Below, piece after piece: positions 1 to 64,000 of a stretch of 64,000 nt of DNA. The notes beneath the pieces are model-generated. The model saw only the letters and a program-made list of their open reading frames with translations, was not told the DNA's origin and made no database searches. The translations under genes and the position numbers were made by a program. How positions within the stretch are numbered: the stretch's first letter is position 1; each line of letters opens with the position of its first letter. The DNA comes from Algoriphagus sanaruensis (GTDB lineage Bacteria > Bacteroidota > Bacteroidia > Cytophagales > Cyclobacteriaceae), in assembly GCF_001593605.1 (NCBI RefSeq), contig NZ_CP012836.1, positions 2,422,501 to 2,486,500 of the forward strand, read 5' to 3'.

Positions 1-3
1 AGT

Positions 4-1293
4 ATGAATTACCAAGAAACACTCGATTACCTATTTAACGCCCTCCCCATGTTTCAGCGGGTGGGCGCTTCTGCTTTTAGGAAGGACTTGAGCAATACTA
101 TTGCTCTTTGTGCACATTTGGAAAATCCGGAGCTAAAATTCAAGTCCGTTCATGTGGCTGGAACGAATGGGAAGGGAAGTACTTCCCATGCTTTAGCTGC
201 GATTTTCCAATCTGCAGGATATAAAACCGGATTGTATACTTCTCCGCATTTAAAATCATTTACCGAGCGGATTCGAATCAATGGGCAAGAAATCACGGAA
301 CAGGCGGTAGTGGATTTTGTAGAAGTCAACAAAGCATTTTTGGATGAATTAAAGCCAAGTTTCTTTGAAATGACTGTTGGACTAGCCTTTTGGTATTTTG
401 CCAAAGAAGAAGTAGATATTGCTATTGTAGAGGTAGGCATGGGAGGAAGGTTAGATAGTACCAATGTCATTGTACCGGAACTTTCTGTGATTACAAATAT
501 TGGTTGGGATCATATGCAGTTTTTGGGGGATTCACTTCCCCAAATCGCAGGAGAGAAGGCAGGAATTATCAAGACTGGAATACCCGTCGTAATAAGTCAG
601 ACTCAGACTGAGACTTCGCCGGTTTTTATACAAAAATCAAAAGAAATCTCGTCCTCCATTTTTTTCGCAGATCAAGAAATCAAGGTTGAGAAGCAAGCGT
701 CTCAAGACCAGAAATCAGCTGTTTTTCAGGTTTCTGAGGAAGATAAAAACTACACCATAGAGTTTGGTTTATTGGGGGATTATCAAAGATTTAACCTTCC
801 TGGAATCCTTGAGTCAGTAGCTCAACTTCGTAAAAAAGGCTGGATTATTTCAGAGGAGGCGGTTAAGATTGGTTTGAAAGAAGTGTCATTTTTAACAGGA
901 CTGAAAGGGAGATGGCAGGTTTTAGGCCAAAATCCTACTGTTATTGCTGACACGGGTCACAATGAACCTGGAATCCGAGAAATCTTAAGTCAACTGGAAA
1001 GACTTTCCTTTCAACAATTATGGATGGTTATTGGGATGGTTCAGGATAAGGACATTTCAAAAATTCTTGCCTTGCTTCCCAAGTCCGCCAAATATGTCTT
1101 TTGTCAGGCAGATTTACCTCGTGCTTTGTCTGCCCAACTCCTTGCAGAAAAATCAAAAGAATTTGGCCTTAAGGGTGAGGTAATTCCGAACGTAAATCAA
1201 GCACTGAAATTTGCTCGAAAAAATGCAAGCTCAAATGATTTGATTTTTGTGGGAGGGAGTACTTTTGTGGTCGCAGAAATTCAAGACCTCTAA
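4..1293 (+). CDS. folC: Bifunctional folylpolyglutamate synthase / dihydrofolate synthase
   Basis: ATP-dependent cytosolic ligase of the Mur-ligase superfamily that adds glutamate to dihydropteroate or folates. The P-loop GTNGKGST lies at residues 53-60, followed by the folate-site segment LYTSPHLKSFTERI at about 77-90. The motif EKAGIIKTG and the C-terminal DTGHNEPG (the usual D-A-H-N position) complete the family pattern. At 429 residues it has the normal length and is complete, with ATG four bases into the window. trmB begins directly after the stop codon, so the two genes are probably co-transcribed. The promoter lies outside the window. Confidence 0.95.
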   Translation: MNYQETLDYLFNALPMFQRVGASAFRKDLSNTIALCAHLENPELKFKSVHVAGTNGKGSTSHALAAIFQSAGYKTGLYTSPHLKSFTERIRINGQEITEQAVVDFVEVNKAFLDELKPSFFEMTVGLAFWYFAKEEVDIAIVEVGMGGRLDSTNVIVPELSVITNIGWDHMQFLGDSLPQIAGEKAGIIKTGIPVVISQTQTETSPVFIQKSKEISSSIFFADQEIKVEKQASQDQKSAVFQVSEEDKNYTIEFGLLGDYQRFNLPGILESVAQLRKKGWIISEEAVKIGLKEVSFLTGLKGRWQVLGQNPTVIADTGHNEPGIREILSQLERLSFQQLWMVIGMVQDKDISKILALLPKSAKYVFCQADLPRALSAQLLAEKSKEFGLKGEVIPNVNQALKFARKNASSNDLIFVGGSTFVVAEIQDL

Positions 1294-1956
1294 ATGAGCA
1301 GAAAAAAGCTGGTTCGCTTCGCCCAAAATGAAGCCAATCCCAATGTAATCCAAGCTGGTAAGCCTCTTTTTGAATCTATCAAAGGAAACTGGCATGAAGT
1401 GCAGTTTCAAAATTCCAATCCAATCGTGGTTGAATTGGCCTGTGGTCGAGGAGAATTTACGGTAGGACTTGGTCGAGAATATCCGCATCAAAACTTTATT
1501 GGAGTGGATATCAAGGGGAGCCGTATCTGGAAAGGGAGTTCAACTGCGACTGCCGAGGGATTGAATAATGTGTCTTTTTTAAGAACTCAAATTCAAAATC
1601 TGGATCAGTTTTTTGCTGAAGGTGAAATCGCTGAGCTTTGGATTACGTTCCCTGATCCATTTCCTAGAGACGGAGACGAAAAGAGACGATTGACCTCGCC
1701 AAAGTTTTTGGACATGTATAAGCCACTCATTCAAAAACAAGGTCTCGTCCATTTCAAGACGGATAATACAGGACTATTTGACTATACACTCGAGTTAGTT
1801 CAATCTAGAGAGGATATCCAGGTAATTGCGTTCACCCATGATTTCTATCAAAGCGAAATGAAGGATGATCACCATGGAATTAAGACCCGATATGAAAAGA
1901 TTTTTTCTGAAAAAGGGGAGAAGATCAAGTATCTAAAGTTTCAATTCATCGGATAA
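1294..1956 (+). CDS. trmB: tRNA (guanine-N7-)-methyltransferase
   Basis: SAM-dependent enzyme that methylates G46 in the variable loop of tRNA. The SAM-binding motif ELACGRGEF lies at about residues 47-55, and the family signature FPDPFPRDGDEKRRL sits near 119-133. The usual PDPWPK..H.KRR is slightly altered, as in other Bacteroidota copies (recalled, not checked). At 220 residues it is full length. Its ATG abuts the folC stop codon, and its 3' end overlaps the convergent 3-hydroxyacyl-CoA dehydrogenase gene by 11 bases, so there is no room for a terminator between them. Confidence 0.93.
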   Translation: MSRKKLVRFAQNEANPNVIQAGKPLFESIKGNWHEVQFQNSNPIVVELACGRGEFTVGLGREYPHQNFIGVDIKGSRIWKGSSTATAEGLNNVSFLRTQIQNLDQFFAEGEIAELWITFPDPFPRDGDEKRRLTSPKFLDMYKPLIQKQGLVHFKTDNTGLFDYTLELVQSREDIQVIAFTHDFYQSEMKDDHHGIKTRYEKIFSEKGEKIKYLKFQFIG

Positions 1957-2824
1957 AGTCAGGATTTCGATAAGCAGGATTTGGGTACGAATAGAATCCT
2001 TTCCCTGATTTTTCCCCCAATTTTCCCTCGTCAATGTATGTTTTTAAGAGTGCCGCAAAGGCTTGAGAAGCAGCATCTGGTAATTTATGGGTGACATGCC
2101 ATGCGGTATCTAATCCAATGGAGTCTAAGATTCCAAAAGGACCCATTGCCATGTGGAAATTAACCATCCAAGATTTATCGATGTCTTCAATACTTCCCAC
2201 TTCTCGAGTCAAAAGTTTCCCTGCTGCTCCAATTAATGCCATCAGCATGGTATTGAATATGTAGCCAGGATTTTCCTTTTTAACCAAAACAGGTACCTGA
2301 TTCAATTTTCTTCCTAATTCTTCCAACATGGGAATCATCACAGGGTCAGTTCCTGGATGGGGCATAATATCTACTACCCTAGAATAAAACACGTCATGAA
2401 AATGGAAAGCACAAAATTTAGCTGGCCGACCGCTTTCTTCAGCAAACATGGAGGGAAGGAGATAGGAAGTATTGGTGGTAAACCAAGTTTTTTCAGGTGC
2501 GATCTCTCCAAATTGCTTCCAGACTTTTTTCTTGATTTCGATCTCCTCAGTGACACTTTCATTGATCAAATCTGCATCTGCCACAGCTTCCTTGGCATCT
2601 AGGGTAAATTTAATTCTGGAAAAAATTGCTGAAATCTCGGTTTCAGAAATTTGCCCTGATTTCGCCAATTGCTTCACTATTTTCTCCATAGTTCGTTGGC
2701 TGAAATCCAAGGATTTTTGATGGATATCATACACTGTTACTGTGAATCCTGAAATGGCTGATTGAAGAGCTATGCGAGAACCCAAGGTTCCTGCTCCGAG
2801 TATACATATTTTCTTAATGGTCAT
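1946..2824 (-). CDS. 3-hydroxyacyl-CoA dehydrogenase family protein
   Basis: NAD-dependent dehydrogenase with an N-terminal Rossmann fold (GAGTLG, residues 10-15), a middle NTSYLLPS segment and a C-terminal helical domain with PGYIFN, where the Asn is the expected catalytic partner. The catalytic His region reads FHFHDVFYS instead of the common HFFNP, and the following Glu is replaced by Asp (VVDIMP). This is a diverged subgroup, so the substrate may not be an ordinary fatty acyl-CoA. It is the last gene of a four-gene minus-strand operon: its start lies 5 bases after the kinase stop. Length (292 residues) is normal for the short 3-hydroxybutyryl-CoA dehydrogenase type. Confidence 0.85.
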   Translation of the reverse strand: MTIKKICILGAGTLGSRIALQSAISGFTVTVYDIHQKSLDFSQRTMEKIVKQLAKSGQISETEISAIFSRIKFTLDAKEAVADADLINESVTEEIEIKKKVWKQFGEIAPEKTWFTTNTSYLLPSMFAEESGRPAKFCAFHFHDVFYSRVVDIMPHPGTDPVMIPMLEELGRKLNQVPVLVKKENPGYIFNTMLMALIGAAGKLLTREVGSIEDIDKSWMVNFHMAMGPFGILDSIGLDTAWHVTHKLPDAASQAFAALLKTYIDEGKLGEKSGKGFYSYPNPAYRNPDFIR

Positions 2825-2829
2825 TGTGG

Positions 2830-3858
2830 TTAAATTTTTTGAGTTTGAATTGAATTTTGGGCCATTTTACCGGCAGCTTCAACTACATGAATGAGCGCAG
2901 AAAAACGTGGATCTGACGCAAATCCTTGGCTGTATCGTTTGAATATTTGTTGCGCGATAACAGCGACTTTGAAAAGTCCGAAGACGTAGTAAAACACGAT
3001 ATCATCCAAGGAATGTCCTGTTTTTGACGCATAATATTCAATCACATCATTTCGAGTGAAATTACCTGGAAGATGACTCAGATTGAACATCTTAAGTATT
3101 TGTGGATCATCCGCTTGTGCCCAATAGGCTAAACTAGTTCCTAAATCCATTAAAGGATTGCCAATGGCCGCCATTTCCCAGTCCAAGACAGCTTTAATAG
3201 CTGTTTTCTGGTCTGGGTCAAGGACCAAATTGTCATACTTGAAATCATTGTGAATAAAGCCGACTGGTTCGGAAGTAGGAAGGTAAGCTTTCAGCCATTC
3301 CGCTGTTTTTTCTATTTCTGTCAGCTCATGAGTTTTGGATTTGAAGTATCGTTCAGACCAACCTTCCACTTGTCGTTTGGCGTAGCCATCGGGTTTTCCA
3401 AGCTGTATAAGGCCTGAATTTTCAAGTTCTAAACCATGAAGTTCAATCAAACAATCCAAGCTGTTTTTGGAAAGTTGATGAAAATCCTCCTCAGTTAAAT
3501 TGAATCCATCGGGAATTTTATTCCGCAAGACATATCCTTCCACGAATTCCATAAGAAAAAAAGAAGCTCCAAAAACAGACTCTTCATCACAGAATAAAAC
3601 CGGCCTTGGGCTTTTGGAATAGTCTGCTTTTTGAAGACTTTCTAAAATCCGATATTCCCGACCCATATCATGTGCCTTGGCAATCTTTTCCCCAAATGGA
3701 GGTCTTCGTAAGATCAGTTTCTCTCCCGGAGTTTCCACCAAAAAAGTCAAATTGGAATAGCCACCGGATAATTGCGAAACCTTGATCTGATCCGAACTAC
3801 AAGAGAGCGGGGTTTCCAAGTAGGATTTTAGGGATTCAAAGCTTAATTCAGTTTTCAT
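2830..3858 (-). CDS. APH-like phosphotransferase (ACAD10/11-kinase or LvaA type)
   Basis: Protein-kinase-fold small-molecule kinase. It has the catalytic loop HNDFKYDN (H203, D205, N210) and the metal-binding DWE at D226, with an N-terminal ATP lobe containing GGYSNLTF. It belongs to the aminoglycoside-phosphotransferase family, but its partner is the adjacent acyl-CoA dehydrogenase, with which it overlaps by four bases (ATGA). Known relatives are the kinase half of vertebrate ACAD10/ACAD11 and Pseudomonas LvaA, which phosphorylate the 4-hydroxyl of 4-hydroxyacyl-CoAs. That function is inferred here from context. It is not an antibiotic resistance gene on this evidence. Confidence 0.85.
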   Translation of the reverse strand: MKTELSFESLKSYLETPLSCSSDQIKVSQLSGGYSNLTFLVETPGEKLILRRPPFGEKIAKAHDMGREYRILESLQKADYSKSPRPVLFCDEESVFGASFFLMEFVEGYVLRNKIPDGFNLTEEDFHQLSKNSLDCLIELHGLELENSGLIQLGKPDGYAKRQVEGWSERYFKSKTHELTEIEKTAEWLKAYLPTSEPVGFIHNDFKYDNLVLDPDQKTAIKAVLDWEMAAIGNPLMDLGTSLAYWAQADDPQILKMFNLSHLPGNFTRNDVIEYYASKTGHSLDDIVFYYVFGLFKVAVIAQQIFKRYSQGFASDPRFSALIHVVEAAGKMAQNSIQTQKI

Positions 3859-5063
3859 TTCCCTAGGTAATTTTTTAGAATACTTCTAGCCAAGGCAGAT
3901 TTGTGGACTTCATCTGGACCATCATAGATTCTTGCCCCACGCTCATGTCTATACCAAAATGAAAGTAGCGTGTCATCTGTAATTCCGAGTGCTCCATGAA
4001 CTTGAATCGCTCGATCGATAACTTTCATCAATACATCGGCTACAAAGAATTTTATGGTGGAAATGTCCTCCTTGACTGCCTTCGCTCCAAGTGCTTGCAT
4101 TTGAGTTGCCGTATCCATTACCATCAAACGACTTGCTTTGATTTCTGCTTTACTTTCTGCAATCCAGTTCTGAATGGTTTGTTTCTCAGCTAATGGTTTT
4201 TCTGGGTCCAATTTTCGAGAAATGGCACGTTTGCACATTAAATCAAAAACTCGTTCGCATATTCCTATCCATCGCATGCAGTGATGAATTCGACCTGGTC
4301 CAAGTCTTTCTTGTGCCAGCGCAAAACCTTGGCCTTCCTTTCCAATAAGGTTGGTAACAGGTACTCTACAATTCACGAATTCTACCTCACCGTGAGAAAG
4401 GTAATCCTCACCGGCTTCCCCCATGATGGGAATGTTTCGAATTAATCGGTATCCCGGATTGTCCAAAGGGACAAGAATCATACTGGCTCGCTGGTAGGGG
4501 GAATCCGCTTCTGGATTGGTCACCGCCATGACGATGGTAAACTTGGCCCCATCTGCAGCAGTCGTAAACCATTTATGCCCATTGATGACATATTCATTGC
4601 CTTCTTTAATGGCAGTTGTTCCTAGATGGATAGGATTGCTTCCCGGCATGGCTGGCTCGGTCATGGCAAAGCAGGAACGGAGTTCGCCTTTTTGAAGGGG
4701 GGCGAGCCAAATTTGCTTTTGTTCCTCTGACCCAAAAAGATGAAGCAATTCCATGTTTCCGATATCTGGGGCAGCACAGTTGAACACGTAATGTCCAATT
4801 GGGCTTTGTCCTAGAATCTCAGAAACTTGAGCAAACTGAACGAGATTCAAACCAACTCCTCCGTCCTCTTTTGAAAGGTGAGGAGCAAAAATTCCTAATG
4901 ATTTGGCTTTATTTCTAAGTGTCTCAAGTTGAGGAAGAAATGATCGAAAGGGACCTTGAACAACTTTAAGATCAATTGGGAATAATTCTTCGCTAACAAA
5001 TTGACGGTATTGACTAAGTAGGGCAGGAAGGTGTTCCTGCGGGAAATTTTGGGTAGAATGCAT
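3855..5063 (-). CDS. Acyl-CoA dehydrogenase, ACAD10/11 or LvaC type
   Basis: FAD flavoprotein of 402 residues with the FAD-contact segment CFAMTEPAMPGSNP and the C-terminal signature VHGALGITDD. The C-terminal catalytic tract reads RIYDGPDEVH, so Asp381 occupies the place of the usual Glu base (IYEGT). This replacement, as I recall, is seen in ACAD10/11-like proteins that take phosphorylated 4-hydroxyacyl-CoA instead of doing plain dehydrogenation. The gene is translationally coupled to the downstream kinase gene (4-base overlap) and starts 9 bases after the SDR stop. The precise substrate cannot be read from sequence. Confidence 0.88.
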   Translation of the reverse strand: MHSTQNFPQEHLPALLSQYRQFVSEELFPIDLKVVQGPFRSFLPQLETLRNKAKSLGIFAPHLSKEDGGVGLNLVQFAQVSEILGQSPIGHYVFNCAAPDIGNMELLHLFGSEEQKQIWLAPLQKGELRSCFAMTEPAMPGSNPIHLGTTAIKEGNEYVINGHKWFTTAADGAKFTIVMAVTNPEADSPYQRASMILVPLDNPGYRLIRNIPIMGEAGEDYLSHGEVEFVNCRVPVTNLIGKEGQGFALAQERLGPGRIHHCMRWIGICERVFDLMCKRAISRKLDPEKPLAEKQTIQNWIAESKAEIKASRLMVMDTATQMQALGAKAVKEDISTIKFFVADVLMKVIDRAIQVHGALGITDDTLLSFWYRHERGARIYDGPDEVHKSALARSILKNYLGK

Positions 5064-5072
5064 GTCGGTGAG

Positions 5073-5840
5073 TTAAATTGTAAAGCCTCCGTCTGCAGTA
5101 AATACTCCTCCAGTAGTATAGGAGGACGCAGATGAAGCCAAAAACAAGGCCATCGCTCCAATTTCTTCAGAGGTACCAGCGCGCTTGATGGCTAGTTGCT
5201 TCATGATCATAGCCATAATTTTTTCATTGGACCAAAGGGCCTCTGAAAACTTGGTTTGAATCAATCCTGGGCAAATTGCATTGACTCTGATTTTTGCTTC
5301 TCCCCATTCTTTGGCAAAAACCTTAGTCAGGGAGATCAAGGCTGCTTTTGAAACAGAATAAATGCCAAGTCCCTGTTCCGGTGAAATACCACCAATACTG
5401 GAAATATTGATCACGGAAGCTCCAGAGGATTTTCTCAAATAAGGAAAACAAAGCCGACAAAGCTCAAATGCAGCCTTAACATTTACATTCATGATTTTGT
5501 CAAATGCTTCCAAACTAGTTTCATGAACTGGACCAAAGACTGGATTTGTTGCGGCATTATTAACCAAAATATCTATAGTTCCATATTTCTCCACGGATTT
5601 GTCGACTAACCTCGGGAGTTCTTCCATGTTTCCAACATTACATGCGATGCCAGTTACTTCGTAGCCTTTGGCATTAAGTTGATTGGCCATTTCGTCCAAA
5701 GCATCTTGTTTTCGGCTGCTGATGATCACTTTTGCACCAGCAGCAGCAAAGATTTCCGCAATACCAAATCCGATTCCTTTGCTAGCTCCTGTGATAAGGG
5801 CGACTTTTCCTTCTAAAGAAAAAACTGAAGATAAATCCAT
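5073..5840 (-). CDS. Short-chain dehydrogenase/reductase
   Basis: Classical SDR of 255 residues. The cofactor motif TGASKGIG is at 17-24, NNAA at 94-97, catalytic Ser at 147/148, and YSVSK gives Tyr161 and Lys165. The C-terminal GGVFTADGGF tail is typical of tetrameric SDRs. It is the first gene of the SDR/ACAD/kinase/HACD operon. By analogy with LvaD of the Pseudomonas levulinate pathway it could interconvert a 4-keto and a 4-hydroxy acyl-CoA. That is inference from gene order, since family membership alone gives no substrate. Confidence 0.88.
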   Translation of the reverse strand: MDLSSVFSLEGKVALITGASKGIGFGIAEIFAAAGAKVIISSRKQDALDEMANQLNAKGYEVTGIACNVGNMEELPRLVDKSVEKYGTIDILVNNAATNPVFGPVHETSLEAFDKIMNVNVKAAFELCRLCFPYLRKSSGASVINISSIGGISPEQGLGIYSVSKAALISLTKVFAKEWGEAKIRVNAICPGLIQTKFSEALWSNEKIMAMIMKQLAIKRAGTSEEIGAMALFLASSASSYTTGGVFTADGGFTI

Positions 5841-5943
5841 GAGTTTTGGGTTATATTACTGCCATAAGTTAAAGAAAAATCAACCCGACCGATAAAGATT
5901 TTTGTTCTAATTGAGCATTCGTGTGGCATCATTTTAACTAGTT

Positions 5944-5957
5944 GCAATTCGAATTGC
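5944..5957. promoter_or_regulatory. Perfect 14-base palindrome between divergent operons
   Basis: GCAATTCGAATTGC is exactly self-complementary. It lies in the 182-base gap between the SDR operon (minus) and the MDR reductase gene (plus), about 65 bases upstream of the latter's ATG. Position and symmetry suit an operator for a dimeric repressor, perhaps of TetR type. No regulator is assigned. Confidence 0.4.
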
Positions 5958-6022
5958 CTTTTCTCGAACAATAATTCAAAAAGGACAAAAGAGATTAAAC
6001 GTAAATCAAAAAATAATTAGTT

Positions 6023-6994
6023 ATGAAAGAGCTGATTTTTGACCAAACCGGTTTGCCAGAGCAAGTGCTTCAGTTAAAAGAGAGTCCTATTCCTACCCCT
6101 AAAGCCCATGAAGTATTGATTCGGGTGAAAGCCAGAAATATCAACCCTTCTGATATCATGTTTATTCGAGGCATGTATGGCATTACTCCCAAACTCCCAA
6201 GTAGTGCTGGATTTGAGGCTAGTGGGGTAGTGGAAAAGGGTGATGAAACTGGAATGGTAAAATCTGGTACGCGAGTGATGTTTACAGCTATTGGTACTTG
6301 GAAGGAATATGTCTGTGTTCCTGCAGCCATGGTCATTCCAATTCCTCCCCAAATGTCAGATGAAATTGCATGTCAGGCTTTCGTTAATCCAATGACTGCC
6401 TATGGAATGATAGCTGAATCTGGACTTCAGGCAGGCGAATGGTTGATGATAACTGCCGGTGCATCTGCCTTTGGGAAATTTGCAATTCAAATGGCCAAAT
6501 CGAAAGGAATAAAAGTAGTCGCTACAGTTCGTCACGATAGCCAGAAGCAATTATTGCAGGATTTGGGTGCTGACCTAGTGGTCAATTCAGACTCGGAGAA
6601 AATTCAAAAAGTGGTTCCAGAACAAACTGAGGGAGGTGTACATGTGGTTTTTGATGCTGTAGGAGGAATGGTAGGAGCTAAAGCTCTTTCAACTCTAAGA
6701 CCGAAAGGTAAAATGATGGTATTTGGGGCCTTAGCTTTGGAGAATATGCCCATCAATAGTGGGCTACTGATATTCAAAAATTTAACCATAAGTGGGTTTT
6801 GGTTAAGTACATGGGTTGAAGAGTTATCCGTAGAAAATCGTATGAATGCGTTTCAAGCTGTCTTTGGATTCTTACTAAAGGATGATTCTCAAGTTGATAT
6901 TGCTGGGAAATATCCTTTGGAGGATTTTCAAGCTGCCTTAGCCACCTATCAAACACCAGGTCGGAATGGAAAAATCCTCTTGGTTAGTGAATAA
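6023..6994 (+). CDS. MDR-family NADPH-dependent reductase, ETR/quinone-oxidoreductase-like
   Basis: Medium-chain dehydrogenase/reductase of 323 residues without the Cys/His zinc ligands, so probably a zinc-free reductase. The N-terminal stretch NPSDIMFIRGMYG, followed by PKLP, resembles trans-2-enoyl-CoA reductases (MECR/Etr1) and quinone oxidoreductases. The nucleotide-binding domain has ITAGASAFGKFAIQMAK and FDAVGG. It is divergent from the SDR/ACAD operon, with a perfect palindrome in the shared intergenic region, so joint control is plausible. The exact substrate is unknown. Confidence 0.8.
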   Translation: MKELIFDQTGLPEQVLQLKESPIPTPKAHEVLIRVKARNINPSDIMFIRGMYGITPKLPSSAGFEASGVVEKGDETGMVKSGTRVMFTAIGTWKEYVCVPAAMVIPIPPQMSDEIACQAFVNPMTAYGMIAESGLQAGEWLMITAGASAFGKFAIQMAKSKGIKVVATVRHDSQKQLLQDLGADLVVNSDSEKIQKVVPEQTEGGVHVVFDAVGGMVGAKALSTLRPKGKMMVFGALALENMPINSGLLIFKNLTISGFWLSTWVEELSVENRMNAFQAVFGFLLKDDSQVDIAGKYPLEDFQAALATYQTPGRNGKILLVSE

Positions 6995-7064
6995 TCCTTG
7001 AATTGTTCGGGTAAGAATAACGAATTATTCATCTTTGCACTTTCAATCACCAAACAATGAATTC

Positions 7065-7487
7065 ATGAATTGGGACAAGCTAGATCAGCAACTCACCGAT
7101 ATCGTAATTAAACGCAACCAGCTTAGCCAAATGGATTATAGCGATGAAAGCTATGATGATTTGGAAGAAGAATTACACGACTTGGAAGATGATTTTAATG
7201 AGGAATACGAGGAAATTCTTGAGCCTCAGTTAGAAAAAATCTATGCGAAGTTAAAATCTGATACGGATATCTTGTTACCAACTGCCTATTTGGCAAACTT
7301 TTACAAAGAAATGCAGCCCGATTCTAGAGGGATAGTTTCTTATGAAGTAGAAGGGAAAGAAGGAGTACCCATTGAATCCGATCAATTGGGGAAGGTGGAT
7401 ATGAGAATTGTCTTAGTCCCAAATCCAGCACGATTTGTTTTGCTAGTCAATGGAAAGCAGCTTAAAGAGCTCTGGAGAAGTAGATAA
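7065..7487 (+). CDS. Conserved hypothetical acidic cytosolic protein
   Basis: 140 residues with no signal peptide or membrane segment and no family I recognise. The first half is a very acidic helical stretch (SYDDLEEELHDLEDDFNEEY), predicted coiled coil; the second half is mixed alpha/beta. I start it at ATG 7065. The longer reading frame opens with a TTG at 7035 that lies inside a CATCTTTG sequence, a near match to the TAnnTTTG -7 box, so that TTG is probably upstream of or at the transcription start. A strong bidirectional terminator follows the stop codon. Confidence 0.7.
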   Translation: MNWDKLDQQLTDIVIKRNQLSQMDYSDESYDDLEEELHDLEDDFNEEYEEILEPQLEKIYAKLKSDTDILLPTAYLANFYKEMQPDSRGIVSYEVEGKEGVPIESDQLGKVDMRIVLVPNPARFVLLVNGKQLKELWRSR

Positions 7488-7492
7488 AAGGA

Positions 7493-7518
7493 AAGGCTGT
7501 CAATTGACAGCCTTTTTT
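7493..7518. terminator. Bidirectional intrinsic terminator
   Basis: Nine-base perfect stem AAGGCTGTC / GACAGCCTT around an AATT loop, followed by six T. It separates the convergent acidic-protein gene and the amidohydrolase gene and overlaps the latter's stop region. Confidence 0.9.
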
Positions 7519-8953
7519 AGTTGCTCATTTCTTTTTGCCTTACCCATTCTTTGATGTCTAAAAGCATTTTGTCGAGATCATTTCTAGAATAGAATTTTCC
7601 TTCATTGACGACTCCTTCAAGGCTCAAGGTATTTGAAATGTTTTCTAATGGGTTTAACCTTAGTAGGATAAAACTTGCCTTTTTTCCTTTTGAAATAGAA
7701 CCATAATCTTTTTCTAATCCGAAATAGGATGGCCCGTTTAAAATGGAGGCAGAAAGTGCTTGGCCAGGAGTTAATCCATAATCTACCATCAATGACAATT
7801 CACGATGAATAGCCAAGCCTGGAAAGTCATAGGTATTTAAATAACCAGCATCAGTTCCTGCAATAATTTTCATTCCGGATTGTTGAACTAGTGGTAAGAG
7901 CCTTGCTGATGCCTCAAATTGTTTTTTCCGTATTAATCTGGCTGCGGGATCTTCTTTTGCGTATCGGTCAATTCTCCACTGATAACTTTCTTTTAGTTTA
8001 GGCCCCAAGTAATTCATGATGGTGTCCTTGGAGAAGTCCAAAGAATCGAGATAGGCAATATTTCGACTAATAAGAAGGGTAGGGACGATGCCTGTTCCTT
8101 GCTGGGCAAACAACCTGAAATTTGCCAAAGCAACCGAATCAAAAAGTGTTTCCAGTTGAATTTGATTGGCTTGTTCAGCGCTAAGTGTACCAGATAATCT
8201 TCCGGCTCTGATTTTGGCCTCTTCGGAAGTTGAAGCTCTAAGAAGATAGCCTTGGTGCTCGATAGTAGACAGTCCAGCTTCGGAAATTTCCTGAAGTGTT
8301 AATCCAGGATGAACATGACCAGATACAGCCCACCCTCTTTTTTTTGCCTTTTTGGTAGCAGATAAAAATAAGTCTGCCGAGAGCGCATTGTCTGTGATTT
8401 TTATAAAATCAACATTAAGCTTTTCAAGAGAATCAAGGGCATTATCTAATTCTTCTTCAGAACCAATTTCCAGATCACCTGGCCAAATCGAATTGATTCC
8501 CTCGATTTTTGGTCCTGAAGTGAAAATTCTTGGACCAATTCGCTTCCCATCAGCGATCTCTTGTTTCCATTTCAGCACTTCAAGAGCTATATCACCTGCA
8601 GCATCTCGTACAGCAGTTACACCAAAACTAAGGTAAAGGGGTAGCAATTGTTCGTTTTCATCGATATACTCAGCTCCTCCAAAGTGAACATGATTATCCC
8701 ATAAGCCGGGTAGCACAAAATTTGACTTTGCGTCAATTTCTAATTTACCCTCGTATTGGCTAAGGAGGCTGTCGCCTCCTGTCATCACGATTCGATCCTT
8801 ATTCACCAAGATTACTTGGTTAGGATTGATTGTTTCATGTTCAAGGTCAATAATAGAAGCTGATTTAATGAGTAAGTCAACTTCAGTTTTTGAAGAACAT
8901 GCCAAAGTCCAACTTGCAACGAGAAATCCGATGAATAAATGACGGATCCCCAT
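7517..8953 (-). CDS. Amidohydrolase-family lipoprotein
   Basis: Metal-dependent hydrolase of 478 residues. A signal peptide ends in a lipobox with Cys19 (TLACS), so it is probably anchored in the envelope. The metal site begins with DNHVH (His88, His90), followed by the SGHVHPG and IEHQG histidines and the AGTDAG aspartate, as in imidazolonepropionase-like and prolidase-like amidohydrolases. The stop-start arrangement with the upstream TetR gene (shared base 8953) indicates co-transcription. The substrate (peptide, cyclic amide or lactone) cannot be told from sequence. Confidence 0.85.
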   Translation of the reverse strand: MGIRHLFIGFLVASWTLACSSKTEVDLLIKSASIIDLEHETINPNQVILVNKDRIVMTGGDSLLSQYEGKLEIDAKSNFVLPGLWDNHVHFGGAEYIDENEQLLPLYLSFGVTAVRDAAGDIALEVLKWKQEIADGKRIGPRIFTSGPKIEGINSIWPGDLEIGSEEELDNALDSLEKLNVDFIKITDNALSADLFLSATKKAKKRGWAVSGHVHPGLTLQEISEAGLSTIEHQGYLLRASTSEEAKIRAGRLSGTLSAEQANQIQLETLFDSVALANFRLFAQQGTGIVPTLLISRNIAYLDSLDFSKDTIMNYLGPKLKESYQWRIDRYAKEDPAARLIRKKQFEASARLLPLVQQSGMKIIAGTDAGYLNTYDFPGLAIHRELSLMVDYGLTPGQALSASILNGPSYFGLEKDYGSISKGKKASFILLRLNPLENISNTLSLEGVVNEGKFYSRNDLDKMLLDIKEWVRQKEMSN

Positions 8954-9648
8954 TAGAAAAGGCTTGCTTGAACTATTTGAGGCTTACTTGCTTGGAAGGT
9001 TCCTTTGAGCATGTCCTGCATTAATTTTATAAATCCAGGCTGCCAAGATTCAGGGCTAATTTTAGTTTCTTTTCCCTCATACTCAATAGGTCCGCTCATT
9101 TTTTCAAACCCAATAATCATACTCCAGATGGTGTAGAAGGTGATTTCAGGCTGTAATTCAGGACGAATGCTACCATCTTTGATTCCTTGAGAAACCATCT
9201 GGATTCCTATTCGAGCAGGCTCATGGTGCAAATCAAGAAGTTTTTGGAAATGCACAGAATCTAAAATAAGTGGATCGATTTCATGCCGAAGTTTAGGGTT
9301 GGTGTATTTTTTCATGACATCCAAAAAATGTAGTATCGCTTGATAATACACCGGTTGTTCTTTTGCAAATACCCAGATTCGCTGGACCAAATCGGTGATC
9401 ATTTCTAAGCCATTTTTACCTTTTGATCTGAAGGATTCTCGAAACTCCTCCTTGAATTGGTCGAAGGCCTTTTTGGTTAAAGCCATAAATAGATCCTCTT
9501 TATTTTTATAATAAAAATAGGTTAGCCCTTTACTGATCCCAGCTTTTTTGGCTACATCTTCCATACGAGTAGCATTGAAGCCCTTGGTAGTAAATAGTTC
9601 TACAGCTGAATCAAGGATCAATTTTTCTTTATTTTTCTCTTTTGCCAT
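8953..9648 (-). CDS. TetR/AcrR-family transcriptional regulator
   Basis: 231-residue repressor with an N-terminal helix-turn-helix: KLILDSAVELFTTKG, then MEDVAKKAGISKGLTYFYY with the usual Y-Y-F-K end. A large ligand-binding domain follows. I place the start at ATG 9648 (MAKEKNKE). The longer frame begins at 9681, inside an exact TATCTTTG -7 box (9679-9686, minus strand), and cannot be translated from that promoter. The gene is the first of a two-gene operon with the amidohydrolase, which it may control. The ligand is unknown. Confidence 0.88.
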   Translation of the reverse strand: MAKEKNKEKLILDSAVELFTTKGFNATRMEDVAKKAGISKGLTYFYYKNKEDLFMALTKKAFDQFKEEFRESFRSKGKNGLEMITDLVQRIWVFAKEQPVYYQAILHFLDVMKKYTNPKLRHEIDPLILDSVHFQKLLDLHHEPARIGIQMVSQGIKDGSIRPELQPEITFYTIWSMIIGFEKMSGPIEYEGKETKISPESWQPGFIKLMQDMLKGTFQASKPQIVQASLF

Positions 9649-9678
9649 TGGGATTTTACTAGAAATTAAAAACAGAAT

Positions 9679-9686
9679 CAAAGATA
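9679..9686 (-). promoter_or_regulatory. -7 box of the TetR operon
   Basis: Exact TATCTTTG (TAnnTTTG) on the minus strand, about 31 bases upstream of ATG 9648. No TTG is found at the expected distance. It decides the start codon of the regulator. Confidence 0.55.
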
Positions 9687-9731
9687 TTAAATCAGGGTCA
9701 AAAAATTGGTTCGAATCGAAGTCAATTCAAT

Positions 9732-9767
9732 AAAAAAGGCCTCAAAATCCTGTTTTGAAGCCTTTTT
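9732..9767 (-). terminator. Intrinsic terminator of tyrS
   Basis: On the minus strand a 12-base stem with one mismatch (AAGGCTTCAAAA pairing with TTTTGAGGCCTT) is followed by six T. It lies 19 bases beyond the tyrS stop codon. Confidence 0.8.
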
Positions 9768-9785
9768 CCTTGGTAATCAGGGAAT

Positions 9786-11078
9786 TTATTTTACCTCTAA
9801 AATAAAGTAGTTCTTTTTGCCCTTTTGAATGAGAAGATATTTGCCTTGTAACAAATTGAAGCTTAAGGGAGCATTAGGATCGGCTAGTTTTTCTTTATTG
9901 ATACTGACACCACCGCCCTGGATCATTTTTCGAGCTTCACCTTTTGATGGAAAGATCTGGCTCTGAGTTTTTTCTCCAAATAGATCTAAAACATTCTCTA
10001 TAGAATCAAACTCTTGAGCACTTAGCTGTACTTGAGGAACTCCATCAAATACCGCCAAGAAAGTTCGCTCGTCAAGGGAAGCTAGGTCTTCTGTGGACGA
10101 TTTACCAAACAATATTTCAGAAGCTTTTACAGCCATTTCATAATCTTCCACACTATGAACCATGCTAGTGACTTGCTTAGCAATTTCCTTCTGAAGGATT
10201 CGAAGGTGAGGTGCTTGCGCATGTTCAGCCTCAAGTCCTTCTATAGTTGCTCGGTCAAGGACTGTGAAAATTCGGATATACTTCGATGCATCTTCATCAG
10301 ATACATTGAGCCAGAATTGGTAGAATGCATATGGAGAAGTCTTCTCAGGGTCCAGCCAAACAGATCCACTTTCTGTCTTGCCAAACTTCGTCCCGTCAGC
10401 TTTGGTAATCAAGGGAACAGTAAGAGCATAAGCACTTCCTCCACCCATTCTCCGAATTAGCTCTGTGCCGGTGACGATATTTCCCCATTGGTCAGAACCG
10501 CCCAATTGAATGGTACAGTTTTGATTTTTCCATAGATGATAGAAATCGTACCCCTGAATCAATTGGTAACTAAACTCTGTAAAAGAAAGTCCATTTCCAT
10601 CTTCCAACCTGCGTTTTACACTATCCTTGGACATCATGTAGTTGACAGTGATATGCTTTCCGATATCACGGATGAAATCCAAAAATGAAAATTGGGACAT
10701 CCAGTCATAGTTATTGACCAACTCAGCCTTATTGGGGGTACCACCTGAAAAGTCAAGAAACTTTGAGAGTTGATTTTGGATACAGGTGACGTTTTGATCA
10801 AGTGTCGCTTTATCCAAGAGATTCCGTTCAGCTGACTTAAAGGAAGGATCTCCGATCATCCCCGTAGCACCACCCACAAGCGCAAATGGTTTATGCCCTG
10901 CACGTTGAAAGTGCAACAGGGTCATCACTCCCACAAGATGGCCGATATGCAAAGAATCTGCAGTAGGATCAAAACCCAAATATGCAGAAGCCATCCCTTT
11001 GGTGAGGTGTTCTTCGATTTCTGGTGTCATGTCCTGGAGCATTCCTCTCCATCTTAGCTCTTCGATAAATGAATTCAT
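9786..11078 (-). CDS. tyrS: Tyrosyl-tRNA synthetase
   Basis: Class I aminoacyl-tRNA synthetase of 430 residues. The HIGH motif is at residues 44-47, the bacterial KMSKS equivalent KFGKT starts at Lys231, and [10 protein letters not shown] forms the tyrosine pocket. A C-terminal S4-like RNA-binding domain ([13 protein letters not shown]) is present. The start is taken at ATG 11078 (MNSFIEEL). A longer frame from 11153 reads through the exact TATATTTG promoter box at 11106-11113 and is rejected. It is monocistronic with its own terminator. Confidence 0.96.
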
Positions 11079-11105
11079 TGGAAAAAGGTCGTTTTTAATT
11101 GCCCG

Positions 11106-11113
11106 CAAATATA
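11106..11113 (-). promoter_or_regulatory. -7 box of tyrS
   Basis: Exact TATATTTG on the minus strand, 28 bases upstream of ATG 11078. A TTG at -33 is not visible. Confidence 0.6.
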
Positions 11114-11255
11114 GGGGTATCGGGGGAGTATGGAAATTTACCTCAAAGATCATTCAAACAGGATTTCTAAAACAAGATCCTTTCGCCATTCTTCAAAACT
11201 TCAATCTTGGATGGAAGAATTATTGCTTATTTTGGTTCAAACTCAAACATGACTT

Positions 11256-14200
11256 ATGAAAAAAACACTTCTTTTTTGGGCTACTGCTGCTTTACTGCTC
11301 TCAGGGAGTTTGGTTCAAGCTCAGAATTCGCCCAATTGGCTGAGGTATCCGGCAATTTCTCCTGATGGAAATCAAATTGCGTTTACCTACAAGGGCGATT
11401 TATATGTCGTTCCAACTACGGGAGGTAAAGCCACCCAATTGACCTTCCATGAAGCGCATGATTTCAAGCCGGTTTGGTCTCAGGATGGAAAGCAGATTGC
11501 TTTTGCCTCAGATCGATACGGTAATTTTGATGTTTTTATTATGGCCGCTCAAGGCGGTGAGGCTCAACGACTCACTTACCATTCAAATGATGAACTTCCC
11601 TTTGATTTTACCGCAGACAACCAAAAGGTAATTTTTGGGGCAACTCGCATGGACGATGTCAATCATCGCCAATATCCAACTGGATCGCAGCCTGAACTGT
11701 ATCAAGTGGCTAAATCTGGTGGGAGAGTAGATCAAATTTGGACCATTCCTGCCGAATATGTTCAGACTTCAAAAGATGGATCTAAACTAATCTACCATGA
11801 TAAAAAAGGTGGGGAGAACGAATGGAGAAAGCACCATCAATCTGGAATCGCTCGAGATATCTGGATGTATGATGCCGGAAAGAATGAGCATGTTATGCTT
11901 ACCAAATTTTATGGTGAAGATCGTAATCCTGTATTTTCTCCGGATGAATCTGAAATTTTCTACCTCAGTGAGGCTAATGGCAGTTTCAATGTGTACGCCA
12001 TGCCAGTCTCCAATCCTTCGCAGACCCAAGCACTCACAAGCTTTAGCAACTTCCCTGTTCGATTTCTGTCGATTTCGAATGATGGGTTGATGAGCTTTAG
12101 CTATGACGGTGAATTATATACTTTGAAAAAAGGTGCTCAGCCTACCAAGGTAGAAGTAATGATTTCCACTCAAGCCATTTCCAATCCGGATAATTACATT
12201 TCAATCAACGGAGGTGTGCGCGAAATGTCCATTTCACCAGATGGAAAAGAGATTGCTTTTATAGCACGAGGCGAGGTGTTTGTTACCTCCGTGGATGGAT
12301 CTTTGACTAAGCGGATTACAAATACTCCGGAACAAGAGCGTTTTGTTGAATTTGCTCCAGATGGAAAATCTTTGGTTTACTCCTCTGAGCGTAACGGGCG
12401 ATGGCAGATTTTCAAAAGCTCGAAATTAAGGGCTGAAGAACCTTTTTTCTTCGCTTCGACACTTTTGAAAGAAGAACCTCTAGTTGAAGTAGCAGTGGAT
12501 GCTTATTTACCTAAATTCTCTCCGGATGGGAGAAAACTCGCCTATATAGAAGGAAGGAGAAGTTTAAAAGTTTTGGATTTGAGTTCAAAAAGTTCGGTAA
12601 CCCTAATGGGACCGGATTTACTTTTCCATATGAGTGACGGAGATCAATATTTCACTTGGAGCCCAGATAGCAAATGGCTTTTGGCTACCTATAGTCCAAC
12701 GATGACCAATTCGGAAGTGGTATTATTGGATGCCTCAGGAAAAAATCCAATGAAACGATTGACTCAAAGTGGCTATGCCGATGATGGCGCTAAATGGGTC
12801 AATGAGGGCAAACAAATGCTTTGGTTTTCAAATAGAGATGGCTTACGAAGTTATGCTACTTCAGGCAGATCTGAGATGGACGTTTACACCCAATTTTTCG
12901 ATCAAGCTGCATGGGATAAGTTCAGATTGAGTAAGGAGGAATTTGATTTATTGAAGGAAATTGAAAAGTCTAAAAAGCCAGAAGCTAGTGAGGACAAATC
13001 CAAAACTGAGAAATCGGATTCTAAAGAAATCAAGCCACTTACATTTGATTGGTCTGGGTTTGAAGACCGAAAAGCTCGACTGACTGTTCATTCTTCGTTG
13101 ATGAGTGACGCTGTGATTTCAAAAGATGGGGAAAAGCTGTTCTATCTAGCACGATTCGAAAAGGGACTGAATCTTTGGAGCACTAATCTAAGAACCAAGG
13201 AAACTAAGCTCGAAATCAATCTTAATGCAAATTCTGGAAGATTGGTATGGGATAAGGATATGAAAAATCTTTTCCTGCTTTCTGATGGCAGCATTTCGAA
13301 AATAAATTCGGAAGGGATGAAACGCGAGACGATTAAGATCGCTGGAGAGATGACTTATGATCGCCAGGAAGAGCTCGCCCATTTATTTGATCATGTTTGG
13401 CTTCGAACAAAAGGAATTTTCTATACGCCTGATATGCACGGAATTGATTGGGAGGCTATTCGCCCTAGCTATGAGAAGTACTTACCGCATATTGGCAATG
13501 ACTATGAATTTGCCGAGATGCTTTCTGAAATGATTGGAGAATTGAATGTTTCACATGCGGGTGCCCGATACAGTAGATCGATTCCTATGGCAGATGCTAC
13601 GGCGGCACTTGGTGTATTCTTTGACTACAAGTTTGCTGGAAATGGCCTTAAAGTGACTGAAGTTCTAGCTGGAGGTCCTTTGGATAAAGCTGGAATAGAG
13701 GTGAAGTCAGGGATGATCATCGAACGAATCGATGGAGAATTGATTTCCCCAGAGCTTGATTATGCAAGATTATTGAACAGAAAGGCGGATAAATTCACCT
13801 TAATTGACGTATTGGATCCTTCCTCTAATTCTCGAAAGCAGTATACCATAAAGCCAATTAGTTTGGGTGAAGAAAACCAGTTGCTTTACAAGCGTTGGGT
13901 CAAGAAAAATCAAGAAGAAGTAGAACGACTCAGTGGTGGAAAATTGGGGTATGTCCATATCCCTGGGATGAGTGATGGGCCTTACCGTAATGTTTACGAA
14001 GAAATGATGGGCAAATACTTTGAGAAATCAGGAGTCGTGGTGGACACGCGATTTAATGGTGGGGGAGACCTGGTTGCAGATTTGGCGATGTTCTTTACCG
14101 GGGAGCCATTTTTGACTTATGCTACCGCAGATAAAGTGGTTGGAGGTGAGCCTACAGCAAGATGGACCAAACCAACTTTAGCCATGTTTAACGAAGCGAA

Positions 14201-14489
14201 TTATTCCGATGGGCATTGTTTTGCCTGTGGTTATACCGATCTCGGTATTGGAAAAACGGTTGGTATGCCTACTCCAGGAACATGTTCGTTTGCAGGATGG
14301 GAAGGGCTACCCAATGGAATCCGTTGGGGTGCAGTTCCGATTTCTGCCAAAAACCAAGCAGGAGAATGGCTTGAAAATAATGAGACAAGACCTCAGTTTG
14401 AAGTGAAAAATATGCCAGGCAAAATTGATCAAGGGATTGATCAGCAATTGGAAAAGGCAGTTGAGGAATTGCTCAATGATATAAAATAG
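11256..14489 (+). CDS. Tricorn-like S41 serine protease with PDZ domain
   Basis: Exported 1077-residue protease: Sec signal peptide (to about residue 22), two beta-propeller blocks made of PD40-type repeats (ISPDGNQIAF, SPDGRKLAY and others) in the first 600 residues, a Lys/Glu/Ser-rich linker near 575-590, a C1-like helical domain, a PDZ domain (about 785-870) and a catalytic S41 domain. Ser-His at about 764-766 (NVSHAG) corresponds to tricorn S745/H746, and NYSDG near 983 to the nucleophile S965-D966. It probably degrades peptides in the periplasm. It has no operon partner and a terminator follows. Confidence 0.9.
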   Translation: MKKTLLFWATAALLLSGSLVQAQNSPNWLRYPAISPDGNQIAFTYKGDLYVVPTTGGKATQLTFHEAHDFKPVWSQDGKQIAFASDRYGNFDVFIMAAQGGEAQRLTYHSNDELPFDFTADNQKVIFGATRMDDVNHRQYPTGSQPELYQVAKSGGRVDQIWTIPAEYVQTSKDGSKLIYHDKKGGENEWRKHHQSGIARDIWMYDAGKNEHVMLTKFYGEDRNPVFSPDESEIFYLSEANGSFNVYAMPVSNPSQTQALTSFSNFPVRFLSISNDGLMSFSYDGELYTLKKGAQPTKVEVMISTQAISNPDNYISINGGVREMSISPDGKEIAFIARGEVFVTSVDGSLTKRITNTPEQERFVEFAPDGKSLVYSSERNGRWQIFKSSKLRAEEPFFFASTLLKEEPLVEVAVDAYLPKFSPDGRKLAYIEGRRSLKVLDLSSKSSVTLMGPDLLFHMSDGDQYFTWSPDSKWLLATYSPTMTNSEVVLLDASGKNPMKRLTQSGYADDGAKWVNEGKQMLWFSNRDGLRSYATSGRSEMDVYTQFFDQAAWDKFRLSKEEFDLLKEIEKSKKPEASEDKSKTEKSDSKEIKPLTFDWSGFEDRKARLTVHSSLMSDAVISKDGEKLFYLARFEKGLNLWSTNLRTKETKLEINLNANSGRLVWDKDMKNLFLLSDGSISKINSEGMKRETIKIAGEMTYDRQEELAHLFDHVWLRTKGIFYTPDMHGIDWEAIRPSYEKYLPHIGNDYEFAEMLSEMIGELNVSHAGARYSRSIPMADATAALGVFFDYKFAGNGLKVTEVLAGGPLDKAGIEVKSGMIIERIDGELISPELDYARLLNRKADKFTLIDVLDPSSNSRKQYTIKPISLGEENQLLYKRWVKKNQEEVERLSGGKLGYVHIPGMSDGPYRNVYEEMMGKYFEKSGVVVDTRFNGGGDLVADLAMFFTGEPFLTYATADKVVGGEPTARWTKPTLAMFNEANYSDGHCFACGYTDLGIGKTVGMPTPGTCSFAGWEGLPNGIRWGAVPISAKNQAGEWLENNETRPQFEVKNMPGKIDQGIDQQLEKAVEELLNDIK

Positions 14490-14509
14490 CGCTTCAAATA
14501 AACGAATTG

Positions 14510-14547
14510 AAAAAGCTCTGTCAGAGATTCCTGTCAGAGCTTTTTTT
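14510..14547 (+). terminator. Intrinsic terminator of the tricorn-like protease gene
   Basis: AAAAAGCTCTG and CAGAGCTTTTT form a stem (one internal mismatch if extended) with a run of seven T. Confidence 0.85.
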
Positions 14548-14548
14548 A

Positions 14549-14579
14549 TTGAGTTAAACTGGTAGGATTAGTATTTTTG
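14549..14579 (+). promoter_or_regulatory. Promoter of the porin gene
   Basis: TTG at 14549-14551, then 20 bases, then an exact TATTTTTG at 14572-14579; the ATG is 17 bases downstream. This is a full match to the Bacteroidota TTG-N(19-21)-TAnnTTTG promoter and overlaps the end of the preceding terminator. Confidence 0.75.
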
Positions 14580-14596
14580 AATTCAATTTAGAAATC

Positions 14597-15703
14597 ATGG
14601 CTAAACAGATATGTTTATTTTTTCTGGCCTTTTTTAGCTCCTTGATAACTGTGTTTGGGCAACAAGATGAAGGGGAAAAGATAGATACAGTAGCTAATCC
14701 TAAATGGGTATTTAAAGGATATTTAGATTCCTATTATGGATATGATTTTCGAAATCCATCCGAAGGTTCGGTTAGTTATTTTGTTTCTTCAAATCGCCAC
14801 AATCTGCCTAGTGTTAATTTGGCTTTTCTTGAATTAGGATATAATTCTGCGCGATTTAGAGGGAAGATAGTTCCTGGCGTTGGTTCTTACATGCGTTCTA
14901 ATTATGAACAGGAAAATGGAGTTTTTAGAAATATTCTTGAAGCATCCATTGGAACTCGATTGTCAAAATCTTCAAACATCTGGATAGATTTTGGAGTGTT
15001 AAGTTCTCCATATACCAATGAAGGTCCAGTAAGCCGTGACCAATTGATGTACACTAGGAGTCTGGCAGCTGAATACGTTCCATATTATTTGACAGGCCTC
15101 AAGGTATCTCTTCCTATTTCTAAAAAATGGACTGGAAGTCTTTATCTGATTCAAGGATGGCAACAAATTCGGGATCAAAATCAAGGAAAAGCAATTGGAA
15201 CCCAATTGTCATTTCAGCCCAATTCCAAGAATCTTTTCAACTGGAATACTTATGTAGGTGATGAACGGAGTGAATCTAAGCCCTCTAGCAGACTTAGATT
15301 GTTTAGTGATGTATACTGGATTTATTCAGGATCAAATTGGAAACTGAGTAGTTGTATTTATGGTGGGTTTCAGAACACCATGACCGACCGATTTAACGGT
15401 TCTGTTTTTTGGTGGCAGGCAAATTTTATAGCAGGGTATCAGATTTCAGAAAATTTTTCCCTTTCTGGAAGAGTTGAATATTTCTCAGATCCTAATGAAG
15501 TACTCATTACATCAGAAACCTTGATTCCAGGATTCCAGGTATTTAGTAATGGTTTAAGCCTTAATTTTTCACCGTTGTCCAACTTTCAAATCCGATTAGA
15601 AGGACGGTATTTTACGGCTCTAGAGGATTCTTTTTTAAACTCTCAATCAAAACCATTTTCCTCTAAACTTTGGTTGGTGGGCAATCTGACATTTTCGTTT
15701 TGA
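14597..15703 (+). CDS. Outer-membrane beta-barrel porin, OmpL/BBP2-like
   Basis: 368 residues: signal peptide ending at VFGQ (about 21), then a succession of alternating amphipathic strands with the opening FKGYLDSYYGYDF and a C-terminal aromatic residue (LVGNLTFSF), the usual barrel-insertion signal. It fits the putative beta-barrel porin-2 family common in Bacteroidota. A probable passive outer-membrane channel; the solute is unknown. It has its own promoter at 14549-14579 and is followed by the convergent potassium-uptake genes. Confidence 0.82.
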   Translation: MAKQICLFFLAFFSSLITVFGQQDEGEKIDTVANPKWVFKGYLDSYYGYDFRNPSEGSVSYFVSSNRHNLPSVNLAFLELGYNSARFRGKIVPGVGSYMRSNYEQENGVFRNILEASIGTRLSKSSNIWIDFGVLSSPYTNEGPVSRDQLMYTRSLAAEYVPYYLTGLKVSLPISKKWTGSLYLIQGWQQIRDQNQGKAIGTQLSFQPNSKNLFNWNTYVGDERSESKPSSRLRLFSDVYWIYSGSNWKLSSCIYGGFQNTMTDRFNGSVFWWQANFIAGYQISENFSLSGRVEYFSDPNEVLITSETLIPGFQVFSNGLSLNFSPLSNFQIRLEGRYFTALEDSFLNSQSKPFSSKLWLVGNLTFSF

Positions 15704-15715
15704 CCTTTCCATAAT

Positions 15716-15741
15716 TAAAAAAGGCTTTTCTTAGAAAAGCC
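15716..15741 (-). terminator. Intrinsic terminator of the KtrA/KtrB genes
   Basis: On the minus strand GGCTTTTC TAA GAAAAGCC is followed by a T-rich run, starting 12 bases past the KtrA stop codon. The plus-strand reading lacks a T run, so it serves mainly the minus-strand genes. Confidence 0.8.
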
Positions 15742-15752
15742 AGTATTCGGAT

Positions 15753-16442
15753 CTAAAACCGTTTTTGAAGAAATTTTTCCAGATCCTTATTGGAACCGAA
15801 TAGGACTAATATTTCTTCGCCATTAAGTACAATGTCTGGTGATGCGATACCTCTGATTTCTTCTCTGGTTCTGCTTTTTCCCAAGATGCTTTTCACTTCC
15901 TCTTTCTTGATGGTAGTCAAAATGAGTAGGTTGAACTTCTGTCGGAACCCAATTTCACGAATTGATTTTCCGATGTATTCCTCAGGAACTTTTGCTTCGA
16001 TGATGCTGAACTCCTCACTTAATTCGAAAGAATCCACCACGTTGTTTATGACTAGCTTTTTGGCCATTCGTTCAGCGGTTTCCTCTTCGGGATGGACAAT
16101 TTCATCTACGCCAATAGCATGAAGAACTCGTTCATGAAGTGGGTTGATAGCACGGCTAATCAAGCGTTTGACCTGCTGGTTTTTAAAAAGTGCAGTGGCC
16201 ATAATATTTGCTCCTTGATCTTCTCCAATAGCTACGATAACTACATCAGTATCTTTCAAAGGAAGTCCGGAGACAGTAAATTCATCTGTTGCATTCATAC
16301 AGATAGTGTGCGAAATTTTCTCTTTGAATGAATCTACCTTTTCCATTCTGGAGTCAATTCCAATGACTTCATTTCCAGAGGCTGTTAGCTTCATTGCTAA
16401 GGATGATCCAAAATTTCCCAATCCTACGATGATGTATTTCAT
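15753..16442 (-). CDS. ktrA: TrkA/KtrA-type potassium channel regulatory subunit
   Basis: Cytosolic RCK protein of 229 residues. The N-terminal Rossmann nucleotide-binding motif GLGNFG is at 7-12, followed by acidic D30 for the ribose, and a C-terminal TrkA_C domain (SIREIGFRQKFNLLIL ... VLFG) follows from about 150. It gates the adjacent KtrB-like pore by binding ATP/ADP. The pore gene lies upstream on the same strand with an 85-base gap, so an operon is likely. Length is normal for KtrA. Confidence 0.92.
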   Translation of the reverse strand: MKYIIVGLGNFGSSLAMKLTASGNEVIGIDSRMEKVDSFKEKISHTICMNATDEFTVSGLPLKDTDVVIVAIGEDQGANIMATALFKNQQVKRLISRAINPLHERVLHAIGVDEIVHPEEETAERMAKKLVINNVVDSFELSEEFSIIEAKVPEEYIGKSIREIGFRQKFNLLILTTIKKEEVKSILGKSRTREEIRGIASPDIVLNGEEILVLFGSNKDLEKFLQKRF

Positions 16443-16527
16443 ACCTTATCTTTTTGACTTTCTAGTGGTGTCTTAAAGGAAAGCAGATGTCTTTGAATCG
16501 GTGTTCAAGACTTTCTGAATAAGCGCT

Positions 16528-18276
16528 TTAATTAATTACAATTTCTTCAGTAGGGTATTTGTAGTTTTTATACCTCACTTTTTTAAACACAGCGATCAGA
16601 AAAGAAAGCATACTTACTCGTCCAATGAACATGATTACAGTAAGGATTAGCTTGCTCATATCTGATAAGCTTGATGTAATTCCCAAGCTCAGACCGACGG
16701 TACTGAATGCGGAGAAACATTCGAAGCCAATTTCCAACAGTGTTTTCTCTTTATCGAATACAGAAATAGACACTATGCCAACTCCTATCACAATTAAAGA
16801 GAGAGAAATGGTGGCAAAGGCTCTTCGTACCGAAATATCGGCGATTTCACGTCGGTAGATTTCAATTTTACTTTTCCCTTTGGCCAGACTTAGAATATTC
16901 AATGTTGCAATAGCGAATGTGCTAGTCTTGATTCCTCCACCCGTAGATGCAGGAGATGCTCCAATCCACATCAGTAGAAAGACCACCATGGTAGTAGGAA
17001 AAAGCATCGCGGCAGTATCGATGGTATTAAACCCGGCTGTTCTAGGTGTGGTTGCTCCGAATAGGGCAGTGATTATTTTTCCAATTCCTTGGTGCTCTGC
17101 GAGGGTATTATTGTATTCGAGTGAATAAAATAATACAAATCCCACTGCGGTTATGCTTAGCGTGGTAACCAAGGTAATTCTGCTATTGAGATTGATTACC
17201 CATGGGCGATGACTTGGCTTAAATCTACCAAAGGTTAGTATCGTTTTGATTTTGTATCTAAGAAAACTCATCAGATTGTTTACAATAGGAAATCCAAGTC
17301 CTCCCATCACAAAAGTGAGAATGATGCAAAATTGTAAAAGGTAATTGTATCTGAAACCAGCTTCATATAGACCATTTGGAAGCGTCGAAAACCCCGCGTT
17401 ACAAAAGGCGGAGATCGCATGAAAAACTGCAAAGAAAATTTTTCGAGATTCTGATGAAAATAAACTTGAGTCTAAGGTCGAATAGATGGTTAAAGCAGCT
17501 ACTAGTTCTATTCCAAAAGTGATTAATAGAATCGACTTAATTGTAGAAAAAACTTCCCCAAGTTTATTGGAATTAGTCATGTCGCTAAGGGCTATTTGAT
17601 TTTCATAAGTTGAGCCGCCTTTAAAAAAGTAACTGAAATAGCTGGCGAATGTCAAAATCCCAAGACCCCCAATTTGGATTAAGAATAAGATGATCAATTG
17701 TCCAAAATCTGTAAAATAGCTACCTGTATCCACTACAATTAATCCAGTAACGCATACTGCACTGGTCGCTGTAAATATGGCATCAATAAAAGAAAGACCT
17801 CCAACTGTAGCTCTTGGAGTCATAAGTAATAGCGCTCCGAAGAGAATGATTAGAATAAAACTTCCCACAAATAGCTGGGCGGGGTTGAGAACAGTTCGCT
17901 TATAGTTGATTCTGATTTCGGAAAATTCACGGATAAAAGTCAGAATCACAGCAAGTTGAACCCAGATTGGATTCTCAAGAATCAAGTCAGTTTCAAATGG
18001 AACACCTACAAATAAGTAGAGGTAAAAGATCCAAAGGGTGAAACCGATCGATAATAAATCAAAAACAAAGACGCTTTTCTTCGGAAATACTTTTCGCTTA
18101 AAATATCGATTGATTGTGGAGATTACACCTAGGGCTAAGACTACGAAATAAAATCCGTCAAATATTTCTTGATAAAATTGATTTTGGTTAAATCCAAAAT
18201 CCCCAATAAGGGCAAAAAGTCCTAAAACACTTGTGATCAAAGCGGCTTGCTCCAGCCAATTTTTCTTTGAATTCAT
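16528..18276 (-). CDS. ktrB: TrkH/KtrB-type potassium uptake pore with N-terminal membrane extension
   Basis: Integral membrane cation transporter of 582 residues. The four pore-loop repeats are recognisable: TSAVCVTGL (171-179), HAISAFCNAGF, FGATTPRTAGFN and CFSAFSTVGL, each with the selectivity glycine. The canonical KtrB body begins near residue 130 (NPAQLFVGSF). The preceding 130 residues hold about four extra hydrophobic segments, including FYFVVLALGVIS and FDLLSIGFTLWIFYLY, and are unusual for KtrB (about 450 residues). It pairs with the KtrA-like gene downstream. Confidence 0.92.
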   Translation of the reverse strand: MNSKKNWLEQAALITSVLGLFALIGDFGFNQNQFYQEIFDGFYFVVLALGVISTINRYFKRKVFPKKSVFVFDLLSIGFTLWIFYLYLFVGVPFETDLILENPIWVQLAVILTFIREFSEIRINYKRTVLNPAQLFVGSFILIILFGALLLMTPRATVGGLSFIDAIFTATSAVCVTGLIVVDTGSYFTDFGQLIILFLIQIGGLGILTFASYFSYFFKGGSTYENQIALSDMTNSNKLGEVFSTIKSILLITFGIELVAALTIYSTLDSSLFSSESRKIFFAVFHAISAFCNAGFSTLPNGLYEAGFRYNYLLQFCIILTFVMGGLGFPIVNNLMSFLRYKIKTILTFGRFKPSHRPWVINLNSRITLVTTLSITAVGFVLFYSLEYNNTLAEHQGIGKIITALFGATTPRTAGFNTIDTAAMLFPTTMVVFLLMWIGASPASTGGGIKTSTFAIATLNILSLAKGKSKIEIYRREIADISVRRAFATISLSLIVIGVGIVSISVFDKEKTLLEIGFECFSAFSTVGLSLGITSSLSDMSKLILTVIMFIGRVSMLSFLIAVFKKVRYKNYKYPTEEIVIN

Positions 18277-18429
18277 TCTTCAAATGTTCTATATCTAACA
18301 TTCAAATACAATACTTATGGCATTTAATTCTTGAGAATCCTGTCACTTATCGAGGTGAATTTGGGGTTTGAAAATGTTTAATTCTGGTTTATAACTAGTT
18401 CTACTCAATTGTGAAGTTTCGTTTTTGAC

Positions 18430-18464
18430 AAAAAAAAGACCTGGCCATTTTGACCAGGTCTTTT
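18430..18464 (-). terminator. Intrinsic terminator of the BlaI-like gene
   Basis: Stem AAAAGACCTGG / CCAGGTCTTTT with a run of T on the minus strand, about 20 bases after the BlaI-like stop codon. The stem is flanked by A and T runs on both sides and could also act on the plus strand. Confidence 0.85.
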
Positions 18465-18483
18465 CAGCTTATTCACCCAATTT

Positions 18484-18813
18484 TTATTGATACTGTTTGT
18501 TGTTCAAAGACTCATCGTTTTTGAAAAATTGAGTCATTTTAGCAAATGAGCTATCAAAGTATCCTTCAAGCATTCTCTTAATGATGAAAGTTCTGTATTC
18601 ATCTTTAGAAACGATTGGGAAATATTCATGGCTTTTGCCATAAGACTTGTGACTTACAAAACCTTTTCTTTCAAGAATTCTTACAATGGTGGAGACCGTG
18701 TTGTAAGCAGGTTTTGGTTCAGTCATAGGTGTTAAGATATCTTTTACGAATCCTCGTTCGATATCCCAGAGGATTTGCATAATTTCCTCTTCGGCTCTGG
18801 TTAATGGTTTCAT
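18484..18813 (-). CDS. BlaI/MecI/CopY-family winged-helix repressor
   Basis: 109-residue regulator starting MKPLTRAEEEIMQILWDIE, with the recognition-helix region YNTVSTIVRILERKGFV and the wing SHKSYGKSHEYFP, which are diagnostic of BlaI/MecI. It dimerises through the C-terminal helices, which are slightly short here (relatives have about 120-125 residues). The usual partner, an M56 BlaR1/MecR1 peptidase gene, is absent on both sides; a terminator follows and the next gene is the KtrB pore. Its targets cannot be told from this window. Confidence 0.9.
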   Translation of the reverse strand: MKPLTRAEEEIMQILWDIERGFVKDILTPMTEPKPAYNTVSTIVRILERKGFVSHKSYGKSHEYFPIVSKDEYRTFIIKRMLEGYFDSSFAKMTQFFKNDESLNNKQYQ

Positions 18814-18935
18814 AAGGTGTTAAGTTTTAAATCTTTTGAAAATTATTCGTTTAGTTTCTTAATCCAAAGAAAAGTATAAAATATTTTTACATTTTAGTTT
18901 TAAAACCCATTTAACTATCTGAAAATAAGAAGGAT

Positions 18936-18965
18936 AAAAAAAGCTCTTAAGGGTAAAGAGCTTTT
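18936..18965 (-). terminator. Intrinsic terminator of the desaturase gene
   Basis: Minus-strand stem AAAAGCTCTT / AAGAGCTTTT with loop TACCCT and seven T, 13 bases after the desaturase stop codon. Confidence 0.85.
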
Positions 18966-18977
18966 CTATTTTTAGTT

Positions 18978-19727
18978 TCAAGTGGACCGGAGTTTTATAA
19001 TGCCTGTAGCATGAAGAAGCTTAACCACTGGGTAAGTTGGATCAAATTCATACCATTTTACCGCAAAATTTGGTCTATTTGGAAGTTTGTGATGATTGTT
19101 TTGAAACAGTTCGCCAAGCATCAAAACATCCAATAGCAATGAGTTTTTGGACATGTCATTATTGTCAAAGTTTGCATACCCATATTTATGACCACTCCAG
19201 TTGACGATTGCACCATGAACAGGGCCCATCAGAAAGTGAATCGGAAGTAAAAAGTACATCCACCAATGAGTACCTGGCAATTCAAAAACTGAAATGCAAA
19301 GGATATAAATTAAAGCATAGATCAATCCCCAGCTTACTCGCACGGTCATACTATCCGCAAATCGATCAAATTTATTCCAGTCGGGGATGTCTTTTGAAAA
19401 TCGATCCTCTGGCTTGAGTTTAAAAGTAAAGTAATCGTTGTAGATGTTTTTTGTCTTCCACATCATCGTGAAGAGATTTTCAGTATGATGAGGACTGTGT
19501 GGGTCTTTTGGAGTATCGGAATATGCATGATGCATTCGGTGCAGAATTGCATAAGCCCTTGGAGATAAGTAAGAACTCCCTTGCCATATCCAAGTGAAGA
19601 AATAAAAGAATTTCTCCCAAAACTTGTTCATGACAAACATTTGATGAGCTGCATAACGATGAAGGAAAAAGCTTTGGCAAAACAGGGAGAAATACCAATG
19701 CAAAAGGAAGAAAACGATAATAATCAC
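18978..19727 (-). CDS. Membrane fatty-acid (acyl-CoA) desaturase
   Basis: Di-iron integral membrane desaturase of 249 residues. It shows the histidine boxes HRYAAH (23-28), HRMHH (63-67) and NNHHKLPN (about 211-218), with hydrophobic segments before and between them. It introduces a double bond into membrane acyl chains using O2 and an electron donor. The frame opens with GTG at 19727, which lies 25 bases from an exact TATATTTG -7 box, so the non-ATG start is plausible. A single gene with its own terminator. Confidence 0.88.
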   Translation of the reverse strand: MIIIVFFLLHWYFSLFCQSFFLHRYAAHQMFVMNKFWEKFFYFFTWIWQGSSYLSPRAYAILHRMHHAYSDTPKDPHSPHHTENLFTMMWKTKNIYNDYFTFKLKPEDRFSKDIPDWNKFDRFADSMTVRVSWGLIYALIYILCISVFELPGTHWWMYFLLPIHFLMGPVHGAIVNWSGHKYGYANFDNNDMSKNSLLLDVLMLGELFQNNHHKLPNRPNFAVKWYEFDPTYPVVKLLHATGIIKLRST

Positions 19728-19751
19728 TCGGGTATATTTTTGTTAATGGGA

Positions 19752-19759
19752 CAAATATA
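19752..19759 (-). promoter_or_regulatory. -7 box of the desaturase gene
   Basis: Exact TATATTTG on the minus strand. The nearest TTG is 23 bases upstream, slightly too far for the standard spacing. Confidence 0.5.
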
Positions 19760-19861
19760 GGTCGAACCTTGAATATAATTTACAAATCTGCACTTGGATT
19801 AAGTTTCTTATCCGTTCGTTGATTTGTATTCCTCGGAGTTGGAAATAAGGCCTAATTCGAA

Positions 19862-19873
19862 GTTCAATTGAAC
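19862..19873. promoter_or_regulatory. 12-base perfect palindrome upstream of the desaturase promoter
   Basis: GTTCAATTGAAC is exactly self-complementary and lies about 100 bases upstream of the desaturase -7 box, in the 223-base gap to the AlbA_2 gene. It is a possible operator. Chance is a real alternative in AT-rich DNA. The rest of the gap shows nothing else that I can name. Confidence 0.25.
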
Positions 19874-19950
19874 GGGTATTTTTCAATTTGGCTCAATTTT
19901 AAAAGCATATTGAATCGAATCGCTTTAAAATTTGAAATTGAATCAAGGCT

Positions 19951-20385
19951 TTAATAGGCTAAGGTTTTGTCATTGACTCGATGAAATGCCTTTAGCTCTC
20001 CATTTGGCTGTTTACAGTAAATCTTTTCCAAAATTGACTTTTCTATTTTGACCAGAAGGATTGTTTTTTCGATTAGAACTGGATTTTCGGACTCGACTTT
20101 GTCAAGAAATTTTACCTCCTCCATATAAATGCTCGCTTTTGGTGTGCAATATTCCTCATTTGCAGACTCGATCATAAATGCCTCTTCATCGGGATCTATA
20201 CCAATTATTTTCTTTTGGTCAGAAATCCCAATTACCAAATATCCTCCTTCGGTATTCGCTAATGCAGAAATTGTTTTGGCAATTTTTGATTTTGAGGTTA
20301 TTTTTTGTTTAAAATCTAAACATTTTCCCTCTTTTTCTTTTATTAGTTTATTAACAAATTCTTGAATTATTTTTTCTGAATACAT
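19951..20385 (-). CDS. Stand-alone AlbA_2/Schlafen-type putative DNA- or nucleotide-binding protein
   Basis: 144 residues with the AlbA_2 core: an acidic-lysine entry (GKCLDFKQKI), then ISALANTEGGYLVIGISD followed by KKIIGID, the signature of the 'ATP-binding' AlbA_2 family. The usual C-terminal HATPase-like and helix-turn-helix parts of long family members are missing, and the protein ends just after the domain. It therefore looks like a natural single-domain form or a remnant. No partner gene is adjacent; the gene is divergent from the next hypothetical gene. The molecular role is unknown. Confidence 0.75.
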   Translation of the reverse strand: MYSEKIIQEFVNKLIKEKEGKCLDFKQKITSKSKIAKTISALANTEGGYLVIGISDQKKIIGIDPDEEAFMIESANEEYCTPKASIYMEEVKFLDKVESENPVLIEKTILLVKIEKSILEKIYCKQPNGELKAFHRVNDKTLAY

Positions 20386-20481
20386 TTTATTTCCTTACTT
20401 TCTAGTATTAAATTTCTATATAGGAAGGAACGAATTTTTCTATAGATTTTCTTTGACCGATTGATATAATTATAAGTTGAT

Positions 20482-21039
20482 ATGCCATTTTCAAACCCAG
20501 GTTTTAATCCTGAACAAATAGAGAAACTCCGAGCTGAGTTAAAGAAAAGCGGGAAAGTTTTTAAAGTCATACCTGACGATGAAAACTCTGATGAATTTGT
20601 AAATTTTTACTTCATCGGGATGTATGAAGGAAAAGAGGTGATCTATGATGCAGCCTTGTATACGTTAAGGTTGCACCATGCGAGTGAGGTTTATGAACTT
20701 GCTGAACATGAAGCCGCTAAAAAATTCCCGAATTTTAAAGGAATTAATTACGAGGAAGACGAAAATGGAAACCTGAAGCCACTATCCAGTGAAGAAGAGG
20801 AAATAGGCTGGTTTATCACCGAGATCATTATGGATCTAGAAGAGGAAGAGGCGGTTAAGGTTCAGGAATTCATTGACTTAGATACACATCATGATTTTGG
20901 AATTGGACTAGATGCTGCATTAAATGTTGAGGAAATTAATGAACATGTAGTCACAAAATTTATCACAGACTTTAATGAAGATACATTGGTTTTGGACGAA
21001 ACCATGTATTCATTTCAGACCGAGGAAGATGAAATTTAA
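20482..21039 (+). CDS. Conserved hypothetical acidic protein
   Basis: 185 residues, strongly acidic, with no signal peptide or membrane helix and no domain I recognise. The first half has a compact pattern (FYFIGMYEGKEVIYDAALYTL), the middle holds Glu clusters (SSEEEEIGWF, DLEEEEA) and the C-terminus is again acidic. I take ATG 20482; the start MPFSNPGFNPEQIEKLR looks natural. It is transcribed alone: a terminator sits 29 bases after the stop codon. The next gene starts inside that terminator's T run but has its own promoter box. Confidence 0.7.
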   Translation: MPFSNPGFNPEQIEKLRAELKKSGKVFKVIPDDENSDEFVNFYFIGMYEGKEVIYDAALYTLRLHHASEVYELAEHEAAKKFPNFKGINYEEDENGNLKPLSSEEEEIGWFITEIIMDLEEEEAVKVQEFIDLDTHHDFGIGLDAALNVEEINEHVVTKFITDFNEDTLVLDETMYSFQTEEDEI

Positions 21040-21059
21040 GTTTTCAAAGTCTAGTTCCT

Positions 21060-21067
21060 TAATTTTG
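21060..21067 (+). promoter_or_regulatory. -7 box of the histone-deacetylase-like gene
   Basis: Exact TAATTTTG, ending immediately before the upstream terminator stem. Transcription would start inside the hairpin, about 20-25 bases before ATG 21095. Confidence 0.5.
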
Positions 21068-21094
21068 AGCGCTGCCTAATTCAGCGCTTTTTTT
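21068..21094 (+). terminator. Intrinsic terminator abutting the next start codon
   Basis: Seven-base stem AGCGCTG / CAGCGCT with a seven-base loop and seven T. The last T is followed directly by the ATG of the next gene. Confidence 0.8.
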
Positions 21095-21997
21095 ATGCTA
21101 AAAATTTCTTGGTCCCCCAATTATTCCCATCCCTTACCTGTAGGACATCGGTTTCCAATGGAAAAGTATGAACTTCTTCCACAGCAACTTCTTTTAGAAG
21201 GAACAGTAGAAGAAAAGAACTTTTTTAATCCTAAAGCATTAGACCTTGATTTGATTCGAACAGTTCATTCTGATGATTACTTAAGTAGATTAATCTCTCA
21301 AGATCTTACTCGCTCCGAAATAAGAGCCACAGGATTTCCTCTTAGTCCACAGCTGGTAGAAAGAGAAATTCAAATTCTTGGAGGATCGGTTGAGGCAGCG
21401 ATTTTTGCTTCTGAGTTCGGAATCGCAATGAATATTGCTGGAGGAACACATCATGCTTTCTCCAGTAGGGGCGAAGGGTTTTGCTTATTAAATGACTTGG
21501 CCGTGACTGCTCAATATTTGATTGATCATCGCTATGCTAAAAATGTTCTCATTATAGATCTAGACGTGCACCAAGGCAACGGTACAGCTGAAATTTTCAG
21601 AAATAGAACAGATGTCTTCACGTTTAGTATGCATGGTGAAAAGAACTATCCACATCGCAAAGAAGCCTCTCATTTAGACATACCACTTTCGGATGGGACC
21701 TCCGATAAGGTCTATCTTGAATTATTAGAAAAAAATTTGAATAGCATCCTCTCTAATTTCCAACCGGATTTCATTTTATACCAAAGTGGGGTGGATGTCT
21801 TGGCCTCTGACAAATTGGGTCGATTATCGCTTACGATCGAGGGAGTTTATCAACGCGATAAAATGGTTTTAGACTTTGCCTATCATTCCAAAACACCAAT
21901 TATGTGTTGTATGGGAGGTGGATATTCTCCTCAGATCAAGGATATTATAGAGGCACATGCACAAGTGTATAGGCTTGCTCAGGAAATCTTTTTTTGA
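21095..21997 (+). CDS. Histone-deacetylase-superfamily hydrolase
   Basis: Zinc-dependent arginase-fold deacetylase of 300 residues, related to acetoin-utilisation proteins and acetylpolyamine amidohydrolases. The catalytic pair His119-His120 lies in GGTHHAF, and the zinc ligands Asp155, Asp157 and His159 are in LDVHQGNG; the later YQSGVDVL supplies another ligand. The start is supported by the conserved N-terminus (SHPLPVGHRFPMEKY), which leaves no room for a Shine-Dalgarno other than the terminator T run. A small acetylated metabolite is a likelier substrate than protein. Confidence 0.88.
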   Translation: MLKISWSPNYSHPLPVGHRFPMEKYELLPQQLLLEGTVEEKNFFNPKALDLDLIRTVHSDDYLSRLISQDLTRSEIRATGFPLSPQLVEREIQILGGSVEAAIFASEFGIAMNIAGGTHHAFSSRGEGFCLLNDLAVTAQYLIDHRYAKNVLIIDLDVHQGNGTAEIFRNRTDVFTFSMHGEKNYPHRKEASHLDIPLSDGTSDKVYLELLEKNLNSILSNFQPDFILYQSGVDVLASDKLGRLSLTIEGVYQRDKMVLDFAYHSKTPIMCCMGGGYSPQIKDIIEAHAQVYRLAQEIFF

Positions 21998-22036
21998 GTC
22001 TAAAGGTTATTTAACACTTACTGATTGTTCCCAATC

Positions 22037-22065
22037 TTGCAAAATCAATACTTTCTCTATATTTG
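22037..22065 (+). promoter_or_regulatory. Promoter of the OmpH-like gene
   Basis: TTG at 22037-22039, an 18-base spacer, then an exact TATATTTG at 22058-22065. It excludes translation from the TTG at 22063. Confidence 0.75.
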
Positions 22066-22092
22066 CGCCCTGTCAACTTTAATAAATCACCA

Positions 22093-22719
22093 GTGAAAAA
22101 AGGATTACAAATTTTCGGCGCATTATGCTTTAGTGCAGTACTATTTTACTCTTGCGGTCAAAAAACCGAAGGTACTTCAGTAGCATCTACTTCTGAAGAA
22201 AGAGCTGCGGCAGGCGATATTAAAATAGCATTCGTTTATACTGATTCAGTTATCAATAATTATGACTACTTCAAGAAAAAGTCTGAGGAGTTAACTGAAA
22301 AGGGAAAAAGATTTGATACTGACTTGCAGTCTAGAGCAAGAGGTTTGGAGCAAGAAGTTGCGACATTTCAGCAGACAGGTGGAAATATGACTCTTAACCA
22401 ACAGCGTGCAAAGCAAGAGGAATTGATGCAAAAAGAACAAAATCTGTATACCTACAGAAACAACTTGATGCAAGAGCTTTCCGCTGAAGAGGCGAAATTA
22501 ATGAATGAAGTGTATGAGCAAGTACAATCATATTTGTCCGAGTATGCCAAAGAAAATGGCATTGACGTAATCTTGAGTAATACTAGAGGTGGAGCGGTAT
22601 GGTATGCTACTGAGTCTATTGATGTGACTAAAGGAGTTACAGAAGGATTGAACAAGAAGTTTAACGCAAATCCATCAGCAGTTGCACCTGCAGCAGCAGA
22701 TACTACAGCCAAGAAATAA
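22093..22719 (+). CDS. OmpH/Skp-like periplasmic lipoprotein
   Basis: 208 residues when started at GTG 22093. The reading frame continues upstream to a TTG at 22063, but that triplet is the end of the TATATTTG promoter box. The N-terminus VKKGLQIFGALCF leads to a probable lipobox Cys21 (LFYSC). The mature protein opens with the OmpH-type KIAFVYTDSVINNY, followed by a long Glu/Gln/Lys-rich helical coiled coil (about 60-150), the tentacle part of Skp chaperones. The final ATNPSAVAP-type tail is Ala-rich. Probable outer-membrane-protein chaperone, lipid anchored, which is unusual for Skp. Confidence 0.85.
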   Translation: MKKGLQIFGALCFSAVLFYSCGQKTEGTSVASTSEERAAAGDIKIAFVYTDSVINNYDYFKKKSEELTEKGKRFDTDLQSRARGLEQEVATFQQTGGNMTLNQQRAKQEELMQKEQNLYTYRNNLMQELSAEEAKLMNEVYEQVQSYLSEYAKENGIDVILSNTRGGAVWYATESIDVTKGVTEGLNKKFNANPSAVAPAAADTTAKK

Positions 22720-22742
22720 TTTTCTTCTTCTCTCATAAAAAC

Positions 22743-22766
22743 AACCCGGAGCTTCCGGGTTTTTTT
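22743..22766 (+). terminator. Intrinsic terminator of the OmpH-like gene
   Basis: Perfect stem AACCCGGA / TCCGGGTT with a GCT loop and a run of seven T. Confidence 0.9.
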
Positions 22767-22815
22767 ATGGGTAAAAATTGGGTAATTTCGTCCCTTGATT
22801 GAAAAACCGAACGAA

Positions 22816-23787
22816 ATGAAAATCACTGAGTTTTTAAAACACAACTACAGACATTTTAATGCTGCTGCACTTATTGATGCTGCAGAAGGGTATAAAACTC
22901 ACTTAGATCAAGGTGGGAAAATGATGGTAACCTTAGCAGGAGCCATGTCCACTGCTGAACTTGGAATATCTCTTGCCGAAATGATCCGTCAAGATAAGGT
23001 TCAAATTATCTCTTGTACTGGAGCAAACTTGGAAGAGGACGTCTTCAATTTGGTTGCTCATGATTACTATGAGCGTGTTCCAAATTACCGGGAATTATCA
23101 CCTGAGCAAGAACAAGAACTTCTTGAGCGCCACATGAATCGTGTTACGGATACTTGTATTCCGGAAATGGAAGCCATGAGAAGAATTGAGAATGTTATCC
23201 TCGAGGAATGGATGAAAGCCGATCAAGCGGGAGAGCAATACTTTCCACATGAGTTTTTTTACAAGATTCTCCTTTCTGGGAAATTAGAAGCTTCTTATCA
23301 AATAGATCCTAAGAATAGCTGGCTTTTGGAAGCGGCTAAAAAGAGTCTTCCAATCATTGTTCCTGGTTGGGAAGATTCCACGCTTGGAAATATGTTTGCA
23401 GGTCATGTGATTTCTGGTGATGTGAAAAATGTCCATACCGTTAGATCAGGCATTGAATACATGATGTTTCTAGCAGAATGGTATACCCAAAATGCAACGG
23501 AAGAAAGTAAAGTAGGATTTTTCCAAATTGGCGGGGGAATTGCAGGTGATTTTCCTATCTGTGTGGTACCGATGTTGCATCAGGACTTACAGCGAGATAA
23601 TGTGCCTCTTTGGGGATATTTCTGCCAGATTTCGGATTCCACAACCTCTTATGGATCGTATTCTGGAGCAGTTCCAAATGAAAAAATCACCTGGGGTAAG
23701 TTGGGAATGAATACTCCAAAATACATTATTGAATCTGATGCAACCATCGTAGCACCATTGGTATTTGCTATCGTGTTGGATCAATAA
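22816..23787 (+). CDS. Deoxyhypusine-synthase-like enzyme
   Basis: 323 residues from ATG 22816; an upstream in-frame TTG is not used because it is just after a TAATTTCG promoter-like box. The family marks are LAGAMSTAELG, SCTGANLEEDVFNL near the NAD site, and the active-site lysine tract TWGKLG with Lys295 (eukaryotic DHS has SWGKIR). The eukaryotic enzyme moves an aminobutyl group from spermidine to eIF5A, which bacteria lack, so a polyamine reaction such as homospermidine formation is the usual guess for bacterial members. The OmpA-type gene starts 3 bases after the stop codon. Confidence 0.88.
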   Translation: MKITEFLKHNYRHFNAAALIDAAEGYKTHLDQGGKMMVTLAGAMSTAELGISLAEMIRQDKVQIISCTGANLEEDVFNLVAHDYYERVPNYRELSPEQEQELLERHMNRVTDTCIPEMEAMRRIENVILEEWMKADQAGEQYFPHEFFYKILLSGKLEASYQIDPKNSWLLEAAKKSLPIIVPGWEDSTLGNMFAGHVISGDVKNVHTVRSGIEYMMFLAEWYTQNATEESKVGFFQIGGGIAGDFPICVVPMLHQDLQRDNVPLWGYFCQISDSTTSYGSYSGAVPNEKITWGKLGMNTPKYIIESDATIVAPLVFAIVLDQ

Positions 23788-23790
23788 ACA

Positions 23791-25395
23791 ATGAGATTAA
23801 ACATTTCAAATTTTCTTTTTAAAGCAAGCAGTTTCATACTGCTTGCTTTTTGTGTTTCTAAAATTAGCCTTGGTCAAGAGCTAAAATCAATTTCTGGTGC
23901 CAATAGCCCAAATGATGATTTTAATCCGGTTAGTGTCGGGAACCAAACCATTCTTTTTACCCGTGCTTTTCATCCAAAAAATCTAGGAGGCAAGAATGAT
24001 CCAGGAGATATCTGGATGATTCGAAAAGATGATGCTGGAAATTGGGGGAATGAGATCCATCGTCCTGATTTAAGTACCAGTGGATATGATCTTCCATTAG
24101 GAATGGAAGATGTATTGACCCTTTTAATATTGCGAAATGAAAATGGAAGTGTCTCCATTCATCAATTCAGCAAATTCGGTGCAGATTGGAATTACCTCAG
24201 GCAGGTCAACTTAGAAGGTTTATCAACGCTACAGGGTACAATTACCGGTAGGGTGGCATCTCAAGGAAAAATACTTTTTCTTTCTGGAAAAAGGAGTGAT
24301 TCGTTAGGGAATGAAGATATTTATTTCAGCGAAAAGCTGGGACCAATTGATTGGGGAAAGCTGGAAAGTTTAGGTCCAGCTATTAATGGAAAAGGGCAGG
24401 AAGTAGGACCGTTTTTTCAATCCGAAACATCCTTGCTTTATTTTTCTTCTAATTCACACCCTGACGCTACTGGCAAGGATATTTTAATTTCAAAAAAATT
24501 GGAAAATGGCTGGTCCTCTCCAGTTAAATGGGAACAAATAAGCGGTCGAGGTTCCGAATCTTCCATTCTGGTTCTTAGCAGTACTGAGGCTATTTGGTCA
24601 AGTACTCAGAATAGTGATGGATTTGCTGATTTGATGACATTTTCCGAGCCTCAGGATTTAATTGTCCCTAATGAGTTTGAAAACTATCAACCGATAGCTC
24701 CTGAATCCAAGGTTGAAAAGGTTAAACCTGTTTCGATTCTCAAGAAAGAGGAAAAAGTTGAAAACCCAGTCCTACAGCAAGAAACAGTACTAGCTCCTCG
24801 AATCGAAGAGGAAATACCAGTTTCTTGGTTGGTTATGGATTCAAAAAGTAAGCTGGAAATAGCTTATGAATTAGAATGGCAAAAAGGAAATGACCCCATT
24901 TTACTTCCTAAAGAATCATTAGCATCAGAATTGAAAAACCTTGGCGTAACTGCTGCAAAAGTTACTTCCAAAGGATATTTTCCAGTTTGGGTTTCAATCA
25001 ATGCTTTGATGCCTAAAGGAAGAACGGTCGTTCAATTGACAAAAGCAGAAACAGGTAGTGCCTTGGTCTTGAAAGAAGTTCAATTTCAACGAGGAACTGC
25101 AGAGTTTGAAGGAAAAGAAACAGTAACTGTTTTAGAAGAAATAGCCAGATTTTTAATGGATAATCCAAGTGTGAAAATCCGAATAAATGGACATACCGAT
25201 AATGTTGGAGATCCTGGATTAAATAAACAGCTGTCCCTAGAGCGTGCTGGCAAAATCAGAGATTTTTTGACCCAATTAGGAGTCGAATTTGAAAATGTAA
25301 GAATATCTGGCTGGGGAGGGACTAAGCCAATTTCCTCTAACGCCACAGAGGCTGGTAGGTCTAAAAATAGGAGAGTAGAACTCGTTGTAGAATAA
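23791..25395 (+). CDS. OmpA-family outer-membrane protein with PD40-like repeats
   Basis: 534 residues: signal peptide (cleaved near SLGQ, about 29), an N-terminal half with PD40/WD-like repeats (SGANSPNDDFNPV, LGPAINGKGQEVGPFF), a Pro/Glu/Lys-rich linker (about 300-350), and a C-terminal OmpA peptidoglycan-binding domain (about 425-534) with INGHTDNVGD and LSLERAGKIRDFL. It tethers the outer membrane to the cell wall. It follows the DHS-like gene by 3 bases, so the two are transcribed together even though their roles are not obviously related. A 28-base perfect palindrome follows. Confidence 0.88.
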   Translation: MRLNISNFLFKASSFILLAFCVSKISLGQELKSISGANSPNDDFNPVSVGNQTILFTRAFHPKNLGGKNDPGDIWMIRKDDAGNWGNEIHRPDLSTSGYDLPLGMEDVLTLLILRNENGSVSIHQFSKFGADWNYLRQVNLEGLSTLQGTITGRVASQGKILFLSGKRSDSLGNEDIYFSEKLGPIDWGKLESLGPAINGKGQEVGPFFQSETSLLYFSSNSHPDATGKDILISKKLENGWSSPVKWEQISGRGSESSILVLSSTEAIWSSTQNSDGFADLMTFSEPQDLIVPNEFENYQPIAPESKVEKVKPVSILKKEEKVENPVLQQETVLAPRIEEEIPVSWLVMDSKSKLEIAYELEWQKGNDPILLPKESLASELKNLGVTAAKVTSKGYFPVWVSINALMPKGRTVVQLTKAETGSALVLKEVQFQRGTAEFEGKETVTVLEEIARFLMDNPSVKIRINGHTDNVGDPGLNKQLSLERAGKIRDFLTQLGVEFENVRISGWGGTKPISSNATEAGRSKNRRVELVVE

Positions 25396-25397
25396 GA

Positions 25398-25425
25398 AAG
25401 GGCCTCTAAAATTTTAGAGGCCCTT
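25398..25425. terminator. 28-base perfect palindromic hairpin between convergent genes
   Basis: AAGGGCCTCTAAAA paired with its exact complement, three bases after the OmpA-type stop codon and five bases before the oxidoreductase stop codon. A bidirectional terminator is likely, although the T run is short on both sides. Confidence 0.75.
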
Positions 25426-25430
25426 CGTTA

Positions 25431-26891
25431 TTAGAAGGAATATCCTTCTCGATAGGTTCGTTTCACAAATTGATTAGCTGGTTCAAAATTTGTGATTTTC
25501 ATATTCGGTCCATCCCAAACCAATTTGATGTTTCGGCCGGGATAGTCAAATTGATTATCCGCACCTGGTCTTGGTACTCTATAATCATAACTTCTGATAG
25601 CGAGGTTGCCCATCAATACTGATTCAGTTAAAGGGCCAGCAATAGAAAATGGAGAACTTAATTTTTTAAATTCATCAGATCCATGACCTGCAATACATGC
25701 TTCTACCCAATTTGAATAATGGCCTCGGTCTCCGCCTGGGACACGATATTCCGTTTGTGGTACGTTTACTTCCTTGGTTCTGGATGTAGGTAGTAATTGA
25801 GGATTTGCTCCATAGGTTGAGCACATCATTTTTCCTTTTGTTCCTTCTATGATTACACCATTTCCACCATCACCCATTATTTCATTAGGAGCCAATTCCT
25901 CTGGACGAGTTGGCTGAATTCCTCCATCCATCCAGTGAAATTCCAATTCTTCTTTTCCAGGTCGGTCAAATCTTAGCGTAATGTGGGAAGAAGGTGGACA
26001 GCTGTCAGGAAAGTACCCCCTTTGGAATTCTCCAACGTAGACCGACCCCACGGAGCATTCCGCAGATGTAGGATACCCTAAACCCAAAACGCGGAAAGGA
26101 GGCTCCATGATGTGACAAGCCATATCCCCAAGAGCTCCAGTTCCATAATCCCACCAACCTCTCCAATTGAATGGAACTAGATTGCCAACATAATCCTTGT
26201 AGGGCGCGGTACCCAGCCATAAGTCCCAATCTAAATCTGCTGGAGGAGTAATTGGGGTGGATGGCCAAGGGATGCCTTGCGGCCAAACTGGTCTATTGGT
26301 CCATGACCAAACTTTGTTTGCTTCTCCAATTAGGCCAGCATTATACCATTCGATCATCTGACGAACTCCGTCTCCAGATGATCCTTGATTCCCCATTTGG
26401 GTCACAACCTTGTATTTTTCTGCCGCTTCAGTAAGCATTCTTGCTTCATAGATATCATGCGACATTGGCTTCTGGACATACACATGCTTTCCCATTTTCA
26501 TAGCCATCATCGCTTGTACAGCATGCATATGGTCAGGTGTCGAAACAGTAACAGCGTCAATATTTTTTTCTTCCTTCTCTAACATGATTCGGAAGTCTTT
26601 ATAATAGGCTGCCTTTTCATGATCTTTTCTTGCTCTAGCTGCACGAGTGTCATCTACATCACAGAGAGCAACGATATCTGCTTTTCCACTTTTAAACACA
26701 CCTGAAACATCACTGTATCCCATTCCACCGACCCCGATTGATGCCACTCTTAGCTTATCACTAGGAGCAATATACCCAGGTCCGCCTAGGACATGGCGAG
26801 GTACAATGTAAAATCCTGCCAAAGCCAATGCTGATTCTTTGATGAAACCTCTTCTGGAGGATTGAGATGGATTCTCCGGTTTATTTTTCAT
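25431..26891 (-). CDS. Tat-exported Gfo/Idh/MocA-family oxidoreductase
   Basis: 486 residues. A twin-arginine signal (SSRRGFIKESALALAGF, residues about 10-26) directs the folded protein across the inner membrane. The NAD(P)-binding motif GVGGMGYSD follows at about 53-61, and the catalytic-site motif VQKPMSHDIYE at about 136-146. It resembles the large Bacteroidota secreted dehydrogenases, some of which are GH109-like. It probably acts on a sugar or glycan derivative, which fits the divergent GH20 hexosaminidase gene next to it (200-base gap). The substrate is unproven. Confidence 0.88.
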   Translation of the reverse strand: MKNKPENPSQSSRRGFIKESALALAGFYIVPRHVLGGPGYIAPSDKLRVASIGVGGMGYSDVSGVFKSGKADIVALCDVDDTRAARARKDHEKAAYYKDFRIMLEKEEKNIDAVTVSTPDHMHAVQAMMAMKMGKHVYVQKPMSHDIYEARMLTEAAEKYKVVTQMGNQGSSGDGVRQMIEWYNAGLIGEANKVWSWTNRPVWPQGIPWPSTPITPPADLDWDLWLGTAPYKDYVGNLVPFNWRGWWDYGTGALGDMACHIMEPPFRVLGLGYPTSAECSVGSVYVGEFQRGYFPDSCPPSSHITLRFDRPGKEELEFHWMDGGIQPTRPEELAPNEIMGDGGNGVIIEGTKGKMMCSTYGANPQLLPTSRTKEVNVPQTEYRVPGGDRGHYSNWVEACIAGHGSDEFKKLSSPFSIAGPLTESVLMGNLAIRSYDYRVPRPGADNQFDYPGRNIKLVWDGPNMKITNFEPANQFVKRTYREGYSF

Positions 26892-27034
26892 GGTTTTTTG
26901 AGTTTTGAAATAATTTCGTCTTCAAAAAGAAAATAAATTAAATCAATATTTTGGTCAAAGTGACTAATCGCCCATTTACTATTCAATTGGTTTTTTCAGG
27001 GTTTTGTTGGGCATCATGGATTTCTGAAATTCTT

Positions 27035-27076
27035 TAATTTTGAAAGTTAGATGTTTAAAAAATTCAAGTAAGTTTG
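27035..27076 (+). promoter_or_regulatory. Two candidate -7 boxes upstream of the hexosaminidase gene
   Basis: Exact TAATTTTG at 27035-27042 and exact TAAGTTTG at 27069-27076; neither has a TTG at the standard spacing. The rest of the 201-base divergent gap (26892-27092) shows nothing else recognisable. Confidence 0.4.
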
Positions 27077-27092
27077 AACAAACACCCCTTTC

Positions 27093-28685
27093 ATGAAAAA
27101 AATAACCTGGCTATTTGCATTGACTGGATCTCTTCTTTTTGGTTCCTGTCAAAAATCATCCACCCTTTCTGAAACTGGAATAATTCCAATACCCAATGAA
27201 TTGGTAAATGGAACTGGAACTTTTGATTTGAGCCCTGATTCAGGGATAAAATTGGTAGGTCAAAATGAAAAGCTAACCCATTTGGGAGAATATTTGGCAA
27301 ACCGATTACGCCCAGCTACTGGCTTTGATCTCCCTGTTTCCTTCGATCAAGGTCAAATAATTCTTGAATTAACGGATTCAAGTTCAGATGAATCTTATAA
27401 CCTAGAAATCTCTGAAAATGAGGTAAAAATCACTGCCTCTGGTGAAGCGGGATTATTTTATGGAATTCAAACCTTCCTCCAGCTTTTTCCAGTTGAGCTA
27501 GCTTCATCTAGTGTTCAATCTGTAGAATGGACCATTCAAACGGGAAGCATTAAGGATTCGCCGGAATTTGGCTATAGAGGTGCAATGCTGGATGTGGCCC
27601 GTCATTTTATTTCTGTAGAGGATGTCAAATACTTTATTGATCAAATGGCAAGCTATAAGTTAAATTTCCTTCACCTTCATTTGTCTGATGATCAAGGATG
27701 GAGAATTGAGATAAAGTCCTGGCCGAAGCTTACAGAGATCGGTGGTTCAACTGAAGTAGGAGGTGGAAAGGGCGGATTCTACACGCAAGAAGAATATGAG
27801 GATTTGGTTGCTTATGCTGCCGAGAGATTTATTACGATTGTTCCAGAAATAGATATGCCTGGGCATACCAACGCAGCTTTGGCTTCTTATGGGGAATTAA
27901 ACCCAGGGGTAAATCTACCAGATGGTGATTTTTCGACCGTGAATAAAAAAGAGCTGGATTATCAAATGCCTTTAAAAAATCCTCAAGCTTCTGAACTTTA
28001 TACAGGCATTGAGGTAGGGTGGAGTACATTTTCTTCCGATTTAGAGCTTACTTATGCGTTTGTGGATAGTGTGGTAAGAGAAATTTCGGAATTAACTTCA
28101 GGTCCATATTTTCACATTGGTGGAGACGAATCTCACGTTACTGAAAAGGATGATTACATTTATTTTGTTGAGCGTGTTCAGGATATTGTCTCTAAATATG
28201 GGAAAACCAGCATAGGATGGGACGAAATCGCAACTGCAAAACTTTTGCCGGGAAGTGTAGCTCAATTTTGGGCAAAAGAAGAAAATGCGAAACTTGCCAA
28301 AGACCAAGGAAATCAGATTCTAATGTCACCAGCCACAAAAATGTACTTAGACATGCAGTATGATAGTACTTCTAGAATTGGATTGCATTGGGCAGCCTAC
28401 ATTGAACTAGATTCTGCGTATTTGTGGGAACCTACTGAATTTGCTTCGGGTATATCCAAGGAAAATATTTTGGGATTAGAGGCACCTTTATGGACTGAAA
28501 CGGTAACCAATCGAGCTGATATTGATTATTTGGTTTTCCCTAGGCTAGCGGCATTATCAGAGGTCGCATGGTCTTCCAAAGAGAAAAGATCCTGGGAAAG
28601 TTTCCAAAAGAGAGTGGTCTCACATGGAAAGCGTTGGGATTTAACAGGAGTAGGATTCTATAAATCACCCAAAGTAAATTGGTGA
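27093..28685 (+). CDS. Beta-N-acetylhexosaminidase, GH20
   Basis: Lipoprotein of 530 residues with lipobox Cys19 (LLFGSC). A GH20b-like N-terminal domain (to about 145) precedes the catalytic TIM barrel, where MLDVARHF, HLHLSDDQGWRIEI and PEIDMPGHTNAA mark the barrel. The catalytic pair is Asp345-Glu346 (HIGGDES); substrate-assisted cleavage removes terminal GlcNAc or GalNAc. It is divergent from the Tat-exported oxidoreductase gene and followed by a strong terminator, then a symporter gene. Probable role in chitin, glycan or peptidoglycan breakdown. Confidence 0.95.
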   Translation: MKKITWLFALTGSLLFGSCQKSSTLSETGIIPIPNELVNGTGTFDLSPDSGIKLVGQNEKLTHLGEYLANRLRPATGFDLPVSFDQGQIILELTDSSSDESYNLEISENEVKITASGEAGLFYGIQTFLQLFPVELASSSVQSVEWTIQTGSIKDSPEFGYRGAMLDVARHFISVEDVKYFIDQMASYKLNFLHLHLSDDQGWRIEIKSWPKLTEIGGSTEVGGGKGGFYTQEEYEDLVAYAAERFITIVPEIDMPGHTNAALASYGELNPGVNLPDGDFSTVNKKELDYQMPLKNPQASELYTGIEVGWSTFSSDLELTYAFVDSVVREISELTSGPYFHIGGDESHVTEKDDYIYFVERVQDIVSKYGKTSIGWDEIATAKLLPGSVAQFWAKEENAKLAKDQGNQILMSPATKMYLDMQYDSTSRIGLHWAAYIELDSAYLWEPTEFASGISKENILGLEAPLWTETVTNRADIDYLVFPRLAALSEVAWSSKEKRSWESFQKRVVSHGKRWDLTGVGFYKSPKVNW

Positions 28686-28699
28686 TTCATTTAGTAATA

Positions 28700-28732
28700 A
28701 AAAGGCCCAAAATAATTCATTTTGGGCCTTTT
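28700..28732. terminator. Intrinsic terminator of the hexosaminidase gene
   Basis: Fourteen-base perfect stem AAAAGGCCCAAAAT / ATTTTGGGCCTTTT with loop AATTC. Confidence 0.9.
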
Positions 28733-28814
28733 CATTTTTAAGTATTCTTTGAATTTGGAATTTTTGGGTCTATTATCGGGAACTGAAATTTGATTTGAAC
28801 GCACTAATTTATTT

Positions 28815-30170
28815 ATGGGAGAAATTATAGTAGAGTTTAGTAATTGGATTTGGGGCCCACCAATTTTGGTTCTTTTGTTAGGAGGGGGTACTTTCTTTTT
28901 TATTCATTCAGGATTTATTCCATTTCGCAAGATGGGACATGCTATTGAGCTTCTTCGAGGAAAATACGATGATGACTTAGCTCCTGGACAAATATCTTCT
29001 CGACAGGCACTATCCGCAGCAATTGCATCTACAGTTGGACTGGGTAATATTTCTGGAGTTGCAATTGCTCTAAATATGGGAGGTCCAGGTGCGATCTTTT
29101 GGATGTGGATAGCAGCATTTGTTGGGATGGCCACAAAATTTTATACGTGTTCACTAGCCATTATGTATCGAGGAAAGGATTCCAATGGAGTGATTCAAGG
29201 TGGTCCTATGTATGTGATTGATGAAGGCATGGGTAAAAAGTGGAAATTTCTCTCTTACATTTTCTGTATTGCCGGAGTGATTGGACTGTTGGCAATTTTT
29301 CAGGCGAATCAATTGACTGCTGTCATTCAAGCTGTTTTAATTCAGCCGGATACCTTAGAAGAGACAGTTAGAAATCGCTGGATTATTGGGATTATTATGA
29401 TGTTGCTTACAGCAACAGTTATTCTTGGAGGGATCAAACGAATTGCAGCGGTTGCCTCGAAAATGGTTCCGTTTATGGTTGGGATTTATTTCTTTACCGT
29501 CATTTTAATTGTTTTCCAATACTTAGGAGATATTCCGGATATGTTTAAGTTGATTTTTGTAGATGCCTTCACTGGAAATGCAGTAATGGGAGGTGCAGTT
29601 GGTTCAGTAATAATTGTAGGTGCACGAAGAGCTGCTTTTTCTAATGAGGCAGGAATTGGGACAGCTCCGATGGTTCACGGTCAATCCAAAAATAATGAAC
29701 CTATTCGTGAAGGTCTTATTGCGATGTTAGGTCCTTTTATTGACACTATCGTTGTTTGTACCCTGACTGCATTAGCTATCTTATTGACTGGAGTTTGGGA
29801 AAGTACAGAAAATGATGGGGTAAAATTAACTCTAGCAGCATTTGAAATGGGGATTCCTTATGTAGGAAAATATCTTCTGATGGTTTCTGTATTGGTTTTT
29901 GCACTTTCAACCATGTTTACTTATTCCTATTATGGTCATAAATGCATGAATTACCTTTTTGGGGCCAATAAAGCTGATTATTACAATTATTTCTATTTGG
30001 TAACGATTGTTGTAGGTGCAGTAGCCTCTCTAGATGTGGTGGTAAGTTTAGTTGACGGAATGTATGCCGTTATGGCCTTTCCTAATATGATTGCGGCCTT
30101 GTACTTGGCACCGAAAGTTAAGGTAGCCACAAAGGATTATTTTAATCGGATGAAATCAGGTTCTAAATGA
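28815..30170 (+). CDS. Sodium:amino-acid (alanine/glycine) symporter, AGCS family
   Basis: Inner-membrane transporter of 451 residues with about ten hydrophobic segments. The AGCS signature SNEAGIGTAPMVHG is at about 276-289, and ASTVGLGNISGVAIALNMGGPG (about 71-92) lines the substrate site. It takes up alanine or glycine with Na+. Its stop overlaps the glycerate kinase start (ATGA), so the two genes are translated together, which suggests coupled use of a C3 substrate. No clear promoter box is visible in the preceding 80 bases. Confidence 0.93.
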   Translation: MGEIIVEFSNWIWGPPILVLLLGGGTFFFIHSGFIPFRKMGHAIELLRGKYDDDLAPGQISSRQALSAAIASTVGLGNISGVAIALNMGGPGAIFWMWIAAFVGMATKFYTCSLAIMYRGKDSNGVIQGGPMYVIDEGMGKKWKFLSYIFCIAGVIGLLAIFQANQLTAVIQAVLIQPDTLEETVRNRWIIGIIMMLLTATVILGGIKRIAAVASKMVPFMVGIYFFTVILIVFQYLGDIPDMFKLIFVDAFTGNAVMGGAVGSVIIVGARRAAFSNEAGIGTAPMVHGQSKNNEPIREGLIAMLGPFIDTIVVCTLTALAILLTGVWESTENDGVKLTLAAFEMGIPYVGKYLLMVSVLVFALSTMFTYSYYGHKCMNYLFGANKADYYNYFYLVTIVVGAVASLDVVVSLVDGMYAVMAFPNMIAALYLAPKVKVATKDYFNRMKSGSK

Positions 30171-31276
30171 ATTTCCTTGTAGCCCCGAATGCCTTTAAAG
30201 AAACTATTTCTGGCAAAGAAGCTACTGAAATAATTTTTAGGGAATTAAGGAAAGGATTTCCATCTGGATCCATTCAAGAGCAAGCCATTGCTGATGGGGG
30301 AGATGGAACTTGTACACTTTTGATAGATTCCCTTAAGTTGGACCGAGTCCCTTGTGATACCCTTGATCCACTTGGAAGGCCAGTTAGTGGGTTTTTTGGT
30401 TTTGATTCCTATCATAAGCGAGCTCTTTTGGATGTGTCTACCGCTAGCGGATTAAGCTTGTTAGATTCTTATGAGAAAAACCCTTCCAATACATCAACAT
30501 TTGGAACAGGCTTGATAATAAAGAAAGCCATTGAATTTGGAGCGGAAGAGATAATCTTAGGCTTAGGGGGAAGTGCTACTGTGGATCTAGGAATCGGAAT
30601 ATTAGGAGCGCTCGGATTCATCTTTTTAGATTCGAAAGGGAGAGAATTGGGCCCCTATACTCCAGGTTTAATTTTTAAAATAAAGCATATTCAGCGTCCG
30701 CTTTATCTGCCAAATATTAAGTTTTCCTTGTTATGTGACGTTAAAAATTACCTTATAGGCGAAGAGGGGGCTGTTCGTGTATTTGGTCCTCAAAAGGGAT
30801 TAAGTGAATCGGATTTACCCAATTTTGAAAATGAATTGAGCAGGTGTCTTGAATTATTAGCCTCAAAATCTAAACTTACCTTTACAGATCGTGAAGGTTT
30901 TGGTGCCGCTGGAGGTATAGCAGCAGGATTATCCCTTTTTTTTTCTTTAGAAATGAAATATGGTGCCCGTCATTTTTTTGAATTAGTCCATATGGAAGAA
31001 AAAGTTAGAGTCTGCGACTGGATTTTAACAGGTGAGGGAAAATATGACAGGCAGAGTACTCAAGGAAAAGGATGCTATGAGTTACTTCAATTGGCGAAAT
31101 CGGAAGGTAAAAAAATAGCTATTATCACTTCGGGAAATGAGGCTAGTGAAGAGGAGTTTGATTTGGTAATTCAGTTGCCTGATTTAGATTTTTCTAAAAC
31201 AGACTTTAAAGAAGTTGCTAAGGAAAATTTAGGGCTGGCTGTGGCAAAAGCCAAGCCCTATTTTAAAATACTTTAG
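30167..31276 (+). CDS. Glycerate kinase, GarK/GlxK type
   Basis: 369-residue kinase of the type-II glycerate kinase family (glycerate 2-kinase). The opening FLVAPNAFKETISGKEA and the catalytic ADGGDGT (about 43-49) are diagnostic; LGLGGSATVDLG (about 130-141) and a late TGEGKYDRQS complete the pattern. It makes 2-phosphoglycerate for glycolysis. It overlaps the AGCS symporter gene by four bases, and ends two bases before the convergent DUF6526 gene. Confidence 0.92.
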   Translation: MNFLVAPNAFKETISGKEATEIIFRELRKGFPSGSIQEQAIADGGDGTCTLLIDSLKLDRVPCDTLDPLGRPVSGFFGFDSYHKRALLDVSTASGLSLLDSYEKNPSNTSTFGTGLIIKKAIEFGAEEIILGLGGSATVDLGIGILGALGFIFLDSKGRELGPYTPGLIFKIKHIQRPLYLPNIKFSLLCDVKNYLIGEEGAVRVFGPQKGLSESDLPNFENELSRCLELLASKSKLTFTDREGFGAAGGIAAGLSLFFSLEMKYGARHFFELVHMEEKVRVCDWILTGEGKYDRQSTQGKGCYELLQLAKSEGKKIAIITSGNEASEEEFDLVIQLPDLDFSKTDFKEVAKENLGLAVAKAKPYFKIL

Positions 31277-31277
31277 T

Positions 31278-31700
31278 TTAAACTCGGATAAAATCCCCTT
31301 GCCAATCTTTTATTTTCAGCTTGATCTCTTTTGGGCTAAGGTTTTTTGATACCGCTTCTTCGATCAACCCTAAGATTTCTAAATCGGATGCGAATCGAAG
31401 GGCGATTATTTGACTAAGTCTTAAATTCTTTTCTACCGAATAAAAAGAAGAGCCTGTAAGATGAAAATATCTTGCTCTCATTTCATTAAGAATGATTCGA
31501 TTTTGAAGTTTAAGAGCATAAATCCTTGCCAAAAATGGAATTAATACGATGACTCCAGCAACCAATAAATCAAATAAGGAGTCAATTGTGCCATCATATT
31601 TGTAAACAGAAACGCCAAGAATAATCAATGTGATCGGAGTAAGAACAAAATGATGGAATGGATAGTATCGGGCGTGGTTTTGGTAGTTTTGTTTTTTCAT
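31278..31700 (-). CDS. DUF6526-family membrane protein
   Basis: 140 residues with two transmembrane helices (about 18-34 and 42-60) and the motif NHARYYPFHHFVL near the N-terminus, followed by a cytosolic helix-rich part (ALRFASDLEILGLIEEAV). I match this to DUF6526, a small Bacteroidota family of unknown role. The start is only 14 bases from the T run of a terminator upstream, so it needs its own promoter or depends on readthrough. Confidence 0.75.
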   Translation of the reverse strand: MKKQNYQNHARYYPFHHFVLTPITLIILGVSVYKYDGTIDSLFDLLVAGVIVLIPFLARIYALKLQNRIILNEMRARYFHLTGSSFYSVEKNLRLSQIIALRFASDLEILGLIEEAVSKNLSPKEIKLKIKDWQGDFIRV

Positions 31701-31713
31701 GACTGAGTTTAAT

Positions 31714-31741
31714 AAAAAAAGGAGGCATAAGCCTCCTTTTT
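31714..31741. terminator. Bidirectional intrinsic terminator
   Basis: Stem GGAGGC ATAA GCCTCC flanked by A and T runs; on the minus strand it ends the 49-residue membrane protein gene. Confidence 0.85.
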
Positions 31742-31758
31742 AAAATGGTATATCTAGA

Positions 31759-31908
31759 TCAATGATCTGCTTTCTTTTTCTTACCTAATGTGTTTCTGGC
31801 ATCCATCACAGATAATCCTGCTCCAAGACCAATCAGAATGCACACAATCAGCAAGAATAACTGTGCGCCTGACATAATAGGAGAACTGAAAATACTTAAT
31901 AGCGTCAT
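31759..31908 (-). CDS. 49-residue single-pass membrane protein
   Basis: A small gene reading MTLLSIFSSPIMSG then a hydrophobic helix (about 15-33, QLFLLIVCILIGLGAGLSV) and a basic tail with LGKKKKADH. It has a full promoter match upstream (31939-31969) and a terminator 18 bases after the stop codon, which strongly supports a real transcript. Positive-inside topology puts the KKKK tail in the cytoplasm. No family is recognised. Confidence 0.6.
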   Translation of the reverse strand: MTLLSIFSSPIMSGAQLFLLIVCILIGLGAGLSVMDARNTLGKKKKADH

Positions 31909-31938
31909 ATTAATAGTTTTTATGTGCTTATGAATGCC

Positions 31939-31969
31939 CGAAGATAAAACTCGTTGGGGAGTTTACCAA
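31939..31969 (-). promoter_or_regulatory. Promoter of the 49-residue membrane protein gene
   Basis: Minus strand: TTG (31967-31969), 20 bases, then TATCTTCG (31939-31946), which differs from TAnnTTTG at one position; the ATG is 31 bases downstream. Confidence 0.6.
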
Positions 31970-31995
31970 GTGACAGAAAAGGTTTGCAAGCTAAC

Positions 31996-32199
31996 TTATT
32001 CAAAGTCGTCCTCGAAGTCCTCATCCTCTTCAGAGAAATCATCTTCGAAGTCTTCATCTTCCTCTTCAAAGTCAACAAAATTGTCGTCTACAAATTCGTT
32101 TTCTTCGTCAAGATCGTATTCATCTTCAAAGTCATCTCCAAATTCATCCTCATCTTCCATGTCGTCAAATTCGTCGAAATCTTCTTCAAAATCCTCCAT
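31996..32199 (-). CDS. Small polyacidic protein
   Basis: 67 residues made almost only of Asp, Glu and Phe in a loose repeat (DFEEDFDEFDD, EDEDFEDDFSEEDEDFEDDF), with no positively charged residue. This is the most acidic protein in the window. The opposite strand carries an open frame of Ser/Lys repeats, which is the expected mirror of a GAA/GAT-rich gene; I choose the minus strand because of its own ATG, the neighbouring minus-strand genes and the acidic-protein habit of Bacteroidota. Function unknown: perhaps a metal-ion or basic-protein binder. Confidence 0.55.
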   Translation of the reverse strand: MEDFEEDFDEFDDMEDEDEFGDDFEDEYDLDEENEFVDDNFVDFEEEDEDFEDDFSEEDEDFEDDFE

Positions 32200-32257
32200 A
32201 GCTAAATATTTAAAGGGTTTTATTAATAGAACGGTACGAAATAAGGCAAAAATTCAA

Positions 32258-32743
32258 TTACACCAATGCAGGTTGGTTTAATTTTTTTTCAACGCGCAAT
32301 GCATCTGAAATTTCTTGGTTTTCGATCCATTTTTCACGAAGTAAATTTGCCCAAGTCTGCATGTATAAAATCACATCTTCTCTTGAATTTTGATTCATTT
32401 TATCCCTGCGTTCTTTTGGAATTTGTCTCAAAATGGTTTGATCAGATAATCGTTCTAAATGAGCCAAATCGTCAATGGAAAGCCCTGCATCTATCATTTT
32501 GGAAATCATTAAATCCATAGGGTAACCACTTGTTGGGCAATAGTCTATAAGTTGCTCATTCCAATCCCCATGACGCTGCATTGCGTATTGATGAATTTCG
32601 CCTTTTGTGAGTTTGGTAAGTTCTTGAGCCAAGTTTCCACAATTACAAGCTCCCATATGGCCCCACTCGTAGGGAGCCCCAGTTTGAAGTTTTAGAACAG
32701 TTCGTTCTATTGCTGAAATGAGTTGAGGATTTGGTTTAGCCAT
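32258..32743 (-). CDS. Conserved hypothetical protein with a CNCGN motif
   Basis: 161 residues, soluble, mostly helical, opening MAKPNPQLISAIERTVLKLQ. The motif MGACNCGNLAQEL at about 30-42 and a later DYCPTSGYPMD look like a metal- or nucleotide-binding site. I do not recognise the family. It is the upstream neighbour of the polyacidic gene (58 bases apart, same strand); the two could be one transcript, but no promoter match or terminator is seen to settle this. Confidence 0.65.
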   Translation of the reverse strand: MAKPNPQLISAIERTVLKLQTGAPYEWGHMGACNCGNLAQELTKLTKGEIHQYAMQRHGDWNEQLIDYCPTSGYPMDLMISKMIDAGLSIDDLAHLERLSDQTILRQIPKERRDKMNQNSREDVILYMQTWANLLREKWIENQEISDALRVEKKLNQPALV

Positions 32744-32795
32744 AATCTAGGTTTTTATCCTAAACTAATTTTAAAATCCTGTGTTTTCAAAAGTT

Positions 32796-32824
32796 CAAAA
32801 AAAAACTGATCGATTTGATCAGTT
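32796..32824 (-). terminator. Intrinsic terminator overlapping a stop codon
   Basis: Minus strand AACTGATC / GATCAGTT stem followed by a long T run; the TGA of the response regulator gene (32819-32821) is inside the stem. Confidence 0.75.
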
Positions 32825-33175
32825 AAATATGTGCTTTATGTACTTTTTGATGAGAGGTTTTGAGAGATAATCTTTGACTATTTGGTATTGACTTGCTTTG
32901 CTGATATCCCTTTCATCAACAGAACTACTCAATATATAAATTTGAGCATCTGAACCTGAAGGTCTAAAGCAATCTAAAAAATCCCATCCTGTCATTTCTG
33001 GCATATTTAAGTCTAGAAATAAGTAGTGTGGATTTATCGAATCGATTTCCTCCAAGGCTTTTTTGGCACTTTGATACTTGAAAAACTTACAAGGCTCCTT
33101 GACATTCTTGGAAATAAGTTTTTCAGTCACAAAAGTGCTGATTGGGTCATCATCTATGAGTACGATAGTTAGCAT
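32819..33175 (-). CDS. Receiver-only response regulator
   Basis: 118 residues: a single CheY-type receiver with the acidic pocket IDDDP, phospho-acceptor Asp in FLDLNMPEMTGWDF (about residue 59), LSSSV and the conserved Lys of LSKPL. No output domain. I start at ATG 33175; the longer frame begins at 33247 inside the promoter. It has an exact promoter of its own and a terminator over its stop codon, so it is an autonomous gene with no adjacent kinase. Probably a stand-alone phosphorelay shuttle. Confidence 0.88.
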   Translation of the reverse strand: MLTIVLIDDDPISTFVTEKLISKNVKEPCKFFKYQSAKKALEEIDSINPHYLFLDLNMPEMTGWDFLDCFRPSGSDAQIYILSSSVDERDISKASQYQIVKDYLSKPLIKKYIKHIFN

Positions 33176-33217
33176 TAAGATGCAAAAATTTGCTGGTGAA
33201 ATACAATAATCGTTATA

Positions 33218-33247
33218 CAAAAGTATAACTTTATTTAGAGTTAGCAA
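33218..33247 (-). promoter_or_regulatory. Promoter of the first receiver-only regulator
   Basis: Minus strand: TTG (33245-33247), 19 bases, exact TACTTTTG (33218-33225). Confidence 0.75.
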
Positions 33248-33285
33248 ATTTTTTGCCAGAAAAATCGATTTACATTCTTTGATTT

Positions 33286-33597
33286 TTAGGGTCTAAATTT
33301 TTCTTTTCCTACCAGAAGATCGAAAAATAATTTAAAATCAGATACTAGGCTAAAAAAGGGATATTTAAAGGTAGCGGGTTTGTTTTTTTCAAAGAAAAAA
33401 TGTCCAACCCAAGCAAATCCATAGCCGACGAAAGGAATGGAAGCCAACCAATGGTAATTTCCAAGGTAGAGAGATGCGGCTAAGATCAAGAATAAAAGGC
33501 CGGTGCCTACAAAGTGAAGACTTCGGCATGTTGGGTTTTGGTGTTCTTCTAAGTAATAAGGATAGAATTCTTTGAGGGTTTTATATTCTTTGCTCAT
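33286..33597 (-). CDS. DUF962 / Mpo1-like membrane protein
   Basis: 103 residues with two hydrophobic segments (about 29-45 and 49-67). The motifs EHQNPTCRSLHFVGT and WVGHFFFEKNKPATF carry the conserved histidines of the yeast Mpo1 2-hydroxy-fatty-acid dioxygenase family (DUF962). Bacterial members are uncharacterised; an iron-dependent role on lipids is possible. It overlaps the DUF4136 gene by four bases and is therefore translationally coupled to it. Confidence 0.85.
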   Translation of the reverse strand: MSKEYKTLKEFYPYYLEEHQNPTCRSLHFVGTGLLFLILAASLYLGNYHWLASIPFVGYGFAWVGHFFFEKNKPATFKYPFFSLVSDFKLFFDLLVGKEKFRP

Positions 33598-34175
33598 AAG
33601 GTTGGATTTTGAGTTTCATTTAGAAATTTTTCTAAGACCTTATCCAAGGTCTTGCTTACTTTTTTCGATTTATACTTAGGTGATGTGACCTCCGTCACTC
33701 CGGTAAGAGTCATTAGAAATTTATCCTTAGAAGGGTCGATAAAGTCAAGAATTACTTGAAGTAATTCATAATTCTCAGTATTTACCCTTCTTCCTCCCAT
33801 TGGATTGTAAAAACGGTTGAAAAACCATGGATCATAAACTCGATAGCCCCAAAATGGATATGGATTAATATTTTGGACAACATCTCGCTGTCTTAGATCT
33901 TCATTGGAACGATAACGAATTACTAAATCCGGTTTCTTAGAGTCATATACTAATCCTACAAGTTCAAGTTTGGTCTTTATTTCTTGCTGAACCATTTCAT
34001 CTAAACTTGCATCAGAAAACCCACGAATTCCGACTTCTTGGTTAATAATTACAAAGGACCGATAGGGCTTGGATATAGGAATTTCTGCATTTTCCTTAAA
34101 AATATCTATTGCACTACACCCGCAACTGAGTATCCAAACAAGGCAAATTGATATCCATTGTGCAAATCGAGGCAT
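33594..34175 (-). CDS. DUF4136-family lipoprotein
   Basis: 193 residues with a short signal ending at a Cys pair (LSCGC, Cys18/Cys20), so probably membrane-anchored. The DUF4136 core is visible: EVGIRGFSDASLDEMVQQEIKTKLELVG, then LVIRYRSNE and later FDIDPSKDK-like strands. A periplasmic or outer-membrane lipoprotein common in Bacteroidota, of unknown function. Its stop overlaps the DUF962 start (ATGA), so the two form an operon. Confidence 0.78.
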   Translation of the reverse strand: MPRFAQWISICLVWILSCGCSAIDIFKENAEIPISKPYRSFVIINQEVGIRGFSDASLDEMVQQEIKTKLELVGLVYDSKKPDLVIRYRSNEDLRQRDVVQNINPYPFWGYRVYDPWFFNRFYNPMGGRRVNTENYELLQVILDFIDPSKDKFLMTLTGVTEVTSPKYKSKKVSKTLDKVLEKFLNETQNPTL

Positions 34176-34271
34176 GTAGAAGTTTATTAATTGAATTGAA
34201 ATTTACTTTTTCTTCCTAAACGAAAAAACGCCTGTTTTGTGAAATAATTTTCACCCTTTAAAAGGTCTTTC

Positions 34272-34279
34272 TATTTTTG
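34272..34279 (+). promoter_or_regulatory. -7 box of the dCMP deaminase gene
   Basis: Exact TATTTTTG ending 7 bases before ATG 34287, which would make the transcript almost leaderless; the alternative in-frame ATG 34293 would leave a slightly longer leader. Confidence 0.45.
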
Positions 34280-34286
34280 ACCAATT

Positions 34287-34772
34287 ATGGATATGCGACC
34301 GGACTTTGATGATATTTTTATGGATTTGGCAGTTAATCTCGCCAAACGCTCACATTGTATTAAAAAACATGTAGGTGCAGTTTTGACCAAAGACACTCGA
34401 ATAATCTCAATTGGATATAATGGGCCTCCTGCGGGTACGCATAATTGTGATATTGAATTTCCAGAACATGGATGTGCTAGAGATAGTAAGGGAAGTTGTT
34501 CTTTGGCGCTGCATGCGGAACAAAATGCCATTCTTTATGCTGTAAAAAATAATACCGCGGTAGAAGGCTCAACCCTTTATGTTACTTTAGCACCCTGTCT
34601 AGCATGCGCTCGAATTATTTTTTCTATGGGGATTTCTAAGGTTATTTATCTCTTTTCCTATGCCGAATACAAAGGTATTGGGAGTGACGAGGGAGTTGAT
34701 TTTCTTAGAAAATTCGGGGTTTCTGTGGAGAAATATGCAAAAGAAATACTCGTTGCTGATCCACTAATCTAA
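34287..34772 (+). CDS. Deoxycytidylate (dCMP) deaminase
   Basis: 161-residue zinc enzyme converting dCMP to dUMP for thymidylate synthesis. It carries the zinc-site motifs HAEQNAIL (His-Ala-Glu) and APCLACAR (Pro-Cys-x-x-Cys), and the substrate-pocket segment SIGYNGPPAGTHNCD. It could start at Met1 or Met3 (ATG 34293, MRPDFDDIF), because the first residues are not well conserved. It converges with murB, overlapping it by four bases. Confidence 0.92.
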   Translation: MDMRPDFDDIFMDLAVNLAKRSHCIKKHVGAVLTKDTRIISIGYNGPPAGTHNCDIEFPEHGCARDSKGSCSLALHAEQNAILYAVKNNTAVEGSTLYVTLAPCLACARIIFSMGISKVIYLFSYAEYKGIGSDEGVDFLRKFGVSVEKYAKEILVADPLI

Positions 34773-35782
34773 ATGAAATTAACTTCTGTATGTAAATCAA
34801 TCCCAAATTTTTGAAGGATATCGTTTTGAATTTGTTGAGCTAGGGATTTGATTTCTTCTCCAGATCCATTTCCATAATTCACCAATACTAAAGCCTGTTT
34901 TTCGTGGACTCCCACATTCCCTATCTTTTTTCCTTTCCAACCCGCTTGTTCAATCAACCATCCTGCTGGAATTTTTATTCCGTTTTCGTTTGGATAATTA
35001 GGTAGGGTAGGGAATCTTTTCAAAAGCTTTTCAAAAGTAGTCGAATCAATCGTTGGGTTTTTAAAAAATGAACCAGCATTTCCTATTTCGACAGGGTCTG
35101 GGAGTTTTGATTTTCTGATTTGAATTACAGCATTGCTGACCTCTTTTATGCCAGGATTATGGATTCCCATTTCTTTTAATGTCTCTCGAATGGTCCCATA
35201 GTCTAAATTCAACTTAGGTTGTTTTTGAAGTCGAAACGTAACTGATGTGATTACAAATTGATCTTTAAATTGATGTTTGAAGACACTCTCTCGGTATCCA
35301 AATTCACATTCATCAAAACTGAAATCAATTACCTCTAAGCTTTTTTTATTCAAGGCTTTAAGGCTTTGAAAAACATCTTTTAATTCTACTCCATAAGCAC
35401 CAATATTTTGCATGGGTGAGGCACCAACAGTACCTGGTATCAAGGATAGATTTTCGATTCCTGCCCATTTATTGGCAATAGAAATCTGAACCCATTCATG
35501 CCAACTTTGGCCAGCACCTACTTCCACGAAAACTTCATTTTCAGTCTCTTCAATTACCTGAATTCCTAATATTTCAATCTTTATCACCAAGCCCTTGACT
35601 TCTTGAGTCAACAAAATATTACTTCCTCCTCCTAAAATAAGAACTGGTAGGTTGTGATCATTCGCCCATGAAAGAGCATCTTTTAATTCTTCAATGCTCG
35701 AAACTGTCGTGAAAAAAGCCGCCTTTTTATCGATTCCAAAAGTATTAAAAGGTTTAAGGGAAATGTTTTCTAGTATCTTCAT
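34769..35782 (-). CDS. murB: UDP-N-acetylmuramate dehydrogenase
   Basis: FAD enzyme of peptidoglycan synthesis (337 residues) that reduces UDP-GlcNAc-enolpyruvate. The FAD-binding ILGGGSNILL is at about 49-58, SLIPGTVGASPMQNIGAYG contains the flavin contacts, YRESVF holds the substrate-binding Tyr-Arg, and NAGSFFKNP carries the catalytic Ser. Length and order are those of the E. coli (type I) enzyme. It is divergent from the aspartoacylase-like gene. Confidence 0.95.
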   Translation of the reverse strand: MKILENISLKPFNTFGIDKKAAFFTTVSSIEELKDALSWANDHNLPVLILGGGSNILLTQEVKGLVIKIEILGIQVIEETENEVFVEVGAGQSWHEWVQISIANKWAGIENLSLIPGTVGASPMQNIGAYGVELKDVFQSLKALNKKSLEVIDFSFDECEFGYRESVFKHQFKDQFVITSVTFRLQKQPKLNLDYGTIRETLKEMGIHNPGIKEVSNAVIQIRKSKLPDPVEIGNAGSFFKNPTIDSTTFEKLLKRFPTLPNYPNENGIKIPAGWLIEQAGWKGKKIGNVGVHEKQALVLVNYGNGSGEEIKSLAQQIQNDILQKFGIDLHTEVNFI

Positions 35783-35844
35783 GGACTTAATTTGTGCTAC
35801 GAATTAAACAAGAATTTAGCCAAAGGAAAACTGAGGAAAATGCC

Positions 35845-36789
35845 ATGAGAGAAGTTATTATCAATGGAGTCAGAGTCCGACCTGGTCAATCGGTAAATAT
35901 TGAACTTCCGATTGCAAAATTACCTACTCATACCCTCATTGATTTGCCCATTTTTATTCGCTCAGCAAAGGAACCCGGACCTACTGTTTTGATCTCTGGG
36001 GGTGTTCATGGTGATGAAATAAATGGAGTTGTCACAGCAAAAAAGATTTTAGAAGAATTTGACCATGGCCTTTCCCTTCAAAAAGGAACTTTGATTTTTA
36101 TTCCATTGGTGAATATCTATGGATTTTTATCCAACAGTCGGACTTTTCCTGATGGGAGAGATTTGAATCGAAGTTTTCCCGGCAGTAAAAAGGGCTCTTT
36201 GGCATCCCGTATTGCTTTTATATTGAGTGAAGAAATTATTCCTCAGATTGACTATGGGATCGATTTTCATACAGGAGGAAGGATGCTGTCTAATCATCCC
36301 CAGATTCGAGTTGATTTCAAGGATAAAGTAGGGGTAGAGCTAGCAAAAGCCTTTGGTACTCATTACGTAGTACCTTCTAAACATATTGATAAATCATTCC
36401 GAAAGACGGCATTCAAAGCAAGAAAGCACCTTTTGGTTTTTGAAGGTGGGGAATCGATGCGACTCGATAATTATGCGATCGAGGAGGGGATTTTGGGGAC
36501 CAAACGTCTGCTCAATCACCTAGAGATGATTGAGGCATATCATGAGAAGAAAGAAACTATCGTTTTGAAAGACAGCGAATGGATAAGAGCAAAAGCCTCT
36601 GGGATTTTTTATTCCTCTGTCAAGCTTGGAGATTTTGTCAAGAAGGGAGAAATCTTAGCAAGAATCTCGGATCCATATGGCCAAGTGGTGGTTCCGATTA
36701 AAGCGACTACCAATGGGCACATCATTGGATTAAATAATAACCCCGTAATCAATGTAGGGGATGCGCTGATTCATTTAGGTAAGGAATAA
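35845..36789 (+). CDS. Succinylglutamate desuccinylase / aspartoacylase family zinc hydrolase
   Basis: 314 residues from ATG 35845 (MREVIINGV). The longer frame starts with a GTG at 35794 only 11 bases from the murB start and next to a TTAATTTG promoter-like box, so I reject it. The zinc ligands are His55 and Glu58 (GGVHGDE) and a later His in IDFHTGGR (about 145), and a C-terminal lipoyl-like beta domain (GDFVKKGEILARISD) follows. It probably removes an acyl group from an amino-acid-type substrate, which is unknown here. Confidence 0.88.
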   Translation: MREVIINGVRVRPGQSVNIELPIAKLPTHTLIDLPIFIRSAKEPGPTVLISGGVHGDEINGVVTAKKILEEFDHGLSLQKGTLIFIPLVNIYGFLSNSRTFPDGRDLNRSFPGSKKGSLASRIAFILSEEIIPQIDYGIDFHTGGRMLSNHPQIRVDFKDKVGVELAKAFGTHYVVPSKHIDKSFRKTAFKARKHLLVFEGGESMRLDNYAIEEGILGTKRLLNHLEMIEAYHEKKETIVLKDSEWIRAKASGIFYSSVKLGDFVKKGEILARISDPYGQVVVPIKATTNGHIIGLNNNPVINVGDALIHLGKE

Positions 36790-36820
36790 AAAAACAGCAC
36801 TAAAAGATTCCAGTGCTGTT
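36787..36820 (-). terminator. Intrinsic terminator of the phosphohexomutase gene
   Basis: Minus-strand stem AACAGCACT / AGTGCTGTT with seven T, 19 bases past the stop codon. Confidence 0.85.
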
Positions 36821-36838
36821 CATTGAGATAAAAACTAT

Positions 36839-38569
36839 TTAGCTGAAATAGGCTCTAAGTCCGTCCAATTTTTTCACCATTTCTGCTTCTACTTTTCGAT
36901 AATCTTCTGGATTACTCAAATTTCCATTGACCGAAAAGTAATACTTGATTTTTGGTTCTGTACCAGATGGTCTGGCTGAAATTTTACTTCCATCAGCCAA
37001 ATAAAACTGCATTACATTTGATTTGTCCATGTCTAATTTTTCTACTTGGCCGCTTTTAGGATCAGTAATCGTAGAATTTTTGACATCGACAATTTTTACC
37101 ACCTCTGAACCATTCATTTCTTTTGGAGGATTCGTTCTAAAGTCTGCCATCAACTTTTGAATTTGCTCTGCTCCATCTTTTCCTTTCTTGGTTACAGAAA
37201 TTAAAGACTCTTTATAGAAGCCAAATTGATGGTAGATTTCAGCTAATACTTGAAATACATTTTTGCCTTGTGTTTTGTAATAGGCGATCACTTCTGCTAC
37301 CATGGCACATGCGCTGACTCCGTCTTTATCTCTTACAAAATCCCCAACTAGATAGCCGTAAGATTCTTCTCCACCACCAATAAAGCTTTCTTTTCCTTCC
37401 AAATCCCGGATGATTGCGGCAATGTTTTTAAACCCTGTTAAAACATTGAAGCATTTAACACCAAACCCAGCAGCAATTTGGTTTATCAGTTCTGTGGTGA
37501 CAATGGTATTGACCATAAACTGCTTTCCATCCAGCTTGCCAGCTTCCTTCCATCGTGAAAGGAGGTAGTAGGTCAAAAGCGTTCCAGTTTGGTTGCCATT
37601 CAATAATTCAAATTCACCGGCCTCGTTTGGAACTACAGCAGCATATCGATCGCCATCAGGGTCACATGCAAGTACCAACTCCGCACCAACTTTTTTTCCA
37701 AGTTCAATGGATAGTGTGAGGGCTTCTGCTTCCTCAGGATTTGGATAAATCACAGTTGGGAAGGTGCCATCGGGGTCGATTTGTTCCTTGACCACATGGA
37801 TGTTTTCAAAACCAAACGCTTTCAAGGCAGCAGGAACCATTTTTCCGGATGCTCCATGAATTGGGGAAAAGACGATTGGCATTGATTTTTGGGCTTGAAT
37901 CTCTGCAGGCGATAAACTCAAGCTTTTTACTTTTTCCAAATAAATCGCATCAAAGTCCTCTTCAATGTATTGGATTAACGCATCGTTTTTATTCCAATTC
38001 ACTAAGTCAAAAGAGGTGATTTGCTGTACCTCATGGATGATATTGGTGTCATGAGGAGCGACTACTTGGGCACCATCCTCCCAATACGCTTTATAGCCAT
38101 TGTATTCTTTAGGATTGTGAGAAGCCGTGATCATGACCCCTGATTTGCAACCAAAGTACCGAACGGCAAATGACAGCATTGGGGTTGGTCTCATTTCTCT
38201 GAAATAGAGTACTTTAATTCCATTTGCCGTTAGCACATCGGCAGTGGTTTTGGCAAAAAGCGTATTATTGATGCGGCTGTCATGAGTAATTGCAACCTTA
38301 ATGTCTTGGCCTGGGAAGCATTTTAGAAGGTAATTTGCCAATCCTTGCGTGGCCATCCCTACCGTATATACATTCATTCGGTTGGTGCCAACTCCCATTA
38401 AACCTCTCAATCCTCCAGTTCCAAATTCAAGATCCTGATAAAAGGAATCAATCAATTCGGTAGGATTTTCATCAATCAATTTTTGGATGCTTGATTTGGT
38501 TACTGCATCCACATTTCCATCCAGCCAGCTTTGTGCTTTGGCTAGGATTGCAGGGTCGATAGAACTCAT
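36839..38569 (-). CDS. Phosphoglucomutase / phosphomannomutase family enzyme
   Basis: 576-residue alpha-D-phosphohexomutase that interconverts hexose 1- and 6-phosphates through a phosphoserine. Active-site Ser150 is in ITASHNPKEYNGYK, the Mg2+ loop is DPDGDRYA, GGEESYG is the sugar loop and RPSGTEPKIKYYF the C-terminal phosphate clamp. The length is that of the bacterial phospho-sugar mutases similar to eukaryotic PGM2. It is monocistronic. Confidence 0.93.
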   Translation of the reverse strand: MSSIDPAILAKAQSWLDGNVDAVTKSSIQKLIDENPTELIDSFYQDLEFGTGGLRGLMGVGTNRMNVYTVGMATQGLANYLLKCFPGQDIKVAITHDSRINNTLFAKTTADVLTANGIKVLYFREMRPTPMLSFAVRYFGCKSGVMITASHNPKEYNGYKAYWEDGAQVVAPHDTNIIHEVQQITSFDLVNWNKNDALIQYIEEDFDAIYLEKVKSLSLSPAEIQAQKSMPIVFSPIHGASGKMVPAALKAFGFENIHVVKEQIDPDGTFPTVIYPNPEEAEALTLSIELGKKVGAELVLACDPDGDRYAAVVPNEAGEFELLNGNQTGTLLTYYLLSRWKEAGKLDGKQFMVNTIVTTELINQIAAGFGVKCFNVLTGFKNIAAIIRDLEGKESFIGGGEESYGYLVGDFVRDKDGVSACAMVAEVIAYYKTQGKNVFQVLAEIYHQFGFYKESLISVTKKGKDGAEQIQKLMADFRTNPPKEMNGSEVVKIVDVKNSTITDPKSGQVEKLDMDKSNVMQFYLADGSKISARPSGTEPKIKYYFSVNGNLSNPEDYRKVEAEMVKKLDGLRAYFS

Positions 38570-38746
38570 TTTTTTAAAAATTTCTGTGTGTTTCTAAGTT
38601 ATGGAAAATGTCAAAAAATGAAACGCTGTTTTTGAAAATGAATGAATTTTACCCTTTAAAACTATTTTTTGCCCCCTTGAGGCCACCCAATTTTTATTCC
38701 TCACGATAAGGACTATTTTAGAATCCATATTTCACCCGGGAATTTC

Positions 38747-39478
38747 ATGATTCTACATTCGCTTCACATCTCTTTTCTTTCCCTTTTTTTAACCTTTTCT
38801 GCCCAGCTAAATTCTCATCATTTATTTGATTCAATGATCCGAAATGAAGGAATCGTTGTTCGAGAGTCAACGATTGATTTACAAATTCGAGTTGGGCACA
38901 AATTATATGTATTTGGGAAAACCAGTGGCAATTTGGAAAAGGTGAAAATAGGGATGCATGTATTGGAAATTTCTCAATCCAAGGAAATCCCAGGACTAGC
39001 TTCCAAACTCAAAAAGGTAGAATGGAAGAAGCAAAAGGATGGTTCGGTTACGATTAGTTCTCAATATGATCCTTGGCCAAATAGCTTGGTATGGTCCGTG
39101 TCATCTAATGGAGAACTTAAGTTGCATATTTCAGGATCTGCAGCTTTGGAAAAAGATCTAGCAGGATTGGGATTCTTTATTCCTGAACATGACCTTCAAG
39201 AGGTGAGAATCAATGATCAATTGATTCGGCAAGGATTTTCAGATAGCCTTTCGACATCCTATGCTACAGATAAAGCTCAAATTGATTTTTCTGAGGTGAA
39301 ACTGCTTGTGAAATCAGATGCTAAAGGATTTCAATTCATGACCAAAAACCTAACAGTAGCTAATGATACGGCTGATTTATTCTTTTATTTCCCTCAACTT
39401 TCCTCAACCGGCTCTAAATCATCCAGCTCAGATTCTCCATCAAATTCTTCTACCACTTTATGGTTTGACTTTCAATAG
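38747..39478 (+). CDS. Secreted protein of unknown function next to a GH2 enzyme
   Basis: 243 residues with a probable signal peptide (hydrophobic stretch to about 20). The body is beta-rich: NSLVWSVSSNGELKLHISG and LGFFIPEHDLQEV look like a sandwich domain of the kind found in large glycosidases or their accessory modules, but I cannot name a family. The C-terminus is Ser-rich and ends in an aromatic residue (LWFDF). It is 29 bases upstream of the GH2 gene on the same strand, so it may be part of the same glycan-acting unit. The 177 bases before it show no certain promoter. Confidence 0.6.
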   Translation: MILHSLHISFLSLFLTFSAQLNSHHLFDSMIRNEGIVVRESTIDLQIRVGHKLYVFGKTSGNLEKVKIGMHVLEISQSKEIPGLASKLKKVEWKKQKDGSVTISSQYDPWPNSLVWSVSSNGELKLHISGSAALEKDLAGLGFFIPEHDLQEVRINDQLIRQGFSDSLSTSYATDKAQIDFSEVKLLVKSDAKGFQFMTKNLTVANDTADLFFYFPQLSSTGSKSSSSDSPSNSSTTLWFDFQ

Positions 39479-39507
39479 ATCAACATTCAACCCTAATAAC
39501 CTAACCT

Positions 39508-41322
39508 ATGAAACGTTTTTTCTTTCTCATTTTATTAGCTTCTTCTTTATCGGTCCTCGGACAAGAGGCTAGACTGAAAACACCTTGGACTGATGCTGTA
39601 AATGCTGACGCTCCTCATACCGAATATCCAAGACCCCAACTGGTCAGATCTGCTTGGCAAAATCTAAATGGGCAATGGGATTACGCAATTTTACCTAAAG
39701 GCAGTCTCCCTGAGACTGGGTTTGCTGGGAAAATAACTGTTCCGTTTCCTGTCGAATCCTATTTATCTGGAGTTCAAAAGGAAGTAGGAGCAGAGAATGA
39801 ACTCTGGTACGAAAAGTCCTTTGATCTGAGTTTGGATCGAAAAAACAAACGGACCATTCTTCACTTTGGCGCATCAGATTGGGAAACTGAAGTTTGGGTC
39901 AATGGAGTGTCTGTAGGTACTCACCAAGGAGGGTTTGATGGATTTTCCTTTGATATTACTGATCAACTTGCTAAAAGTAAATCTCAAACGATCCGGGTGA
40001 GAGTTTGGGATCCAAGCGATGTTGGACCTCAGCCTAGAGGCAAGCAGGTCAAAGCTCCTCGGGGAATTTGGTACACTCCGGTCACGGGCATTTGGCAGAC
40101 CGTTTGGTTGGAATCTGTTCCAGTTGATCACATTGTTTCGAGCTATTCTTCCACCGATTGGCAAAATGGAGTTCAAGTGTTTTATCCTAAAGTAGCTACT
40201 TCCAAAGAAGGGCTGGAAGTAGAAGTAGTCATAAAATCCGGAGAGACAATAGTTGGAACTTTCAAAGGAAAAGCAAATCAACCTATACCAGTAAAAATAA
40301 CCGATCCCAATGCCTGGTCGCCAGATTCTCCATTTCTATATGATGTTTCGATCCAACTGTTCGAAGGAAAAAAACTTATCGAATCAGTCCAATCTTATGC
40401 AGCCTATAGAGACATCCAGATGGCGAAATCTTCGGATGGTCATCAACGAATGTTTCTAAACGGTAAGCCACTATTTCATTATGGCCCATTGGATCAGGGA
40501 TGGTGGCCTGATGGATTGTACACAGCTCCTACCGATGAAGCACTTCGATTTGATATTGAAAAGACAAAAGAAATGGGCTTCAATATGATTCGGAAACATG
40601 TCAAAGTGGAGCCTGCTAGATGGTATTACCATGCGGATCGATTGGGCTTATTGGTATGGCAAGATATGCCATCAGGAGATATGGGGAATCGTTGGGAAGT
40701 TCGCCCTGGAGTAATTCGGGAGGGAGTTGAAAAAGTAAGAACTGCAGAATCCGAAGAAATTTTCAAAAAGGAATGGCAAGAAATCATTCAGGAATTTAAA
40801 TTTTTCCCTTCCATCGTGGTGTGGGTTCCATTTAATGAAGCTTGGGGGCAATTTAAGACTGGGGAAATCGTAGAATTGACTCGAAAATTGGATAATACTC
40901 GGCTTATCAATTCGGCTTCTGGAGGGAACTTTGAAATGAATGGGAATACCGTCGTAGGTGATATCCTGGACTTGCACAATTATCCTGATCCAGTCATGCC
41001 TAATCCTAAGATTTTTGGAGCCAATTCAATTCTTGTTTTGGGTGAATTTGGAGGGCTTGGTCTTCCTTTGGAAGGGCATACTTGGCAATTAAAGGACAAT
41101 TGGGGGTATCAAAGTTTTTCTACCGAGGAAGAACTTAAGGCTAGGTATTCAGCATTGATCGATGATCTCGCGAAATACATTCCTCGAGGGCTGGCTGCTG
41201 CAGTTTATACGCAGACAACTGATGTGGAAATAGAAACCAATGGCTTGATGACCTATGACCGGCAGGTAATCAAAATTGCCCTAGATGAATTGAAAAAGTT
41301 GCATGAAAAACTGTATCGCTAA
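39508..41322 (+). CDS. Glycoside hydrolase family 2 enzyme (beta-galactosidase/glucuronidase type)
   Basis: Exported 604-residue glycosidase. Signal peptide (to about 21), sugar-binding jelly-roll domain (about 45-220) containing FGASDWETEVWVNG, immunoglobulin-like domain, then a TIM barrel. The general acid/base is Glu444 in VPFNEAWGQ and the nucleophile Glu513 in LGEFGG. The barrel end is short compared with E. coli LacZ, as in compact GH2 members. The precise sugar is unknown. A strong terminator follows the stop codon. Confidence 0.92.
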   Translation: MKRFFFLILLASSLSVLGQEARLKTPWTDAVNADAPHTEYPRPQLVRSAWQNLNGQWDYAILPKGSLPETGFAGKITVPFPVESYLSGVQKEVGAENELWYEKSFDLSLDRKNKRTILHFGASDWETEVWVNGVSVGTHQGGFDGFSFDITDQLAKSKSQTIRVRVWDPSDVGPQPRGKQVKAPRGIWYTPVTGIWQTVWLESVPVDHIVSSYSSTDWQNGVQVFYPKVATSKEGLEVEVVIKSGETIVGTFKGKANQPIPVKITDPNAWSPDSPFLYDVSIQLFEGKKLIESVQSYAAYRDIQMAKSSDGHQRMFLNGKPLFHYGPLDQGWWPDGLYTAPTDEALRFDIEKTKEMGFNMIRKHVKVEPARWYYHADRLGLLVWQDMPSGDMGNRWEVRPGVIREGVEKVRTAESEEIFKKEWQEIIQEFKFFPSIVVWVPFNEAWGQFKTGEIVELTRKLDNTRLINSASGGNFEMNGNTVVGDILDLHNYPDPVMPNPKIFGANSILVLGEFGGLGLPLEGHTWQLKDNWGYQSFSTEEELKARYSALIDDLAKYIPRGLAAAVYTQTTDVEIETNGLMTYDRQVIKIALDELKKLHEKLYR

Positions 41323-41332
41323 TTCAAAAAAA

Positions 41333-41372
41333 ACTACCCCTGATAAGAAGTTATCGGGGGTAGTTTTTTTTT
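41333..41372. terminator. Bidirectional intrinsic terminator
   Basis: Long stem (AAACTACCCC-TGATAA with its near complement, one G-T wobble) flanked by A and T runs between the convergent GH2 and HMA genes. Confidence 0.85.
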
Positions 41373-41373
41373 A

Positions 41374-41586
41374 TTACTCTTTTACCTGAGCAATAAAACC
41401 AGCTTTCAAGACTGCTTTTTTAATATCCTCCGCTTGAAGCTCTTCAGTTTCTACTGTTAAAGTTCGCTCATCGTCTTGCAAATCAACATTCCAAGACTCG
41501 ATTCCAGACTGCTCATTTAATTTTGGTGTTACTTTAGCCAGGCAATTGTTGCAGTTGATATTGGTTTTAAATTTTAGCGTTTTCAT
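41374..41586 (-). CDS. Heavy-metal-associated (HMA) domain protein, probable copper chaperone
   Basis: 70 residues forming a single ferredoxin-like HMA domain. The metal-binding CxxC is CNNC at about residues 12-15. It starts 73 bases after the copper ATPase stop on the same strand and is probably co-transcribed, so it should hand copper or another soft metal to that pump, or sense it. Length is normal for CopZ-like chaperones. Confidence 0.85.
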   Translation of the reverse strand: MKTLKFKTNINCNNCLAKVTPKLNEQSGIESWNVDLQDDERTLTVETEELQAEDIKKAVLKAGFIAQVKE

Positions 41587-41659
41587 AGATGTAGATGTTA
41601 TTCTCGTTTTTAAGAGATTTCAAATGAATTTTGAATCGGAAACTAGATTGTTTTTGAGT

Positions 41660-43894
41660 TTATAATTTTTTCGACTTCAAGCGTAGACTATTCAACACGA
41701 CCGACACCGAGCTAAATGCCATGGCACCACCCGCAATCATAGGATCAAGTAAGAATCCATTGAAAGGATACAATATTCCCGCCGCAACAGGTATTCCTAC
41801 CAAATTGTAAATAAAGGCCCAAAATAGGTTTTGTTTGATACCATTGACAGTCATTCGTGAGAGGTGAATCGCTTGAGGAATTTTCTCCAAATCAGAGGAA
41901 ATCAACGTGATTTTAGCCACGTCCATCGCGATATCTGATCCATGTCCCATAGCTATACTCACATCCGCTTGTGCCAATGCTTCTGAATCGTTGATTCCAT
42001 CACCAACCATTGCCACAATTTCACCTTTTGCTTGAAGTTGTTGAATCACGAGGGATTTGTCCGTGGGCAATACTCCACCTTGAAAGTGATCGATTCCAAC
42101 CTCGAGAGCAACCGCTTGAGCCGTTTGAGGATAATCTCCGGATAGCATATGAACCGAAATCCCCATTTTTTGCAATCGCTGAATGGCAGATTTCGAGGTT
42201 GCTTTGACTTGATCTCGAATTCCAATAATTGCTAAAACAGTCCTTTCATTGGCAAACCAAATCACCGTCTGCGCTTGATTTCCCCAATTCTTGGATTCCA
42301 ATTCCAATTCTTCCGGGATGGAAATGCCTTGCTCTTGAACTAGCGTTTGATTTCCGATGAAATACCGTTTTCCTTCCACGATTCCTGAAATTCCCTTACC
42401 GGTAAAGCTTTCAAATTCAAGGATAGGAAGGGAATTGATCCCCTGTTCTTTTACATCAAGTAGCACGGCCTCTGCTAAAGGATGTTCAGATTTTGACTCA
42501 AGAGCATAAAGTACTGACCTTAAAAAGTCTTGATCTTTGGAGTCCACCTGGTTTGAAAATTCCATTTTTTGAACCCTGGGTTTTCCTTCCGTAATGGTTC
42601 CCGTTTTATCAAGGACAACCGTAGTGACTCGATGACCTATTTCCAAGCTTTCAGCATCACTGATTAGAATTTGATTTTCGGCTCCTTTTCCCATCCCAAC
42701 CATGATTGCGGTTGGCGTGGCTAGACCCAACGCACAAGGACAGGCAATCACCAAAACAGAAACACTTGCTAACAGAGCATGTGAAAAGGAATTTTGGTCT
42801 CCAAAAACCAACCAAACAATAAATGTGAAGATGGAAATGACAAGTACACTTGGAACGAATATTCCAGCAATTTTATCAACCAGTTTTTGAACTGGGGCCT
42901 TACTTCCTTGGGCCTCTTGTACCCGTTGGATAATTTGAGCCAATAGGGTAGTGGCGCCCACTTTTTGAGCAATGATTTCCAGACTTCCTTTTCGATTAAT
43001 GGTGCCTGCAAAAACCTGGTCCCCTGTCTCCTTCAAAACAGGAATAGGCTCTCCGCTAATCATGCTTTCATCGACATAGCTCTTTCCTGCGCTGACTTCT
43101 CCGTCGACAGGAATTTTCTCTCCAGGTTTGATTTGGATTATGTCTCCAATCTGTACATCCTCAATTTTAATCACAACTGACTGGCCGTCTTGAATCCGGG
43201 TTAGTGTTTTGGGTTGAAGGCCAATTAACTTCTTTAGGGCAGTGCCAGTCTGGGATTTTGCTCGTTCTTCCAATAATTTCCCGAAGGAAATAAAGACGAT
43301 GATCACTGTAGCCGCTTCATAATAAACATGAGGATGAAGTCCCTGCTGTTTCCAAAATGAAGGAAAAAGCGTATTGAAAAGCGAAAACAGGAATGCAATT
43401 CCTGTACTCAATGCCACAAGTGTATCCATATTGGCTTTGCCATGCTTGGCTTGCTTCCAAGCGTGGATGTAAAAATTCCTTCCAAAATATCCGATAACTG
43501 GAATACTTAAGGCCAAACTGATCCATTTTCCAGCTTCCCAATTCATCAGAAACATCCCAATGATAAAAATGGGTAGGGTAAGGATGGCCGCGCCTATTGT
43601 CCGTTTTTTGATTTCTGCATAGGCTTTTTGCTGCTCCTCACGGACAGATTCTTCTAGGTTTTTCGAATCAAGAACTAAACCATAACCTACGTCCTGAAGG
43701 GCTGCATTTAAACCATCTGGATTGATTTGATCATCATATTCTACCATCACGGTAGAATTGGCAAAATTGACCGAGGCTGAATGAACCCCATCCGTGTATT
43801 GAAGAATCGTTTCTACACTCGAGGCGCAAGCTGCACAAGTCATTCCAGTTACAGGAAAAGTTTGCTTGTGGACTTTTTCGGAATTAGTAGTCAT
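41660..43894 (-). CDS. copA: Copper-translocating P1B-type ATPase
   Basis: 744-residue metal pump: one N-terminal HMA domain with CAAC at 20-23, eight expected membrane helices, the ion-binding CPC at 385-387, the phosphorylation motif DKTGT with Asp429, SEHPLAEA in the ATP pocket, and hinge GDGINDSEAL. The single CPC and HMA fit a Cu(I) exporter. It is upstream of the small HMA protein gene on the minus strand, 73 bases apart. No regulator is adjacent. Confidence 0.93.
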   Translation of the reverse strand: MTTNSEKVHKQTFPVTGMTCAACASSVETILQYTDGVHSASVNFANSTVMVEYDDQINPDGLNAALQDVGYGLVLDSKNLEESVREEQQKAYAEIKKRTIGAAILTLPIFIIGMFLMNWEAGKWISLALSIPVIGYFGRNFYIHAWKQAKHGKANMDTLVALSTGIAFLFSLFNTLFPSFWKQQGLHPHVYYEAATVIIVFISFGKLLEERAKSQTGTALKKLIGLQPKTLTRIQDGQSVVIKIEDVQIGDIIQIKPGEKIPVDGEVSAGKSYVDESMISGEPIPVLKETGDQVFAGTINRKGSLEIIAQKVGATTLLAQIIQRVQEAQGSKAPVQKLVDKIAGIFVPSVLVISIFTFIVWLVFGDQNSFSHALLASVSVLVIACPCALGLATPTAIMVGMGKGAENQILISDAESLEIGHRVTTVVLDKTGTITEGKPRVQKMEFSNQVDSKDQDFLRSVLYALESKSEHPLAEAVLLDVKEQGINSLPILEFESFTGKGISGIVEGKRYFIGNQTLVQEQGISIPEELELESKNWGNQAQTVIWFANERTVLAIIGIRDQVKATSKSAIQRLQKMGISVHMLSGDYPQTAQAVALEVGIDHFQGGVLPTDKSLVIQQLQAKGEIVAMVGDGINDSEALAQADVSIAMGHGSDIAMDVAKITLISSDLEKIPQAIHLSRMTVNGIKQNLFWAFIYNLVGIPVAAGILYPFNGFLLDPMIAGGAMAFSSVSVVLNSLRLKSKKL

Positions 43895-43981
43895 TAGACA
43901 AATATCCGAATTTGAAGAGTGGAAAAAGTTACACCATTTTGGAAAAAAGTATCAAGATTTTGACTTGTAGCTTTAAAGAGG

Positions 43982-44410
43982 TTAATCCTCCATCAAGTCA
44001 TGCTTTTTCAAAAAATCCAATAAGTCCTTAGCTGCTAAAGGCTTTTGGATGTAATCCAAAACCTCTGCATAAGAGAAGGCCTTAGCACGATCTGAAGAAT
44101 CTATCGAGCTTGTAATGATTGAAATCGCAAAATGATTTTTGTCTTTCACTTCTAGTTCCTTGAATGCATCTAAAAATCCCCAACCATCCATAATAGGCAT
44201 GTTGATGTCCAAAAGAATTAAAATAGGTTGCCCTGCTATTAACTCCTTTTTTGAAATCTTTTCTTTGATGTATTCAATTCCTTGAAGACCATTTTCGAAT
44301 TGTGTAACGGGACTTAAAAAATCAAGATTTTTAAGGATCCTTTTCCCAACCATCCTGACTATCGAATCGTCGTCAATCATGATGATTTCTTGGACTTTGT
44401 ACTCCGCCAT
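43982..44410 (-). CDS. Receiver-only response regulator
   Basis: 142 residues, a single receiver: IMIDDDSIVR at the acidic pocket, phospho-acceptor Asp in LLDINMPIMDGWGF and Lys in IQKPL. I start at ATG 44410 (MAEYKVQE); six residues of extra frame upstream are ignored. It has an exact promoter at 44426-44456. A membrane histidine kinase without a receiver lies divergently 393 bases away and could be its partner, which is an inference. Confidence 0.88.
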   Translation of the reverse strand: MAEYKVQEIIMIDDDSIVRMVGKRILKNLDFLSPVTQFENGLQGIEYIKEKISKKELIAGQPILILLDINMPIMDGWGFLDAFKELEVKDKNHFAISIITSSIDSSDRAKAFSYAEVLDYIQKPLAAKDLLDFLKKHDLMED

Positions 44411-44802
44411 TTTTTTTGATTTGGTCAAAAATATTTTATCCGAGTGGTTATTCCAAAAAATAAATGGAATGAAAATCCTATCGGGGGTTAAAATCCAGTA
44501 TTCTCAAAGGTTAATTTTAAGCTTTTTCTAGCCAGTAATTGGATTTTTTTGCTCTTTAATTTCACCAATTAAGTTTGACTCACGTTTACAAAATAATGCG
44601 GTTTATTTCAATTTAAGTTCTGTTTTTCTAATAAATATAAATAAACCAATATACTATTTAATCATTTTAATTAAATGTATTAAAAATTAAAATTATGAGT
44701 ATAAATAATTGTTGGAGGCGTGCTTTTTAATCCTTCTTTTTTTAAATGTGTATATTATACATGCTATTATTAAAAAAATTACTTTGCGGATATTTTAGAG
44801 AC
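44411..44802. other. Gene-free AT-rich intergenic stretch
   Basis: About 390 bases between the divergent regulator and kinase genes. It holds the regulator promoter, a TTACTTTG one-mismatch -7 box 24 bases before ATG 44803, and an 11-codon mini-frame (MSINNCWRRAF) near 44695 that I do not believe. Nothing else is recognisable. Confidence 0.5.
44426..44456 (-). promoter_or_regulatory. Promoter of the second receiver-only regulator
   Basis: Minus strand: TTG (44454-44456), 20 bases, exact TATTTTTG (44426-44433). Confidence 0.75.
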
Positions 44803-46095
44803 ATGAGTTTATTTAGTTCGGAAAAAGAAGTTAAGAGTTTAATTGATTTGCAAAATGAGATGTCTCGAACAGCTATGCTGTTGGGAAGTATTCTTTTCAT
44901 TGCTTTTGGACTTAGTAATTTACTTACCGAAGTTCCCATTTACCTAATTGTTGGGAAATTGGCCATAGGGGCATTATTTTTATTTGGGTATTGGTTCACC
45001 AAAAAGCAGGGACAGATTCAGGTATTTCTAAATATTCTTTTATTCATATGTTTCTTCCTTTTATCCGTAAATTATTTTAAAAATCACGGTTCATATGGTG
45101 CCACCGTTGTGACCTTATTTATATTGACATTGACCTGCGTTGTCTTAATTGATGGGTGGGTAAAATGGTTTTGGATTGTTTTAGGGTTTTTAATTTTCAC
45201 CTTATTTCTATTCTTGGAAATTTTTGAAATCGTCCCAGTTGACACAACTTATGAAGAACCTTCAAGTCGATTTGTGGCGATTACACTAGGATTGTTTTGG
45301 ACAATTCTTTTTACCTCGATTGGAGTTTGGATCTTGCAAAAAAATTACCACGATCAATATCGCCTGTTAATCAAATTTCAAAAGGAAAAGGAAAAAGCTA
45401 ACCTTCAGCTTTCAGAGTTGAACGATAAGAAATCCAAGCTATTAGCATTGCTTTCTCATGATCTTCGTAGCCCAATTAATACCTTGACGTTGTCTCTTGA
45501 ACTCTTCGAAATGGGTGCATTGGATGAAGACAAACTCAAGCAGATGTTGGGTAATCTTAAGAAGCAAAGCCATCACCTTTCACACGTGCTGGAAAACACC
45601 ATGAGTTGGGTTAGGATAGAATTGGGAGAGGAGAAGTTTTCGAGAAACTTGGTGGATATTGATGCCTTCACCCAGGAAATGATTGAGATGATGCAAGAAC
45701 CGATTTCCTTGAAGGAATTAAGTCTCTCATTTTTAAAAGAAGGCGATAATCAAACCGTAGAACTCGAAGCCAAACCAATTAGCATTATACTAAAAAACTT
45801 GATCGATAATGCGGTCAAATTCACCCAGCCAGAGCAAGAAGTTACACTGAAACTTTCCCAAAAGCCAGGTCATGTTTCTTGGGAAGTTTCTAATCCCGGA
45901 TTGCCGCTAGCGGGTGAAAGTCTTTCCAATTTATTTACGCCTAGAATTGAGTCTCAAATGGGTACTCAAAATGAAAAGGGATCGGGTATTGGATTACTGA
46001 TGAGTAAGGAAATTGCAGAATCTCTGGATATGGAGCTCACTTATTCTTATGCAGATGGCCACCATAAGTTCACTCTTTCCGGCAGCTTGGATTAA
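44803..46095 (+). CDS. Membrane sensor histidine kinase
   Basis: 430 residues from ATG 44803; the frame opens further up at 44746 but the added 19 residues precede the expected MSLFSSEKEV start. Six hydrophobic helices (about 30-190) are followed by a coiled-coil linker, a HisKA dimerisation helix with phospho-accepting His219 (LLSHDLRSP), and a HATPase domain with LKNLIDNAVKFT and GSGIGLLMSKEI. No receiver or sensory PAS domain. The signal is unknown; the receiver-only regulator at 43982-44410 is a candidate partner. Confidence 0.9.
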   Translation: MSLFSSEKEVKSLIDLQNEMSRTAMLLGSILFIAFGLSNLLTEVPIYLIVGKLAIGALFLFGYWFTKKQGQIQVFLNILLFICFFLLSVNYFKNHGSYGATVVTLFILTLTCVVLIDGWVKWFWIVLGFLIFTLFLFLEIFEIVPVDTTYEEPSSRFVAITLGLFWTILFTSIGVWILQKNYHDQYRLLIKFQKEKEKANLQLSELNDKKSKLLALLSHDLRSPINTLTLSLELFEMGALDEDKLKQMLGNLKKQSHHLSHVLENTMSWVRIELGEEKFSRNLVDIDAFTQEMIEMMQEPISLKELSLSFLKEGDNQTVELEAKPISIILKNLIDNAVKFTQPEQEVTLKLSQKPGHVSWEVSNPGLPLAGESLSNLFTPRIESQMGTQNEKGSGIGLLMSKEIAESLDMELTYSYADGHHKFTLSGSLD

Positions 46096-46119
46096 TTTGC
46101 CTTGATAATTCGAGTTAGA

Positions 46120-46782
46120 TCAAAATTCCCAACGCGTAAATACACCTAGGTTGGCTCGCTCCAATGAAATTGGGCCATATCGATCGATATTATAGCCCAA
46201 GCCAAATCCTAGAGGTCCTTTTTTTAAGCCTGCTCTTAAATTCAAAAAGCTTCGATTGTGGACTCCTTCGGAAAATCCTCGGTTATACATAAACTGGAGG
46301 CGAGTATATAGCGCCCACTTTTCAGAAATCATAGGCTTAAATTCATACAAGCCCAAAATCTTTGCATCCTGACTGGAGTTTAAAAACCAGGAAAATACCG
46401 TCAAGGCTAAGATTTTCCGATTGGCGAATACATGCTGTGCACCAATTAAAGGCGTCAAACCTACCATTCCATTATATTCACTTCCAGCTGAAATCGCAAA
46501 ACCCTTTTTTCCAAGATTGTAATTGATCTGTACTGGGATAACCGCATTTTCTCCAAGCTTGTCTTCATTCAAATTTTCAGTAAAGACAGCGATTGATAAA
46601 AGATCAAACTTGCTAGTGGGTGTAAAACTCCGTTTCAGAACCAATTGAAAATTGGCTTGCCTTCCATTAATCATCCATTCAACGGGTATAGGCGGATTTC
46701 CGCTTTGGGTAAAAGCAGGCATTGAAATCAGGATTCCTAGGAAAAGGCCTAGGAGTTTTCCTCCAATTGAATTCAGGATCAT
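46120..46782 (-). CDS. Probable outer-membrane beta-barrel protein
   Basis: 220 residues with a signal peptide (cut near FTQS, about 26) and repeated amphipathic strands (KKGFAISAGSEYNG, GPLGFGLGYNIDRYGP) ending in the aromatic WEF, the outer-membrane insertion signature. No family is recognised with certainty. The gene sits tail-to-tail with the histidine kinase gene, with only 24 bases between them and no visible terminator. Confidence 0.68.
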   Translation of the reverse strand: MILNSIGGKLLGLFLGILISMPAFTQSGNPPIPVEWMINGRQANFQLVLKRSFTPTSKFDLLSIAVFTENLNEDKLGENAVIPVQINYNLGKKGFAISAGSEYNGMVGLTPLIGAQHVFANRKILALTVFSWFLNSSQDAKILGLYEFKPMISEKWALYTRLQFMYNRGFSEGVHNRSFLNLRAGLKKGPLGFGLGYNIDRYGPISLERANLGVFTRWEF

Positions 46783-46814
46783 GGTTAGCGGGATTTAGGT
46801 GATTTATTCTGGGC

Positions 46815-46822
46815 CAAAAGTA
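46815..46822 (-). promoter_or_regulatory. -7 box of the barrel protein gene
   Basis: Exact TACTTTTG on the minus strand, 33 bases upstream of ATG 46782. The nearest TTG is only 15 bases further up. Confidence 0.45.
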
Positions 46823-46867
46823 GCTTAGCCTAAACTCCAAAAAATTGCGCTAGAGCAATAAAACACC

Positions 46868-47446
46868 CTAAAGTTCAGATTTAATGCGGCTTAGCGTGTA
46901 GGATGTGATCCCTAAGTAAGAGGCGATCAACTTGCTCGGGATTTTGAGAAGGATATCTGGATATTGTCCTTTTAGCCATTTCAGTCGGTCGATTGCAGAA
47001 ACACCTTGTAGATCATAAATCCTTTTTTGAGAGGTGATATAGGCGTTTTCCAACATATTTCGATACACCCAATTCACTTTGGGATTATGCTCTACCAACT
47101 GAAAAAAATGAGTTTTAGAGATTTTTAGCACGGTCGATGGCAAGATGGCTTGGATCGATTCTGCAGCTGGTTTTTGCTCAATCAAACTGCTTAATGCCGT
47201 TCCAAATTTTTCCTCAAAAGCAAAATACCGAGTAAACTCCTGCCCTTGCTCATTGGTGTGAAATAGCCGCAAGGCACCTTTGCAAACAAACAAATGAAAG
47301 CCACAGGTCTCTCCTTGACGAAGGAGGTATTCTCCTTTTTTGAATTTACAAACCGTGAAAAAATTCTGAATCAATTGAAATTCCTCTTCTTCCATTTGAG
47401 TCAAGGATTTGAAATAATGGAAAAGTTGAAGATGAGGAGCTGACAT
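46868..47446 (-). CDS. Crp/Fnr-family transcriptional regulator
   Basis: 192 residues: cyclic-nucleotide-binding-like beta-roll (about 20-120, with FKKGEYLLRQGE and GALRLFHTNEQG), a linker helix, and a C-terminal helix-turn-helix ending in SKLIASYLGITSYTLSRIKSEL. The phosphate-binding cassette lacks the classical cAMP arginine pattern, as in many Bacteroidota members, so the effector is unknown. Nearby genes give no sure target. The 242 bases upstream to the next gene show no certain promoter. Confidence 0.9.
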   Translation of the reverse strand: MSAPHLQLFHYFKSLTQMEEEEFQLIQNFFTVCKFKKGEYLLRQGETCGFHLFVCKGALRLFHTNEQGQEFTRYFAFEEKFGTALSSLIEQKPAAESIQAILPSTVLKISKTHFFQLVEHNPKVNWVYRNMLENAYITSQKRIYDLQGVSAIDRLKWLKGQYPDILLKIPSKLIASYLGITSYTLSRIKSEL

Positions 47447-47709
47447 GATGGGTGATTTACAAGATTTTTAAACCTACTTATTTTTCAGAATTTTTAAGAG
47501 CTGATTCCTTTTCCTAACCCAAGGAAATATTCGAATTATAATACTTGGCGAAAGTTTTATTTATCAACACGCCATTCTATTTCAATGGCTCATTTTAAAC
47601 TTAGACTGGATTTTTGGCCGAAGGTCAAATTTGAATCTTCCCATTATTTTCTATTCCCATTTTCTCTTGTCAGTAAGCTTTTGTACTCTTGCCGCTTAGT
47701 TTATTGGTT

Positions 47710-47961
47710 ATGTTTGAAGGTGCAGAATATCCCCAATCTTTAGAAGAATCGACCTTGGAGCGATGGTTTGAGCAGGGGAGAAGTAGTCGAATTCCTTATA
47801 CCTATTTGGTGATTATTTGGGATGATCGAGAATCCAGCTATAGCCCTGTATTTCTCGAAGAAAGAGTCGAATTGGATAATTACTCCAAAGATGATCGAGG
47901 CTACAGCAACCAATGGTTTGTGGCGGCTTACGATTTATTTTCAGAGTCTAGGGTGAAATAA
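47710..47961 (+). CDS. Small conserved hypothetical protein
   Basis: 83 residues from ATG 47710 (MFEGAEYPQ). A TTG seven codons upstream is in frame but belongs to a TACTCTTG -7-like box, so I do not use it. Soluble, with hydrophobic strand TYLVIIWDD and an acidic/aromatic second half (SNQWFVAAYDLF). No family is recognised and no neighbouring partner is evident. Confidence 0.55.
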   Translation: MFEGAEYPQSLEESTLERWFEQGRSSRIPYTYLVIIWDDRESSYSPVFLEERVELDNYSKDDRGYSNQWFVAAYDLFSESRVK

Positions 47962-48054
47962 TTAATACCAATCGAAGAAGATTTTTTGTAATTAAACTCG
48001 GATCGTTTTTGGAGTTCAAATCATAGATTGACAGTTATCAACTTGCATTAACAC

Positions 48055-48090
48055 AAAAAAGGCCCTAATCAGACGAATAGGGCCCTTTTT
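48055..48090 (-). terminator. Intrinsic terminator of the serine hydrolase gene
   Basis: Minus strand stem GGGCCCTA / TAGGGCC-like, then six T, 17 bases after the stop codon. Confidence 0.8.
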
Positions 48091-48106
48091 CTATAAATTC
48101 TTGAAA

Positions 48107-49372
48107 TTAGTTGTTAGGATTTTGATAAGGTCCATAAACCGCATCTCGGAAGCTTTTGTGCACTTGTCCTGCAAAAGGCATGATTTGCACAAATAAGACT
48201 GCGGTCAGTTTGTTTTCTGGATCTACCCAAAATAAGGTACTTGCTGCTCCATCCCAGAAAAATTCGCCGACCATTCCCATATTTTCATCCGGAGAGGATG
48301 TCGGAGCTACCCGAACAGCGAAGTCTATCCCAAAACCTACATTTCCTTTGGAAGGTAAAAACATGCGTTCTGTCACGCTATCATCGAGTTGGTTGGTGGC
48401 CATGAGTTGGACCGTTTCTGGTTTCAGGATGGTTACCCCATTGAATGTACCTCCATTAACCAGCATTTGGGTGAATTTCATGTAATCATCCAGCGTAGAT
48501 GTCAATCCATATCCACCTGGAGTCATGGGCCATTCTTGGGTATTGAAGGCATGAGCCAACGAATCCGGGACTTGGGTCAATTGACCGTCTTCTCCTTTTC
48601 GATACATGGCTGAAAGTCGATCTCGATCTGATTCAGTTACAAAATATCGCGTTTCACTCATGCCCAAAGGATCTAGGACATGCTGTCGAACATATTCTCC
48701 ATAAGGTTGACCAGAAAGCCTTTCCACCAAAAATGCCTGTACATCCACTGATGGTCCATAAGCCCATTGAGTTCCAGGTTGGAAGGCTAGGGGAGTTTGA
48801 CCCATTTTTTCAGCCATCTGGGTTAATGTGTTAGCTGGATTTCCTGCATTGGCTTCTTTCAGCAAATCGCCTAAACCTGGTTGATTGGGATTTACGGGGA
48901 ATCCAGCAGTATGCCGGGTTATATCTCGGATCGTAATTGGACGAGCCAAAGGTTCAAATTTCAGTTCACCCGTTAAGGAATCTACCCCAACAAAAACCTT
49001 CATGTTTGAAAACTCAGGCGCATATTTTTCCAGAGGATCATCCAATTGAAAAGCTCCTTTTTCATACAATGTCATCAAGGCAACTCCAGTAATTGGCTTG
49101 GTCATGGAGTAAATGATCGCCAACGTGTTTCGATCCATCGGCACTTTTGCCTCTCGATCTGCAAATCCGGTGGCATTGAAATAGGCCTCAGTGCCATTTT
49201 CGTAAATCAAGGCTGAAGCTCCTGCTACCCAACCTTCTGCTACCATGGCTTGAAGGGTGGAATCTAACCTAGCTCGAGCAGAGTCTGTGATCACTAACTC
49301 GGCAGGCGGTGTAGAGGTACAGGAAATGATTCCAAATAAGGCTATTCCGAAGAATAAGGAGTTGATTTTCAT
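48107..49372 (-). CDS. Serine hydrolase, class C beta-lactamase/EstB-like lipoprotein
   Basis: 421 residues with lipobox Cys18 (GIISCTS). The nucleophile motif SMTK (Ser89-Lys92) is intact. The second motif reads YGPS (Tyr205), which fits the YxxSxD form of EstB-type esterases better than the YxN of penicillin-binding proteins. It is a probable periplasmic or surface esterase or beta-lactamase-like hydrolase; a resistance role is not supported. It carries the ARLDSTLQAMVAEGW opening of the family. Its gene is divergent from the S9 peptidase gene. Confidence 0.88.
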   Translation of the reverse strand: MKINSLFFGIALFGIISCTSTPPAELVITDSARARLDSTLQAMVAEGWVAGASALIYENGTEAYFNATGFADREAKVPMDRNTLAIIYSMTKPITGVALMTLYEKGAFQLDDPLEKYAPEFSNMKVFVGVDSLTGELKFEPLARPITIRDITRHTAGFPVNPNQPGLGDLLKEANAGNPANTLTQMAEKMGQTPLAFQPGTQWAYGPSVDVQAFLVERLSGQPYGEYVRQHVLDPLGMSETRYFVTESDRDRLSAMYRKGEDGQLTQVPDSLAHAFNTQEWPMTPGGYGLTSTLDDYMKFTQMLVNGGTFNGVTILKPETVQLMATNQLDDSVTERMFLPSKGNVGFGIDFAVRVAPTSSPDENMGMVGEFFWDGAASTLFWVDPENKLTAVLFVQIMPFAGQVHKSFRDAVYGPYQNPNN

Positions 49373-49641
49373 AGGCTAGTGTTAGTTTATTGACCAAAAG
49401 GTACTGTGAAATACCCAGAAGTGTATGGGGATTTTACACGACCATAACTTAGAAAGGCTAAAAAGTCCTAGGCGAATTTGAATGAATTGGGATTAGAATT
49501 TTATTTCCACTTAACCCTGTCACATGCTTCTTAAGTGCAGCTATTGGCGATCCATCCCGATTTGATTTTTTGAATTCCCAAAGTTTGAATAGGTTAGAGC
49601 GAATTCTATAATCAATTCACCCCACTAATTTTATTCTGATT

Positions 49642-51810
49642 ATGAAACAAAAATCCTGGCTTTTATCCCTGAGCTTGATTTGGTTGGTTTTTACCCTTCA
49701 AGCCCAAACCAAAAAGCCCATTCAGTTGAGCGATCTGACCAAAATTGTCACGGTATCCAGTCCTGAAATTACCCCTGATGGAAAGCACGTTCTCTTCGTG
49801 AAAAACTACATGGAGGCGTCCAAAAAGGAAGGAGAATACGATTACAAAAGCCAGTTGCTTTTGATGGATATTCAAAATCCAAGTCAAGTCAAAATCCTGA
49901 ATGGTCCTGGCAATGACTTGTCGAATTTTAGCCTATCTCCAGATGGCAAAAAATTGGCCTTTGTCAAAAGTTGGGAAGGAAAGCCTCAAATCTGGATTTT
50001 GCCGATGGATGGTGGTGAGGCCCAGGTCTTGACCCACGAAAAATATGGAGCAACTTCACCTGTTTGGTCTCCTGATGGTTCAAAGTTGGCTTTTTCAATT
50101 TCGGTTCCGATGTGGGCGATCACCGAAATGCCGGCTTGGGAAAGCCCTCGCCCTGGTCGAACGTATGGTGACGAGCCTAATTATTTGGCGATCAAAGAAG
50201 GTTTAGAAAAAGAGGACACACGTCCAAATATGGATGGAGATGTGGCTGAGCTTCGTGCTTGGTTAGCCAAAAATGCTTCTAAAAATGATCCTCGTGTCAT
50301 TGATCGACTCAATTTCCTTGGAGAGCGAGGTCTTTCTACAGACATCAGTTTTCGTCATTTAGAGGTATTCGATCTAGCCTCTCAAAAATCAACCATCCTG
50401 ACTTCTGGCTATCAGAATTTCGGTGGAGCGGAGTGGAATCCAGAAGGTACAGCCCTCTTGACGACTAGCTTGGAAACGGACCTTCATCCAGACTTCACGA
50501 CCGATCTGAATACCTCAGTGTATCGCATTTCCATTTCTGATGCATCGATTCAAACTCTTTTCCAATCCGAGGATATTCGCTTCGCTGGAGCAAGCTTTTC
50601 CCCTGATGGCAAATGGATTTTGGTTTCCGGTCAAAAAACAGATGACCGAGCTTTCAATCAAAGTTTGTTAGGAATCGCCAAGGCAGATGGAAGCGGATTG
50701 AAGTGGTTTACTGAAGAAATAGATAGACGTTTGGGAGATGCCAAATGGGCCGATGATTCCAAATCTTTCTATTTCACCGGAGCCAATCAAGGGGGATTTA
50801 CCTTGTACAAGGCTGAGGTCCCAAGTGGAAAAATTTCAACCCTGATCTCTGGACCTGTTGGAGTCAATAGCTATGATATCCAAGGAACTCAGCTGGTGTA
50901 TTCATTGACTAAGGTGGAAAATCCAAATGAACTTTATCTCGCAGATTTGGCCGGAAAAAATGAAAAGCAATTGACCCAATTCAATTCCGAATGGCTTGCC
51001 GATCGTTGGGTTTCTCTTCCCACCGGACATCAATTTGAGCAGGATGGATTTACGATCGATTATTGGGTAATGCCTCCGTTTGGACAAAAGTCCGGTGAAA
51101 AATATCCGACACTACTGGAAATGCACGGTGGACCTACGGCCATGTGGGGACCGGGGGAATTTAGCATGTGGCATGAGTTTCAAGTTTTGGCAGGACGTGG
51201 CTACGGAATCGTATACGCCAACCCAAGAGGAAGTGGGGGATATGGAAAAGTATTTCAAAAAGGGAATTACCGAGATTGGGGAGATGGCCCTGCCAAAGAT
51301 GTGTTAACTGCCTTGGACAAAGCAGGTGAAAAGTATGCATGGATTGATCAGGATCAACTTGTTTTGACGGGTGGTTCCTATGCCGGTTATCTGACTGCTT
51401 GGATTGTAGGACATGATCACCGCTTCAAAGCAGCCTTAACCCAGCGGGGCGTGTATGATTTAACCTTCTTTATGGGAGAGGGAAATGCATGGAGATTAGT
51501 GCCGAATTACTTTGGATATCCATGGGAAGAAGGCGTAAAAGAGATCCTCGACTACAATAGCCCTCAGACTTATGTTCAGAATATTCAAACTCCCTTGATG
51601 ATATTCCATGGGGATAATGACCTCCGAACTGGAGTTCGTCAATCCGAACTGTTGTATAAAAGCTTGAAGATTCTTGGCAAACCGGTCGAATACATTCGCT
51701 ATCCGGAGGAGGGACACGAGCTTTCTCGCTCAGGAGCAATTCACCGCAGATTGGATCGAATTGGACGAATTGTCGAGTTTTTTGAGCGATACGTCACTCA
51801 TCCTAATTGA
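49642..51810 (+). CDS. S9-family prolyl oligopeptidase-like serine peptidase
   Basis: 722 residues with a signal peptide (cut near LQAQT, about 22). The first two thirds form a beta-propeller of PD40-type repeats (SPDGKKLAF, SPDGSKLAF), and the C-terminal 270 residues an alpha/beta hydrolase. The triad is Ser579 in GGSYAGY, Asp660 (HGDNDLR) and His692 (EEGHEL). It resembles acylaminoacyl-peptidases and periplasmic dipeptidyl peptidases, which release amino acids from short peptides. A bidirectional terminator follows. Confidence 0.93.
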   Translation: MKQKSWLLSLSLIWLVFTLQAQTKKPIQLSDLTKIVTVSSPEITPDGKHVLFVKNYMEASKKEGEYDYKSQLLLMDIQNPSQVKILNGPGNDLSNFSLSPDGKKLAFVKSWEGKPQIWILPMDGGEAQVLTHEKYGATSPVWSPDGSKLAFSISVPMWAITEMPAWESPRPGRTYGDEPNYLAIKEGLEKEDTRPNMDGDVAELRAWLAKNASKNDPRVIDRLNFLGERGLSTDISFRHLEVFDLASQKSTILTSGYQNFGGAEWNPEGTALLTTSLETDLHPDFTTDLNTSVYRISISDASIQTLFQSEDIRFAGASFSPDGKWILVSGQKTDDRAFNQSLLGIAKADGSGLKWFTEEIDRRLGDAKWADDSKSFYFTGANQGGFTLYKAEVPSGKISTLISGPVGVNSYDIQGTQLVYSLTKVENPNELYLADLAGKNEKQLTQFNSEWLADRWVSLPTGHQFEQDGFTIDYWVMPPFGQKSGEKYPTLLEMHGGPTAMWGPGEFSMWHEFQVLAGRGYGIVYANPRGSGGYGKVFQKGNYRDWGDGPAKDVLTALDKAGEKYAWIDQDQLVLTGGSYAGYLTAWIVGHDHRFKAALTQRGVYDLTFFMGEGNAWRLVPNYFGYPWEEGVKEILDYNSPQTYVQNIQTPLMIFHGDNDLRTGVRQSELLYKSLKILGKPVEYIRYPEEGHELSRSGAIHRRLDRIGRIVEFFERYVTHPN

Positions 51811-51827
51811 TCAAAAAGATGAAAAAC

Positions 51828-51857
51828 AAAGGCTAGCCGTTTACGGCTAGCCTTTCT
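51828..51857. terminator. Bidirectional intrinsic terminator
   Basis: Perfect 12-base stem AAAGGCTAGCCG / CGGCTAGCCTTT around TTTA between the convergent S9 and LuxR genes. Confidence 0.85.
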
Positions 51858-51867
51858 TAATTCAGCC

Positions 51868-52503
51868 TTATTCGTTTTCTGAAAACTTCAAGTTTTCAAT
51901 AAAAGCCACCAACTGGGCGGAGTTTTTTAAACCTAGTTTTTGAATCAAATTCCTTCGATGGGTATTGACTGTTAAATCACTCAAAAACAACTTTTCCGCG
52001 ATTTCGACTGAGGTATATCCCTCCGCGATCAGGTTGGCGATTTGTTTTTCTCGCTTGCTCAAGATGTTCAAATTGGACTTTGATTCCTTAGCGGGAGAAA
52101 AAGTCGCCTCGGGAAAAGTGAGAATATCCTGAAGGGCATTATTCATAGCCTCTACCAAGGCTCTTTTGCTAATCGATTTGGGGAGATATCCGATGGCACC
52201 TTCTTGGCGACATTTTTCCATGACATCCGGATTGTTTTCCATCGTCAGTAGAATGATCTTACTTTCGGGACTAATCTTTTTCAAAGCCCGAATTGAGGCA
52301 ATTCCATTGGCATCGGGTAGAAAATAATCCAAAAGAATCAGGTCGGGCTGGGCACTTTCTGCCAAAGCTAATCCTTCTTCCAAGGTTTGTGCATGGACCA
52401 ATTCGTGGATAAAAGTTTCGTTTCCAATCAAGGAGAAAACTCCCTGCGCAAAAAGTAAATGGTCGTCTATATGTAATACTTTGATGTCGCTGAAATTAAG
52501 CAT
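51868..52503 (-). CDS. LuxR/NarL-type response regulator
   Basis: 211 residues from ATG 52503. Receiver with phospho-accepting Asp in [10 protein letters not shown] and KxxP-like LPKS, then a LuxR helix-turn-helix ([15 protein letters not shown], then [13 protein letters not shown]). The start overlaps the stop codon of the upstream 7TM kinase gene by 8 bases, so the pair is translationally coupled. The longer upstream frame from 52551 is rejected because it lies within the kinase gene. Together they form a two-component system. Confidence 0.92.
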
Positions 52504-54367
52504 AAACAGGGAAATTAATCGTAATGGTGGTGCCAGTGGCATCTGATTCAAGGTGCAGGTTTCCTTTGAAATAGCCGACCCGCTCCTGGATATTTTTCAG
52601 GCCTATGCCTGATTTTTTGGCGGTGGGGTTCATTCCTTTTCCGTTATCTTCTGCAATCAATTCAATTTTTCCATCTTGCTCGGAGATGCTCAATAAAGCT
52701 TCAGTGGCTTCAGAATGTTTGACCATGTTGAGCAAAAGTTCGCTGGATATACGATACAAAACCAGTTGCAGGGATTTGCTAATAGGAGAATGAATTTGAA
52801 AATAAAAATTGGTTTGGATGTGATGCTTTTTTTGAATCAGATCCAATTGCAGTTGGAGGACATTTTCCAGGCCGTTTTCTTCCAGATGATGAGGCGTCAA
52901 ATTATGGCTTAATGATCGGGCCTCTTGGATACTTTTATCGATTAGGATTCGGAGCTCTTCCAATTCCTGGGTAGGATACTGCCCATTGAGCGTTTCGGTT
53001 TTAAGGTAAAGGCTGGCGAGCATGCCACCGATGCTGTCATGCAAATCACGCCCCAATCGTTGCCTTTCATCCTCCTGAACTTGGATCAACTGATCCGCCA
53101 CCTGCTTTTCCTTTTCCAAGATCTGAACCGCGAGTTTTTCTTTCTCTTTTTTGAATAATGAAGCTCTTCGAGCAAAAGCCGCCGTGATAATCGCTGTTTC
53201 ACCCATCAATCCAAAGGCACTTCCAAAGTCTACCAAGTAATGGGGAAGCCCCATCGGAATCAGCTTTTGATTGAGTTGAAGGGTCATTCCGAAAAGCACT
53301 AAAAAGGAAATACCTAACAAATAATGCCCAGCAAGTGGCACCTTGGCCCGCCACTGTTGGAAGGAATAAATTAGGACCAATAAGGAGGTAGCGACAGAAA
53401 CCAGCCCGGTAACTTGGAGCAGGATGATTTTAAGCGTAATCAACTCCAATAGTTTTGGAGTGAATACCACCAAAAAGATCAATGCTGCCTGGAAAATCAA
53501 GTTGCCCCAAATGAATTTTGCTGTCCATTTTCCTGCTATGACGGGAGGAAAAAATCGAACCACCAACAGGAGGATCAATACATTGGTCAACAAGTTGAAA
53601 AAAGGTCGAGCTGCAGCAACCCAGATAATTTCAGTAGGCCAGAGGTATTGAAAGGTCAAGCCCCAATGGGTAGCGAGCCAAAACGAAATGGATAACACAT
53701 AGGCCGCGTAGATGGCCCCACTCCAAGCTTTTAATTCCAAAGCAAAAAAGATGGCAAACAAAAAGATAATGGACAACCAACCCAAAATCCAACCAATCAC
53801 CAAGGTGTCTTTTGCTTTTCGCTGTTGAAATGACTCGAAATCAAATAGCTCCGGTTCGATGTGAAAAGTCTCCCCAGCCTTATCCAGTCGAATTAAATAG
53901 TCTTGGGTGCTACCAGGAGCCAGCTCAAAGGGAATGACTAAATCTCGATCCAGAAAAGGCCGCTGTTCAAAGGGGTAAATGTCTCCCAATTCGAGAATAG
54001 GTTGGGATGAATCCTTCTCAAAAACCTGGATTTGATTGATATGAGGATTATTGGGAACGAAGAAAAGCTGTTGTTTCTGATTGCTGGGATTGTGGAGTGT
54101 GATACCCAGCCACCAGGCTTGTCGGGTGATCCCAGGATTAAATAGTTTTATATCCTTGCTGAGCGTGTCAAATTGATTCCAAGCCATATCAATCGATTGG
54201 CCTTCATCTGCAAACACCCCAAACTTCACTCCATTTCCTTCCTTCGAATTGCAAGAGAAAAGGCTTAGAATCAGAAAGGTAAAGGCAATGATTTTCCAGA
54301 AGCTAGTCTCGTTTCGGAGCCGACTTTTTCCAATAGCAAGAAAGGTAAAGGATACTTTGAAATTCAA
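52496..54367 (-). CDS. 7TM-DISM sensor histidine kinase
   Basis: 623 residues: an N-terminal 7TMR-DISMED2-type extracytoplasmic domain (about 50-180), seven helices (about 190-400), a coiled coil, a HisKA_3 segment ([15 protein letters not shown]) and a HATPase with EDNGKGM and [11 protein letters not shown] hydrophobic segment precedes Cys39 (SLFSC), possibly a lipid-attachment site. The only start codon near the N-terminus is TTG 54367; no ATG is available for the first 150 residues. It acts with the overlapping LuxR regulator. Signal unknown. Confidence 0.88.
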
Positions 54368-54517
54368 ATGTTAGACAAAAGGGTGATTCGTAAAGCAAGA
54401 TACAGGATGCTTGAAAATTTCACTAAAAGGGATAAAAAATACCAACTTTTAGGTATTGCCCAAGGCAATTTTTTCTGGGAATATTGCAAGAGTAAAATGA
54501 TTCAAAAGAATTGGTGA
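54368..54517 (+). CDS. Doubtful 49-residue open reading frame
   Basis: Reads MLDKRVIRKARYRMLE, then a basic/aromatic segment ending KNW. It begins at the base after the kinase start on the opposite strand and is interrupted by a terminator-like hairpin at 54455-54474. No ribosome-binding site, promoter or known family is visible, so it may be chance. Confidence 0.2.
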   Translation: MLDKRVIRKARYRMLENFTKRDKKYQLLGIAQGNFFWEYCKSKMIQKNW

Positions 54518-54836
54518 AAAACTTACATAAGTATAATCTAGGGTGAGCAGAGAAGCACCCAAAAGGTGTTTTTCTCAATTTTTTAAAGAGACAAGGTCTG
54601 TGGTAACGCAGGCCATTTTTTTTTGTCTTTTTGTTTCCATAGAACTGGTTTCTTATACTACCCAATTTCACTGATTCAACCTTAGATCCCTGATTTTTAG
54701 CAGGATATGGGTTGACTTTTTACTGCTTATTCTGCCCAATTTTTAAGTATATTTTCTTGCTTTCCAGAAGGTTCCTGATTTTCAGGTTCAGGATAAATGA
54801 TCCTTTGCCCATTTTCACACTCAAACACCCTAGTTT
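54368..54836. other. Gene-poor stretch with three terminator-like hairpins
   Basis: About 470 bases upstream of both the minus-strand kinase and plus-strand envelope gene. On the plus strand I see three stem-T structures: ATTGCC-CAA-GGCAAT with six T (54455-54474), CACC-CAAAA-GGTG with five T (54556-54573), and a GGTCTG/CAGGCC stem with nine T (54595-54624). A possible 49-codon frame (54368-54517, start MLDKRVIRKARY) runs through the first. Otherwise nothing is recognised. Confidence 0.45.
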
Positions 54837-55268
54837 ATGAAAAATTTAGCTTTTCGGTTCCTATGGATTGCCTTCCTTTCCCTATGGATTCAACCTGCAG
54901 TAGCTCAGGAAATGACCAAGCAGGATTATTTGGAATTAAGCAAAAAACAAAAGAATACAGGGTTTATTCTTTTGGGTGGTGGTGCCGCTGCGGTAATTGC
55001 CGGGTCGGTACTCTTTAGTGAAAACTTTTGCATTTGGGGCTGTACCAATTCAGAAGATAAACTTGCGGCAACAGGAGCAGCACTTGCATTAGGGGGAGGA
55101 GTGGCTATGCTGGTGAGTATTCCTTCCTTTATTAATTCCAGCAAAAATGCGACTCGAGCTGCCCAGCTAAGCTTGGTTCGGGAGACACTTCCTGGTCCTC
55201 GGATTGCTCCTCAAATTCCCAGATCTTATTTGTCCATTCAGATGAGTATTCCGATTTCGAAACGATAA
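54837..55268 (+). CDS. Small exported/membrane protein of unknown function
   Basis: 143 residues with a signal peptide (MKNLAFRFLWIAF, cut near VAQE at about 25), then two hydrophobic glycine-rich segments: LLGGGAAAVIAGSVLF and ALALGGGVAMLVSIPSF. They are separated by a Cys pair (NFCIWGC, about 63-67). The tail is short and basic. It looks like a Bacteroidota envelope protein with two membrane-spanning or associated regions; no family is named. A strong terminator follows. Confidence 0.65.
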   Translation: MKNLAFRFLWIAFLSLWIQPAVAQEMTKQDYLELSKKQKNTGFILLGGGAAAVIAGSVLFSENFCIWGCTNSEDKLAATGAALALGGGVAMLVSIPSFINSSKNATRAAQLSLVRETLPGPRIAPQIPRSYLSIQMSIPISKR

Positions 55269-55274
55269 AACCTA

Positions 55275-55313
55275 AAAAACGGCCTGTCTACGTTATGCAG
55301 ACAGGCCGTTTTT
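55275..55313 (+). terminator. Intrinsic terminator
   Basis: Fifteen-base perfect stem AAAAACGGCCTGTCT / AGACAGGCCGTTTTT with a nine-base loop. Confidence 0.88.
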
Positions 55314-55454
55314 CTAACAACTTTTTCTATTAAGTAAAGGTGCTTTGCTTGAAAGAGGGTTTAATTTATTGTGATTTTAAATTCAACCGAATGATTTTTG
55401 GATTTTTCGTTTTTATCCTTTAGGATTAACCTGTAATCACCCAATCGATTGATC

Positions 55455-56177
55455 ATGAGAAAATTAGGCTACATTCTGGTTCTTGGACTATTGTGTTCAT
55501 CTTGCGGAAACTCTGAAAACCCTGACACTTTACCTACCTCTGGCGCGATCACGGGTTCAGTGCTTCTATTCGGAGAAGGTTCAGCTAGTCTTCCCCCTGC
55601 AGGAATGAAGGTAAGTATTGAAAATAGTAGTCCCCCCATTGAAGCGACTACTGACAATGCCGGCAAGTTTACCTTAGAAAATGTTCCCTTCGGCACGTAT
55701 ACGCTTAGCTATGAAAAAGAGGGTTTTGGAACTTATAAAAAGCCCGAAATAGTCCATGAAGCGGTGATTTCACCGATCAGTATAACACCTTCCCTTGGCC
55801 AATTGTCAAGCACCCAAGTGATAGAAGTTCGAATGGAAAAAAGTGGATCCTCCTTAATTACCTATGTTACCACTAATCCCGCCGCATCGATCAATTCCCG
55901 ACGCTATATCCGCTATTTTTTCGGAACCACTCCTAATGTTTCAGCGAGTAATTACACTGCTTATTCGGAAACTTATGTTGTCCAAGACACGCCTTACTAC
56001 AGGACATTTGCCCCCTCACAATTATCCCAATTAGGGCTCAATCCTACCGGAACGATCTACATGCGGGTATACGGGGATTCTTTTTTCTCCAATGATTACC
56101 TAGATCCTGTGACTAAAAAAAGGGTTTTCCCGAATTTAAATCCCAACACGGTCGCTGCAAAGTCTGTAACCTTCTGA
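55455..56177 (+). CDS. Lipoprotein with carboxypeptidase-regulatory-like domain
   Basis: 240 residues from ATG 55455; the frame begins at TTG 55449, two codons earlier. Lipobox Cys17 (LLCSSC). A beta-sandwich domain of the carboxypeptidase D-regulatory type (about 30-125) shows ATTDNAGKFTLENVPFGTYTLSYEKEGF. The remaining C-terminal half is novel to me, rich in Ser/Thr/Tyr (RYIRYFFGTTPNVSASNY). Probable surface-exposed lipoprotein. It ends facing a compact four-gene operon on the minus strand. Confidence 0.72.
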   Translation: MRKLGYILVLGLLCSSCGNSENPDTLPTSGAITGSVLLFGEGSASLPPAGMKVSIENSSPPIEATTDNAGKFTLENVPFGTYTLSYEKEGFGTYKKPEIVHEAVISPISITPSLGQLSSTQVIEVRMEKSGSSLITYVTTNPAASINSRRYIRYFFGTTPNVSASNYTAYSETYVVQDTPYYRTFAPSQLSQLGLNPTGTIYMRVYGDSFFSNDYLDPVTKKRVFPNLNPNTVAAKSVTF

Positions 56178-56196
56178 AATGAGAATCCAAATAGTT

Positions 56197-56526
56197 TCAA
56201 TCTTCAAAAACCAGCTCCCGACTTGAAGTCAATTTGATTTTCCGAGCCACCGAAAGGCCCGAAAAGTCGCCAATCAGTCGGTAGTCTATTTGTCGAATGG
56301 AAAATTGATTTCTCAAGGCCAATAAGAATTCACCTCGTGCTGCAGTCCATCCGGAATTTCCTACTTCCTGATTAAATCGATCAATCAGCTCTTGATCAGA
56401 AAGCCGCAGGAGGTTTACGGTAAAATAGGATACGTTCATAATTGTCAATTTTTCAAAGAGTGGATAATTCAAATCTGTCCATACTTTCCAGCTTGGCAGA
56501 TTTGAGTATTTCGATCGAAATGGCAT
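56197..56526 (-). CDS. Unknown protein D of a compact four-gene operon
   Basis: 109 residues from ATG 56526; a second start at 56439 (MNVSYFTVNLL) would give 80 residues and is equally plausible. The visible core is LSDQELIDRFNQEVG then GWTAARGEFLLALRNQFSIRQID, a helical domain I do not recognise. No signal peptide. It follows gene C with a two-base gap and is the last gene of the cluster; the stop codon is 20 bases from the convergent lipoprotein gene's stop. Confidence 0.6.
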   Translation of the reverse strand: MPFRSKYSNLPSWKVWTDLNYPLFEKLTIMNVSYFTVNLLRLSDQELIDRFNQEVGNSGWTAARGEFLLALRNQFSIRQIDYRLIGDFSGLSVARKIKLTSSRELVFED

Positions 56527-56528
56527 TT

Positions 56529-56963
56529 CTATTTAAAATAATGCCGGACATTCATTCCGATGATTTCGTGGCTTTGGGTCACCAAAGTTCCCCCGCTTGG
56601 AATCGTCGAACTGGTATAAGCTTGTCCATCAAAGATGTAATAGCCCATTTCTGGGCCTTCCACCAAGCAAAGTCTGGCAGGACGCTTTAACTGTGCTTCC
56701 AGTTGGTCTTTCACTTGATGCGTTCGCTCAATCAAAAGCTCATGAACTTTGGAATACTTGTCGATTTCATACAATGCCAGCATCCAAGGCTCAACTCCTT
56801 CGAGTTGAATTCCACCAGATTCAGTGGACTCCTTTTCGTCCAACTGAATGGGAAGCTGCATATACACCCCACTGGTAATCCGCACGATGAGGTAGGGAAA
56901 TATTCCGTATCCTGCAGGGAATTTTCGGAATTCAGACCAAGGAATTGATTTATCGAGGTTCAT
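56529..56963 (-). CDS. Unknown protein C of a compact four-gene operon
   Basis: 144 residues from ATG 56963; upstream frame to 57083 lies in gene B and is ignored. Opens MNLDKSIPWSEFRKFPAG and has a beta-rich pattern (YLIVRITSGVYMQLPIQL) and a helix with EAQLKRPARLCL. No signal peptide, membrane segment or family I can name. It overlaps gene B by 14 bases. Confidence 0.62.
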   Translation of the reverse strand: MNLDKSIPWSEFRKFPAGYGIFPYLIVRITSGVYMQLPIQLDEKESTESGGIQLEGVEPWMLALYEIDKYSKVHELLIERTHQVKDQLEAQLKRPARLCLVEGPEMGYYIFDGQAYTSSTIPSGGTLVTQSHEIIGMNVRHYFK

Positions 56964-57165
56964 TGCTGTCTTTTTTAGGGCGGATGACCCGCACGGTAAA
57001 ATTGGATTTCTGGTATTTTTTATCCTCGGGCTTAGCCCAAGGACGCCTGCAGAAGATTTGCTCTGCACATTCTTTTTCCACAATCAGATGCGCATAGGCA
57101 CTGAGCGGAACAGCCAAATCTTCGAAGGTGACTTCGAAAAGGATGCGATCTCGGATTAAAGCCAT
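56950..57165 (-). CDS. Unknown protein B of a compact four-gene operon
   Basis: 71 residues starting MALIRDRILFEVTFEDLA, with three Cys (EKECAEQIFC) in the middle and a basic Lys/Arg tail (RVIRPKKDSNEPR). Small soluble protein; no family. It lies three bases from gene A and overlaps gene C, which places the four genes in one transcript. Confidence 0.6.
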   Translation of the reverse strand: MALIRDRILFEVTFEDLAVPLSAYAHLIVEKECAEQIFCRRPWAKPEDKKYQKSNFTVRVIRPKKDSNEPR

Positions 57166-57168
57166 GAC

Positions 57169-57537
57169 TCAGGAGTTTAAGGAAAAGTGCGTGATCTTTT
57201 GTATCGGTAAACTCGAATCAAAGGGCAAAAGCAAAACCTGCTGGCTTTGTGCCACAATTCCAAAGCTTCCGGGAGCAGTTCCCAAACTGAGACTAGCGCC
57301 CAGATACTGCTTGCTTTCATCGAAATGCAGCAAGACATAGGGAGTAACCCCACTGAGATCCACCTGGGTAGTCAGGAGGGAATGGGTAAACTGAATCAAG
57401 ACGGCATCCTGCTGGGTGATCCAATCTTGAGCCCGAAGGGAAGTGTGTGGATATTCCACCTGAAGGATTGAGAAAGTCTGGGGAGGATGCTCCCGAAAGT
57501 GCAGGATCAGCTCCTGCTGCGTAGTGAAAATGGACAT
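57169..57537 (-). CDS. Unknown protein A of a compact four-gene operon
   Basis: 122 residues, beta-rich, opening MSIFTTQQELILHFREHPP; later GASLSLGTAPGSFGIV and QQVLLLPFDSSLP. No signal peptide and no family I recognise. It is the first gene of the cluster; immediately upstream are an inverted repeat GTTTAA-GG-TTAAAC (57548-57561) and a GC-richer unassigned stretch. Confidence 0.62.
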   Translation of the reverse strand: MSIFTTQQELILHFREHPPQTFSILQVEYPHTSLRAQDWITQQDAVLIQFTHSLLTTQVDLSGVTPYVLLHFDESKQYLGASLSLGTAPGSFGIVAQSQQVLLLPFDSSLPIQKITHFSLNS

Positions 57538-57849
57538 GATAACATGCGTTTAAGGTTAAACATGGTTATCACCAAGAAGAAAGCGGGGGAGATGCAGGTA
57601 AACATTTTTGGTCTGCAATGACCCTCATCGATGGACCACCGTGGTGTTTGACTCGGTTGGTATCAGCCATGCTGATTCTTGATGATGCCCAAAGGTAAGT
57701 TTATGCTCAGTGGAAAAGCAAGAGGGGAGAATAAAAATGGCAGAGATTGTCGGGGAGGGAGATAATGAGATTATTGGACTCAAAATTCATCTTAATGCTT
57801 TGGTAGTTTTAATTTGATTTTGACATATTCGAAAATTAGTTTTTGAAGA
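57538..57849. other. Unassigned 312-base intergenic region with inverted repeats
   Basis: Contains GTTTAA-GG-TTAAAC at 57548-57561, ACCAC-C-GTGGT at 57635-57645 and ATCAGC-CAT-GCTGAT at 57662-57676. It is locally GC-richer than the surroundings. At the right edge is a candidate promoter for the HNH gene. I see no gene. Confidence 0.4.
57814..57845 (+). promoter_or_regulatory. Candidate promoter of the HNH gene
   Basis: TTG (57814-57816), 20 bases, then TAGTTTTTG (57837-57845), one T longer than TAnnTTTG; the ATG is 5 bases further, giving an almost leaderless transcript. Confidence 0.4.
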
Positions 57850-58800
57850 ATGACTATTGAGCAAATTGCTGCATCGTTTTTTAAGGTTAAAAGAGCCTCA
57901 ACATCTTACGGAATGGCTCCGCATAAACCAATTTTATTGCTTTCTCTTTTGGACTTGATGGATTCGGGTGAATCATTGAATAATCAGTTCATTGTAAATG
58001 CTGATTTGGTAGCTGCATTTCATGAGAATTGGTCACTTTTAGTTTTTACGGGCCATACAGAGGATTTTACTCAACCATTTTATTATCTCCAAAATGATAA
58101 AATAGGAGGTAAAAATTTTTGGAAACTCCAACCAAAGGTTGGGTATTCAATTAATTCTCACATAAAAAGTATCCAAGTTCTTTCTGATGTTCTTCAATAT
58201 GGTACCTTTTCCGATGAGGTTTTTCTAGAATTAATAGAACCAAAAAATCGGATGGTTCTAAGAGAATTACTTCTTAATCATTTTTTTCCTGGCTATAAGA
58301 GTGGATATTTTTCTAATAAAAAATCAGAGAACGCCTATCTTAAAAGCATTGATAGTTATGTATTGAATCAAACCGATAAGGTTCAAAGACTACAAGTTGC
58401 AGAGGAAGAGTGGGGTTATGTCAGGAGTAGTACCTTCAAAAAATGGGTTCCTAGAGTTTATCAAAATACATGTGCCATATCTCGAATGAAATTGGTTTCT
58501 ACTTTTGGGTATTCTTTAATTGATGCATGTCATATCCGTCCATTTTCCGATAATCAAGATGATCGTGTAACCAATGGAATTGCGCTATGCCCTAACCTCC
58601 ATCGTGCGTTTGACAGGGGCCTGATTAGTATAGACCAAGAGTATAAAGTATTGGTTACTGATCAAATTCAAGAAGATAAATCAAATCCTTATGGACTTGA
58701 AAATTTAAAAGGGAGAAAGATTTTGTTACCAGCTGAAAAGCATCTTTGGCCAGATCAGGAAAATTTGGAATGGCATAGGGGAAATCGGTTTTCAACATAA
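57850..58800 (+). CDS. McrA-type HNH endonuclease with APHKP N-terminal domain
   Basis: 316 residues. The C-terminal nuclease is a textbook HNH: Cys208 (CAIS), His228 in ACHIRPFS, Asn242 in VTNGIAL and His251 in NLHRAFDRGLI. The N-terminal domain has GMAPHKPILLLSL at 21-33, the motif I associate with phosphorothioate-DNA-sensing (ScoMcrA-like) type IV restriction enzymes; that assignment is from memory. No dnd modification genes are present. It converges with the helicase-nuclease fusion, stop codons 9 bases apart. Probable defence nuclease. Confidence 0.85.
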   Translation: MTIEQIAASFFKVKRASTSYGMAPHKPILLLSLLDLMDSGESLNNQFIVNADLVAAFHENWSLLVFTGHTEDFTQPFYYLQNDKIGGKNFWKLQPKVGYSINSHIKSIQVLSDVLQYGTFSDEVFLELIEPKNRMVLRELLLNHFFPGYKSGYFSNKKSENAYLKSIDSYVLNQTDKVQRLQVAEEEWGYVRSSTFKKWVPRVYQNTCAISRMKLVSTFGYSLIDACHIRPFSDNQDDRVTNGIALCPNLHRAFDRGLISIDQEYKVLVTDQIQEDKSNPYGLENLKGRKILLPAEKHLWPDQENLEWHRGNRFST

Positions 58801-58809
58801 AAGCAATTT

Positions 58810-60789
58810 TCAGTTTAAAATGGGTAAACCGATTGACTTAAAATATTCAAATGTATTATCATAAAATTCTGGGTTCCTTGTATGATCATCAGGATTACCT
58901 TCCGGAACTAGAATGATCATTCCTTTTCTTGCTCGGGTTAAAAGGACTCTATAGGCGTTAATTAAATACTTTTGCCTTTCTTCTTTGTTGATTTTTTGCC
59001 ATTTGTTCCCTTTAAATGAAAAAGATTTCCAGCCAGAATTGGAATATCTTAAGTCCCCATCCCAAGTAACACAAGCCCAATCAAGTTCAAGACCTTGAAC
59101 TTGGAATTCTGTAGCAACATCTTCCAAAAAATAGGATGAGCGAATATCATCTTTACCATTTAGAAACCAATGAACAGGGTTAATTGGCGATTTAACATCA
59201 ATAGCCAAAGGCTTTAATCTATAGGCCTGCGAAGAAACTACAATTCCATATCTTTCAGATCCTCTAGCTTTTTCTTTAATCCATTTTTTTGCAGTATCAA
59301 TAGATCTTGTGATTGCTATTGGATATTGATTTTGAAAACTTTTTAATGTTTGTTTCGATTCAATTTTATTTAGATCTAAAAGCTGTTTTACAAATAATGA
59401 AAGCTTTTCGGCTCTTATTGATCGCATAGAAACACCCAAATGCAAATCAGGATTAAAGACTACTTTGCATTCATTTTTTAATTCAAGAATCGAATCCATT
59501 GCGTCATATTCTGAATCAAAAAGGTGAGGAGAAATATGTGTTTCCCAATCTTTGAACTTTGTTTTTACTGCTTTAATCCATTCAGAAATTCCTGCTTCTC
59601 CAGTATTAATTTCTTGGCCCCCGCCGACTAAGCAAACAATTACAGCCCAGTCTTTATGCCTATTCAAGCATGAAATCAGAAATTCTGGTTCTGAAGAATC
59701 AAATCCTATTATTCCTTTTTTCCTAGCCATGAAATTAACTGTCTGTTCTTTTGTCCAAGCTCTTTGAGCTTCGTCAAAAATAGCTACATGATCATAGGGG
59801 GCCGATTGATCTCTGAGGTATTCGTCCCTGTAGTGGTGAATTATCTGTATAAATGATTTTACTCCTTTTAAAGCTTCATTTTTTGTGATTCGATTTCCCT
59901 TTGATTTTTCTTGTTCTACTTTATCTCTAGCTAAAGCTTCTTGTAAAACTGCTACTAAAGGACCATTTCCAGATAAATAAACACTTGAATCACCTAGTTC
60001 TTTATCCAAATGATCTGTGGCTACTTTTAATCCTACTAGCGTTTTACCTGCTCCAGGAACTCCAGTAACAAAACAAATTATCTTTTTCCCCAAAGTTTTA
60101 GCAATTCTGATTTGGTCAGAAATGTAGGTTGTGGTTTGATTAAGATTTTTAGCATCTGAATCACTTTTCGTTATCTCCTCTACTGTATGATTTTTGTACA
60201 AACTAACTGCTGCTTCAATAATGGTAGGGATAGGTTGATAACTACCCTTGACATAGGAACTGTCAATTGTTTTTTCTTCATTACCAAGTAATTCTAAGGC
60301 CTTATCTATTGTTATTTTGAGATCCTTTGAATTTGTTCTTACAGGTTTAAATAGAAAATCATTATGGGAGGTGGTTTCAAATTCAATAACTGAATTGGAC
60401 GCATTTGTTGCAATTAGAATCGGAATCAGAACTGACTCATGGCTAGGCTGATGAAAACTTTTTAAATCAAGTGCATAATCCCAAACTTGTTCGATATTAT
60501 GGTTTAGATAATTCTGTTCTCCAACCTTGAATTCAAGAATAAAAACAAGGTTTTTAATTAAGAGAAGACAATCAATTCTTTTTCCCATTCTTGGGACTGA
60601 AAACTCAAAAAATAAGTAGCCATCTTTTTCAGTTAAGGCTTCCTTCAGAATTTTAATCTGATTTTCCCATGCAAAAATTTCATTTTGGTTATTTCCAAAT
60701 TGATTTGTTAGTGCAATTTCTCCAATTATTGACTCATTACTTTTCCTCAAAAAAAGGCTTATTGGATCACTGTAATAAAAATTAAGCAT
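58810..60789 (-). CDS. PD-(D/E)XK nuclease-DUF2075 helicase fusion
   Basis: 659 residues. The N-terminal part (about 35-130) has an R-x-D (Arg71-Asp73) and E-F-K (Glu86-Lys88) pattern followed by a Q..WDY helix (Gln101-Tyr105), the core of PD-(D/E)XK nucleases. The C-terminal 430 residues are a DUF2075/Schlafen-group-like SF1 helicase: Walker A GVPGAGKT at 243-250, Walker B VAIFDEAQ at 335-342, CLVGGGQEIN, and late motifs QGLELDWACVTW and YRVLLTRARKGMI. It begins 30 bases after smc with no terminator between them, so it is probably read through from smc. Candidate anti-invader protein. Confidence 0.85.
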   Translation of the reverse strand: MLNFYYSDPISLFLRKSNESIIGEIALTNQFGNNQNEIFAWENQIKILKEALTEKDGYLFFEFSVPRMGKRIDCLLLIKNLVFILEFKVGEQNYLNHNIEQVWDYALDLKSFHQPSHESVLIPILIATNASNSVIEFETTSHNDFLFKPVRTNSKDLKITIDKALELLGNEEKTIDSSYVKGSYQPIPTIIEAAVSLYKNHTVEEITKSDSDAKNLNQTTTYISDQIRIAKTLGKKIICFVTGVPGAGKTLVGLKVATDHLDKELGDSSVYLSGNGPLVAVLQEALARDKVEQEKSKGNRITKNEALKGVKSFIQIIHHYRDEYLRDQSAPYDHVAIFDEAQRAWTKEQTVNFMARKKGIIGFDSSEPEFLISCLNRHKDWAVIVCLVGGGQEINTGEAGISEWIKAVKTKFKDWETHISPHLFDSEYDAMDSILELKNECKVVFNPDLHLGVSMRSIRAEKLSLFVKQLLDLNKIESKQTLKSFQNQYPIAITRSIDTAKKWIKEKARGSERYGIVVSSQAYRLKPLAIDVKSPINPVHWFLNGKDDIRSSYFLEDVATEFQVQGLELDWACVTWDGDLRYSNSGWKSFSFKGNKWQKINKEERQKYLINAYRVLLTRARKGMIILVPEGNPDDHTRNPEFYDNTFEYFKSIGLPILN

Positions 60790-60819
60790 TAATTAAAAGT
60801 TGGATTACAATTTTTATTT

Positions 60820-63800
60820 CTACGCCATCTCCCTCAAATCCACCGGAACTACCCTTGATACCCCCGCTTCGATCATCGTTACTCCGTAGATAATATCTGT
60901 GCTGGCCATGGTGCGCTTGTTGTGCGTCACGATAATAAACTGGCTCTCGGAGCTAAACTTTTGGATAATCTGGTTGAACTTATCAATGTTTGCATCGTCC
61001 AGCGGAGCGTCCACTTCGTCGAAAATACAGAAAGGAGCTGGCTTCAGCAGATAGATGGAAAAGAGTAGGGAAGTGGCAGTCAGGGTCTTTTCACCCCCGC
61101 TCAGTTGGTTGATCGTCAAAGGTCGTTTGCCCTTAGGCTTAGCCATAATCTCGATCGGAGATTCCAGGGGATTTTCCGGATCGACCAAAGTCAGGTCACA
61201 GTCATCCTGCTCGGTAAATAGGGAGCGGAAGACCTTGACAAAGTTTTCCTTGATCTTGGCAAAGGCATCCAAGAAGGTCTCCTTGGCCACTTGATCAATT
61301 TCTGAAATGGTATTTAAAAGGCCTTCCTTGGCCTGAATCAGGTCGTTTTTCTGGGTGCTGATAAAATCAAATCGCTGCTTGATTTCATCATACGCCTCCA
61401 TGGCCATTGGGTTGATCGGGCCGATTTTCTCCAATCGTTCCTTTTGCTTGCGCACCAGTTCCCGGAGTTCCTCTTCCCCAAATTCCTCAAATTCCGGATC
61501 CAAGTTGGGATTTTCATCCATCACCTGGTCCAAGTGGAGTTCAAACTCCACGCTGAGTCGCTCCTTCATCCCGCTCATTTTGAGCTTGATTTCATTGATC
61601 GTCTGGTGAAGCTCCTGAATCAACTGATCAAAGGCTTCCTTGGCTTTTTGCAAGCTTCGGATTCGAGTATCCGTCTCGTCAATCAGTCCACGGGCGCCGT
61701 AATAGTCCTTTTCAGCCTCATTGACTCCACGTTCGATACTTTCCTTTTCGGCATAGAGCTCGATCAGTTCGTCGTCCTTGATTTCGTTGTTTTCTAGCAG
61801 GGTTTTGATTTCCGCATCGAGCTGCCCAAGTTCGGCCTGAGACTTTTCGATTCGCTCTTTGGAACTGTCAAAGGCATTTTGCTTAAACTCAATCTCTTGC
61901 TCCAGGCTATTGACCCGGTTGACCTGCTGGATATAGGTGATATTTTCCTGGTTGAAGGATTGGGACTTTTCAGAAAGCGCCTTGTTTTCGAGTTCCACCT
62001 CTTCCTGCAATAGACTTACCTGATCGGTCAAGCCTTCAAATTCGGCTTTTTCCCCTTCCAAGTTGGGAAGGATCTCGGTGAGACTTTCTTCCAAACTCGC
62101 AATTCGGTCCAAAATATCTTCCCGCTTGTTGGCATTGGAGCTAAGCAGCTCTGCGAGTTGTTCCTTTTTGGTTCGGATCGAGACAAAGCCAGAGTTCAAT
62201 TCATTGATCTTAGCCTGGCTTTGCTCCAAGGCGGCTTTGTAGGACACCTCTTTGAGTTTGAGGAGGTCGCTGAGTTTTTGATCCAAATTGGAACGGGTGG
62301 TGCTGACTTTTTTGCTCAGGTCCTTGATCTCCCGATCGAGCTTTTCGAGGTTTTTGGCCCGCCCGATTCGCTTTCCTTCAAATAGACCCACCGAACCTCC
62401 GGAAATGGAGAATTTGCGCTTGGTGTATTTGCCTGTTTCGGAAAGGAAAATGCAATCAGGATCCTGCGGAAAATCCTTGTAATCCCCCTGCACGAGGTAG
62501 ACATTGTCCAGGATAAAATTGATCAGACGGCTGTATTTTACATCGAATTCGATGATCTCCGTAGCCGCAATTGCATTGGCGAAAAGCTTGCTTTGGCTCG
62601 GCTTGAATCGCTCAAAATTCTCCAGCACAAAGAAATTGGCCTTTCCTCGGGCTGCATCACTGAGCAACTGGATCGCAGCAATGGCCTCTGCCTCGGTGTC
62701 GACTACATAGTAGTTCATGTAGGTTTCGAGGTAGTTTTCGATCGTGACCCGGTACTTTTCATCCGTGGTCAACAAGTCGGAAAGGAGAGGGACATCTTTG
62801 CCCCAGGTGCTGTTTTTCTTAAGAAACTTGATAGCTTCTGGAAAGCCTTCCAGATTCTCCACCAAGGATTTGGTCAGGTTAAATTCATTGGTTTTCGAAT
62901 CCAACTTACGAGAAGAAGTCGTCAGCTCCTCTCGGATCATTTCGATGACCCGATTGGTTTCCTCGATCTTTTGATCTTGATCTTCCTGCTTGGATTTCAG
63001 TAGCTGAAATTCCGCACTTGCCTCATCCAGTTGGCTTTTGAGCTCCACCATCTTTTCTTCAAACTCCACCAAATTGGCTTCCTGAGAAGAATCATCCGAT
63101 GAAGTTCGCTCCAATTCCTGCTTGAGCGTGCTGAGCTGAATCTGCTTGATTTCAACCTCCTTTCCGAGTTGGTACACCCGATCTTTCAATCGATCAAAGC
63201 GAAGACTTACTTCTTTAAGTGCTTGCGTCTTTTCCGAAGCGACCAACTTTTGGGCATCGTATTCTTCCCGAAGCTGGGAGACGATCACCTCTTTTTCATT
63301 GAGTATTTTCTCAGCCGATTCCCGCTCTTGTTGCAAAGAGCGAATTGAGAATCCAGCCCGATCGTTGGACTTTCTGTCCGTGTCGATTTGCTCACGGAGT
63401 TTTTGGGATCGGTCTTCTAAAAATCGAAGTCGCTCATTTTTGATTTTTTTCTCCGATTCGAAGGCACGGATTTTATTAACATGCTCATTTAAGGTCTTCT
63501 GACGAGAAGAGAGCAGCTTTTCCTTATGAATCAAATCCGCCTTCAATTGCTCCAATTGGGCTTCCTGATCCGCCATTTGAGCCTGAACCTGGAGTTTGCG
63601 ATCTGATTCGGATTGAATTTTGGCATTCGCCTCGAGGAGGGATTGTGCATATTTTTCGATGGACTTCTTGGCGAGGTTGATGCTTGCCTTTCGGTAGTCT
63701 TCCTTGATTTCGAAGTATTTGGCGGCTTGTTTCGCCTGCTTTTCCAGGGACTTGAGGTTTTTATCGATCTCGTAAAGGAGATCTTCCACCCGAGCTAAAT

Positions 63801-64000
63801 CCGCATCGGTGTCTTCGAGTTTGCGGAGCGTTTCTTTTTTCCGGTTTTTAAACTTGGAGATTCCGGCAGCCTCCTCAAAAAGTTCGCGGCGTGAGTTGTT
63901 CTTGTCATTGAGCAACTCATCGATCATTTTAAGTTCGATGATTGCGTAGGAATTGGAGTTGATTCCCGTGTCCATAAAGAGATTGGTAATGTCCTTGAGG
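60820..64000 (-). CDS. smc: Chromosome segregation ATPase SMC, N-terminus beyond the window
   Basis: Partial gene covering the C-terminal ~1060 residues. Reading continues through the window edge (LKDITNLFMDTGINS), so the N-terminal P-loop is outside. The remaining N-terminal part (KMIDELLNDKNNS, EEAAGISKFKNRK) is the family's conserved region; two long coiled coils flank a hinge (about residues 375-540 of the visible part). The C-terminal head has the ABC signature LSGGEKTLTA and Walker B CIFDEVDAPLDD. It compacts and segregates chromosomal DNA. Confidence 0.96.
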   Translation of the reverse strand, partial: LKDITNLFMDTGINSNSYAIIELKMIDELLNDKNNSRRELFEEAAGISKFKNRKKETLRKLEDTDADLARVEDLLYEIDKNLKSLEKQAKQAAKYFEIKEDYRKASINLAKKSIEKYAQSLLEANAKIQSESDRKLQVQAQMADQEAQLEQLKADLIHKEKLLSSRQKTLNEHVNKIRAFESEKKIKNERLRFLEDRSQKLREQIDTDRKSNDRAGFSIRSLQQERESAEKILNEKEVIVSQLREEYDAQKLVASEKTQALKEVSLRFDRLKDRVYQLGKEVEIKQIQLSTLKQELERTSSDDSSQEANLVEFEEKMVELKSQLDEASAEFQLLKSKQEDQDQKIEETNRVIEMIREELTTSSRKLDSKTNEFNLTKSLVENLEGFPEAIKFLKKNSTWGKDVPLLSDLLTTDEKYRVTIENYLETYMNYYVVDTEAEAIAAIQLLSDAARGKANFFVLENFERFKPSQSKLFANAIAATEIIEFDVKYSRLINFILDNVYLVQGDYKDFPQDPDCIFLSETGKYTKRKFSISGGSVGLFEGKRIGRAKNLEKLDREIKDLSKKVSTTRSNLDQKLSDLLKLKEVSYKAALEQSQAKINELNSGFVSIRTKKEQLAELLSSNANKREDILDRIASLEESLTEILPNLEGEKAEFEGLTDQVSLLQEEVELENKALSEKSQSFNQENITYIQQVNRVNSLEQEIEFKQNAFDSSKERIEKSQAELGQLDAEIKTLLENNEIKDDELIELYAEKESIERGVNEAEKDYYGARGLIDETDTRIRSLQKAKEAFDQLIQELHQTINEIKLKMSGMKERLSVEFELHLDQVMDENPNLDPEFEEFGEEELRELVRKQKERLEKIGPINPMAMEAYDEIKQRFDFISTQKNDLIQAKEGLLNTISEIDQVAKETFLDAFAKIKENFVKVFRSLFTEQDDCDLTLVDPENPLESPIEIMAKPKGKRPLTINQLSGGEKTLTATSLLFSIYLLKPAPFCIFDEVDAPLDDANIDKFNQIIQKFSSESQFIIVTHNKRTMASTDIIYGVTMIEAGVSRVVPVDLREMA

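Follow-up and report, generated by a model that had tools for sequence, protein, structure and literature searches.

Two convergent restriction-type genes beside smc in Algoriphagus sanaruensis are probably independent cargo of a hypervariable site

In the genome of Algoriphagus sanaruensis, a gene for a putative HNH endonuclease and a gene for a nuclease-helicase fusion converge beside smc. The initial annotation described them as a candidate defence module, with the proviso that the pairing may be accidental. Does this arrangement represent a two-part defence system, or have two unrelated genes come to lie side by side? We consider it likely that they are stand-alone restriction-type genes, placed separately in a hypervariable site directly 3' of smc, and their convergence probably does not amount to a new two-part defence system.

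Organization of the locus

The window, i.e. the whole stretch of 64,000 nucleotides that was analysed, lies inside a single contig of 3.88 Mb. The genes for the SBD-HNH endonuclease (57850..58800, + strand, 316 residues) and for the nuclease-helicase (58810..60789, - strand, 659 residues) are both intact, at the positions where they had first been annotated. Their two convergent stop codons are separated by nine bases (58801..58809). A terminator scan yielded no terminator in this gap and one weak candidate within the HNH gene (58681-58700, - strand). On its fixed side, the hypervariable site is bounded by smc (60820..63975, - strand), which runs off the window edge. A GC computation delineated a low-GC segment (57750..60810), with values of 34.8% for the HNH gene and 33.2% for the helicase gene versus 47.0% for smc, 41-49% for other nearby genes and 39.8% for the whole window.

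The HNH protein resembles phosphorothioate-dependent type IV enzymes

The N-terminal APHKP motif of the HNH protein had been likened to those of phosphorothioate (PT)-sensing type IV enzymes, a likeness to be checked by structure prediction. It was borne out by the model, in which the N-terminal part (residues 1-158) adopts a sulfur-binding domain (SBD) fold. The HNH nuclease domain was identified at residues ~190-316, and H228, N242 and H251 were assigned by eye to the HNH motif. H25, K26 and P76 align with the H, K and P residues of SBD-Hga and are invariant across 18 aligned sequences. From the roles described for ScoMcrA in the available part of PMC6224610, H25 and K26 (H25-K26-P27, codons 57922..57930, + strand) are predicted to form the wall of the sulfur pocket, and P76 (Q75-P76-F77, codons 58072..58080, + strand) its floor. 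Equivalents of the ScoMcrA pocket positions H116, R/K117 and P165 are hence found in the HNH protein; a sulfur-recognition pocket is not lacking, as its most conserved positions are present. The KPzzLL...PF-L-W motif of EcoWI homologues, as given in the part of PMC7461809 available, is represented by K26-P27-I28-L29-L30, P76-F77, L80 and W91. The CxxC motif that the same source reports for those homologues is absent from the HNH protein, which contains three cysteines only (residues 208, 227 and 247).

The protein thus shares with EcoWI, SprMcrA and ScoMcrA, all PT-dependent type IV enzymes of the SBD-HNH type, the SBD fold, the HK and P pocket residues, the KPzzLL...PF-L-W motif and a C-terminal HNH domain, as far as these enzymes are described in the portions of PMC7461809 and PMC6224610 at hand. 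It differs from them by a Gln instead of a Tyr in the pocket lid, by the lack of CxxC and by its score of 95.9 bits with NF045808, the NCBI model for PT restriction, which has a cutoff of 180. ScoMcrA harbours an additional SRA domain, whereas none appears among the Pfam matches of the HNH protein. The score below the cutoff led us to describe the protein as working like this family rather than to file it as a member of the model; by analogy, it would most likely work like EcoWI and SprMcrA. Its N-terminal domain would read the sulfur of PT-modified incoming DNA, and the HNH domain would cut nearby. The host would be spared because it appears to make no Dnd-type PT DNA: no match to DndC was found in the window's genome, in a search that matched 5 of 14 named control genomes, none of them over the cutoff.

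The score under the NF045808 cutoff and the missing CxxC nevertheless speak against a PT-dependent type IV enzyme, and the protein might read another modification or be a type II nuclease that has lost its methylase partner. Beyond the score, Q75 and Y79 occupy the positions of Y164 and A168 of the ScoMcrA pocket, and the HNH protein matches the PADLOC profile PDLC03546, labelled 'Type II restriction enzyme', at 45.3 bits. Among the best 80 of 257 loci encoding HNH relatives, 9 have a C5 methylase-like gene (recognized by eye) within ~6 kb, 5 of them in Sphingobacterium, and 7, all in Sphingobacterium, have a Vsr-type gene within that distance, of which the copy of locus L039 was scanned. Against this alternative stands the SBD fold, in which the pocket retains its H, K and P. 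As to the two substituted positions, only 7 of 23 SBD homologues have Y164 and changes at A168 are tolerated, according to the available part of PMC6224610. Furthermore, no C5 methylase (PF00145) was matched in the window's genome by a search that detected one in 10 of the 14 named control genomes. We therefore regard dependence on PT as fairly probable and either alternative as unlikely. A type II enzyme accompanied by its cognate methylase was discarded, given the lack of a PF00145 match in the genome.

In the Sphingobacterium loci L039, L042, L045 and L057, a Vsr-type gene on the opposite strand bounds the 3' side of the HNH gene, and a C5 methylase-like gene (by eye) is found at a distance of 1.7-5.5 kb from the start of the HNH gene, an arrangement reminiscent of a restriction-modification cassette. 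One relative of the HNH gene, in genome G078 of the family sample (C11:14375-15293), is split in two pieces, each with a stop.

The nuclease-helicase is a catalogued defence candidate

The helicase protein matches the PADLOC profile PDLC05014 (PDC-S41) over its full length (926.7 bits; residues 1-658, profile positions 1-653 of 657). With Pfam PF09848 (DUF2075, Schlafen group 3), it scores 276.8 bits versus a gathering cutoff of 24, and its motor harbours a Walker A motif, GVPGAGKT (residues 243-250), and a Walker B motif, FDEAQ (residues 338-342). In the structure model, D73, E86 and K88 of the N-terminal PD-(D/E)XK nuclease are located on the core strands of the fold; we used the structure matches of the N-terminal region and of the motor, since the match list of the full-length model was poor. 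The protein is accordingly a PD-(D/E)XK-DUF2075 fusion, as initially proposed. It resembles Can2, Cdn1 and VC1899, which we take to be PD-(D/E)XK nucleases, in fold only. Sequence searches for solved structures gave no hit with phmmer and four weak hits with a profile, the best at E 0.047.

The protein is therefore of an already catalogued kind with a clear nuclease-helicase design, and its role in defence is that of a candidate; the copy in the window is distinguished by its position next to smc and its convergence with the HNH gene. It is most likely an NTP-driven translocase that would feed foreign DNA to its own PD-(D/E)XK nuclease, and both proteins may in this manner act on incoming phages or plasmids. 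Our literature search returned nothing on PDC-S41, on DUF2075 with HNH and defense, or on Algoriphagus defense islands; the phrase Schlafen group 3 was absent among the matches listed, and nothing on this helicase was found in the available parts of PMC12839542 and PMC6299218. Each of the two genes is a candidate member of a little-studied class, one encoding a Bacteroidota SBD-HNH enzyme in a host with no DndC match and the other a PADLOC candidate.

The two genes rarely co-occur in the genomes sampled

We determined the distribution of both genes in three overlapping samples, in each of which the window's genome is the only one to carry both. The helicase and the HNH gene are found in 6 and 40 of 148 genomes of the family, respectively (both at E 1e-3), in 7 and 4 of 72 genomes of the genus (E 1e-50), and in 16 (E 1e-100) and 25 (E 1e-45) of 395 genomes of the class. 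When the window's genome is excluded from the class sample, 15 and 24 of 394 genomes have the helicase and the HNH gene, respectively, so that ~0.9 genome is expected to have both, and none does.

Nuclease-helicase fusions also serve in repair, and the helicase might be a repair enzyme rather than a defence gene. Its patchy distribution (the proportions above, and 22 of 390 genomes at E 1e-3, the window's genome being counted each time), its presence in four plasmid records, its low GC content and its listing by PADLOC as a defence candidate all argue against such a role, which we hold to be very improbable.

Genetic neighbourhoods gave the same picture. No HNH relative is encoded near the helicase in 40 other helicase neighbourhoods (stretches of 4.9-20 kb, some on contigs that extend no more than ~1 kb beyond the helicase in one direction). 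These represent 40 of 42 other carriers, G163 and G336 having been left out for their fragmentary helicase matches. Conversely, the helicase is found near the HNH gene in a single one of the best 80 of 257 HNH loci, 69 of which hold at least 12 kb; upon one-per-locus grouping, 79 of these 80 loci had their HNH gene assigned to a single cluster. The HNH gene of locus L203, which clustered by its C-terminal part only and whose ORF lacks the APHKP region, was not included in the counts. Viral contigs yielded a single, partial helicase as well as two relatives of the HNH protein (35% and 43%), none of them paired. Two unannotated plasmids of Persicobacter sp. JZB09 (L283 and L284) each encode a PDC-S41 relative at 49.8% identity, and the stretches taken from them contain no HNH gene beside it.

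The partners of a two-gene module are expected to recur side by side, which they do not here. A conserved convergent module as a general rule is not supported by the 148-, 72- and 395-genome samples together with the neighbourhoods, one pair from Parapedobacter soli being the residual case. Of the proposed defence module, there remain two defence-type genes with stop codons nine bases apart, but not a conserved pairing, and the suspicion that the pairing is accidental is reinforced. The statement that it is not a named system also holds, as the PADLOC matches comprise single-gene labels only, with no two-gene label for HNH plus PDC-S41, even though the helicase alone is a catalogued candidate.

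Nuclease-helicase genes beside other SBD-HNH genes

The residual case, locus L076 on a 7.1-kb contig of P. soli, has the helicase (1965-3944) and HNH (3941-4900) genes in tandem with an overlap of four bases. A NUDIX gene (PDC-S07) is located upstream on the opposite strand (1310-4900 for the whole group), and the GC content of these genes is 48-52% between flanks at ~40%. The PDC-S41 protein of this locus scores 953.5 bits with PADLOC. In addition, two helicase-HNH pairs of entries (P0001/P0127 and P0024/P0136) are on contigs of equal size (4451 and 18195, respectively), and hence each pair is probably on one contig. These three cases suggest an association rather than independent cargo, and the similar low GC of both genes in the window would also fit joint import.

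They raise the prospect of a real two-component module, in which the SBD-HNH protein would sense modified DNA and the nuclease-helicase degrade it. By analogy, SBD-HNH loci with SauUSI-like neighbours elsewhere could lend it further weight. In 13 of the best 80 of 257 HNH loci, a protein with PLDc, ResIII and DUF3427 domains, of the type found in locus L041, is encoded within 6 kb; 14 of the 80 have a NUDIX-cluster gene near the SBD-HNH gene, and 7 have both. These neighbour families were grouped by BLAST, and only the proteins of L041 and L076 were scanned; the PLDc-helicase-DUF3427 protein of L041 (region 6691-10951) matches mREase_IV of PADLOC at 775.8 bits. It has the same build as SauUSI, for which ATP-dependent cleavage of 5mC DNA is described in the available part of PMC3874153. 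The helicase of the window is likewise a single-chain nuclease-helicase; it differs from the SauUSI type by its PD-(D/E)XK nuclease and PF09848 motor, with no Pfam match to PLDc or DUF3427 up to E 0.1. HKD-SF2 helicases and SBD(wHTH)-SRA-HNH proteins are described, in the portion of PMC10853773 at hand, as nucleases associated with the genes for Dnd modification; NUDIX, Schlafen and DUF3427 are absent from its main text. A search for a SauUSI-like partner elsewhere in the window's genome, conducted with no positive control, found none and carries little weight.

At L076, the NUDIX and HNH genes are accompanied by the PDC-S41 gene where other loci have the L041-type nuclease-helicase. This substitution and the recurring neighbours of SBD-HNH genes inspire a more speculative reading: SBD-HNH proteins might pair with interchangeable NTP-driven nuclease-helicases, SauUSI-like in some Bacteroidota and PDC-S41 in P. 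soli and in the window, the former marking or nicking invading PT DNA and the latter destroying it. The window would then hold a rearranged copy; we give this reading little credence. The two-component module itself appears unlikely in view of the 0 of 40 helicase neighbourhoods, the 1 of the best 80 of 257 HNH loci and the 0 of 394 other genomes of the class with both genes against ~0.9 expected, and because convergent genes are not co-transcribed. The recurrence of SBD-HNH proteins with single-chain nuclease-helicases nevertheless poses a question of pairing that the P. soli pair could answer.

The DNA 3' of smc is a hypervariable site

Independent cargo, the reading that we favour, is consistent with the variability of the site itself. 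An smc match was obtained in 64 other genomes of the genus, and for 60 of them (all except G535, G516, G547 and G543) we charted the region 3' of this gene. Except in a set of reduced genomes that share a single gene order, gene content varies from genome to genome. No gene cluster is present in more than 12 of 61 loci. The commonest cluster close to smc occurs in 11 of 61, with two members matching PDC-S22. As a control with 20 genomes, we counted the ORFs that a genome shares with 10 or more of the remaining 19: there were 55 among the 139 located 5' of smc and none among the 114 located 3' of it.

Each of the two genes occurs alone at this site in other genomes. Directly 3' of smc, the helicase gene is present without the HNH gene in G518 (88%, on the same strand) and G369 (47%, on the opposite strand), and the HNH gene (57%) is present without the helicase in G509. 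Apart from the window's genome, the genus has 6 helicase carriers and 3 HNH carriers, so that 2 of the former and 1 of the latter have their gene at this site. The DNA of G518 matches positions 58824-63996 of the window in one piece (78.4%), up to the 3' end of the helicase gene, which indicates that the helicase belongs to an smc-linked block common to both genomes, to which the HNH gene is an addition here. The HNH gene was either gained in the window's genome or lost in G518, and the fact that the helicase of G518 occupies the same position with no HNH gene beside it is a further argument against a two-component module. Given the variable site, the presence of each gene alone there in other genomes and their low GC content, the meeting of the two appears as an ordinary event.

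To characterize the cargo, we scanned with PADLOC 164 ORFs from 47 loci (up to four per locus), leaving out 12 of the 60 loci with reduced genomes or too short a sequence and one without an ORF of 150 residues. Among the matches listed are type I restriction, methylase and specificity subunits, type II methylases that also match DrmMII, type IV enzymes, PDC-S05, S20, S22, S41, PifA and others. Single-ORF PADLOC scans of 19 hand-picked ORFs, the first or second listed of 19 loci, gave matches at E 1e-10 for only 7 (2 of 10 and 5 of 9), which indicates that the site is mixed rather than purely devoted to defence. In this genus, it is nonetheless a place where more genes for restriction and defence could be sought.

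A small protein with no Pfam match (L203:11778-12341) is encoded at the smc site of G442. It is similar to a family of small proteins of up to 189 residues, whose genes adjoin that for PDC-S41 in 13 of 42 loci (L159, L160, L161, L195-L199 and others). In the window, the HNH gene adjoins an uncharacterized operon (56197-57537). Relatives of its products encoded at 57169-57537 and 56529-57083 are adjacent in G130 (L226), approximately 8.6-9.5 kb 3' of smc.
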